Assembly: GCA_017469275.1 (NCBI GenBank)
Contig: JAFUGT010000132.1
Coordinates: 1-38,610 of the forward strand
Direction: 5' to 3'
Length of the DNA: 38,610 nt
DNA from: Lachnospiraceae bacterium
GTDB taxonomy: Bacteria > Bacillota > Clostridia > Lachnospirales > Lachnospiraceae
Part shown: positions 1-38,610 of the stretch, piece by piece
How positions within the stretch are numbered: position 1 is the stretch's first letter
How the letters are laid out: every line of letters starts with the position of its first letter
Notes under the pieces: model-generated
What the model saw: only the letters and a program-made list of their open reading frames with translations
Told to the model about the DNA's origin: nothing
Databases searched by the model: none
Position numbers and translations under genes: made by a program

Positions 1-1
1 A

Positions 2-55
2 ACCAATGTAGATGAGATGGAAAGGAGTTATCCGGGTGTCTCAGATCATCTATAA
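2..55 (+). CDS. Possible 3' end of an upstream gene (partial)
   Basis: Frame 2 is open from the window edge for 17 codons and ends in TAA at 53-55 with the peptide TNVDEMERSYPGVSDHL. The other two forward frames stop within the first 15 bases. The piece is too short to identify, and an open stretch of this length can occur by chance, so this is only a candidate C-terminus of a gene lying to the left. Confidence 0.3.
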   Translation, partial: TNVDEMERSYPGVSDHL

Positions 56-68
56 ATCTATAGAAAGG

Positions 69-108
69 ATAAGTGCATAACCATCATTTCTACTGGCTAT
101 ACACTTAT
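69..108 (+). other. Imperfect hairpin upstream of the lipoprotein gene
   Basis: ATAAGTGCATAACCA (69-83) can pair with TGGCTATACACTTAT (94-108) over 13 of 15 positions around a 10-base loop. No T-run follows, so it does not look like a normal terminator. It sits 19 bases before the lipoprotein start and could be a leader structure, an operator or a decayed terminator. Confidence 0.35.
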
Positions 109-126
109 TATACGAGGAAATAATAT

Positions 127-600
127 ATGAAGAATTATAAGAGAATTATACTATTATGTGCAATGTGCAGTCTCATGATGACTATTACAGCCTGTGGTGA
201 TAATAGTTCCAATGTAACAGATAATACAGATTTAACTACTGAAGCGACGACAACATCAACGGATGATATTGTTACGGAAGCGGCTTCTGATAATGCCTCA
301 GAAAATGGCAGTGATTCATTGACAGGAATATGGGAATATTCGGATACGGAAAATGGTATTAAGACGGTATATGATCTTAAGGATGACGGAACCGGCACGT
401 ATACCATGACTGTTGGAGATAATGAGGTCGTATATGAATTGAAGTATGAGGTTAAGGATGGGCACCTTCTTGTAACTTATGTTAATAATGATACATTTAC
501 TGAGGATGATGTGTTCGACAATGAATTCAGCTTCAAAGATTCAAATACAATAATCATTAAGGATTCAAACGGTGAGGAACTGACATATATAAAGAAATGA
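127..600 (+). CDS. Small secreted lipoprotein with lipocalin-like/DUF5640-type C-terminal domain
   Basis: The 157-residue protein starts MKNYKRIILL, has a hydrophobic segment and a lipobox ending ITAC (Cys23), so it should be lipidated and anchored to the outer face of the membrane. Residues about 25-60 are a Thr/Ser/Asp-rich linker typical of clostridial lipoproteins. The remainder (LTGIWEY, then short beta-rich stretches ending ELTYIKK) resembles the small DUF5640/lipocalin-like domain that often follows such linkers. The ATG at 127 is preceded by GAGGAAAT. No enzymatic motif is visible and ligand or role is unknown. Domain naming is from memory of the pattern, not a search. Confidence 0.75.
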   Translation: MKNYKRIILLCAMCSLMMTITACGDNSSNVTDNTDLTTEATTTSTDDIVTEAASDNASENGSDSLTGIWEYSDTENGIKTVYDLKDDGTGTYTMTVGDNEVVYELKYEVKDGHLLVTYVNNDTFTEDDVFDNEFSFKDSNTIIIKDSNGEELTYIKK

Positions 601-623
601 TATATGGATAAGGGGATAATACT

Positions 624-780
624 ATGAATAGAAAAATCTTGATAATAATAAGTGTTGACCTAGGACGGCAAGGAGATCGAGGCGATGTTATCAAAGCCGC
701 CTAAGGGCTTAATGGAGGGCAGCGCACTTGTTATAAAGTATCTGCTGGATAAGCCAAAGAGGGTACTGCCGGTTAATTAG
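624..780 (+). pseudogene. Fused gene debris (N-terminal stub plus C-terminal remnant)
   Basis: An ATG at 624, preceded by AAGGGGATAA, opens a signal-peptide-like stub (MNRKILIIISVDLG) that ends after 26 codons. In another frame, from 664 to the TAG at 778-780, lies a protein-like C-terminus (DGKEIEAMLSKPPKGLMEGS, continuing to KRVLPVN) that is closed upstream by an in-frame TAG at 661. It looks like the start of one gene joined to the end of another by deletion. The parent genes are not recognised. Confidence 0.5.
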
Positions 781-798
781 AAGAAGGAGGATTAAAAC

Positions 799-2226
799 AT
801 GAACAAAAAAATCAAAAACAGAAACAGCAAAATTGTAACAGTAAAGCACATTGTATCAGCATTGTGCCTGTCAGCAGCACTTGTCAGCGGAATAACAGTG
901 CAGGCAAAGGGAAATGATTCAGTATCTTTGGCAGATAACATTGCGAAGGTTAGCGAAGTAAATCAGTACGCAGAGGTTAAAGCTGACTGTATGCAGAAAG
1001 TGTTTGAGAATCTCACTAAAGCAGATTCCGACTACAGTAAGGTTAAGAAGGATTATGCTGAATATGTAGTTATCAGTGAGAAGCTAGAGGGCAACACAAT
1101 CTCTGTTACGGCTCAGGCTAAAACAGCAGATTATGAATCTTTGAATGGAACATGGACTTATGCACTTGAAGGTGATTATATCGTTAATACTTATAAGGAT
1201 TCAGAAATGTTCGGATTTACAATCGGTAACTATATTGCTCATGCTGTATCAGATTATCTGGAGATGGACTATGAGTTGGTGAACGGTTATATGTCAGCGG
1301 TCATTAAAAAGAATCTTAAGAGTGATTATTATTCAATGACTATAGACGATGCTACCGAAACCATTTCTCAGAAGATATATGTGGCAGGCAAATATGACTT
1401 GTCTGTTATAGATAATTTGTATATAGATGCGGATTCGTTAGATCTTTTGGATCCTCTTACCACAAACAGTACAAGTATAGCAACCGGTATCGGTAAGGTA
1501 TCAGCTACAACATACGGTACGAAAGACAGTTTTCAGATAATAATTGAAGAATACGGCGATGTGACTGAGCTTTCCTACAAATCAATATTGGAAATCGTAA
1601 AGAAGGCACAGCCTATAGGATATGATGAGTTCCTTAAGAATTACACAAAGTTAGAAGTCGTATCAACAGATTATTATACAGTTACATTCCCAACTCTTGC
1701 AGAGATGAAACAGGAGTCAGAGACTGTGAGTGAAAAGGATAAGTTTGTCATGGTAGTGTTCAAACCGGTATTGAAGGTCAATGCAGGTACAGCCAAGAAA
1801 TTATCATTAAAGGGTGAGACTGTTAAGAAGTGGAAAACATCTAAGAAGACCGTTGCAACCGTTTCAAAGGGAAAGATCACTGCTTTGAAGAAAGGCACAG
1901 CTACGATTACAGCCGTTTTGAAGGATGGCTCTGAACTTAAATATACGGTAAAGGTTTCTAACAGTCCGGCACTTACAGTAGGCGGCAAGAAATTTAACAA
2001 GAAGACTACATATACAGTTAAAAAGAATAAGACCTTGAAGGTGAAGATAACCGGTAAGGCTTCAGCAGTTAAGAATGTATATAGCAGTGCTGATCCTGCG
2101 GTTGCTAAGGTTACATCTAAGACTACGGCTTCTACGGTTAAAATCAAAGGATTGAAGGCAGGAAGCACAACAGTTACTGTCAGGGTTAATGGAGTTAATT
2201 ATAAGATCAGGATTAAAGTTAAGTAA
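799..2226 (+). CDS. Secreted protein with two C-terminal bacterial Ig-like (BIG2) domains
   Basis: This 475-residue protein has a basic N-terminus and hydrophobic signal segment ending near VQAKG (about residue 38). Residues about 40-320 form a soluble domain I do not recognise. Residues about 325-393 (KVNAGTAKKLSLKG, WKTSKKTVATVSKGKITALK, GTATITA) and about 394-475 (SADPAVAKV, IKGLKAGSTTVTVRVNG) are two BIG2-type immunoglobulin-like domains, common in surface and adhesion proteins of clostridia. No LPXTG or SLH anchor is visible, so it may be released or held by charge; the C-terminus is Lys-rich. GAAGGAGG lies 8 bases before the ATG. Gene debris lies on both sides, marking a rearranged locus. 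Confidence 0.8.
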   Translation: MNKKIKNRNSKIVTVKHIVSALCLSAALVSGITVQAKGNDSVSLADNIAKVSEVNQYAEVKADCMQKVFENLTKADSDYSKVKKDYAEYVVISEKLEGNTISVTAQAKTADYESLNGTWTYALEGDYIVNTYKDSEMFGFTIGNYIAHAVSDYLEMDYELVNGYMSAVIKKNLKSDYYSMTIDDATETISQKIYVAGKYDLSVIDNLYIDADSLDLLDPLTTNSTSIATGIGKVSATTYGTKDSFQIIIEEYGDVTELSYKSILEIVKKAQPIGYDEFLKNYTKLEVVSTDYYTVTFPTLAEMKQESETVSEKDKFVMVVFKPVLKVNAGTAKKLSLKGETVKKWKTSKKTVATVSKGKITALKKGTATITAVLKDGSELKYTVKVSNSPALTVGGKKFNKKTTYTVKKNKTLKVKITGKASAVKNVYSSADPAVAKVTSKTTASTVKIKGLKAGSTTVTVRVNGVNYKIRIKVK

Positions 2227-2563
2227 GTGTGATTTTGATTTTAATAAAGATCAAGTAAACATTTCAAGAACACTTTCGTATCAGAAATTTGAAGGTGATA
2301 CAAAGAAGGAATTTCATTTTGGAACTCCAAAGACAAAATCCAGTGTAAGAACAATTCCTTTGAACCAAATTGCAAAAATTGCTGTAATGAAACAGATTAT
2401 GCAAAAAAGGATTATATCTTCTAAATATAAATGTGCCTTTGGTGAAGAATTTGAAGATTTAATATTTACTTCGAGATTTAATAATCCATTATGCTCACAG
2501 ACAGTTATTGATGCCATTCATAAAAGTCTTTTGGAGATTAATATTACTCCGTATATACTTTAA
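2213..2563 (+). pseudogene. Tyrosine integrase (Tn916-like Int family) fragment
   Basis: Translation from about 2213 gives CDFDFNKDQVNISRTLSYQ, then TPKTKSSVRTIPLN and a tail up to LLEINITPYIL. The pattern (DxDF, then RTLxYQ, then TPKTKSSxRTIPL) is that of the middle of Tn916/phage-type integrases. The N-terminal SAM-like domain, the first catalytic Arg and the HxxR...Y catalytic end are all absent. It begins at the 3' end of the Ig-like gene and its stop overlaps the stop of the convergent kinase gene. It is a dead relic of an integrated element, useful as a marker of past insertion. Confidence 0.75.
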
Positions 2564-3855
2564 TGGTGCTGATCAGAAGGAATCCATATTTTAACAACAG
2601 TTCCGCCGTCTTCGTTGGCGGTAAAGGATATATTACCATTACACATTATTGACAGGCGTTCCCTTATATTGCTGATTGCAATATGAGGTTCCCTGTCATT
2701 TTCATTTGTTTTTGAAGTTTCCGTAAATCCCGGTCCTGTATCGGTTACGATAATCTCACTTCCGGTAGCTGTTTCAATAGTTGAAATGGTTATATATAAA
2801 GGATCTAATTCAGGATCGACTCCGTATTTGACTGAGTTCTCTACAATTGGCTGGAGCGTCAGAGGAGGTATGCGGAAGTTAATATGAGGAGTGTCGAATT
2901 TCACATATAATTTATCTTCAAATCTGGTCTGCTCAATTGCCAGATATGTGTGGACATGTTCTAATTCCTCTTTGAAAGGTATGGTGTCATTCTTTGCGAT
3001 AGCAGAGAAATTTTTTCGCAGATATGTTGTGAAATTTGCTATTGTCTCCATTGCTTTTGGGGGATTCTGTTCACACAGATAATATATACTGGTCATAGTA
3101 TTATATATAAAATGGGGTCGCATTTTAAGCACCATAATACTTGCCTGAGCTCTGGCATTTTCTTCACGCTCCTTTACATAGTGCTCCATCTGATCTCTAA
3201 GTATGAAAAGAAACATGGAAAGAGCTGAAACAGATGTCCCAATTACAATTAATAAAAGTCCGTAAAATTTCATTTGGATCAGCATACAGAGCAGAGGAAT
3301 TATCAGATATATCGAAAACGCTTTTATTTGTAAATAAGAAAGATGCTTGCGATAAATGAATAGCGCAAAAAGATTGAGAAGCATTAATAATACCGGTGGA
3401 ACAAGTAAGATTGGATATAGGCTGCCGCGATGATAAACATTGTCATCGGTTATGTAATAAATATGCGCAGAAAATTGAGTAATTATGAGAATTGTTACAT
3501 AGAAGAAAAATAATAAAAATGTACCTGATAAGATAGGATTTTTTCTGGGAGATATTTTTGAACATTTTAGGAGATACCATGTGAGTAATGGCATCAGCAT
3601 GGAAGAGAATAGTGATTCAAGAAATACTGCAACTCTTGAGAGCTTGGCGTAACCTGAACCGAGAATAATTAATGAAATTTGTGAGATTAAGTCAGAAAAT
3701 ATATATGAAGCCATGAAAATGAAAACTATTATAAAATAATTCCGACTTTCTCTATCCACATAAGATGAGAATACTGCCACTAATAACCCCATAAGCGCAA
3801 TTGTAAAACCGGCGCAGGCTATACCGAAATTAGTTAAATCTACCCAGCTTGTCAT
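2560..3855 (-). CDS. LytS/YesM-type sensor histidine kinase with multi-pass N-terminus
   Basis: The 431-residue protein has about seven hydrophobic segments in residues 8-220, a short linker, then a His_kinase (PF06580-type) domain with the phospho-acceptor block MRPHFIYN (His248). A GHKL ATPase domain follows: N-box LQPIVEN (Asn340), DTGPGF (372-377) and a degenerate G2 box HIAISNIRERL (391-401, Gly replaced). It should sense an extracellular or membrane signal and phosphorylate its partner. Its start overlaps the stop of the upstream regulator gene by 4 bases (ATGA), so the two are co-translated. This kinase family normally pairs with LytTR or AraC regulators; here the partner is XRE-receiver. 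Confidence 0.88.
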   Translation of the reverse strand: MTSWVDLTNFGIACAGFTIALMGLLVAVFSSYVDRESRNYFIIVFIFMASYIFSDLISQISLIILGSGYAKLSRVAVFLESLFSSMLMPLLTWYLLKCSKISPRKNPILSGTFLLFFFYVTILIITQFSAHIYYITDDNVYHRGSLYPILLVPPVLLMLLNLFALFIYRKHLSYLQIKAFSIYLIIPLLCMLIQMKFYGLLLIVIGTSVSALSMFLFILRDQMEHYVKEREENARAQASIMVLKMRPHFIYNTMTSIYYLCEQNPPKAMETIANFTTYLRKNFSAIAKNDTIPFKEELEHVHTYLAIEQTRFEDKLYVKFDTPHINFRIPPLTLQPIVENSVKYGVDPELDPLYITISTIETATGSEIIVTDTGPGFTETSKTNENDREPHIAISNIRERLSIMCNGNISFTANEDGGTVVKIWIPSDQHH

Positions 3856-4448
3856 ATAGAAATACCTCCCATTATAGGATAACGAAGTTTGGAAAGTTGT
3901 TTCGTTACTGCATCATTGGAAAGTGGCTTCAGCAGAAAACCGCTTGCTCCGGTGTCCCAGGCATCAAAAGAATATTCCATATATGATGTTAAAAAGATAA
4001 CATTTGTCTGAGGATTAATGGCCAGCAGATTACGACAAAGATCAAGACCGCTGATTTTACCCATCTCGATGTCGATAAAAGCAATTGATACAATATTATC
4101 TCTGGCGAAAGCAATAGATTCTGAAGGTTTTGTGAAGCCGGTTATTATTGCATTAGGTAAAATGTTACTAATAACAGGGATACCGCCGGTTAATATTATC
4201 TTTTCGTCGTCTACCATAATGACGTTGACATTCTGTTGTTGTTTTAATGAGGCGTTCATTAGATATGAGAAATCTGTATCAAGGATTTGAGATAATATTC
4301 GCAGCATTTCTGCATTTGGAAGGCGTCTTCCCGTCTCCCAATTGGCAATAGTAGACCTGTCAACGTGCATCAGGTCAGCGCAGCCCTGTTGGGATAATCC
4401 TGTTTTTATTCGAATTTGTTTTATTGTCTCGCCTAATGTATTCTTCAC
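3852..4448 (-). CDS. Response regulator with N-terminal XRE HTH and C-terminal receiver domain
   Basis: Residues about 8-62 are a Cro/C1-type helix-turn-helix (IKQIRIKTGLSQQGCADLMH, STIANWETGRRLP). Residues about 74-190 form a receiver domain with the acidic pair D80-D81, phospho-acceptor D126 (AFIDIEMG), T154 (FLTSY) and K174 (LLKPL), all intact. There is no LytTR or other output domain behind the receiver, so DNA binding must come from the front HTH, the reverse of the usual order. GTG start at 4446-4448, preceded by AAAGGA. It is translationally coupled to the kinase gene that follows it on the minus strand. Phosphorylation probably controls dimerisation of the HTH. Confidence 0.88.
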   Translation of the reverse strand: MKNTLGETIKQIRIKTGLSQQGCADLMHVDRSTIANWETGRRLPNAEMLRILSQILDTDFSYLMNASLKQQQNVNVIMVDDEKIILTGGIPVISNILPNAIITGFTKPSESIAFARDNIVSIAFIDIEMGKISGLDLCRNLLAINPQTNVIFLTSYMEYSFDAWDTGASGFLLKPLSNDAVTKQLSKLRYPIMGGISI

Positions 4449-4551
4449 AGTGCTTTAATCCTTTCCTCAAAGGTTTGCTATCAATTATCATAATACTCCA
4501 AATAAATGATAATCACAAGGAAAATATATCAAAAGCGAACAAAAGTTTGCA

Positions 4552-4566
4552 GTGACATTCTGTCAC
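4552..4566. promoter_or_regulatory. Perfect inverted repeat GTGAC-N5-GTCAC
   Basis: GTGACATTCTGTCAC is a perfect 5-base-arm inverted repeat in the gap between the leftward regulator/kinase pair and the serpin. It lies about 100 bases upstream of the regulator start. XRE-type proteins bind short palindromes of this kind, so it is a candidate autoregulatory operator; this is inference only. The gap 4449-4912 otherwise holds the serpin promoter, a small GGCAG-CACT-CTGCC hairpin near 4836, and no convincing gene. Confidence 0.3.
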
Positions 4567-4786
4567 ACCCTCTTGAAATGAATCAAAAGATTGTTAAAAT
4601 ATAAATACGCATACAATAATAATCGGTTTTCTATAATACTTTACAAAGCCATTCCTTGGGCTTACACATTCACCCATAGAGTATTATACCCCCCAATCAT
4701 AGCCGGTTATTATGTATGTGTTTTTTTTGTCCGCTGTTTGTATATATATTATCAGATGATTTGCAAAATAGTAAAGGCAGTATTTC

Positions 4787-4815
4787 TTTACAAATTTTAT
4801 GCACTTTATTATAAT
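4787..4815 (+). promoter_or_regulatory. Sigma-A-type promoter for the serpin gene
   Basis: TTTACA (4787-4792), a 17-base spacer and TATAAT (4810-4815) form a near-consensus vegetative promoter about 98 bases before the serpin start. A weaker alternative, TTGAAA (4573-4578) with TAAAAT (4595-4600) at 16-base spacing, lies farther upstream next to the GTGAC palindrome. Confidence 0.6.
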
Positions 4816-4912
4816 GAGATACATAGAAATAGGAAGGCAGCACTCTGCCGTGCATAAATCGCAGAGTAAAGAGTCATAGATATATTTCGGCTTAAAGAAG
4901 GAGGGATATCTT

Positions 4913-6280
4913 GTGAAAAATTATTATATTAAGAACAGAATCCATAAAAGAGATTTGTGTCATATACGATTTGTAAAATCAATATTCGCATTTGCAATTG
5001 CTGTTGTATTATTGTGTAATGCAGCTGTTGTCAGCAATCACAACACCTTTTATGTATCTGCAGCTAAAAAGTCAACTGGTTCAAAAAATATGACCGGCAC
5101 AGTTAAGGTAAAAAGCAAAAAGGGGAGAGAAATGACAGAGAAGGAGAAAGGTGCTCTGTCAGGCTCATCATTTAAACTTCTTTCATCTGTTACAAGTAAG
5201 TCGGAAGGCAAGAATGTGCTTATATCCCCCACATCTATTATGTATGCCTTTGGAATGGCAGAAAATGGGGCAAAAGGTAAAACGCGAAGTCAGTTAGAGT
5301 CAGTTGTCAATGGTGGGATAAAAACCGGTGATTTTAACAAGATTCTTGCATATTCCCGAAACAGAATGAACAAAAACAAAAATGTCAAATGGAATATCGC
5401 CAATTCCGTATGGTATAGAAAGAACAAGAATGTCAAGGTAAAGAAGCCCTTCCTTAAAAATGTGAAATCCTATTACGGTGCAGAGGTGTATAGGGCACCA
5501 TTTAATTCAAAAACTGTTAAAGATGTTAATTCATGGGTTAAGAAAAATACCCGTAAAATGATTCCGAAAATTCTAGGTCAAACCAACAAATCGGACGTGA
5601 TGTATCTGATAAATGCTGTGGCCTTTGAGGGTAAATGGGCAGAGCAGTTTACAGACAGGCAGATACTTGAAAAGCAGGATTTTACAAACTATGATAAGAC
5701 GGTTTCTAAGGTAACCATGCTTTCGGGTAAGGAGTCATCATATTTTGAGCTGAACGGTGCCCGCGGATTTAAGAAGTCCTATGTGGGGGGAGAGTACTCT
5801 TTTGTGGGAATTGAGATGCCCGAAGGGACGACGGCGGAACAGTATTTGAAGAATCTTTCTGAAAATGGTGGGGATTTTGTCAATGCACTTAATAATATGA
5901 AACATGCTAATGTAATAATCAAATTCCCCGAGTTCAAGAGCGAATATAATGTGGAATTGTCAAATGTATTAAAGGGACTTGGGGCAACAAATGCGTTTGA
6001 TCCTGATAAAGCAAATCTTTATAACATGTTTGAGAAAGATCCTGACAGTAATTACTGTTTCAGTGCCGTTTTACACAGAACATATATTGAGGTTGATGAT
6101 AAGGGAACTAAAGCTGCAGCGGCTACAGCTATAGTGGTCAATAAAGTGACCTCTGTTATCGCACATGATATAGAGACAATTGAGATTACGCTTGATCATC
6201 CGTTTGTCTATGCCATAGTCGATAATACTAATAATCTGCCTGTATTTATAGGAATGGAGAATGTTATTAGTGAGGAGTGA
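4913..6280 (+). CDS. Secreted serpin (serine/cysteine protease inhibitor)
   Basis: The 455-residue protein has a signal/anchor segment at about 20-41, a Lys-rich linker, and a full serpin fold of about 370 residues. Landmarks are NVLISPTSIMYAFGMAENGA (101-120), the region around YLINAVAFEGKW, the hinge DDKGTKAAAATA (395-406) and the C-terminal DHPFVYAI...LPVFIGM. The Ala-rich hinge with small residues predicts a true inhibitor able to insert its loop. The stretch between hinge and DHPF looks longer than in alpha-1-antitrypsin, leaving P1 uncertain (around 412-418). GTG start with AAGGAGGG 8 bases upstream. A gut or rumen organism could use it against host or competitor proteases. No cell-wall anchor is visible. 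Confidence 0.92.
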   Translation: MKNYYIKNRIHKRDLCHIRFVKSIFAFAIAVVLLCNAAVVSNHNTFYVSAAKKSTGSKNMTGTVKVKSKKGREMTEKEKGALSGSSFKLLSSVTSKSEGKNVLISPTSIMYAFGMAENGAKGKTRSQLESVVNGGIKTGDFNKILAYSRNRMNKNKNVKWNIANSVWYRKNKNVKVKKPFLKNVKSYYGAEVYRAPFNSKTVKDVNSWVKKNTRKMIPKILGQTNKSDVMYLINAVAFEGKWAEQFTDRQILEKQDFTNYDKTVSKVTMLSGKESSYFELNGARGFKKSYVGGEYSFVGIEMPEGTTAEQYLKNLSENGGDFVNALNNMKHANVIIKFPEFKSEYNVELSNVLKGLGATNAFDPDKANLYNMFEKDPDSNYCFSAVLHRTYIEVDDKGTKAAAATAIVVNKVTSVIAHDIETIEITLDHPFVYAIVDNTNNLPVFIGMENVISEE

Positions 6281-6333
6281 AATTGATTAAACATTAGTAT
6301 CCATATAATAAAACCGTTAATTATATTGTGATA

Positions 6334-6358
6334 AGCCATCTTGATAGGTGGCTTTTTT
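6334..6358 (+). terminator. Rho-independent terminator after the serpin gene
   Basis: AGCCATC (6334-6340) pairs with GGTGGCT (6347-6353) over 7 bases around loop TTGATA, followed by a run of six T. Confidence 0.8.
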
Positions 6359-6410
6359 CATTGTTAACAAAATTATCACAAATTCAAATGAAAAAATATG
6401 AAATTAGGGG

Positions 6411-6438
6411 TTGATTTTTTGAAAAAATAGGTTACAAT
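6411..6438 (+). promoter_or_regulatory. groESL promoter
   Basis: TTGATT (6411-6416), 16-base spacer, TACAAT (6433-6438). The CIRCE operator starts 10 bases after the -10 box, covering the expected transcription start, which is the normal arrangement for HrcA repression. Confidence 0.65.
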
Positions 6439-6448
6439 AATAATTGTG

Positions 6449-6475
6449 TTAGCACTCAAGTATAGTGAGTGCTAA
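6449..6475. promoter_or_regulatory. CIRCE element (HrcA operator)
   Basis: TTAGCACTC (6449-6457), nine bases, GAGTGCTAA (6467-6475): a perfect match to the classical CIRCE consensus. HrcA bound here represses groESL until heat or misfolded protein titrates the chaperonin needed for HrcA activity. hrcA itself is not in the window. Confidence 0.97.
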
Positions 6476-6511
6476 CGATTAGAAAAGATTTGATTAAAAG
6501 GAGGAATTGTA

Positions 6512-6799
6512 ATGAAGTTAGTTCCATTAGGTTCAAGAGTAGTACTTAAAGAGTGTGTCGCAGAGGAGACTACTAAGTCGGGTATCGTACTTCCGACAGC
6601 TTCACAGGAGAAGCCACAGTATGCAGAGGTTGTTGCAGTTGGTCCGGGAGAGGTTGTAGACGGCAAGCAGGTAGAGATGCAGGTCAAGGTTGGAGATAAG
6701 GTTATCTATTCACGTTACTCAGGTAATGATGTTGAGTTGGATGGTGAGAAATTCATCATTGTTGAGCAGAAGAATATTCATGCTGTAGTTGAAGGATAA
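6512..6799 (+). CDS. groES: GroES, 10-kDa co-chaperonin
   Basis: The 95-residue protein has the family start MKLVPLGSRVVLKE, the mobile-loop region (ETTKSGIVLPTASQEKPQ, about 18-35) and the PGE motif (VVAVGPGEVVDGK). It is of normal length. It forms the heptameric lid that binds GroEL and closes the folding chamber in the cytoplasm. AAAGGAGGAATTGTA precedes the ATG. First gene of the CIRCE-controlled operon, followed by groEL after 138 bases. No anomalies. Confidence 0.98.
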   Translation: MKLVPLGSRVVLKECVAEETTKSGIVLPTASQEKPQYAEVVAVGPGEVVDGKQVEMQVKVGDKVIYSRYSGNDVELDGEKFIIVEQKNIHAVVEG

Positions 6800-6820
6800 T
6801 CGTGTGAATTTTCATTTTGT

Positions 6821-6892
6821 GTATCTCCTCGCGGAGACTACAATCTGTGGATATGAGGATTTCCGTATAGTATTAATTGGTATACGGGAAAT
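6821..6892 (+). other. Two hairpins in the groES-groEL intercistronic gap
   Basis: TCTCC-TCGC-GGAGA (6824-6837) is a tight 5-base hairpin, extendable by GTA/TAC with a bulge. ATTTCCGTATA (6859-6869) pairs with TATACGGGAAAT (6881-6892) with one bulged G around an 11-base loop. Neither has a T-run. They could be RNA processing or stability signals that set different GroES and GroEL levels. Confidence 0.6.
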
Positions 6893-6916
6893 TAATATGA
6901 ATAATATAGTACATGA

Positions 6917-8563
<1,647 letters not shown>

Positions 8564-8593
8564 TTATAACCTGTCGATAAACAATATAATAAA

Positions 8594-8637
8594 AACGGTG
8601 GTGCAGGCTCAAGCGCCTGCTGACCACCGTTTTTTTA
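8594..8637 (+). terminator. Strong terminator after groEL
   Basis: AACGGTGGT (8594-8602) pairs with ACCACCGTT (8623-8631), extended inward by GCAGGC/GCCTGC (8603-8608/8615-8620), followed by seven T. This is the end of the groESL operon. Confidence 0.92.
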
Positions 8638-8673
8638 ATTAAGAAACTGTGTTTCTTATTATAGAAAAATATT

Positions 8674-8779
8674 ATATAAAAGACGCTGCGGGAGAAATGT
8701 ACTGTGTCGGGTATGAATAATGTTGCTGAGACAATCCGTTGTTGGTGGAGAATCCCGCTGGCGAGCCTCTTTTGTGTAT
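8674..8779. repeat. Imperfect inverted repeat, about 105 bases
   Basis: ATATAAAAGACGCTGCGGGA (8674-8693) is partly complementary to 8753-8779 (TCCCGCTGGCG then CCTCTTTTGTGTAT), with a small asymmetric insertion. A short AAGAAAC-TGT-GTTTCTT hairpin lies just before it at 8641-8657. The gap 8638-8802 has no gene; this structure lies just downstream of the leftward CmpB-like gene and may act as its 3' end. Confidence 0.35.
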
Positions 8780-8802
8780 TGTTATAGGCTGAGTGCACTT
8801 AG

Positions 8803-9225
8803 TTACATCAACTTATACTTCGGTTTTTCCTCATCAAATATCTTCCATCTTATAAGATCATCTGCCGTAATACATAAAAAAGACAGTATTAACCATATAA
8901 AGGAATAAGCAACGCATATCTGTCCGTGAAAGTTATATGGAAGTCTTGAATAATCCCACACATTAAGGTGTAATCTTATATTGACGATATATCCGGTAAT
9001 CAATTCCAATACAGTAATTATGCACGTAGATATCAGCATCTGACTGATTAAAGATAAATTATATTTTATTACCTGATCTATAAGACCGCATAAAATGAAA
9101 GCGAATCCACCGCAAATAATCATTGAGAAGTGGGAGAAGCCTCTGAATAAAATCTCCATATAAAAGTAGGAGAAGCCGCCTACAATGAAAAGAAAGAGAT
9201 ATTTGATAATGGTATTTGTGGTCAT
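8803..9225 (-). CDS. CmpB-type membrane protein (putative ABC-transporter type IV family)
   Basis: The 140-residue protein has four hydrophobic segments. It matches the pattern of the PF06541 family: YFYMEILFRGFSHFSMIICGG near the N-terminus, then GLIDQ, then a conserved loop NVWDYSRLPYNFHGQICVAYSF. These proteins are annotated as putative ABC permeases but no transport mechanism has been shown to my knowledge. ATG at 9225 is preceded by AGGAGA at good spacing. It stands alone, pointing toward groEL. Somewhat shorter than many relatives, which can carry an extra C-terminal region. Confidence 0.75.
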   Translation of the reverse strand: MTTNTIIKYLFLFIVGGFSYFYMEILFRGFSHFSMIICGGFAFILCGLIDQVIKYNLSLISQMLISTCIITVLELITGYIVNIRLHLNVWDYSRLPYNFHGQICVAYSFIWLILSFLCITADDLIRWKIFDEEKPKYKLM

Positions 9226-9258
9226 ATATTTGTTCTCCTGAAATAATGTTTACCTTAG

Positions 9259-9620
9259 TAAGTAGTGGTCGAAACTCTTATAGGTTATTGACGCTTACCG
9301 CTTTAGCTTATAAGCGTGTCACTGTGGTATATGGTATAAAGTTTTATTTGTATGACTGTTTGTCCGAAAAAAGAGTTTCTAAGTATCCCAAAAAGTTATC
9401 TATATGTCCGCGGCACGTCTCAAAGTCGACCTCCTGTCTCCCTTGAGACTGACGGACATCCTTGTCCGTCATCCGCTATGTAATCTAAGGGATACTAAGA
9501 AACTCTAATTTTCTCCCAAATGTCATACAAATAAAACTATATACCATACACCACTTACTAATTATATAAGCCAAACCGTTAAGCGGGATATACTGTGATG
9601 AGAGTTTCGTATCTACTTTC
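9259..9620. repeat. Large imperfect inverted-repeat element 1
   Basis: Arms 9259-9391 and about 9488-9620 are complementary across roughly 130 bases, best over the inner 65 (for example TTTTATTTGTATGAC at 9342-9356 against GTCATACAAATAAAA at 9522-9536, and GAGTTTCTAAGTATCCC against GGGATACTAAGAAACTC). The centre holds two further hairpins: GTCTCAA with TTGAGAC, and the perfect GACGGACA-TCCT-TGTCCGTC (9450-9469). No protein-like open frame fits. It is either a mobile hairpin-type element or the gene of a structured RNA. It is related, in opposite orientation, to element 2. Confidence 0.75.
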
Positions 9621-9659
9621 AAAAATAATTATAGTAATTTCTTATATCAACGAACAGCA

Positions 9660-9893
9660 TTTAGCAAGGCCTGATATGTCAAGAGTCGTATGACATTTGG
9701 TAGGAGATTAGACCTTCTTGGTGTACCGTAAGTAACATAGCGTTGAGCACCATGGATGGTGCGAAAGGCGAGAAGCGGCATGGATGCCGCATGGAAGCCG
9801 TTCGCGGACGTTATAATAATCTTACCGGTACACCTAGAAGGTCTTATCTCCGGACAAACAGTCAAACGTACTCTGACATATCGACTTGCTAAA
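9660..9893. repeat. Large imperfect inverted-repeat element 2 (inverted relative to element 1)
   Basis: Arm 9660-9731 (TTTAGCAAGG, GATATGTCA, GTATGACATTTGG, TTAGACCTTCTTGGTGTACC) pairs with 9821-9893 (GGTACACCTAGAAGGTCTTA, GACAAACAGTCA, TGACATATC, CTTGCTAAA). The centre carries two perfect hairpins, GCACCAT-GG-ATGGTGC (9747-9762) and GCGGCAT-GG-ATGCCGC (9775-9790). Its arms match those of element 1, but the arm bearing GACTGTTTGTCC is on the opposite side, so the two lie as inverted copies. The rest of the gap, 9894-9986, holds a weak CATAC...GTATG hairpin near 9903-9944. Confidence 0.75.
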
Positions 9894-9986
9894 GGCGTCC
9901 GTCATACAAAACATATAAACATTAATTTGTATTTTGTAGTATGTGGAGTAGTGCACGATTTTATACACATTGAGAGAAATAAGAAA

Positions 9987-10028
9987 GCAGCCGGATACTA
10001 CCACATGAGGTAATATCAATCCGGCTGC
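9987..10028 (-). terminator. Terminator for the leftward small gene
   Basis: GCAGCCGGAT (9987-9996) pairs perfectly with ATCCGGCTGC (10019-10028). Read on the minus strand the stem is followed by TTTCTTATTTCT, so it ends transcription of the gene at 10063-10296. The loop is long (22 bases). Confidence 0.7.
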
Positions 10029-10062
10029 CCGAAAGGACTTTATATTAAATGAAATATAGATG

Positions 10063-10296
10063 TCACGGATCAAGTGGAGTCATCTTCAAGCCTTTATACA
10101 TCTTGGTATAAAAACTCATCTCATCCTGATAGAGAACATATCCTCTTGCACCATCCTTAACAATATATGCATATTTGTTCTTCTGAACATTCATGTATAA
10201 CACTTCATCCACATTCAGTTCTTTTGCTTTAGCTTTAGCCGTATAAACATTAAGCGGCTCAAGTTTGAACTTTTTAACTGCCTGCTCGACGGTCAT
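10063..10296 (-). CDS. Small protein of unknown function (77 aa)
   Basis: The protein starts MTVEQAVKKFKLEPLNVYTA and ends YKGLKMTPLDP. It is soluble, mixed alpha/beta in appearance (NKYAYIVKDGARGYVLYQDE looks like a beta hairpin), with no Cys and no signal peptide. I do not recognise a family. An in-frame GTG lies nine bases upstream, but it overlaps the AGGAGG ribosome site; the ATG at 10294-10296 is 8 bases after AGGAGG and is preferred. It has its own terminator and an upstream site GACAAACAGTCATA shared with the neighbouring hairpin elements. Real gene likely; role unknown. Confidence 0.7.
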   Translation of the reverse strand: MTVEQAVKKFKLEPLNVYTAKAKAKELNVDEVLYMNVQKNKYAYIVKDGARGYVLYQDEMSFYTKMYKGLKMTPLDP

Positions 10297-10445
10297 ATGA
10301 GACACCTCCTAGTTATAAATTTGAATTGACAAACAGTCATAATCTATACATAATTATATATGTTCTTTTAAGAATAGTATATTGTTTATTGTTAACAAAG
10401 TCAACTGGTAATGTTGCACAAATGTACCATTCTATATGTTAAAAT

Positions 10446-10464
10446 ATACAAAATTGTTTTGTAT
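10446..10464. promoter_or_regulatory. Perfect inverted repeat upstream of queH
   Basis: ATACAAAA-TTG-TTTTGTAT has 8-base arms and sits 25 bases before queH. It overlaps a possible promoter (TTAAAA 10439-10444, 17 bases, TATAAA 10462-10467), so it could be an operator. No preQ1 riboswitch was recognised. The remainder of 10297-10488 has no gene. Confidence 0.4.
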
Positions 10465-10488
10465 AAATTACCCAATTAGGAGGACGAA

Positions 10489-11136
10489 ATGGAAGCAAAT
10501 ATCAACTTTCAACTAAAAATGGAAGAAGAACTCCACTTGATTGATGAGGAAATAGAGAAAGGAAAAATTCCACCTACATTGTTGTTACATGGATGTTGTG
10601 CACCATGTTCATCATATGTTTTGGAATATCTTAACAGACATTTCAGAATAACAAGTTTTTATTATAATCCCAATATATCTGAACTTGTGGAATACAATAA
10701 GCGCGTTGATGAACTTAAGAGATTGATATCCGAATTGCCTGTAATAAATGAGGTATCATTTATTGAAGGCAGATATGATCCCTCTGAATATGATGCTGCT
10801 GTTTACGGACTTGAAAACCTCGGTGAAAGGAGCAAAAGATGTTATGCCTGTTATGAGCTTCGTCTGGAAGATACGGCTAAGAAAGCAGCTGAATTAAACT
10901 TTGATTACTTTACAACCACATTGTCCATCAGCCCTCACAAAAATGCCCGCTGGCTTAATGAGATAGGAGAAAGGCTGGGGGAGAAATACGGAGTAAAATA
11001 TCTTTATGCTGACTTCAAGAAAAAGAACGGATATAAAAGATCAATAGAACTATCTGAGGAATATGGACTGTATCGGCAGGATTATTGTGGGTGTAAATAT
11101 AGCAAAAAAGAAAAAGAATTGAGCAATAAATCATAA
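10489..11136 (+). CDS. queH: Epoxyqueuosine reductase QueH
   Basis: The 215-residue protein has the family start LLLHGCCAPCSSYVLEYL with Cys36, Cys37 and Cys40, a second pair C118-C121 (RCYACYELRLEDTA), SISPHKN (146-152) and the C-terminal QDYCGC (C200, C202). QueH is the non-cobalamin enzyme that reduces epoxyqueuosine to queuosine in tRNA anticodon position 34; the clustered Cys bind an iron-sulfur cluster. Length is normal for the family. AGGAGG lies 7 bases before the ATG. It stands alone here, next to a 52-base repeat. Confidence 0.93.
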   Translation: MEANINFQLKMEEELHLIDEEIEKGKIPPTLLLHGCCAPCSSYVLEYLNRHFRITSFYYNPNISELVEYNKRVDELKRLISELPVINEVSFIEGRYDPSEYDAAVYGLENLGERSKRCYACYELRLEDTAKKAAELNFDYFTTTLSISPHKNARWLNEIGERLGEKYGVKYLYADFKKKNGYKRSIELSEEYGLYRQDYCGCKYSKKEKELSNKS

Positions 11137-11171
11137 GTTGTGGTATTATAATGCTTATGCACAAAGTAATC

Positions 11172-11223
11172 CGAATATTTTTAGCACTTCGGGAATTGCG
11201 AAGCAATGTAGTCGTGCGTAGAC
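11172..11223. repeat. 52-base dispersed repeat, copy A
   Basis: CGAATATTTTTAGCAC... then AATTGCGAAGCAATGTAGTCG and a GTAGAC end. It matches the complement of 36503-36554 with the same length and only scattered changes. The core ATTGC-GAA-GCAAT is a hairpin; in this copy the outer arm GCAC...GTGC is partly lost. It sits between queH and fabV; the rest of 11137-11304 has nothing recognisable. Confidence 0.75.
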
Positions 11224-11304
11224 GTTTGTTGGGGCAAAATACCCTTTTGACTCCAACATCATAAAATAAGATACATAAATTATATAATTGGAGGTATTTA
11301 TTAA

Positions 11305-12468
11305 ATGATAGTAGAACCCAAAGTTAAAGGATTTATCTGTACCACGGCACATCCTACAGGTTGTGAGAAAAATGTATTACGTCAGATAGAATATGTTAAG
11401 CGTAAAGGAAAGATTGATGGAGCCCAAAAGGTACTTGTTATCGGGGCGTCGACGGGATATGGTCTGGCATCAAGAATAACGGCAGCATTTGGAATGGGAG
11501 CAGCAACTATCGGTGTTTCTTTTGAAAAAGAGGCTACAGGCAAAAGAACTGCCACTCCCGGATATTATAATACCAAGGCTTTTGATAATATGGCAATAAA
11601 TGAAGGATTATATTCAAAGTCCGTTAATGGGGATGCCTTTTCGAGGGAAATCAAGGATGAGGTCATAAGTCTTATCAAAAAGGATTTGGGTAAAGTCGAT
11701 ATGGTCATATACTCACTGGCTGCTCCAAGGAGAACCACTGCCGATGGGACTACATATACATCTGTTTTAAAAACTGTCGGGGAACCATTTACGCAAAAGA
11801 ATTGGAATCTGAAGGATAACACTATCGGTGAAGCGACAATACCTGTTGCTAATAGTGATGAAATTTTATCTACGGTTAAAGTTATGGGTGGGGAAGACTG
11901 GAGTGATTGGATAGATGCATTAGTTGAGGCTGATGCAATTAAAGACGGTGCGATAACAGTTGCTTATTCCTATATAGGACCTGAATTGACCTATCCGATA
12001 TATCATGAGGGAACGATAGGTAAAGCGAAGGCACATGTATCGGAAACAGCTATAAAGATTTCTGAGAAGTATAGGGATAGAATGATAAATGCATATGTAT
12101 CCGTTAATAAGGCGTTAGTCACTCAGGCGAGTGCGGCAATACCGGTTGTTCCTCTTTATCTGTCAGTCCTTTATAAAATCATGAAGAATAAAGGTATTCA
12201 CGAAGGCTGCATTGAGCAGATGGACAGATTATACAGAGATAAAGTATACGGATTGGATGGGCGTAAGATTGAAACTGACGGCATGATTCATGTTGATGAT
12301 TATGAAATGAGAGAGGATGTTCAGCGTGAAGTTATGGATGTATGGAATACAATCGATAGCAATAATCTCAAGGCTTATGCGGACATAGATGGATACTGGC
12401 TGGATTTTTATAATATGTTCGGTTTTGAGATTGATGGAGTGGATTATTCTTTAGAGGTAGAAGTATAG
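11305..12468 (+). CDS. fabV: FabV/Ter-type trans-2-enoyl-ACP/CoA reductase (NADH)
   Basis: The 387-residue protein carries the family markers: TTAHPTGCEKNV (13-24), dinucleotide site VLVIGASTGYGLASR (43-57), GYYNTKAFD (86-94), VYSLAAPRR-like IYSLAAPRRT (135-144), and the catalytic Tyr-x8-Lys pair Y233/K242 in IYHEGTIGKAK. It reduces the trans-2 double bond of enoyl thioesters, either as the last step of fatty-acid elongation (FabV) or in butyrate-type fermentation (Ter); sequence alone does not decide. TTGGAGG precedes the ATG. Single-gene transcript ending in a bidirectional terminator; a tetR-family gene is convergent. Confidence 0.95.
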   Translation: MIVEPKVKGFICTTAHPTGCEKNVLRQIEYVKRKGKIDGAQKVLVIGASTGYGLASRITAAFGMGAATIGVSFEKEATGKRTATPGYYNTKAFDNMAINEGLYSKSVNGDAFSREIKDEVISLIKKDLGKVDMVIYSLAAPRRTTADGTTYTSVLKTVGEPFTQKNWNLKDNTIGEATIPVANSDEILSTVKVMGGEDWSDWIDALVEADAIKDGAITVAYSYIGPELTYPIYHEGTIGKAKAHVSETAIKISEKYRDRMINAYVSVNKALVTQASAAIPVVPLYLSVLYKIMKNKGIHEGCIEQMDRLYRDKVYGLDGRKIETDGMIHVDDYEMREDVQREVMDVWNTIDSNNLKAYADIDGYWLDFYNMFGFEIDGVDYSLEVEV

Positions 12469-12484
12469 ATATGATGTCAAGGTC

Positions 12485-12535
12485 AAAAGGTAAAAATGTG
12501 CTTGCACTTGCACTGAAGCACATTTTTACCTTTTT
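12485..12535. terminator. Bidirectional terminator between fabV and the tetR-family gene
   Basis: A 19-base stem (AAAAGGTAAAAATGTGCTT, 12485-12503) pairs with 12516-12534 around a GCACTTGCACTG loop. T-runs occur on both strands, so it can serve both convergent genes. Confidence 0.9.
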
Positions 12536-12597
12536 AAACCCAACATCATGATATGCTTTCTGTCAGGCAGACAAGATGAATATCAATATAGGTTTTT

Positions 12598-13260
12598 TTA
12601 TTTGTAATTAATAGATATCTGATAATCTGTTTTGACATTGCAGGAAATGAGATCTGCCAATTGAAGAGCTGCATTTATCAGTTCATCTATGGTGTCTTGA
12701 GGTGTGCCTGCATATCTCAGGAGAAAGTTTATATATTGACCGGAGATGGAATCGCTGTCATATTTTTTGTCATTGGAACATCTGACGAGCTGATAACGCA
12801 TAGCTGAAGAACAGTTGCAGATAAGCTCAAGTTCCTTTTCGTCAATATTAGAAAAATAATCATCAATATCTTTGATTATTGTGCTCTCATAATCTATATC
12901 AATAAGTTCTTCCGATGCTTCATTTAACAAGTCGGTGATAAATGTTCTCAACTTATTATTTTCAAAAAATCGATAATATATAACAATGTGGAATGCAGCT
13001 GCAAGATCACTTGACAATTCTGAAATATCAAGTAATTTATCTGCGGTGTTAAATGCAGTGTTAATAATGTCATTATATACTGAAACAGCAAGAGAGTGTT
13101 TGCTGTTGAAATGGTATGGAATAAGTGCCCGGTTGATATTCAAATATTCGCTGATATCACTATAAGTAGTGTTGTTGTACCCCTTTTTGTAAAATAATTT
13201 TGTGCTGCCTTTAAGTATATCTGCTTTTGTTCTGTCACCAGCCTGATATGTGCCCGCCAT
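12598..13260 (-). CDS. TetR/AcrR-family transcriptional regulator
   Basis: With the start chosen at 13260 the protein is 220 residues. The N-terminal HTH fits the family: TKADILKGSTKLFYKKGYNN, TTYSDISEYLNINRALIPYH, FNSKHSLAVSVYNDI (about 11-65). The C-terminal ligand domain is not recognisable. An open frame extends upstream to 13350, but AAAGGAGG at 13271-13278 fits the ATG at 13258-13260 (9-base spacing) and the extra residues fall inside a hairpin-rich element, so they are probably untranslated. Gene lies convergent to fabV and divergent from the SprA-like gene. Effector unknown. Confidence 0.85.
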   Translation of the reverse strand: MAGTYQAGDRTKADILKGSTKLFYKKGYNNTTYSDISEYLNINRALIPYHFNSKHSLAVSVYNDIINTAFNTADKLLDISELSSDLAAAFHIVIYYRFFENNKLRTFITDLLNEASEELIDIDYESTIIKDIDDYFSNIDEKELELICNCSSAMRYQLVRCSNDKKYDSDSISGQYINFLLRYAGTPQDTIDELINAALQLADLISCNVKTDYQISINYK

Positions 13261-13287
13261 ATAATTCATCCTCCTTTGATTTATTTC

Positions 13288-13480
13288 GTAACTATTCACA
13301 GTATTCCACATATACAATCCACCAATTATATGCTTACGCATATGTCGCAACTTCGTTGCTTTATTTGTGGCTGTACGTGGAGTTCCTGCTTTACAGTTTC
13401 GATATAAGTTAGAATATGTGTTTAATCATGCAAGCATGTCAAAGCCCATATCCTAACTTATATCTACTGTGAATAGTAAC
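13288..13480. repeat. 193-base Y-shaped inverted-repeat element upstream of tetR-family gene
   Basis: Outer arms GTAACTATTCACAGTA (13288-13303) and TACTGTGAATAGTAAC (13465-13480) pair at 15 of 16 positions. Inside are an 18-base hairpin (13401-13418 with 13447-13464, one mismatch), a second branch closed by CCACATATACA.../...TGTACGTGG, and small hairpins TATGC-TTAC-GCATA and GCAAC-TTC-GTTGC. The branches abut exactly, as in a self-contained fold. It separates the regulator gene from any promoter further right. Confidence 0.7.
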
Positions 13481-13520
13481 TTTATTTCAATATATTGATT
13501 ATATTCCTTTTGGTTGAGAC

Positions 13521-13549
13521 TTGCAACAATAACTTACTTGTTGTATAAT
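13521..13549 (+). promoter_or_regulatory. Promoter with operator-like palindrome in the spacer (SprA-like/thyA/folA)
   Basis: TTGCAA (13521-13526), 17 bases, TATAAT (13544-13549): near-consensus. The inverted repeat CAACAA-N8-TTGTTG (13524-13543) runs from the -35 box to the edge of the -10 box, a typical place for a repressor site. The adjacent TetR-family protein is the obvious candidate, by position only. Confidence 0.6.
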
Positions 13550-13607
13550 AACTATTAACTATCATTTTTTATTGGTTTGATATTTTGCGTAAGAAAGGAG
13601 TGGTCGT

Positions 13608-14072
13608 ATGTTAGGTCCTGTTGGAATGAGTAACAGATATATAATACCGGTGTCTAATGTTGATTATGTTACACCGGTCAATGCGGATAATACAGTCGAC
13701 AGCTCCGGAAGAGTCAAACCTATAGAATGTCAGACTTGTAAGAACAGAAGGTATCAGGATGGTTCTGACGAAATGGTATCATTTAAGACCGGAGGACATA
13801 TTGATCCGGGAGAGTCCTATGCAAAGGTGCGCAGCCATGAACAGGAGCATGTTGTTAATGCCATTGCGGAAGGGAACAAGGACAACAAAGAACTTGTGTC
13901 GGCTACGGTTAACTTAAAGACTGCTATCTGTCCGGAGTGCGGAAGATCATATATTGCAGGCGGGACTACCAGAACTGTCATGAAGACTTACGGGGATGAT
14001 CCATACAGTAAGAATCAGAAGTCCTTTGAGCAGGAAGCTACAAAAGGTAACCGAATAGATATTGGTGCTTAG
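13608..14072 (+). CDS. SprA-like putative zinc metallopeptidase
   Basis: The 154-residue protein has CQTCKNRRYQDGSDE (41-55), VSFKTGGHIDPGE (57-69), then RSHEQEHV with an HExxH motif (HEQEH, 77-81), and a later CPEC (108-111). This combination of an N-terminal CxxCKxRxYQDGS segment and HEQEHV is that of the SprA-related family, proposed to be metalloproteases. No signal peptide is seen, so a cytoplasmic location is likely. AAAGGAG lies upstream of the ATG. It is followed by thyA after 27 bases, so co-transcription is likely, though no functional link is obvious. Confidence 0.75.
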   Translation: MLGPVGMSNRYIIPVSNVDYVTPVNADNTVDSSGRVKPIECQTCKNRRYQDGSDEMVSFKTGGHIDPGESYAKVRSHEQEHVVNAIAEGNKDNKELVSATVNLKTAICPECGRSYIAGGTTRTVMKTYGDDPYSKNQKSFEQEATKGNRIDIGA

Positions 14073-14099
14073 ATAATTGATGACAGGAAGTATTATAAG

Positions 14100-14948
14100 A
14101 TGAGTTATGCAGACGATTTATTTATCAATATGTGTACTGACATTATAGAGAATGGATGCAGTACCGAGAATGAGAAAGTAAGACCCAAATGGGAGGACGG
14201 AACATACGCATATACAATTAAGCGTTTTGGAGTGGTCAACAGATATGATCTTGCCAAAGAATTTCCGGCTCTTACACTTAGAAAAACATATGTCAAATCC
14301 GCAGTTGATGAGGTGTTATGGATATGGCAGAAGAAGTCTAATAATATCCATGATCTCAAATCCCACATTTGGGACGAGTGGGCTGATGAGGACGGCTCTA
14401 TCGGTAAAGCCTATGGTTATCAGATGGGCGTGAAGCACAAGTACAGTGAGGGTATGATGGATCAGGTGGACAGGGTATTATATGATCTTAAGAATAATCC
14501 ATTTAGCAGAAGGATTATGACCAACTTGTATGTTCATTCGGATCTCTCGGAGATGAATCTGTATCCCTGTGCTTATAGCATGACATTTAATGTTACCAAG
14601 AAACAGGGGCACGATAAACTTACGCTTAATGCGATACTTAATCAGAGGTCTCAGGATATATTGGCTGCGAATAACTGGAATGTTGTTCAATATGCGGTGC
14701 TTGTATATATGTTCGCACAGGTTTGCGATATGGAACCGGGAGAACTTGTACATGTGATAGCGGATGCGCATATCTATGACAGACATATTGATATTGTCAA
14801 AGAATTGATCAAGAGACCTACATATCCGGCACCTACATTTAAACTTAATCCGGATATCAAAGATTTCTATGAGTTTACGACGGATGATATAATAATCGAG
14901 AATTATCAGGCGGGTGAACAGATTAAGAATATACCCATTGCGGTGTGA
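14100..14948 (+). CDS. thyA: Thymidylate synthase, B. subtilis ThyA/phage phi3T-like type
   Basis: The 282-residue protein converts dUMP to dTMP with methylenetetrahydrofolate. It shows ELLWIWQ-like EVLWIWQKKSNNIHDL (71-86), HIWDEWADEDGSIGKAYGYQ (89-108), SRR (136-138), catalytic Cys157 in LYPCAY, QRSQD (182-186), Asn194 and ADAHIYDRHID (221-231). The PCAY context in place of the common PPCH resembles the PCVY context of the B. subtilis ThyA subfamily as I remember it, and is not a sign of inactivity. folA follows after 21 bases, which recycles the dihydrofolate made here. Confidence 0.95.
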   Translation: MSYADDLFINMCTDIIENGCSTENEKVRPKWEDGTYAYTIKRFGVVNRYDLAKEFPALTLRKTYVKSAVDEVLWIWQKKSNNIHDLKSHIWDEWADEDGSIGKAYGYQMGVKHKYSEGMMDQVDRVLYDLKNNPFSRRIMTNLYVHSDLSEMNLYPCAYSMTFNVTKKQGHDKLTLNAILNQRSQDILAANNWNVVQYAVLVYMFAQVCDMEPGELVHVIADAHIYDRHIDIVKELIKRPTYPAPTFKLNPDIKDFYEFTTDDIIIENYQAGEQIKNIPIAV

Positions 14949-14969
14949 TAATGATAAAGAGGTATTGTA

Positions 14970-15476
14970 ATGCAATTAATTGTAGCGGTAGATAAGAATT
15001 GGGCTATTGGTAACGGCAGTAAATTATTAGTGAGAATACCCGAAGATCAAAAGTTTTTTCGGGAAACAACTATGGGACATGTGGTTGTGTTAGGAAGAAA
15101 AACATTGGATGAATTTCCGGGCGGAAAGCCGCTTAAAGGACGAAATAATATAATTCTTTCCAGAGATGAGAAATATAAAGTTGACGGGGCAACGGTTGTT
15201 CACAGTAAGGAAGAACTGCTCGAAGAATTGGCAAAGTATGCTTCGGATGATATTTTCATAATTGGAGGGGAGAGTATTTATAAGCTGATGTATCAGTATT
15301 GTGATACTGCTCATGTTACAAAAATCGACTATGCTTATCAGGCAGATAAATACTTCCCGAATCTTGATGAAGAGGCTGGCTGGAAAATGGTTGCAGATAG
15401 TGACGAGCAGACGTATTTTGATCTGGAATATTATTTTGTTAAGTATGAAAATGATAACCCGATTCCCATTATGTAG
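14970..15476 (+). CDS. folA: Dihydrofolate reductase
   Basis: The 168-residue protein starts MQLIVAVDKNWAIGNGSKLL, has the active-site acid in RIPEDQKFFRETT (Asp26 region), VVLGRKTLDEFPGGKPL (NADPH binding) and IFIIGGESIYK. Length and motifs are normal for bacterial DHFR. It regenerates tetrahydrofolate from the dihydrofolate produced by ThyA; thyA-folA is a classical pair. AAAGAGG precedes the ATG, and a terminator follows at once. Confidence 0.96.
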   Translation: MQLIVAVDKNWAIGNGSKLLVRIPEDQKFFRETTMGHVVVLGRKTLDEFPGGKPLKGRNNIILSRDEKYKVDGATVVHSKEELLEELAKYASDDIFIIGGESIYKLMYQYCDTAHVTKIDYAYQADKYFPNLDEEAGWKMVADSDEQTYFDLEYYFVKYENDNPIPIM

Positions 15477-15494
15477 TGGTGAATATGTATTTAA

Positions 15495-15525
15495 GGACAG
15501 CATTAACACTAAATGCTGTCTTTTT
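15495..15525 (+). terminator. Terminator after folA
   Basis: GACAGCATT (15496-15504) pairs perfectly with AATGCTGTC (15512-15520) around a 7-base loop, followed by five T. Confidence 0.88.
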
Positions 15526-15580
15526 CGTTCAATATAGACAAAAAATAAGAAAATTAATTCTCATTTATATAAAAAGTGCT

Positions 15581-15608
15581 TTGTTAATCTATAAAAATGT
15601 GATATACT
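15581..15608 (+). promoter_or_regulatory. Promoter for the YbjQ-like/HAD/rhomboid run
   Basis: TTGTTA (15581-15586), 16-base spacer, TATACT (15603-15608), 34 bases before the YbjQ-like start. The gap 15526-15642 holds nothing else visible. Confidence 0.55.
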
Positions 15609-15642
15609 AGAAAAAGATTTTGATTTTGGGAGGGTTATGATT

Positions 15643-16743
15643 ATGGCAGACATAATGTTAACATCAGGAAGTAATTTTGAAGGCTATGATATTGTTGAAT
15701 ATCTTGGCTTCGTCAATGGACAAATTGCATTAAGTTCTAATTTCTTTAAGGATTTGTCTTCTAATCTTGCGGATTTTACCGCTCAGGAAAGTACGGCATT
15801 TACTAACAAACTTGAGAATGCCAGTGAGAATGCTATTGAGAATCTTATTAAGGTAGCGGAGAAGAGAGGCGCTAATGCATTGGTCGGCGTCGAACTTAAT
15901 TATACCAATTTTTCCGGTGGTTCTGTTGGTACAGTGGCATCCGGAACGGCAGTTATAATTAAGAAAAAAGCTCCTATCCATAAGATTATTACATCGAAAA
16001 TATATGTATCTAATTACTACAACATGCTTATGCCGCGACCGGTAGAGATCAACCTTGCAGGTGAGGATAATGTTGTTAAGATTTCGCCGACATTTTATAA
16101 TTATAATCAGGATGAGATTAAGGCGGTTCGTTGTGATGTGGAACTCACTAATTATTATGGTGATAAGATGCTTCTTCAGGGAATTGATTTTGTGTTTGAG
16201 AAGAATAATGTAACTAAGCTCAAAGCAGACTTTGTAGAATGTAAACTCCCTATGAAGGATATTCCGCTTATCAAAGATGTTAAGGTTTATGTTAAGAAGT
16301 ATGTTACCGAGAAGGGCGTATTTGCACCGGATGTTGATCCGATTGATATCACATTGTCTAGGAGAAACTTAGAAAGTCTCAAAGAAAAGCGTGGCAAAGA
16401 CGCTGTTGAAAGATATAAGTCCGATGGAACCACATGGCTTTGTAACTGTGGATATATCAATGCGGCAGGTGACGAGGAGTGTGCAATTTGCGGTCGTAAG
16501 GAAGCAGATCTGTCAATTAATGTAGGCTTTAATTATGAAGAAATGACAGACCGCATGAAGGGACAGCCTAATGTGGATGCAATGAAGGATATTCTTATGG
16601 AGTATATCAAGAAGGGTGCCATTGACGCCAAGTATCGTATGGAGCTTCTTGAGATTATGGAATCCGGAAGACAGTATGAGAAGACCAGAGGAGATATGAC
16701 AGATACAGTACTGGATAAGGTGCTTAAGGTATTTGAGAACTAA
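15643..16743 (+). CDS. YbjQ-like domain protein with C-terminal zinc ribbon
   Basis: With the ATG at 15643 (8 bases after GGGAGGG) the protein has 366 residues. An ATG six bases earlier is too close to the ribosome site. Residues about 5-110 resemble the YbjQ/DUF74 heavy-metal-binding fold (LTSGSNFEGYDIVEYLGFVN, AIENLIKVAEKRGANALVGV, GTVASGTAVII). A middle beta-rich domain is not recognised. Residues about 262-285 (WLCNCGYINAAGDEECAICG) are a four-Cys RanBP2-type zinc ribbon, followed by a helical tail. Two zinc or protein-binding modules suggest an adaptor rather than an enzyme. Followed by the HAD gene after 5 bases. Confidence 0.75.
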   Translation: MADIMLTSGSNFEGYDIVEYLGFVNGQIALSSNFFKDLSSNLADFTAQESTAFTNKLENASENAIENLIKVAEKRGANALVGVELNYTNFSGGSVGTVASGTAVIIKKKAPIHKIITSKIYVSNYYNMLMPRPVEINLAGEDNVVKISPTFYNYNQDEIKAVRCDVELTNYYGDKMLLQGIDFVFEKNNVTKLKADFVECKLPMKDIPLIKDVKVYVKKYVTEKGVFAPDVDPIDITLSRRNLESLKEKRGKDAVERYKSDGTTWLCNCGYINAAGDEECAICGRKEADLSINVGFNYEEMTDRMKGQPNVDAMKDILMEYIKKGAIDAKYRMELLEIMESGRQYEKTRGDMTDTVLDKVLKVFEN

Positions 16744-16748
16744 CTGAT

Positions 16749-17411
16749 ATGATAGATACAGTGATTTTTGACTTGGATGGAACGTTGCTTAATACGTTAG
16801 ATGATCTTATGGATAGTGTCAATTATGCACTTGGGAAGTTCGGTCTTTTGCCCAGATCAAGGCAGGAGGTTAGAGCCTTTTTGGGAAATGGTGCAGAGGT
16901 GTTGATGAACAAATCGATAGATGGAAGATTGGATGCTTCATCTACGGAAAAGTGCATTGAAACCTTCAAACACTATTACAAAGAACATATGGATATAAAG
17001 ACTAAACCCTATGAGGGAGTGCTGGAATTAATACGGGAACTCTTGAAAAAAGGTTATCATATGGCGATAGTATCTAATAAGTTTGATGCTGCGGTCAAAG
17101 GACTTAATGTTGATTACTTTGAGGGGTTGTTTCCCGTTGCAATCGGTGAGTCGTCAAAGGTTGCCAGAAAGCCGGCTCCGGACACAGTTGTTAAGGCGCT
17201 CAATGAACTTGGCAGTTCAACAGATCGGGCAATATATGTAGGCGACTCTGAGGTAGACATTATGACCGCCAAGAATTCGGGTTTGCCTTGTGTCAGCGTG
17301 ACCTGGGGGTTTAGGGATGAAGCATTGCTCAGTAATCTTGGCACAGATTATATAATTGATACACCGATGCAGCTTATTGAGGTTATAGAGCGGAGGAATA
17401 ATCAGTGCTGA
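16749..17411 (+). CDS. HAD-superfamily phosphatase, phosphoglycolate phosphatase-like
   Basis: The 220-residue protein has motif I DLDGTLLNTLDDL (nucleophile Asp9 and Asp11), a helical cap of the Gph/PGMB type, motif II at MAIVSNKFD, motif III Lys in VARKPAPD and motif IV YVGDSEVDIMTAK. All catalytic residues are present. Substrate cannot be assigned; relatives act on phosphoglycolate, pyrophosphate or sugar phosphates. It follows the YbjQ-like gene closely and overlaps the rhomboid gene by 7 bases, so the three are one operon. Confidence 0.88.
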   Translation: MIDTVIFDLDGTLLNTLDDLMDSVNYALGKFGLLPRSRQEVRAFLGNGAEVLMNKSIDGRLDASSTEKCIETFKHYYKEHMDIKTKPYEGVLELIRELLKKGYHMAIVSNKFDAAVKGLNVDYFEGLFPVAIGESSKVARKPAPDTVVKALNELGSSTDRAIYVGDSEVDIMTAKNSGLPCVSVTWGFRDEALLSNLGTDYIIDTPMQLIEVIERRNNQC

Positions 17412-18433
17412 ATCAGGTTGTTTCATTGCTAAAATATAGAGGATATCAGACATTTACCGTTGATGGCAGTATCGGTATCTACGTTAAAGAAAATGATGAT
17501 AAGGTACACATGATAATTCTATGTGCCTACAGATCCAATCTTACGTTAAATGATTACGAGAAGATAAGACAGGCTGCTGAATTCAATGTTGTTACAAGAT
17601 TCAAAAAGAAAGTTGAACCATTATTTGTAATTGTTAACAGAGACGGTATGTTTGATGATGAATTGACCACAATAGTATCCCGGTTGTCAGGTGTATGGCT
17701 TATGGCCGGAGATACAGGCAAGATATATATTTATGAGAATCAACCGACACACTTTGATGGTGACCTTAATGAATATCTTGAAAATAATCTTTTTAGAATT
17801 CGTGGTGATTATGACAAAGGAACATCGTTTCGTGTCACCCCTGTTAATATAACAATAGTAGTTATCAATGTACTTGTGTTTATAGCAGTGATGTTAATTA
17901 ATCGAAATGTTTTTGCTTCTTATGATGCGGATGTAATGTTGAAAATGGGAGCGTCGTCGTATAATTCATTTATTAGTGGACGCTATTATGAGCTTATTAC
18001 AGCGATGTTTTTGCATTTTGGAATCGCACATTTATTCAATAATATGTTGTTGTTGACATATATAGGATGTGAACTTGAGAGGCGAATAGGAGCATTGGCT
18101 TACGCTTTTGTATATATGGGAAGTGGGATTGCCGGGAATATTGTATCGTTAGTTCACTACAGCAGAGTTGGGGATAATGATATTGTGTCGGCAGGAGCGT
18201 CAGGAGCGATATTTGGTGTGATTGGATGCATGGCCTTATATCTGCTTATTAATCCATCTAAGGATAGAAATCTTACAACAAGGCGGTTGATGACGATGGC
18301 TTTGTTGACAATATATTATGGACTTACTAATGTGGGTGTTGATAACGCTGCACATATAGGCGGCTTTTGCTTTGGGATAATTAACGGTTTTTTATTGTCA
18401 AAGATTTTTCATTATGATAAAATTAAAGAATAA
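17405..18433 (+). CDS. Rhomboid-family intramembrane serine protease
   Basis: The 342-residue protein has a soluble N-terminal domain of about 135 residues, then about seven hydrophobic segments. Catalytic Ser266 lies in GASGAIFGVIG and His317 in AAHIGGFCFG; the L1/TM2 motif appears as HFGIAHLFNNMLLL. It should cleave transmembrane proteins within the bilayer. GTG start with CGGAGG upstream, overlapping the HAD gene. The large cytoplasmic front domain is common in clostridial and bacillar rhomboids (YqgP-like layout). Targets are unknown; neighbouring genes encode a possible envelope scaffold. Confidence 0.92.
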   Translation: MLNQVVSLLKYRGYQTFTVDGSIGIYVKENDDKVHMIILCAYRSNLTLNDYEKIRQAAEFNVVTRFKKKVEPLFVIVNRDGMFDDELTTIVSRLSGVWLMAGDTGKIYIYENQPTHFDGDLNEYLENNLFRIRGDYDKGTSFRVTPVNITIVVINVLVFIAVMLINRNVFASYDADVMLKMGASSYNSFISGRYYELITAMFLHFGIAHLFNNMLLLTYIGCELERRIGALAYAFVYMGSGIAGNIVSLVHYSRVGDNDIVSAGASGAIFGVIGCMALYLLINPSKDRNLTTRRLMTMALLTIYYGLTNVGVDNAAHIGGFCFGIINGFLLSKIFHYDKIKE

Positions 18434-18521
18434 AAGTGCAAAGCTGCGATTATATCAACGATTTTGCAATAATATAAGTATGTAACGCTTATAAAAACAT
18501 GGTAATTATGAGGTGACTTTT

Positions 18522-21299
18522 GTGAGTACGGGAATCAGCATATCAAGTATTAATCGTATTAAGGAATTGGCAGAAGAGAAAAAATATGCGGAAGCCTTGG
18601 AAATACTAGATACACAGAACTTGGATAAATCTATCAATCCACAATTTTTGAGGATAAGTGGTGAGATTTTTCGAGAGAACAAAAGGTATTATGACAGTCG
18701 GCGTATCCTTTTGAAATCCCATGAGATGTCTCCGCAGGGAACAAGAATTATTGCAGAACTGATTCAGTTATATCTTGAGTTGGGTTATTATACAAGAGCT
18801 AAGAAGTATTACGAACAGTATCTTTTCTATTCAACTGAAGAGGATACTCAGCGTGATTATGTTGAATATATGTATAAGAAAGCTACAGGTGTTGATGTTA
18901 AAGAACTTGCATCAATTTTAATTCCTATATTGGAGGGAATGCCTGAGGATAAATGGAATTTTGAAGCTGTTTTATTATATGATAAGTTGGACAGAAAAGA
19001 TAGAGCCTTAGAAGAAGCGAGATATATATTGGAGCATTTTAAGGATTCCCAATATGTGAAGCCGGTCATAGAATATATAGATGACAAACTTGATGTAGAT
19101 GAGTATTTTTATGTTTATCCCAAGGAGGAGGTTCCTGAAGATAAAGAATTATATGGTGATCTGATAGAGAAAGAAGAAAAGATTCTCGAGGCGGATCATT
19201 ATAGAATGTATCCACCTGAGGCTAAGATAATAGTTGAGGTGGATGATAAGGATGCTATAGAGAGTAAACCTCCTAAGGAAAAGAAGGCAAAGAAAAAGAA
19301 AAAGTCTGCTAAGTTAGAAGAAAAGTCTGCTAAGGATGAAGCTGTGAAAGCCGAAGCAAAATCAACCGGTGATGAAGTTCAATCAGAAAATACCGATGAA
19401 ATAAAAGAATCTGATAAAAAACCGGACGATTCTAAGCAGCGAAATGATAAGGAAGATAAAACTTCTGAGAATTCCGGCAAAGCTGATGATAATTTATCTG
19501 AATCGACGAAGCAGGAAGATAATGCTGAGGAACTGGAAAGAAAGAGAATAGAGGAAGAAGAGGCTCTCAAGAAGAAAGAAAGAGAAGCAGCTTTGGAAAA
19601 AATCCTTTCAAAGACTAAGAATATTGATAAAGAATCAATTAAGGAATCTGCAAAGCAGATGGTTAAGAATGTCGGAGAGGATACAAAGAAGGCCAGGCAG
19701 CAAGTTAAGAAAGTAACCGGTTCGGTAATGGATAATGTTCAAAAGGCAACAGATTCATTGAGTGATGCAGTGGGTACCGCAAAAGTACAACAGACATTTG
19801 AAAAATCCGGTGAAGAATTTGTTGATGGCATTATAGAGAGTGTAATAGAACCACCAAAGAAATCTGTTGGTGAAGTTGTCACCAATGAAGAGTTGGATGC
19901 CTTGGTTCCTGATTCACTAGAGGCTATGTCGACTGAAGAAGTTGCAGAAATCGAAGCCAGAAAAGAAGAACAGGAAAGAGAAGAATTAGAAGAATTGGAA
20001 GCTGCTGTTGAGGCAGAGGAGAGTAAAAAGAAAAAGAGAAGAAAGAAAAAGAGAAAAGAGTCAGAACCTGATGAAACCGAAAACATAGGCGATAATCCTC
20101 AAGTTGATTCTGATGAAAAGAATGTGGATTCAGATAATAAGAGGGCTGATTCGGATAAGACGAATACTGATTCGAATAAGACAGATGGTGATTCGGACAA
20201 GAATAATGATAATTCTAATGATGAATCAAAGGATAAGGCAGAGGATGTTATAGTTGCTGCTTCATCAATTCAAAGTGAAGTGATTGCAACAGTAACTTTT
20301 GCTGAATTGAGGGAGAAATTCCTTGCTGCAAATGAGGAAAAAGAAGATGAGGAAGAGAAACCTCTAGAGTCGTTAGGCTTTATATCGGTTGTTCAATCAG
20401 ATGTTGACGAGAAGTTGGAGAATGATTCGCCTGAGACAGCAGAGATACTTCATAGAATGATTAACAACAAGGAGTATTACGCAGGTGAAGATTCAAGAGG
20501 ATTTGAATCAAAGGCAAGTTATGAAAATCATGGCTTCGAAGTAGAAAATTTTGACTTTGATGAATATATTAATCCTAGTGTAGAACCGGAAATTATAACA
20601 ACAGATGAAAAAATATACAAAGTCGAAGAAATATATTCTGAAAATACAGTTGAAGAATTTGATTTTATCGCTCCGGAGCAAGATATAAAAGTTGATGATG
20701 TAGTCGACGAGGTGACAGTTAAACCGGAAGAAATAGTGGAGTCGATAGAGGAAAATTCAATTGAACCGGAAGAGGTAACGGAGAACCTAGAGGAAGCAAC
20801 TGCCGAGCCGGAAGAAGTAACGGAGAACCTAGAGGAAGCAACTGCTGAACCGGAAGAGGTAAGGGAGATTGTAGAGGAAGCATCTGTCGAACCGAAAGAG
20901 GTAAGGGAGATTGTAGAGGAAGCAACTGCCGAACCGGAAGAGGTAAGGGAGATTGTAGAAGAAGCAACTGCCGAACCGGAAGAGGTAAGGGAGATTGTAG
21001 AAGAAGCATCTGTAGAGTCGGAAGAGGTAAGGGAGATTGTAGAGGAAGCAACTGCCGAACCGGAGCCGATGACGGAGGTTGTATGGGAAGCAACTGTCGA
21101 ACCGGAGCCAATGACAGAGGTTGTAGAAGAAGCAACTGTCGAGCCGGAGCCAATGACGGAGGCTCTTGAAGAAACAACATCTGAGACAGAAGATGTAATA
21201 AATATAGATGATTTTAATAACAGAGATATGTTGAGATTCAGAATTGTTTTGACAGAGCGTATGGTTAAAGGATTACTAGATTTAAAAGAAAGTAGATGA
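18522..21299 (+). CDS. TPR protein with long charged low-complexity region and 14-residue acidic repeats
   Basis: With the GTG at 18522 (8 bases after GAGGTG) the protein has 925 residues. Residues about 1-215 are helical-hairpin repeats of TPR type (AEEKKYAEALEILDTQ, ENKRYYDSRRILLKSHEMSP, ELGYYTRAKKYYEQYL, KDRALEEARYILEHF). Residues about 240-700 are highly charged (Lys/Glu/Asp/Ser runs) and probably disordered, with helical Glu/Arg stretches. Residues about 729-882 are eleven 14-residue repeats of EEATAEPEEVREIV type. The end (NRDMLRFRIVLTERMVKGLL) looks folded. No signal peptide or membrane span: cytoplasmic scaffold. It lies 6 bases before the next gene, so the pair is co-translated. No known family beyond TPR. 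Confidence 0.8.
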   Translation: MSTGISISSINRIKELAEEKKYAEALEILDTQNLDKSINPQFLRISGEIFRENKRYYDSRRILLKSHEMSPQGTRIIAELIQLYLELGYYTRAKKYYEQYLFYSTEEDTQRDYVEYMYKKATGVDVKELASILIPILEGMPEDKWNFEAVLLYDKLDRKDRALEEARYILEHFKDSQYVKPVIEYIDDKLDVDEYFYVYPKEEVPEDKELYGDLIEKEEKILEADHYRMYPPEAKIIVEVDDKDAIESKPPKEKKAKKKKKSAKLEEKSAKDEAVKAEAKSTGDEVQSENTDEIKESDKKPDDSKQRNDKEDKTSENSGKADDNLSESTKQEDNAEELERKRIEEEEALKKKEREAALEKILSKTKNIDKESIKESAKQMVKNVGEDTKKARQQVKKVTGSVMDNVQKATDSLSDAVGTAKVQQTFEKSGEEFVDGIIESVIEPPKKSVGEVVTNEELDALVPDSLEAMSTEEVAEIEARKEEQEREELEELEAAVEAEESKKKKRRKKKRKESEPDETENIGDNPQVDSDEKNVDSDNKRADSDKTNTDSNKTDGDSDKNNDNSNDESKDKAEDVIVAASSIQSEVIATVTFAELREKFLAANEEKEDEEEKPLESLGFISVVQSDVDEKLENDSPETAEILHRMINNKEYYAGEDSRGFESKASYENHGFEVENFDFDEYINPSVEPEIITTDEKIYKVEEIYSENTVEEFDFIAPEQDIKVDDVVDEVTVKPEEIVESIEENSIEPEEVTENLEEATAEPEEVTENLEEATAEPEEVREIVEEASVEPKEVREIVEEATAEPEEVREIVEEATAEPEEVREIVEEASVESEEVREIVEEATAEPEPMTEVVWEATVEPEPMTEVVEEATVEPEPMTEALEETTSETEDVINIDDFNNRDMLRFRIVLTERMVKGLLDLKESR
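20706..21167 (+). repeat. Eleven 42-base in-frame tandem repeats in the TPR gene
   Basis: Units start with GA(A/G)GAA GC(A) AC/TCT and encode 14 residues with Glu-Pro-Glu-Glu-Val near the middle. The first two and last three units are more divergent (last three have EPEPMTE), while central units are almost identical, as expected from recent unequal exchange or slippage. Unit length keeps the reading frame. Confidence 0.9.
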
Positions 21300-21305
21300 T
21301 AAAAT

Positions 21306-24290
21306 ATGGCAATTCAGTTAAGGGGCGGCGGTAATAAAAATTCGCCAAAAGGAAATGGGGGAACATCACAGGGAGCCTCCGTTGAGGAAACTCCGGAAAT
21401 GAGGGAAGCGCGTTTGAAACGTGAAGCTCAAGCTGCTGCTGCGAAGGAAGCATTAGCCAAGCAGCAGGAAGAAATGAGACTTCGTGCATTAGCTTTTGAA
21501 CAGCGTGACGCTGCAAGAAGGCAAAGAGAACAGCAAAGGTTAGAGGAAGAAGAATTAAGAAATAATCCCGAACTGGCTGCTGAACATGCCAGAAGGATTG
21601 CGGCGCAAAAAGCTGAAGAAGAACAACGTGAAAGATTTAAAGCTGAAGAGCAAGCAAAAATTCAAGCTGAAAGGCGGGTGCAGGAGAAGAATATGGATCA
21701 AACAGAAGCGTTAATTGCAGCTATCAGAGCTCAAGTAGAAAAAGAGAAAGCGGCTAAGGCGGGAGCAGCAGGAGCGAATGCCGGAGGAAAATCGGGTTCG
21801 GGAGCTTCTAAAGATGAGAGTAAACCGAAGCCGACATTTAAAACTATTTCTCCGGAGGAGATGGCTAGAATTGAAGAAAAGAGACGCCTCAAACAATCAG
21901 GACAGATGCCTGCCGAAGAAAAGAAGAGTTCTCCGGATTTATCGAGTTCATCACAAGGTGTTTCGGGTGGCTTAGGAGGTCTTTCGGGTGGTCCTACACT
22001 TTCTAATCCGGTAGGCAATGGTCCTACACTTTCGGATATTAATAAAGGACAACAAAGCTTAACAGACACCGGTATTGGCGGTGGACTGGGCATTGATATT
22101 ACCGCATCTGTTAATGCCTCATCTGGCAGTGATGAGAGTACAATAACTCTTAACACAGATGAAATCAATGCAGCGGTTGAAAAATCACAAAGTTCTACTG
22201 TGGAGCCGGTGAAAACCGTACCAACTCCAAATGTGACTACGCCGACTCCTCATAAGCCTGTTCCTGAACCGGTTCAGGTTGTTGGTGGAAGCAGTACAAT
22301 AATTGTTGAGGACGGAAGTGACGGATGGGGTTCTTCTACTGAAGAGACAGAAAACGAGGCAAGTTGGGTTGATGTAGGAGCTAAGCCACAAGCTGTTAAA
22401 TCTGTTTCGGGAGATAATAAAGGAGCAATTACTGACGAGAATGGTAATCTGATTAGTGTGATACCCGTAAAACAAAGACCTGGTACAACAAACGATGTTC
22501 AGAGTGCTTATAATATTGATTTTGATGATGACGATTATGATGATGTCGGATTGACATTTGTTTCAACGGATGATTCATTTGATTCTGCTGCTGAAGCTAG
22601 AAAGCGTGAGGAAGAAGAAAGACAAAGAGCTGAAGAAGCTAAGAGGCAGGAAGAAATCGAGAATAAGCGTAGAGCTGCTGAAGAGGCGATGCGTAAAGCT
22701 GAAGAAGAACAGAGACGTATTAGAGAAGCTGAAATGAAAGCTGCAGAAGAAGCTAAACGCAAAGCCGAGGAAGAGGCAAGACGTAAAGCTGAAGAAGAGG
22801 AAGCTAAACGTAAAGCCGAGGAAGAGGCAAGACGTAAAGCCGAAGAGGAAGCAAGACGTAAGGCCGAGGAAGAGGCAAGACGCAAAGCCGAAGAGGAAGC
22901 AAGACGTAAGGCCGAGGAAGAAGCAAGACGTAAAGCCGAGGAAGAGGCAAGACGTAAGGCCGAGGACGAGGCAAGACGTAAAGCCGAGGAAGAGGCAAGA
23001 CGTAAAGCCGAAGAGGAAGCAAGACGTAAAGCCGAAGAGGAAGCAAGACGTAAAGCAGAGGAAGAGGCAAGACGTAAGGCAGAGGAAGAGGCAAGACGTA
23101 AAGCAGAGGAAGAGGCAAGACGTAAAGCAGAGGAAGAGGCAAGACGTAAAGCCGAAGAAGAAGCAAGACGTAAAGCCGAAGAGGAAGCAAGACGTAAGGC
23201 AGAGGAAGAGGCGAGACGCAAAGCCGAAGAGGAAGCAAGACGTAAAGCCGAAGAAGAAGCAAGACGTAAAGCCGAAGAGGAAGCAAGACGTAAGGCAGAG
23301 GAAGAGGCGAGACGCAAAGCCGAAGAAGAGGCAAGACGTAAAGCAGAGGAAGAGGCGAGACGCAAAGCCGAAGAAGAGGCGAGAATTAAGGCTGAGGAAG
23401 AGGCACAGCGCAAAGCTGAAGAAGAAGCACTTAAATATCAGAAGATGGCTGAGGAGGCTGCTAAGAAAGCTGAGGAAGCAAGAAGAGCTCTCGAGGAAGT
23501 TAAAAAACATTCTTCTGCAGCTTATGAAAAAACGGTTGAGACTAAGGAAGAACCTAAAAATGAAGCACCGGTTGTTAATTCCGGAGAATATACTTTGCCG
23601 GTTGGTGCTGAACAGTATCTTGGTAAGTATCTAAGTGTTGATTCGATAAGTAATCAGATATTAGATGCCATTAAGTATATTAGTGAGAACCCGTCTGAGC
23701 CTAGAAATATTGTGATTTTAGGACAATATGGATTTGGTACAACAACGATTGCAGAAGACTTTGCAAGAAGTTTCCATGCAATGGGAATATGTAAAACCAA
23801 GACGATTGCTAAGATTAAAGCCGGTGCTCTCAACAGAGCTAATATATCAGATGCATTAGAGAAGCTTCAGGGCGGATGTCTTGTGGTTGAAAATGCCGGA
23901 GTTATATCAGAACAAAAATTAGATGAGATATATAGAATAATCAGTAACCCGGATAATGATGTTGTAGTGATCATGACAGGACAGATTGAGACATTATCTA
24001 AGATATTCAAAGATAATGTAATTATCTCATCACAGTTTAAACATTTGATTCAGGTTCATAGAATCACTGATGTAGACGTATTTACAATTGCTAAGAATCA
24101 TGCGGGCAAACTTGGTTATCCATGTGAACCGGCTGCTGAAAGCAGTTTGAGACGTCGCATGCAGGAGGTTGAAAGCGGCAATCTGGACAGAGTGCTTAAG
24201 TTTGTTGATAACGCTGTTTCCAAAGCACATAATCGTGAAATGAGTTCAGGTGATCAGAATCACAGATTAGTCGCTTCAGATTTTGAATAA
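21306..24290 (+). CDS. Coiled-coil/single-alpha-helix protein with degenerate AAA-like C-terminal domain
   Basis: The protein has 994 residues. Residues about 28-150 are charged coiled coil; 150-425 are low-complexity linker rich in Gly, Ser, Pro and Asp; 429-740 are a long charged helix built on KAEEEARR octads; 762-994 resemble a CbbX/SpoVK-like AAA module. The P-loop position reads GQYGFGTTT (806-814), with Thr812 where Lys should be, and the Walker B position reads GCLVVENAG (857-865), ending in Glu-Asn instead of Asp-Glu. Ser/Arg sensors are not clear. It may bind nucleotide weakly or act as a dead adaptor. It follows the TPR gene by 6 bases and precedes mreB after a terminator. No signal peptide. 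Confidence 0.8.
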   Translation: MAIQLRGGGNKNSPKGNGGTSQGASVEETPEMREARLKREAQAAAAKEALAKQQEEMRLRALAFEQRDAARRQREQQRLEEEELRNNPELAAEHARRIAAQKAEEEQRERFKAEEQAKIQAERRVQEKNMDQTEALIAAIRAQVEKEKAAKAGAAGANAGGKSGSGASKDESKPKPTFKTISPEEMARIEEKRRLKQSGQMPAEEKKSSPDLSSSSQGVSGGLGGLSGGPTLSNPVGNGPTLSDINKGQQSLTDTGIGGGLGIDITASVNASSGSDESTITLNTDEINAAVEKSQSSTVEPVKTVPTPNVTTPTPHKPVPEPVQVVGGSSTIIVEDGSDGWGSSTEETENEASWVDVGAKPQAVKSVSGDNKGAITDENGNLISVIPVKQRPGTTNDVQSAYNIDFDDDDYDDVGLTFVSTDDSFDSAAEARKREEEERQRAEEAKRQEEIENKRRAAEEAMRKAEEEQRRIREAEMKAAEEAKRKAEEEARRKAEEEEAKRKAEEEARRKAEEEARRKAEEEARRKAEEEARRKAEEEARRKAEEEARRKAEDEARRKAEEEARRKAEEEARRKAEEEARRKAEEEARRKAEEEARRKAEEEARRKAEEEARRKAEEEARRKAEEEARRKAEEEARRKAEEEARRKAEEEARRKAEEEARRKAEEEARRKAEEEARRKAEEEARRKAEEEARIKAEEEAQRKAEEEALKYQKMAEEAAKKAEEARRALEEVKKHSSAAYEKTVETKEEPKNEAPVVNSGEYTLPVGAEQYLGKYLSVDSISNQILDAIKYISENPSEPRNIVILGQYGFGTTTIAEDFARSFHAMGICKTKTIAKIKAGALNRANISDALEKLQGGCLVVENAGVISEQKLDEIYRIISNPDNDVVVIMTGQIETLSKIFKDNVIISSQFKHLIQVHRITDVDVFTIAKNHAGKLGYPCEPAAESSLRRRMQEVESGNLDRVLKFVDNAVSKAHNREMSSGDQNHRLVASDFE
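22749..23432 (+). repeat. About 28 tandem 24-base in-frame repeats (KAEEEARR octads)
   Basis: The 24-base unit (AARGCNGARGARGARGCRAG then ACGY pattern) recurs without frame loss; variation is nearly all at third positions, plus one EDE and one inserted EE. Mixed higher-order patterns of GCC/GCA and GAG/GAA codons recur, pointing to block duplication. An 8-residue period does not keep a heptad stripe, so this favours a lone charged helix over a classical coiled coil. Confidence 0.93.
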
Positions 24291-24305
24291 GCATTAATTT
24301 TTTAG

Positions 24306-24352
24306 AAAAATACAGAAAAAACAATTAGGACTTGTTTTTTCTGTATTTTTTG
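24306..24352 (+). terminator. Terminator between the AAA-like gene and mreB
   Basis: AAAAATACAGAAAAAACAA (24306-24324) pairs with 24332-24350 around TTAGGAC, ending in a T-run. mreB therefore has its own promoter. Confidence 0.88.
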
Positions 24353-24364
24353 TTATTATTGTAG

Positions 24365-24393
24365 TTGGTTAAAATTTATGTAAACAATATAAA
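24365..24393 (+). promoter_or_regulatory. mreB promoter
   Basis: TTGGTT (24365-24370), 17 bases, TATAAA (24388-24393), just after the terminator and 55 bases before the mreB start. Confidence 0.5.
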
Positions 24394-24448
24394 GTTGAAT
24401 ATAACTGATTTTTATAGAGATAATTTTTTACGAGTAGGAGAAAAGAAA

Positions 24449-25432
24449 ATGTTCGATATGGATATAGGAATTGACTTAGGTACTGCTAATGTACTGGTTT
24501 TTGTTAAAGGAAAAGGTATTGTTATTAATCAACCATCTGTAGTAGCATTTGAGAAGAAAACAAAGAGACTTATTGCAATCGGTAATAAAGCAAAGCAGAT
24601 GATGGGAAAGACCCCTGATAATATAGAGGTTATACGTCCATTGAAACAGGGGGTTATTTCTGATTTTACAGTGACGGAAAGAATGTTAAAAGCATTTATA
24701 GAAACGGCAATGCAGAAAAAGAAGATGTTTTCAAGACCGAGGATATGTGTATGTGTTCCAAGCGGTGTAACAGAAGTAGAACGCAGAGCTGTTGAAGATG
24801 CTGTGTATAATACCGGTGCAAAGCATGTCGATATTATGGAGGAACCGATAGCTGCAGCTATTGGTGCGGATATAGATATAGCAATGCCTAGAGGTACCAT
24901 GATAGTTGATATTGGAGGCGGTACCACGGATGTTGCCGTTATATCTCTGGGAGGAATAGTTGAAAGTAATTCCTTGAAATTGGCCGGAGATGATTACAAT
25001 GAAGCAATGATAAAATATATCAGAAGAACCTATAATCTGTTGATAGGTGAACCGACGGCTGAGAAGATTAAGATGGGAATTGGTACGGTATACCCGAGGG
25101 AAGAGCCTGTTACCATGGAAGTTAAAGGAAGAGATCTCGTTACAGGTTTTCCTGCCAGAATAGTGGTTTCTTCGGAAGAAACTATTGAGGCTTTTGCGGA
25201 AGTTACAGCTCAGATACTTGATACTGTACATAATGTACTGGAAATTGCACCGCCTGAACTGGTTGCTGACATTGCTGAACATGGCATTGTTCTTACTGGC
25301 GGTGGAAGCCTTATATACGGTATGGATAAATTAATAGAGGAGAGCACAGGTATCAATGCTATAGTTTCACCTACGGCTTTGGAAGCAGTTGTTATGGGTG
25401 CGGGTAGATCCGTAAATTATCTCAATAAATGA
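24449..25432 (+). CDS. mreB: MreB/Mbl-type bacterial actin, cell-shape protein
   Basis: With the ATG at 24449 (after AGGAG) the protein has 327 residues, normal for MreB; an open frame upstream to 24365 covers the promoter and is not used. Actin-fold motifs are present: phosphate-1 DIGIDLGTANVLVFVKGKG, connect-1 and phosphate-2 IVDIGGGTTDVAVISLGG, EEPIAAAIGA, and adenosine motif IVLTGGGSLIYG. MreB polymerises under the membrane and guides lateral wall synthesis. mreC/mreD are not next to it, so this may be a stand-alone paralogue. Its neighbours upstream are the TPR and long-helix scaffold proteins. Confidence 0.95.
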   Translation: MFDMDIGIDLGTANVLVFVKGKGIVINQPSVVAFEKKTKRLIAIGNKAKQMMGKTPDNIEVIRPLKQGVISDFTVTERMLKAFIETAMQKKKMFSRPRICVCVPSGVTEVERRAVEDAVYNTGAKHVDIMEEPIAAAIGADIDIAMPRGTMIVDIGGGTTDVAVISLGGIVESNSLKLAGDDYNEAMIKYIRRTYNLLIGEPTAEKIKMGIGTVYPREEPVTMEVKGRDLVTGFPARIVVSSEETIEAFAEVTAQILDTVHNVLEIAPPELVADIAEHGIVLTGGGSLIYGMDKLIEESTGINAIVSPTALEAVVMGAGRSVNYLNK

Positions 25433-25453
25433 GTAAAGGTGTAGAATTTGTGC

Positions 25454-25535
25454 TTGCATTACTTTTAATTTAGTGGTATTATATCAAAGTAGCATATTGA
25501 TTTGGAAGAGAGTGGGCAGTTTGTCCACTCTCTTT
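25454..25535 (+). promoter_or_regulatory. rimP-nusA-infB operon promoter and leader hairpin (possible attenuator)
   Basis: TTGCAT (25454-25459), 17 bases, TATTAT (25477-25482) form a good promoter. In the leader, AAGAGAGTGG (25506-25515) pairs with CCACTCTCTT (25525-25534), followed by only three T. It could be a weak terminator at the end of the mreB transcript or an attenuator of the operon that encodes NusA itself. The rest of 25433-25613 is empty. Confidence 0.6.
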
Positions 25536-25613
25536 ACATGTTACATATATTGAGTGCCTATGTGATATTTTTGACACTTCGATATTACAGATTGCCGGGA
25601 AAGGTGGTTATTA

Positions 25614-26087
25614 ATGACAAAGAAAGAAATTGAAGAAACATGCGAACGGTTAGTTGTTCCAATTATTGATGAGTTTGGATTTGAACTTGTTGACGTGGAA
25701 TATGTTAAGGAGGGCTCAACATTCTATCTCAGAGTATATCTTGATAAACCCGGTGGGATAACGATTGATGATTGTGTTGATGTTACCAGATTATTGAATC
25801 CCAAACTTGATGAGTATGAAAAGGATTTCAAGGAACCTTACATTTTGGAAGTGAGTTCACCGGGACTCTTGAGACCATTGAAAAAGGATAAGGATTTTGA
25901 ACGAAACATTGGTAAAATGTTGGAAATAAAACTATTTAAAACAGTTGATAGCGTTGATTCTAAGGAGTTTGAGGCAGAACTGGTATCCTATGATCAGGGC
26001 ACGATTACTGTAATTACCGATCAGGATGAGGAAGTAATGATTGAGCGAAGCAATATTGCATTATGCAGGTTAGCATTTGAGTTTTAA
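25614..26087 (+). CDS. rimP: Ribosome maturation factor RimP
   Basis: The 157-residue protein has the family pattern: GFELVDVEYVKEGSTFYLRVYLDKPGGI, then DDCVDVTRLLNPKLDE, then YILEVSSPGLLRPLKKDKDF. It has an N-terminal alpha/beta domain and a C-terminal SH3-like domain and helps mature the 30S subunit. Standard length, ATG start after AAAGGTGG. First gene of the rimP-nusA-ylxR-ylxQ-infB-rbfA-nrnA-truB-ribF run. Confidence 0.96.
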   Translation: MTKKEIEETCERLVVPIIDEFGFELVDVEYVKEGSTFYLRVYLDKPGGITIDDCVDVTRLLNPKLDEYEKDFKEPYILEVSSPGLLRPLKKDKDFERNIGKMLEIKLFKTVDSVDSKEFEAELVSYDQGTITVITDQDEEVMIERSNIALCRLAFEF

Positions 26088-26131
26088 CTCTAATAATAAA
26101 GAATGATATATATAATAAGGAGGAATATAAA

Positions 26132-27472
26132 ATGTCAGAGTTAATGCTTTCATTAGAGCAGATTGAAAAAGAAAAGGGAATATCGAAGGATGTGATCATT
26201 GATTCCATTGAGAAGGGAATATGTGACGCGTATAATAAGTATTATGGAAAAAATGAGAATGCGGTTGTTCATATGAATCGTGAGACCGGTGAGATGGAAG
26301 TGTTTGCCAATAAAATTGTTGTTGATGAAGTGACGGAGGATGCTTTGGAGATTTCTCTTGAAAAGGCACGCATGATCAGCACAAAATATGAGCTTGGTGA
26401 TACGGTACCTGTTCCGGTTACTCCTAAAGATTTCGGAAGAATTGCAGCACAACATGCCAGAAGTATTATTATTCAGAAGATTAAAGAGGAAGAGAAGAGA
26501 TTACTCTATGAGTACTTCTATCAAAAGGAAAAGGATATTGTTACAGGAGTTGTACAGCGTTATGTAGGTAATAATATTTCGATCAATTTGGATGACAAGA
26601 TGGATGTTTTACTTATGGAAAGTGAACAGGTGAAATCAGAGCATTATCGTCCCAAAGATCGCATAAAGTTATATGTGGTAGGTGTAAAAAAGCCGGATAA
26701 TGATAATCCTGATAACACCGAAAAAGAAGGCAAGAAGAAAAACAAAGGTGCTAAGGGACCCAAGGTTATTGTATCAAGAACGCATAAGGATCTTGTGAAG
26801 CGTTTATTGGAGAAGGAAGTTACCGAGATTAATGATGGAATTGTTGAAATCAAATCAATCTCAAGAGAGCCGGGTTCAAGATCAAAGATTGCAGTATGGT
26901 CAAATGATCCAAATGTTGATGCTTTAGGGGCATGTGTTGGAAAGAATGGTAACAGGGTAAACAATATAGTAGATGACCTTTTTGGTGAGAAGATAGACAT
27001 TATTAACTGGGATGAGAATCCTGCCATTTATATTGAAAATGCGTTATCTCCGTCTGAAGTATTATCTGTTAAAGTTGACGAGGAGGATAAGAGCGCAAGA
27101 GTTGTTGTTCCTGATGATAAGTTGTCACTTGCAATTGGTAAAGAAGGTCAGAATGCCAGATTGGCTGCAAGATTAACCGGTTATAAGATTGATATAAAGA
27201 GTGAGTCACAGGCCAGAGAAGCTTATGGATACGGTGAAGATGATTATGATGATTACGATGATGAATATAATTCAGACGAATATCGTGATGATTATGATGA
27301 TGAATACCGCGAAGAATATGATGGTGACGAATATCGTGATGACTATGACGATGAAGAGTATCGTGATGATTATGATGATGAATATTCAGAAGATGAATAT
27401 CAGGATGGTTATGATGAAGAGGAATACTCTGACGATTATGATCAGGAAAGTGACCAGGATTCAAAGGATTGA
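26132..27472 (+). CDS. nusA: Transcription factor NusA with an extra Asp/Tyr-rich tail
   Basis: Residues 1-364 are a standard NusA: RNA-polymerase-binding N-domain (LMLSLEQIEKEKGISKDVII), S1 domain (about 134-200, carrying a Lys-rich insert NTEKEGKKKNKGAKGPK), KH1 and KH2 (LSLAIGKEGQNARLAARLTG). Residues 365-446 are an 82-residue tail with 30 Asp, 16 Glu and 18 Tyr, in loose repeats of EYRDDYDDE type. Firmicute NusA normally ends soon after KH2. NusA controls pausing, termination and antitermination; the tail adds a large negative, aromatic arm. AAGGAGG precedes the ATG. Confidence 0.97.
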   Translation: MSELMLSLEQIEKEKGISKDVIIDSIEKGICDAYNKYYGKNENAVVHMNRETGEMEVFANKIVVDEVTEDALEISLEKARMISTKYELGDTVPVPVTPKDFGRIAAQHARSIIIQKIKEEEKRLLYEYFYQKEKDIVTGVVQRYVGNNISINLDDKMDVLLMESEQVKSEHYRPKDRIKLYVVGVKKPDNDNPDNTEKEGKKKNKGAKGPKVIVSRTHKDLVKRLLEKEVTEINDGIVEIKSISREPGSRSKIAVWSNDPNVDALGACVGKNGNRVNNIVDDLFGEKIDIINWDENPAIYIENALSPSEVLSVKVDEEDKSARVVVPDDKLSLAIGKEGQNARLAARLTGYKIDIKSESQAREAYGYGEDDYDDYDDEYNSDEYRDDYDDEYREEYDGDEYRDDYDDEEYRDDYDDEYSEDEYQDGYDEEEYSDDYDQESDQDSKD

Positions 27473-27524
27473 TAATTGTTGATATATTAATTGATTGTGA
27501 TAGTAGATAATAGGAAGTGATGAG

Positions 27525-27794
27525 ATGGCTAAGAAAACACCCCTTAGAAAATGTATAGGCTGTGGTGAAATGATTCCGAAAAAGGAAATGCTGCGGATTG
27601 TTAAAAATAAAGAAAACAATATCAAATTTGACCATACCGGAAGAGAAAACGGAAGAGGTGCATACATTCATCTTAATGTTGAATGTTTTGATAAGGCTGT
27701 TAAGTCGAAGGGTTTGGAACGATCTTTTAAAATGTCCATTGATTCGGATGTTTATGATCGGTTAAAGAAGGAGCTGATGGACATTGGAACATAA
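27525..27794 (+). CDS. ylxR: YlxR (DUF448) RNA-binding protein
   Basis: The 89-residue protein starts AKKTPLRKCIGCGEMIPKKE and has RIVKN, then GRENGRGAYIH, the basic loop of the YlxR/DUF448 fold. Length is normal. It lies between nusA and the L7Ae-like gene as in most Firmicutes, and its end overlaps the next gene by 11 bases. Known relatives bind RNA or affect RNase P or transcription; role in this organism is not established. Confidence 0.93.
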   Translation: MAKKTPLRKCIGCGEMIPKKEMLRIVKNKENNIKFDHTGRENGRGAYIHLNVECFDKAVKSKGLERSFKMSIDSDVYDRLKKELMDIGT

Positions 27795-28107
27795 TAAAGC
27801 CCTGTCAATGATCGGAATAGCGACTAAGGCAGGCAAGACAGTTACAGGTGAATTTTCTACAGAGAAAGCGGTTAAAGAGGGTAAAGCGAGATTAGTTGTT
27901 GTAGCTAAGGATTCATCTGATAATACAAAAAAGAAGTTTCAAAACATGTGTGATTACTATCATACGACAATATGTTTTTTCTCTGACAAAGTAAGTCTTG
28001 GCAATGCTTGCGGAAAAGAGTTTAGGGCAAGTATGGCGATAACAGATGAAGGGCTTGCAAATGCGGTAAAAAAACAAATAGATTGTTTGAATAATGTGGA
28101 GGTGTAA
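27784..28107 (+). CDS. ylxQ: L7Ae-family ribosomal-like protein YlxQ
   Basis: The 107-residue protein has the L7Ae/L30e fold pattern: KALSMIGIATKAGKTVTGE, ARLVVVAKDSSDNTKKKFQN and a C-terminal FRASMAITDEGLA. It likely binds kink-turn RNA. TTG start at 27784 with AAGGAG upstream inside ylxR; the genes overlap by 11 bases, so translation is coupled. Position between ylxR and infB is standard. Confidence 0.9.
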   Translation: MEHNKALSMIGIATKAGKTVTGEFSTEKAVKEGKARLVVVAKDSSDNTKKKFQNMCDYYHTTICFFSDKVSLGNACGKEFRASMAITDEGLANAVKKQIDCLNNVEV

Positions 28108-28110
28108 GAT

Positions 28111-30975
28111 TTGGCGAAAATCAGAGTATATGAGTTAGCAAAAAGTCTTGGTAAAGACAGTAAAGAGATTATAGAGTTATTAAAGAAAAACGGTATAGAA
28201 GTAAAGAATCATATGAGTTCAGTCACTGACGAGGATGCGGCAAAGGTTAAAGCACGTTATACAAAAAATTCTACGGGTAATGGTGAAAAGCCTGTGTCTC
28301 AGGCGAAGGAAGCAACGGATCAGACAGAGAAGAAAACTGTTGAAGCAGATAATGTAAAAAAGACTAATGCCAGTCCTAATGCTGATAAAAAAGAGGGCGA
28401 GCGTTCTGCAAGACCTGAGGGAATAAAAAAAGAAGGTGACCGCTCCGTAAGAGCTGAAGGAGTAAGGAAAGAGGGCGAGCGCTCCGTAAGACCTGAAGGA
28501 GCAAGAAAAGAAGGAGACCGTCCTGTAAGACCGGAGGGAGCGAGAAGAGATGGAGATCGTCCTGTAAGGCCTGAAGGAGTCAAAAGAGAAGGAGACCGTC
28601 CTGCAAGACCTGAAGGAGCAAGAAGAGATGGAAACCGTCCTGCAAGACCTGAAGGAGCGAGAAGAGATGGAGATCGTCCTGCAAGACCGGAGGGAGCGAG
28701 AAGAGATGGAGACCGCCCGATGAGAAGAGACGGAGATCGTCCTATGAGAAGAGATGGAGACCGCAGAGATTTTGGTAATCGTCCGTCAGGAGACCGCCCT
28801 GTAAGAAGAGACGGGGATCGCAGAGACTTTGGTAATCGTCCGTCAGGAGACCGCCCTGTAAGAAGAGATGGAGATCGCAGAGATTTTGGCAATCGTCCGT
28901 CAGGAGACCGTCCTGTAAGAAGAGATAATGACAGGAGAGATGGCGACAGAAGAGATTTTGCAGGTAATGGTGGAAGAAGAGACGGTGGAAGACGAGATGA
29001 AAGAATTTCTATTCCTGCACCGATGGATCGTGCTTCTATGGATAGAGACCGCATGGATCGTCACAAAGATAAAAAAGAGAGAGAAAAGACATCTCAGTTC
29101 GAAGATGGAGATAGCAGAAAGAGAAATCGTAAAAAGAATAACGAGCATTTCACTGTCAAAGGAACAAAACCTGTTAATAAACCGGTACAGAAGCCTAAGC
29201 CGAAGGAGCCTGAAGAACCGGTTATCCGCACAATTGAACTTCCGGAAGTCCTTTCCGTACAGGATCTTGCCGATAAGTTGAAGACTCCGGTTTCACAGCT
29301 TATTAAGAAGTTATTCCTTGCAGGTGAAATGGTAACAGTTAATACTGATCTTGATTTTGAGAAGGCTGCAGAGATTGCTCTTGAGTATAACTGCATTGCT
29401 GAGGAAGAGGTAAAGGTAGACCTTATTGAAGAGATGCTTAAAGAGGAAGAGGAGGATGAATCACTGTTAAAGGAGAGACCTCCTGTTGTCTGTGTAATGG
29501 GTCATGTCGATCATGGTAAAACATCGCTTCTTGATGCTATACGTGAAACCTCTGTTACATCAGGAGAAGCCGGTGGAATTACGCAGCATATCGGTGCCTA
29601 TACTGTTGATGTTAACGGTCAGCAGATAACATTCTTAGATACTCCGGGTCATGAAGCATTTACTGCTATGCGTATGCGAGGCGCACAGTCTACCGATATT
29701 GCAATTCTGGTCGTTGCCGCAGATGACGGCGTTATGCCTCAGACCATAGAGGCTATTAACCATGCAAAAGCGGCCGGAATAGAGATTATTGTGGCAGTTA
29801 ACAAGATAGATAAAGAGAGCGCTAATGTAGACAGAGTTAAGCAGGAGCTTATGGAATATGAGCTCGTTGCAGAAGACTGGGGCGGTTCAACTGTATTTTG
29901 TCCGGTATCTGCACATACCAAAGAGGGTATTGATAATCTTTTGGAGATGATACTTTTGACGGCTGAGGTGTTAGAGCTTAAGGCCAATCCAAACAGAAAA
30001 GCCAGAGGTATTGTAATAGAGGCAGAGATTGATAAAGGAAGAGGTTCGGTTGCAACTGTTCTTGTTCAGAAGGGAACTCTTAGAAAGGGTGAAACCATCT
30101 CTGTTGGTAAGGCATATGGACATATAAGAGCCATGATAAATGATAAGGGAAAAGAAGTTACTGAGGCCGGTCCTTCTACTCCGGTTGAGATTCTTGGACT
30201 TCATGATGTTCCTGCTGCAGGTGACGTGTTTGTGGCAACCAAGAACGAGAAAGAAGCAAGAGCCATGGCTGAGACTTATGTGACGGTAGAGAAGGAGAAA
30301 CTTGTTGCAGAGACTAAGGCAAAAATGTCTCTTGATGATCTGTATTCACAGATACAGGCAGGCAATCTTAAGGAACTTAATATTGTCGTTAAAGCTGATG
30401 TACAGGGTTCAGTAGAGGCTGTTAAACAAAGTCTTCTAAAGTTGTCTAATGAAGAGGTTGTTATTAAGGTTATTCATGCCGGTGTTGGTGCGATTAATGA
30501 GTCGGACGTAATACTTGCATCTGCATCAAATGCGATTATTATCGGATTTAATGTAAGACCTGACGTACAGGCCAAGGATGTTGCTGAGAGAGAAAAAGTC
30601 GACCTTAGACTTTACAAGGTTATATATGACGCAATCTCTGATATTGAGAGTGCTATGAAGGGTATGTTAGATCCTATATATGAAGAGAAGGTAACAGGAC
30701 ATTTGATCGTTCGTCAGACATTTAAGGCTTCAGGCGTTGGTACCATTGCAGGATGTTTTGTACTTGATGGACTTATCAGACGTGGATCATCTGTGCGTGT
30801 TACAAGGGATGAAGAGCAGATATATGAGGGTTCTTTGGCATCACTTAAACGTTTCAAGGATGATGTGAAAGAGGTTAAGAACGGATTTGAATGTGGTATT
30901 GTTCTTGAGGAATTCAACGATCTCAAAGAGGATGATCAGATTGAAGCATATGAAATGGTTGAGGTGCCGAGATAG
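28111..30975 (+). CDS. infB: Translation initiation factor IF-2 with long Arg/Asp repeat region
   Basis: The 954-residue protein delivers initiator fMet-tRNA to the 30S subunit. It starts at TTG 28111 after [25 protein letters not shown] is the IF2-N domain. Residues about 100-300 are Arg/Asp/Gly/Pro-rich repeats. A second IF2-N-like segment ([20 protein letters not shown]) precedes the G domain: G1 GHVDHGKT (about 466-473), G3 DTPGHEAF, G4 NKID. Domains II, III and the C-terminal tRNA-binding part ([20 protein letters not shown]) are complete. The repeat region makes it longer than B. subtilis IF-2. Confidence 0.98.
28411..28917 (+). repeat. In-frame repeats in infB: eight 39-base and three 57-base units
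   Basis: Eight 13-residue units of the [13 protein letters not shown] type (28411-28722) are followed by RRDGDRPM and three almost identical 19-residue units of [19 protein letters not shown] (28747-28917). The last three differ mainly at synonymous sites. The region is disordered by composition and slightly positive. Confidence 0.9.
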
Positions 30976-31081
30976 TCTCATATTAACAGTTAGGCTTCTT
31001 TCATGAATTAAAGTAAACAATATGTATGGAATATATCAGAATATACATTGATTATGAGAAAGCTAAAGAATGGAGATTATT

Positions 31082-31471
31082 ATGAAAAGAACAAGTATTA
31101 AGAATACCCGTATTAATGGGGAAGTGCAGAAGGAATTATCTAAGATCATTTCTTATGAGATCAAAGATCCGAGAATATCAGAGATGACTTCCGTCACTTC
31201 GGTAAATGTTACTCCGGATCTCAAGGAGTGCAAGGTGTATATATCAGTTTTCGGTGATGACAAGGCAAAACAGGATACAATAGAGGGACTTAAGAGTGCT
31301 TCGGGTTATATCAGAAGACAGCTTGCTTCCGGTATCAATTTGAGAAATACACCTGAACTTACATTTTTCTTAGATGAGTCTATCGAATATGCCATTAATA
31401 TGTCTAAGAAGATAGATGATGTCATAGGGGAACAGAGTCATGAGGAGGATAAGGGCATTAATGCCGAATGA
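31082..31471 (+). CDS. rbfA: Ribosome-binding factor A
   Basis: The 129-residue protein has the RbfA KH-like fold: RINGEVQKELSKIISYEIKD, MTSVTSVNVTPDLKECKVYI, GYIRRQLASGINLRNTPELT and FFLDESIEYAINM. It helps mature 16S rRNA in the 30S subunit, especially in the cold. An in-frame ATG at 31070 is itself part of the ATGGAG ribosome site, so the ATG at 31082 is preferred. The 106-base gap from infB holds no clear signal. Confidence 0.95.
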   Translation: MKRTSIKNTRINGEVQKELSKIISYEIKDPRISEMTSVTSVNVTPDLKECKVYISVFGDDKAKQDTIEGLKSASGYIRRQLASGINLRNTPELTFFLDESIEYAINMSKKIDDVIGEQSHEEDKGINAE

Positions 31472-31530
31472 TCATTATATAGTATGGAATTGTATTACCG
31501 GCATTAGAGACAAAAATAACAAGGAGTGCT

Positions 31531-32496
31531 ATGAACGATTTTATAAGAGAAATTGAAAGAGCGGATACGATTGTTTTATTGGGGCACATGAGACCGGATG
31601 GGGACTGTGTAGGTTCCTGTCTGGGAGTGTATAACTATGTTGTGGATAACTATCCGGACAAATCAATTGAGGTTTATCTTGATGATTTCAAACCTGAGTT
31701 TATGTTCCTTAAAGGAGCAGACAGGATATTACATGAAAAACAGGATAAGACCTATGATCTGTGTATATCTATTGACAGCGGTGACTTAGACCGTCACGGA
31801 GAGTTTGTAACATATTTTCATACCGCAGCAAGGACGATGTGCGTTGATCACCATATAAGTAATCAGGGATTTGGTGATGTGTGTTTTTTAAAGACTGAAT
31901 GTAGTGCAGCAGCCGAGGCTCTGTTTACTCTGTTTGAAGAGGATAAGATTGGGCAGGAATGCGCTGAGAGCCTTTATCTTGGAATAGTTCATGATACAGG
32001 TGTGTTCAAGTTTTCCAATACTACAAGACAGACTATGGAAGTTGCGGGCAGGCTCATTGAGAAAGGCGCAAGAAGTCAGTTGGTTATTGATGGTACATTT
32101 TATAGAAAGACTTTTAAGCAGAACAAGATGCTAGCCAAAGCACTTGAGTCAGCGTTTTTGATGTTTGACGGAAAGGTCATAGTTTCCTGTCTGACAAAGG
32201 ATGTGTTTGATGAAAATGATGCAACTAACATTGATACTGATGGTGTTGTGGATGCCCTGAGAATAACGGAGGGGGTTGAATGCGCATTATGGATGTACGA
32301 ATATCCGGTCAAAGGGAGATTCAAATGTTCGCTTCGTTCCAATGACATTGTAAATGTTAATCTAATTGCCTGTGCCCTTGGAGGCGGTGGTCATATAAGA
32401 GCAGCAGGATGTGAGCTTGACGGAGATAAAGATACCATAATGCTTAAGGTGACGGAGCTTATCAAAGAACAGTTGGATGCCGGTGGAAGGTTGTGA
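31531..32496 (+). CDS. nrnA: DHH/DHHA1 phosphoesterase, NrnA-type nanoRNase/pAp phosphatase
   Basis: The 321-residue protein has GHMRPDGDCVGS (motif I), SIDSGDL (motif II), VDHHISN (DHH motif III), VHDTG (motif IV) and the DHHA1 end ALGGGGHIRAAGC. All metal ligands are present. NrnA degrades 2-5 nt RNAs and dephosphorylates pAp. AAGGAG precedes the ATG. Placement between rbfA and truB is common in clostridia. Cyclic-dinucleotide phosphodiesterase activity, seen in some relatives, is possible. Confidence 0.93.
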   Translation: MNDFIREIERADTIVLLGHMRPDGDCVGSCLGVYNYVVDNYPDKSIEVYLDDFKPEFMFLKGADRILHEKQDKTYDLCISIDSGDLDRHGEFVTYFHTAARTMCVDHHISNQGFGDVCFLKTECSAAAEALFTLFEEDKIGQECAESLYLGIVHDTGVFKFSNTTRQTMEVAGRLIEKGARSQLVIDGTFYRKTFKQNKMLAKALESAFLMFDGKVIVSCLTKDVFDENDATNIDTDGVVDALRITEGVECALWMYEYPVKGRFKCSLRSNDIVNVNLIACALGGGGHIRAAGCELDGDKDTIMLKVTELIKEQLDAGGRL

Positions 32497-32524
32497 TAAG
32501 GTAGTATAGGATGGTGGCACAAGA

Positions 32525-33466
32525 ATGTATAACGGCATAATTAATGTTTATAAAGAAAAAGGCTATACTTCCTTTGATGTTGTTGCCAGATTAAGAGGGA
32601 TATTGAAGCAGAAAAAGATTGGTCATACGGGAACATTAGATCCTGATGCAGAGGGAGTACTGGTTGTGTGTCTCGGTAAGGCAACAAAACTTTGTGATAT
32701 ATTAACTGACAAGGATAAATGTTACGAGGCGGTTGCCTTGCTTGGAAAGACTTCTGATACTGAAGACAGTTCAGGTAAAATTCTTTCGGAGGCGGAAGTT
32801 AACCTATCCCCTAAAGAAGTAAAGGAAAAGATTATGTCCTTTGTGGGAGAGTATGATCAGATACCACCCATGTATTCTGCTATTAAGGTTAATGGAAGGA
32901 AACTATATGAACTGGCAAGACAAGGAGTCGTAATAGAAAGAACTCCGCGACCTGTTGTGATTCATAATATAGATATTAAGGATATTTCACTTCCGTATGT
33001 AAGATTTATGGTTTCATGCAGTAAAGGTACATATATCAGAAGTCTGTGCAGAGATATAGGTGAGAAGCTTTCTTGTGGTGGTTTGATGGATAGTCTGATA
33101 AGGCAAAGTGTTGATATATCTGAGACGGGCATGAGTTTTACGTTGGAAGATTCATTGAAGCTTGATGATATTGAGCAACTTGAGCGAAAGGGAGAGCTTG
33201 AGGAACACATTTTAACTATAGATAAAATGTTTCCAAATCTAATTAAGGCTAAAGTATCAGAATCAGGCAATAAAAAGTTATGTAATGGTAATGTTTTGCT
33301 CGCAGACGATTTCACAAAATTAACCGCAGATAATTTTACGTTTTCTTTTCCTGAGCTACAGGAAGGAACCAAATGCCTGATGTACAATTCTGAAGGTGAA
33401 TTTATGGCAATATATAGATTTGATGAAAAAATGAAAGCATGGAAAGCATGGAAGATGTTTATATAA
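32525..33466 (+). CDS. truB: tRNA pseudouridine-55 synthase TruB
   Basis: The 313-residue protein starts with NGIINVYKEKGYTSFDVV, has KIGHTGTLDPDAEGVLVVCLGKATKL with catalytic Asp in TLDPDAEG, then YSAIKVNGRKLYELAR and SKGTYIRSLCRDIG. It makes the universal pseudouridine at position 55 of tRNA. C-terminal domain is PUA-like. ATG start, with a weak GATGG site in front. Standard position in the operon. Confidence 0.96.
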   Translation: MYNGIINVYKEKGYTSFDVVARLRGILKQKKIGHTGTLDPDAEGVLVVCLGKATKLCDILTDKDKCYEAVALLGKTSDTEDSSGKILSEAEVNLSPKEVKEKIMSFVGEYDQIPPMYSAIKVNGRKLYELARQGVVIERTPRPVVIHNIDIKDISLPYVRFMVSCSKGTYIRSLCRDIGEKLSCGGLMDSLIRQSVDISETGMSFTLEDSLKLDDIEQLERKGELEEHILTIDKMFPNLIKAKVSESGNKKLCNGNVLLADDFTKLTADNFTFSFPELQEGTKCLMYNSEGEFMAIYRFDEKMKAWKAWKMFI

Positions 33467-33540
33467 CTCTTATGGATTACAGGTTTATATGTTCCTTTGG
33501 GAATTATTAGATTAATATAAGCTATGTACAGGAGAAAAGT

Positions 33541-34458
33541 ATGATATATTTACAAAATGAAGAGGCCAGACAATTTCATACCGTTAATACAGTTGTTGCA
33601 CTTGGAAAGTTTGATGGCATTCACCTTGGACATCAGATGTTGTTAGCACAGATGATGGAAGAAAAGAAAAAAGGGAGAACTACACTTGTATTTACTTTTG
33701 GAAGCAACCCTTTTACGGTTTTATCGGGAGGTTCTCAGAAAGTAATATATACAGCGGAAGAGAAGGCATATTATTTTTCTGAACTGGGAGTGGATATACT
33801 TCTTGAGTATCCTTTTACAAAAGAGTTTGCATCAATTTCTCCTGAGGAGTTTATAAGAGAATGTCTTTCGAAACAACTTGGTGTTCGTTCAATATATGTT
33901 GGTGAAGATTTTCATTTTGGAAAAGGGAGAAGCGGTAATGTACCTGTACTTAAAGAATTGGGAGAGAAGTATTATTTTGAGGTGCATGCGCTGCCTAAGA
34001 AGACCATGCATGGCAAGGTTATAAGCTCAACAACCATAAGGGATATGATAGAAAACAAATTTTATGTGGCTAATGAAATGCTAGGTAATCCATATTTTGT
34101 ATATGGAGAGATTGTTCATGGTGCGCATTTAGGACATACAATTGGTTTTCCGACTATCAATCAGGAACTTCAGGCGAACAAACTTACTCCTAAGATGGGG
34201 GTATATGCAAGTCGTGTGGTTATAGATGGGATGGCATATAAATCAATAAGCAATCTCGGAATCAAACCTACTGTAACAAACTCACACCATGTCGGGTTAG
34301 AGACTCATATACTTGGTTATAGCGGGGATTTATATGGACAAAATTTAAAGACTGAGCTTTTATTCTATATTCGCCCGGAGGAGAAATTTAAGTCTGTGGA
34401 TAAGCTTAAAGAACAGATTAGGGATGATATAGATGTTATGTTGCAGGGGCTGGAATAA
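33541..34458 (+). CDS. ribF: Bifunctional riboflavin kinase/FAD synthetase
   Basis: The 305-residue protein has an N-terminal FMN adenylyltransferase domain (ALGKFDGIHLGHQMLL, VGEDFHFGKGRSGNV, ISSTTIRDMI) and a C-terminal riboflavin kinase domain (GEIVHGAHLGHTIGFPTIN, GVYASRV, SNLGIKPTV, ETHILGYSGDLYG). It turns riboflavin into FMN and FAD. Last gene of the rimP run, followed by a terminator. Confidence 0.96.
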   Translation: MIYLQNEEARQFHTVNTVVALGKFDGIHLGHQMLLAQMMEEKKKGRTTLVFTFGSNPFTVLSGGSQKVIYTAEEKAYYFSELGVDILLEYPFTKEFASISPEEFIRECLSKQLGVRSIYVGEDFHFGKGRSGNVPVLKELGEKYYFEVHALPKKTMHGKVISSTTIRDMIENKFYVANEMLGNPYFVYGEIVHGAHLGHTIGFPTINQELQANKLTPKMGVYASRVVIDGMAYKSISNLGIKPTVTNSHHVGLETHILGYSGDLYGQNLKTELLFYIRPEEKFKSVDKLKEQIRDDIDVMLQGLE

Positions 34459-34540
34459 AACTTAAATCATATAAGATTATTCTTGCGAATGACTGTATTA
34501 AAGGTAAAAAACAGAAGATAACCAAATAAAATATTGAAGG

Positions 34541-34584
34541 AACGGTCTGTCAAAAAAAATTACTTGACAGGTCGTTTTTTTTTG
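34541..34584 (+). terminator. Terminator of the rimP-ribF operon
   Basis: AACGGTCTGTCAA (34541-34553) pairs along its whole length with TTGACAGGTCGTT (34564-34576), two G-T wobbles, followed by a run of nine T. The gap 34459-34649 holds this and the leader of ylxM. Confidence 0.93.
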
Positions 34585-34649
34585 TATATACTAACACATG
34601 TTGTTGTAAAGTGATTTTTATTTACGTTATTTACATGGATGGTGTATAT

Positions 34650-35021
34650 ATGAACAGTGTTGACATAGAGAAAAATGTATATCGCGGATTGCTGTATGAT
34701 TTCTATGGCGAGCTGCTTACAGAACATCAGAAGAAGATATATTCAGATCATGTAATTGATGACCTGTCATATACTGAGATAGGGACTAATGAAGGCATAA
34801 GTCGCCAGGCGGTATTTGATCTGGTGAAGAGATGCGACAGCATTCTTAAGGATTACGAGAATAAGCTTAAGCTAGTTGCAAAATTTCTTGAAACTAATGA
34901 GAGAATCAGCAGGATTCATGAAATTTCCGAAGAATTGATGAGTAGTACTTCGGATGATAAACTGAGAAGTAAGATAAGTGAGATAGAGAAGATTTCCAAA
35001 GATATTTATGAAAGTTATTGA
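34650..35021 (+). CDS. ylxM: YlxM/UPF0122 SRP-associated DNA-binding-like protein
   Basis: The 123-residue protein starts MNSVDIEKNVYRGLLYDFYG and has LLTEHQKKIYSDHVIDDLSY and the sigma-4-like HTH TEIGTNEGISRQAVFDLVKR. Family members sit directly before ffh and are thought to modulate SRP. In-frame starts exist at 34611 (GTG) and 34635 (ATG), but the family N-terminus matches best from 34650. It lies upstream of ffh with a 139-base gap. Confidence 0.9.
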   Translation: MNSVDIEKNVYRGLLYDFYGELLTEHQKKIYSDHVIDDLSYTEIGTNEGISRQAVFDLVKRCDSILKDYENKLKLVAKFLETNERISRIHEISEELMSSTSDDKLRSKISEIEKISKDIYESY

Positions 35022-35112
35022 CATGATATAAGTGTCAAAAGTCATAACTGCCTTGTTCTTACACATAAAGTGGTTTGACTTGATGACACAACTCGTATGT
35101 CGTTGATATAAC
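35014..35112. repeat. Imperfect inverted repeat in the ylxM-ffh gap
   Basis: GTTATTGACAT, GTGTCA and AGTCA on the left (35014-35046) face TGACTT, TGACAC and ATGTC...ATAAC on the right (35077-35112). Paired blocks are separated by unpaired bulges. It starts at the stop region of ylxM and could be an RNA processing signal or a small element. The rest of 35113-35160 is the ffh leader. Confidence 0.5.
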
Positions 35113-35160
35113 ATAGGTGTTAATAGTTATATATGTATTGAAGTTACTTGGAGGTAACAC

Positions 35161-36501
35161 ATGGCATTTGAAAGTATATCAGACAAATTACAGAATACTT
35201 TTAAAAAATTAAGAAGCAAGGGAACACTTACCGAAGCAGATGTCAAGGAGGCAATGAAGGATGTCAAACGTGCACTTCTTGAGGCTGACGTTAACTTTAA
35301 AGTTGTTAAGCAGTTCATTAATGCCGTAAGTGAGAGGGCTGTCGGAGAAGACGTTCTTAAAGGGCTTAATCCCGGTCAGATGGTTATTAAGATTGTTAAG
35401 GAAGAGATGGATAAGCTTATGGGCTCTGAGACAGAGGAGATTAAGCTGCTTCCGTCAAACGAAGTTACTGTCATTATGATGTGTGGTCTTCAGGGTGCAG
35501 GTAAAACAACAACTGTTGCCAAACTTGCAGGAAAATATAAGGAAAAAGGTAAGAGTTGTCTGCTTACGGCCTGTGATGTATACAGACCTGCCGCTATCAA
35601 GCAGTTACAGATTAACGGTGAGAAACAGGGCGTTCCGGTATTCACAATGGGTGATCAGAATTCGCCTGTAGATATAGCTAAAGCCGCTGTGGAACATGCA
35701 GCTAAGAACAATATAAGAATAGTATTTCTCGATACTGCAGGACGTCTTCATGTGGATGAGGGCATGATGGATGAACTTAAGTCCATCAAAGAGAATGTTG
35801 CAGTTACATATACCATTTTGACTGTGGATGCAATGACAGGTCAGGATGCGGTTAATGTAGCGTCAAGCTTTAATGAACAGGTTGGAATTGATGGTGTCAT
35901 TCTTACAAAGTTAGACGGTGATACCCGTGGTGGAGCAGCACTTTCGATTCGCGCAGTTACGGGAAAGCCCATTTATTATGCAGGTATGGGCGAGAAACTT
36001 TCTGATCTTGAACAATTCTATCCGTCAAGAATGGCAAGCCGTATACTTGGCATGGGTGATGTGGAAACACTTATTGAGAAAGCCGAGGCTGCTATTGATG
36101 AGGAAAAAGCCAGGGAGATGGAACAGAAGTTCAAGAAAGCATCCTTTGATTTTAATGATTTCCTTGATAGTATGGCTCAGATGGAGAAGATGGGTGGCAT
36201 TGGTGATATGCTTTCCATGCTTCCGGGAATGGGTAATCAGTTAAAAAATGTTGAGATAGATGAGAAACAGATGAACAGACCGAAATCCATAATTCTCTCC
36301 ATGACACCGGAGGAGAGAAGTAATCCGGATATCATTAATCCCAGTCGTAAGAGAAGGATTGCGTGTGGTGCTGGGGTAGATATAAGTGAGGTCAACCGCC
36401 TGCTTAAGCAGTTCGAGCAGATGCGTAAGATGATGAAGCAGATGGGTGGAATGATGGGCGGTAAGCGAAGAGGAAGATTCCGTATGCCGTTCGGATTCTG
36501 A
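35161..36501 (+). CDS. ffh: Signal recognition particle protein Ffh (SRP54)
   Basis: The 446-residue protein has the N-domain start FESISDKLQNTFKKLRSKGT, the GTPase motifs GLQGAGKTTTVAKLA (G1), DTAGRLHVDE (G3) and TKLDGDTRGG (G4), and the Met-rich M domain ending MMKQMGGMMGGKRRGR. It binds SRP RNA and signal peptides and docks with FtsY to bring ribosomes to the membrane. TTGGAGG precedes the ATG. Normal length. Confidence 0.98.
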   Translation: MAFESISDKLQNTFKKLRSKGTLTEADVKEAMKDVKRALLEADVNFKVVKQFINAVSERAVGEDVLKGLNPGQMVIKIVKEEMDKLMGSETEEIKLLPSNEVTVIMMCGLQGAGKTTTVAKLAGKYKEKGKSCLLTACDVYRPAAIKQLQINGEKQGVPVFTMGDQNSPVDIAKAAVEHAAKNNIRIVFLDTAGRLHVDEGMMDELKSIKENVAVTYTILTVDAMTGQDAVNVASSFNEQVGIDGVILTKLDGDTRGGAALSIRAVTGKPIYYAGMGEKLSDLEQFYPSRMASRILGMGDVETLIEKAEAAIDEEKAREMEQKFKKASFDFNDFLDSMAQMEKMGGIGDMLSMLPGMGNQLKNVEIDEKQMNRPKSIILSMTPEERSNPDIINPSRKRRIACGAGVDISEVNRLLKQFEQMRKMMKQMGGMMGGKRRGRFRMPFGF

Positions 36502-36502
36502 T

Positions 36503-36554
36503 GTCTGCGTACGACTACATTGCTTCGCAATTTTTGTCGTGCTAAAAACATTCG
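36503..36554. repeat. 52-base dispersed repeat, copy B (inverted relative to copy A)
   Basis: GTCTGCGTACGACTACATTG... ending in TAAAAACATTCG. It is the complement of copy A at 11172-11223 with scattered substitutions. Here the full hairpin is intact: GTACGAC, TAC, ATTGC-TTC-GCAAT, TTTT, GTCGTGC. It starts two bases after the ffh stop codon. The rest of 36555-36722 has no recognisable feature apart from the rpsP ribosome site. Confidence 0.8.
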
Positions 36555-36722
36555 CAATCCGTATGTTTATTATTGGATGTAAGAACCATGTCGGTTTTAT
36601 ATGAGCATCGGGAAGCATTTATATATTAACATTGTGTACCGATGATAGTATAGACTTTATGGTGTTACACATATAAATCAGCAGCACATTTTGTGCATAA
36701 TATAAAGGAGGTGAAAATAGAA

Positions 36723-36968
36723 ATGGCAGTAAAGATGAGATTAAAGAGAATGGGATATAAGAGACATCCTTTTTATAGAGTTGTAATCGCAGATGCACGT
36801 TCTCCTAGAGATGGTAGATTTATCGAGGAAATCGGAACTTATGATCCTAATGAAGAGCCTAGCGTAGTTAAAATCGACGCTGAGGCTGCTAAGAAGTGGC
36901 TTGCTAATGGTGCTCAGCCTACAGATACTGTTGCAAAGCTTTTGAAGCAGGCAGGAATTGAGAAGTAA
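36723..36968 (+). CDS. rpsP: 30S ribosomal protein S16 (bS16)
   Basis: The 81-residue protein reads [20 protein letters not shown], then [20 protein letters not shown], then [20 protein letters not shown]: a complete S16. AAAGGAGGTG lies before the ATG at 36723; an open frame reaching to 36693 includes the ribosome site and is not used. Standard place between ffh and khpA. Confidence 0.98.
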
Positions 36969-36988
36969 GACTTGGGAGGAATTCGTAG

Positions 36989-37216
36989 ATGAAAGAATTG
37001 GTTGAAGTTATTGCAAAATCCCTAGTTGATCATCCGGAGGCTTGTGAGGTCATCGAGACTACGAAAGATGACGCTATCTATGTAGAACTTAAGGTTGCCC
37101 AGGAGGATATGGGCAAGGTAATCGGTAAGCAGGGAAGAATTGCTAAGTCAATTCGTACAGTTGTTAAAGCTGCTGCCTCTAAGGGTGATAAGAAGGTAAT
37201 TGTGGACATTAAATAA
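36989..37216 (+). CDS. khpA: KH-domain RNA-binding protein KhpA (YlqC)
   Basis: The 75-residue protein is a single KH domain with the GxxG loop in GKVIGKQGRIAKSIRTVVKA. KhpA pairs with KhpB/Jag and binds RNA, affecting cell division and elongation in streptococci. GGGAGGAATT precedes the ATG. Standard place after rpsP. Confidence 0.95.
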   Translation: MKELVEVIAKSLVDHPEACEVIETTKDDAIYVELKVAQEDMGKVIGKQGRIAKSIRTVVKAAASKGDKKVIVDIK

Positions 37217-37244
37217 AGTCCAATTTGATAATTTTATGAACGAA

Positions 37245-37396
37245 CGCCCCGAAATATGTTTCCTGTTTTTCGAATCAGACGCGCTTTCGCTCCGTTGCAA
37301 GCACAGCGGTACTAAACTCACAAATATATTTGTTTGTTAAGTACCGGCGGTTGCAAAGGGTCTTTTCGATAAAACAGGAAAACATATCCCGGGGCG
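37245..37396. repeat. 152-base imperfect inverted-repeat element between khpA and rimM
   Basis: CGCCCCGAAATATGTTTCCT (37245-37264) pairs with the complement at 37375-37396 (AGGAAAACATATCCCGGGGCG). The pairing continues inward through TGTTTTTCGA/TCGATAAAACA, TTGCAA/TTGCAA and CGGTACT/AGTACCG to a central ACAAATATATTTGT palindrome. The right arm lacks part of the left arm's GCGCTTTCGCTCC. The whole element could fold as one long rod. A further hairpin, TTTGAAAGT with ACTTTCAAA, lies at about 37532-37581, followed by CACTTAACGAAGCC-GAA-GGCT. Confidence 0.75.
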
Positions 37397-37616
37397 GTTT
37401 CTGTATTTATGTTAATATGTGAATAATTATTTGAGAAATATAGAAATAGCATTTATTGATAATGAAGAAGAGATGAGAGAGAACCGGAAGCGATATTTAA
37501 CGTTAATGAGATAGAGAGAATAAGATTACTTTGAAAGTTAACGAATCAAGCTCACAGAGCGCAGATGAGTTCTACTTTCAAATATACGTGCTCACTTAAC
37601 GAAGCCGAAGGCTAAG

Positions 37617-37645
37617 TTTAGTGATGACTGTTTATTTAATATAAT
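37617..37645 (+). promoter_or_regulatory. Possible promoter for rimM-trmD
   Basis: TTTAGT (37617-37622), 17 bases, TATAAT (37640-37645), 23 bases before the rimM start. The -35 box is weak. A local promoter makes sense because the 450-base gap with hairpins would interrupt read-through from khpA. Confidence 0.45.
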
Positions 37646-37668
37646 GGATAGAAGATGAGGATAGATAT

Positions 37669-38178
37669 ATGGAAGATATGTTTCAGGTGGGGATTATAAC
37701 GTCTCCTCATGGAGTTAAGGGAGAGGTCAAGGTTTTTCCCACAACAGATGACAATAACAGATTCAAGAAATTGAAGGAATGTTTTATTGAATATAAAGGT
37801 GAAAAGAAACCTGCGAAGGTAAGAAGCTGCAAGTTTTTTAAGAACATGGTCATTCTTGGTTTTGAAGAATATGAGAGTATGAATGATGTTGAAAAACTCA
37901 GACAGTGTAAGATATTCGTTGACAGAGAACATGCTGTAGCTTTGGAAGAAGATGAGTATTTTATTGCCGATCTTATTGGTATATCGGTGATTGATGATAG
38001 AGATAACAGTCTTGGCAAATTAGAAGATGTGATCGAGACCGGGGCTAATGATGTATATGTGGTTAAAAATGATAATGGTGAGGAGTTATTAATCCCTGCC
38101 ATCAAGGATTGTATACTTGAGGTCAATATGAATGAAGGTATTATGCGTGTTCATTTACTCAAAGAAATGAAGGATTGA
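37669..38178 (+). CDS. rimM: Ribosome maturation factor RimM
   Basis: The 169-residue protein starts MFQVGIITSPHGVKGEVKVF (after MED), has the first beta-barrel domain and the PRC-barrel pattern (EDEYFIADLIGISVIDD, LGKLEDVIETGANDVYVVKN, ELLIPAIKDCILEVNMNEGI). It helps mature the 30S head with ribosomal protein S19. GAGGATAGATAT lies before the ATG. Followed by trmD, its usual partner. Confidence 0.95.
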   Translation: MEDMFQVGIITSPHGVKGEVKVFPTTDDNNRFKKLKECFIEYKGEKKPAKVRSCKFFKNMVILGFEEYESMNDVEKLRQCKIFVDREHAVALEEDEYFIADLIGISVIDDRDNSLGKLEDVIETGANDVYVVKNDNGEELLIPAIKDCILEVNMNEGIMRVHLLKEMKD

Positions 38179-38284
38179 AATTATCAGTTTCTTGGTTAAA
38201 AGATATAAAAAGCACACGGAGACGACAGTCGACGTGATATATTAGAAAAGATTGTTTGAATGTTGAGAAGAGTTGGTGATTGTT

Positions 38285-38610
38285 ATGAATTTTCATATTA
38301 TGACATTGTTTCCAGAGATGATAATGCAGGGGTTGTCTACTTCGATAACCGGAAGAGCGATGGAGAAAAATATCATTTCCGTAAATGCCGTTAATATCAG
38401 GGATTTTTCGGAGGATAAGCATGGTCATGTGGATGATTATCCATACGGCGGAGGTGCAGGTATGGTAATGAAAGCCGGACCTGTTTACAGAACATATGAG
38501 TATATACTTAAAAGTATATACGGGGGTGATGTTGACAATAAATGTCCTCGGGTAATATATATGACACCTCAGGGAAAGGTTTTCAACCAGAAGATGGCAC
38601 AGGAGTTGTC
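38285..38610 (+). CDS. trmD: tRNA (guanine37-N1)-methyltransferase TrmD (5' part, cut by window end)
   Basis: From the ATG at 38285 the frame stays open to the window edge (108 full codons). It reads MNFHIMTLFPEMIMQGLSTS, then VNIRDFSEDKHGHVDDYPYG, GGGAGMVMKAGP, and VIYMTPQGKVFNQKMAQEL, which is the N-terminal SPOUT (trefoil-knot) part of TrmD. It methylates G37 of tRNAs to prevent frameshifting. The C-terminal half lies outside. The 106-base gap after rimM holds no clear signal. Confidence 0.95.
   Translation, partial: MNFHIMTLFPEMIMQGLSTSITGRAMEKNIISVNAVNIRDFSEDKHGHVDDYPYGGGAGMVMKAGPVYRTYEYILKSIYGGDVDNKCPRVIYMTPQGKVFNQKMAQEL

Follow-up and report, generated by a model that had tools for sequence, protein, structure and literature searches.

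A TPR, charged-rod and probable pseudo-AAA locus linked to a separate MreB paralogue in a group of Lachnospiraceae from gut and rumen

The closest described counterparts of the AAA protein considered here come from the SpoVK/CbbX/EccA clade of AAA+ proteins, as defined in PMC10659427. EccA, the AAA-ATPase of type VII secretion, has a TPR N-terminus, and SpoVK, described as a working ATPase with its own short N-terminal domain, activates MurG (PMC10659427). Among designed single-alpha-helix (SAH) sequences, AEEEKKK and AEEEKRK are reported to form such helices and Arg-rich designs to have aggregated (PMC5347031). An MreB-linked locus occurs in a single group of bacteria from gut and rumen, one member of which is represented by a 38,610-nucleotide stretch of a Lachnospiraceae bacterium genome (the window). 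It resembles EccA in its TPRs and in an AAA+ domain that falls in the same higher-order clade but differs in that these are encoded by separate genes, with a long charged rod and with the catalytic residues lost. SpoVK offers a related AAA+ domain and wall synthesis as a plausible field of action (PMC10659427), although it has neither TPRs nor a rod, and the Walker A Lys, the catalytic Glu and the GY sensor-1 signature of the red-type Rubisco activase CbbX are not kept here, nor do its arginine fingers appear to be. The MreB of the locus has the MreB/Mbl profile score and the DIGxGT motif but belongs to a separate paralogue clade. No described system of such make-up was found in the open-licence literature, as the initial annotation of this DNA had also held.

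The window encodes, all on the forward strand, a TPR-fold protein of 925 aa (18522..21299), a rod and AAA protein of 994 aa (21306..24290) and an MreB of 327 aa (24449..25432), a make-up on which ORFs, repeats and predicted folds agree with the first description. The TPR ORF was listed from GTG 18513, but GTG 18522, which lies behind GAGGTG and had been chosen originally, is the better start; its stop is followed after 6 bases by the AAA start at 21306, again as first reported. Similarly, the MreB ORF was listed from TTG 24365, but ATG 24449 behind AGGAG is preferable. A terminator-like hairpin (24305..24351, forward strand), previously unmentioned, sits between the AAA and the MreB gene, so that the latter is probably transcribed separately here; comparable hairpins were scored in at least 29 of 58 loci, a lower bound because the scoring script missed the window's own. 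In neither of the long proteins, first described as signal-less, does any 19-residue segment reach a hydropathy of 1.6 (peaks 1.55 in the TPR and 0.82 in the AAA protein). Further upstream on the same strand lie a rhomboid protease gene (17405..18433; PF01694) and a gene for a 368-aa protein with a YbjQ domain (PF01906, over cut-off) and a C-terminal zinc-finger-like region (15637..16743), whose four Cys are invariant in 20 relatives. Long low-complexity repeats are found in NusA and IF2 too, both encoded in the window, and this genome may therefore be prone to repeat growth in general. None of four sequences matched the PADLOC defence models at E 0.01, and an anti-phage defence system was rejected on that result.

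Assignment of the window MreB to the MreB/Mbl family is based on its score (446.9 bits for PRK13927, whose cut-off is 293) and on nucleotide-binding motifs, DIGGGT being exact in 15 of 19 rows of its class and DIGxGT present in the remaining rows. This class, termed C, forms one clade (60 rows, support 84/99) and groups with class A, the widespread copy, away from class B, the MreB of the mreBCD operon (100/100, with long class B branches). Only six mild class-specific sites were found. The MreB that follows the AAA gene, as first noted, is thus, by the tree, a dedicated paralogue separate from both other classes, a refinement of the earlier description. The grouping with class A does not support class C as a relocated mreBCD MreB, and its simple replacement of class B is weakened by the sister genome G131, which has no class C MreB and lacks class B too. 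In the window genome, which is 82.6% complete, no mreC was found.

Among the best 80 of 122 relatives kept as loci, MreB lies directly 3' of the AAA gene in 57. The TPR gene precedes the AAA gene in 39 of 43 loci; the four exceptions are cut by contig ends. The YbjQ-zinc gene is found 5' of the TPR gene in 38 of 39 loci, making it a fourth core gene that the initial annotation had not included. That annotation had treated the three genes as one module with a rhomboid protease beside it; in the long form they are indeed a conserved neighbourhood, adjacent to each other and to mreB far from rarely, and the rhomboid, present upstream in the window, is a neighbour and not core (12 of 39 loci). Stand-alone AAA paralogues with no recognised TPR or MreB neighbour account for 18 of the 80 loci, two of which (L131 and L151) extend no further than 0.2 kb downstream, and L136 and L141 remained unassigned. 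Across 200 family genomes, four of them without any MreB match at the cut-off, class C MreB occurs in nine at 529 bits or more (next best 480.5), and a full-length YbjQ-zinc protein occurs in the same nine at 511 bits or more (next best 147); all nine fall among the ten genomes with a close AAA match. Because the module genomes form one clade in a five-protein proxy tree (20 genomes, G000 left out, two of the five proteins missing in 4-5 genomes), this co-occurrence counts as approximately one gain and not nine. The sequences show the YbjQ-zinc/TPR/AAA set to be inherited together with its own MreB. Culturable members of the group include Eubacterium ruminantium and the Lachnospiraceae strains AC2031 and NE2001.

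The reading favoured here, with a probability just short of even, is a clade-specific cytoskeletal scaffold composed of the YbjQ-zinc protein, a TPR adaptor, a rod-tethered pseudo-AAA and the dedicated class C MreB, with MreB as a presumed contact. A rather unlikely explanation, in which the TPR and AAA proteins cooperate and the MreB link is only positional, holds that a thyA-dfrA-ybjQ-TPR-AAA-mreB-thl region was fixed in one ancestor and inherited since. The single clade of module genomes fits this explanation, as do thyA, dfrA and thl flanks that are also syntenic in many loci, the hairpin that often parts AAA and MreB, and the dead AAA protein of G131, which occurs without class C MreB. 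It is opposed by the way the TPR, AAA, MreB and YbjQ genes stay together while the rhomboid, HAD, YgiQ and downstream genes come and go among loci, and by G002, one of the nine genomes, in which all three parts are present although unlinked, on three contigs of a draft. Weighing against the favoured scaffold are the single gain, the fused dead AAA of G131, the hairpin, the non-adjacent MreB of G002, the 18 stand-alone AAA loci, the position of fused genes before glgB instead of mreB, the rod-like stretches of some fused relatives and the repeats of NusA and IF2.

The AAA domain of the window protein (23598..24287, forward strand) has no AAA family match over cut-off in Pfam, the sole match of the whole protein over cut-off being Cornifin, on the repeats. 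Its model (pLDDT 92.6) has CbbX as its best solved match (Foldseek, VIA-align), and CbbX and EccA1 are the only PDB profile matches below E 0.01 (EccA1 9lur, E=5e-6), so that profile and fold both place it nearest the SpoVK/CbbX/EccA clade. The AAA tree was reduced by hand to 86 rows. In an alignment (A3) of the window and 64 of 77 available loci, the Walker A lysine column contains Lys in 0 of 65 sequences, the window having GQYGFGTT with threonine in its place (23721..23744, forward strand). In Walker B, Glu (58/65) or Asp (7/65) is followed by Asn (61/65) or Ser (4/65) at the catalytic Glu position. The motifs of an active AAA+ ATPase (Walker A GxxxxGK[ST], Walker B Asp-Glu) were thus absent from all 65 sequences. 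The GY signature at sensor-1 is likewise not kept, G being followed by E in 56/65 and Q in 9/65, and the first arginine finger column has Arg in 2/65, with Asn four residues earlier in 34/65. R198, which is invariant (65/65) and lies close to where a late helix begins, is a candidate second arginine finger (sensor-2). Since the Walker A lysine is missing throughout, the AAA-like end described at first is, in the window's clade, probably a pseudo-ATPase.

In other Lachnospiraceae, TPR and AAA domains were found in one ORF in 30 of 30 loci, a non-random set that consists mostly of the better-scoring among the distant matches, with E from 1e-21 to about 1e-10; weaker ones among 186 matches may be other AAA proteins. 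The two proteins originally described as a pair, although encoded by separate adjacent genes in the window, are by this comparison split halves of a single chain. This TPR-AAA protein of many Lachnospiraceae has no specific match to any Pfam or NCBIfam family: TIGR03922 (EccA) is matched at E 0.01 by 14 of 18 fused relatives and by the window protein not even at E 0.1, and an exemplary fused relative scores 25 bits, far below the equivalog cut-off of 466.65, and 32 bits for TIGR02881 (SpoVK) against 422.95. Intact Walker A motifs occur in 20 of the 30 fused relatives. No separate fused copy was seen in this clade's genomes, where the best match of a fused-type profile is the clade's own protein in 10 of 10 and further matches reach at most 89 bits, against 164-228 for fused copies; a second AAA match in G000 (C108), a 500-aa ORF of another kind, does not resemble a fused copy. 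The sister G131 has a fused, ATPase-dead protein with neither class C MreB nor the YbjQ-zinc protein, and the dead AAA therefore probably arose before the MreB link.

These relatives also bear on an unlikely alternative, that of a dedicated adaptor for one envelope or glycan enzyme, comparable to SpoVK for MurG or CbbX for Rubisco, with class C MreB merely sharing the pathway; with ATP hydrolysis probably lost, binding alone would suffice. CbbX and EccA1 as best solved relatives are consistent with an adaptor, as is the NCBIfam model spore_V_K, which at E 0.01 matches 17 of 18 fused relatives although the exemplary member stays under its cut-off, and SpoVK does activate MurG (PMC10659427). Also in its favour, the fused gene lies directly before glgB in 14 of 30 loci, and not before mreB. 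Against this alternative, the residues on which chaperones of this type depend for catalysis have been lost, and glgB was not found among the labelled neighbours of the surveyed module loci, though these genomes have it elsewhere. Glycogen was weighed as the field of action of the split form, with glgB present in 24 of 24 genomes examined.

The scaffold reading draws its presumed docking surfaces from the TPR protein and the N-terminal part of the AAA protein. A TPR fold is predicted for the N-terminal 225 residues of the former (domain 18522..19187, forward strand; pLDDT 94), and TPR proteins dominate its match lists. Pfam scores of the window domain stay under cut-off, TPR_14 is matched by 24 of 42 members at E 0.01, and the antiparallel helix-pair repeats of the model place the protein in the TPR superfamily. 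Its acidic 14-residue repeat (20763..21148, forward strand; a 42-bp unit in 9.2 copies) is at most weakly constrained, and less so than the octad array described below, with 97 non-synonymous and 87 synonymous differences (ratio 1.1 against 3.2 expected); a conserved C-terminal LKExR end is found in only 17 of 49 sequences. In the AAA protein, the helical motif DQTEALIAAIRAQVEKE (residues 131-147; 21696..21746, forward strand), N-terminal in most lineages, is conserved in all but one of 46 distinct long ORFs, the exception (L109) being an ORF without its 5' part, and occurs in none of the 30 distant fused proteins.

Residues 422-734 of the AAA protein form a charged SAH-like stretch (22569..23507, forward strand) that contains a 24-bp unit repeated 28.4 times (22746-23429) and, at residues 501-708, 26 contiguous octads, RRKAEEEA in 22 of them. 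Opposite charges at i,i+4 number 194 against 75 in shuffles, and only 11 of the 313 residues are Ile, Leu, Val, Met, Phe, Trp or Tyr, with no hydrophobic seam; by this charge alternation the repeat, for which a straight single helix had been proposed, is a good SAH candidate. Charged octads and i,i+4 pairing are shared with the AEEEXXX designs and SAH domains, but the window octad has two arginines, and since Arg-rich designs are reported to have aggregated (PMC5347031), a monomeric rod is not assured. All pairs of octad copies, which are non-independent, differ by 947 synonymous and 49 non-synonymous single-base changes, a ratio of 0.05 against 3.5 expected from codon opportunities; the array exceeds chance expectation, and purifying selection appears to maintain the octads. 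By a composition rule devised for the present analysis, stretches of at least 69 residues occur in 45 of 46 long ORFs (600 aa or more, 7 duplicate loci dropped), the 45 comprising neither shorter contig-cut ORFs nor the incomplete L109, with a longest readable rod of 31 residues; by the same measure, 1 of 819 other genes has a stretch of at least 60. The rod is thus kept as a kind, whereas its length, given below, is not. As 6 of 30 fused relatives have rod-like stretches (90-154 residues), it is not peculiar to the MreB-linked form. Pfam matches to Cornifin and Senescence were set aside as lying on repeats or weak. TolA has an N-terminal membrane anchor. Here the TolA match (TIGR02794, 71.9 against a cut-off of 59.45) rests on repeats, no such anchor is present at a peak hydropathy of 0.82, and an AAA fold is predicted for the C-terminal end, so that TolA was rejected as a low-complexity match.

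At 0.15 nm per residue the rod arm would measure about 47 nm in the window and 10 to 75 nm elsewhere. A decidedly doubtful proposal builds on such arms a new kind of cytoskeletal linker, in which a dead AAA ring carries stiff charged helices whose tips, with the TPR clamp, bind a dedicated second MreB and space or bundle filaments in the cytoplasm without ATP. The ruler of the initial annotation, a rod that holds the AAA end at a set distance, over 30 nm, from MreB or the membrane, is very improbable: constrained octads and a stiff charged helix would suit it, but the longest rod-like stretch varies between 69 and 501 residues (231-387 among the window's near relatives) and the distance from motif to AAA domain between 324 and 954, and a fixed length was rejected on these data. 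Scarcely credible, too, are neutral low-complexity expansions in linkers of ordinary proteins, for which variable arrays, weakly constrained 14-residue repeats and the repeats of NusA and IF2 might speak, in view of the octad ratio and of a rod kept in nearly all long ORFs.

Under the favoured scaffold, the TPR and AAA proteins would still bind each other, and the dead AAA domain, no longer a motor, would serve as a platform for binding or ring formation. A stiff spacer of no set length would be provided by the rod, and partners would dock on the TPR groove and on the conserved N-terminal motif. Through this assembly, membrane-located filaments of class C MreB may be linked to clients in the cytosol; the likeliest clients are enzymes of the wall or of glycans, on the model of SpoVK, which activates MurG (PMC10659427).

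If this is true, the known partners of MreB are joined by a system that combines a pseudo-ATPase with a single-helix rod of natural, bacterial origin. Its origin would be traceable from a fused active-type AAA protein through a fused dead one, as in G131, to a split pair with its own MreB, and the TPR-AAA protein of many Lachnospiraceae would gain a lead to its function. An MreB-linked module would also bear on the absence of the usual mreB from the mreCD operon in many of these bacteria.

The TPR, rod/AAA and MreB genes that the initial annotation had proposed as a scaffold module, together with the neighboring rhomboid gene, were all confirmed in the window, where gene calling and domain searches placed a YbjQ-zinc protein (a YbjQ domain with a C-terminal four-cysteine zinc-finger-like part) at 15637–16743, the rhomboid at 17405–18433, and the rod/AAA protein at 21306–24290. 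Better starts were assigned at GTG 18522 for the TPR protein (18522–21299) and at ATG 24449 for MreB (24449–25432), and a HAD-type phosphatase (16749–17411) and the downstream rimP, nusA, and infB were named by eye from the sequence. The source draft genome comprises 2.8 Mb in 182 contigs and is 82.6% complete. A search with the AAA domain (23598–24287) in 200 same-family genomes, its own included, gave matches at E 0.001 in 186, with close matches (E 1e-47 or better) in 10 and the next at 1e-21. Among 30 loci sampled, mostly better-scoring, from genomes with a distant match only, the TPR domain (38–103 bits) and the AAA domain (64–112 bits) lay within one ORF in 30/30, a fusion that argues strongly for joint function of the two halves; the TPR-AAA partnership is well supported, and judged from sequence the window's two proteins are one protein split in two. 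The best matches of a fused-type profile in the 10 close genomes were the clade's own proteins (97–137 bits), and no separate fused copy and no further match above 89 bits was found there, so the split form seems to be a replacement for the fused form. In a 148-genome draw of the class (five being family members), fused-type matches above 160 bits occurred in the family only, in three genomes. At the N-terminus of the AAA protein, or close to it, lies a helical motif, DQREALIAAVRAQVEKE. A loose pattern recovered it from 45 of the 46 distinct long ORFs, including the fused protein of genome G131, where it sits between the TPR and AAA parts, and from 0/30 distant fused proteins; the motif appears to mark where the two halves were split and may act as a docking site.

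The neighborhood survey covered 80 loci from named genomes, the best 80 of 122 found. MreB lay directly 3′ of AAA in 57, followed AAA after two intervening ORFs in one (L074), and accompanied a broken AAA ORF in another (L100); the remainder were 18 stand-alone AAA paralogues, one fused gene (L097, from G131), and two loci that could not be assigned. The TPR gene preceded AAA in 39 of 43 loci, the other four running out within 0.7–2 kb, and YbjQ-zinc was present in 38 and the rhomboid in 12 of these 39. In the G002 draft genome, the module parts lie on separate contigs (C7, C45, and C64), and class C MreB adjoins a YgiQ-type gene (named by eye) instead of AAA. Two loci titled Bacteroidales or Bacteroides (L079 and L120) have a gene order identical to the Lachnospiraceae loci and are probably mislabelled metagenome bins. 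The stand-alone pseudo-AAA paralogues (L122, L125, L128–L134, L137, L140, L142, L143, L146, L147, L150–L152) have 374–446 aa and a different N-terminus, MKPFxNAYDAIKKLL, possibly an amphipathic helix, and form one clade (100/100) nested among the split proteins in the AAA tree. Neighbors (pur, hisS, guaA-like and yicC-like, named by eye) vary among four such loci compared closely, and some sub-groups have neighbors in common.

Three MreB classes occur among the Lachnospiraceae examined: a solo copy in nearly all of 24 genomes (A), a member of the mreBCD operon in some genomes (B), and the copy adjoining the TPR-AAA pair (C). Every class falls on one side of a branch in the MreB tree (C, 60 rows, 84/99; A, 19 rows, 96/81; B, 7 rows, 100/100). 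Among 20 mreC loci (mreC-mreD-PBP2 operons, L163–L182), a very divergent class B MreB was present in seven and no MreB in 13; none of the nine that come from module genomes or from G131 had one. The class C profile scored at least 529 bits in 9/200 genomes (next match 480.5), and full-length YbjQ-zinc occurred in the identical nine (next match 147 bits), a 9/9 co-occurrence that is not to be counted as nine independent cases because the module genomes form one clade and the trait set thus arose about once. A proxy tree built from five linked proteins unites its eight module genomes (100/99) and places G131 as their sister. G131 (L034/L097) encodes a 1108-aa fused TPR-AAA protein whose Walker A is dead and which carries the motif internally, possibly an evolutionary intermediate, and searches of this genome for class C MreB and YbjQ-zinc found neither. 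The simplest order is ATPase loss and motif gain, followed by the gene split and the arrival of MreB-C and YbjQ-zinc. The G131 fusion could conceivably be a later re-fusion of split genes, as the AAA tree alone nests G131 inside the split group (93/81).

Among all pairs of the 26 contiguous octad copies, which are not independent, 947 synonymous and 49 non-synonymous differences were counted, and with this synonymous excess the array looks maintained by protein-level selection. Opposite charges at i,i+4 are 19 standard deviations above shuffles. A rod-like stretch of at least 69 residues is shared by 45 of the 46 distinct long ORFs, the single exception (L109) missing its 5′ part with 31 residues shown, and a stretch reaching 60 residues in 1/819 other genes. 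Rod length varies more than sevenfold among long ORFs, and 6/30 fused relatives have a stretch of 90–154 residues, most of the 30 having none. A run of undetermined bases inside the repeat region of the TPR gene (L032/L079) means that array lengths from draft assemblies are perhaps unreliable. Designed AEEEKKK and AEEEKRK peptides form single helices, and Arg-richer designs aggregate (PMC5347031), so the window rod is a candidate, not an assured, single helix.

Several observations weigh against the scaffold reading. The fused gene is followed directly by glgB in 14 of the 30 distant loci (L042–L071), and the fused protein may be a dedicated glycogen-metabolism factor. Hairpins separate AAA and MreB in the window and in at least 29 of 58 loci, and the module is known from one clade only. 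Low-complexity repeats are likewise borne by a NusA-like protein (26132–27472), with a long Asp/Tyr-rich acidic tail, and an IF2-like protein (28111–30975), with a repeat region, both named by eye, pointing to expansion of low-complexity sequence in this genome's core proteins.

No paper describing a TPR-AAA-MreB combination was found in the open-licence papers searched. According to PMC10659427, SpoVK (a member of the related AAA+ clade) acts as an activator of the wall enzyme MurG, and EccA contains TPRs; by analogy, an envelope role would fit the split pair beside MreB. Contact between MreB and the pair is moderately supported by gene context. The favored reading is a scaffold working by binding, without ATP use, that would join MreB-C to clients whose identity is a guess.
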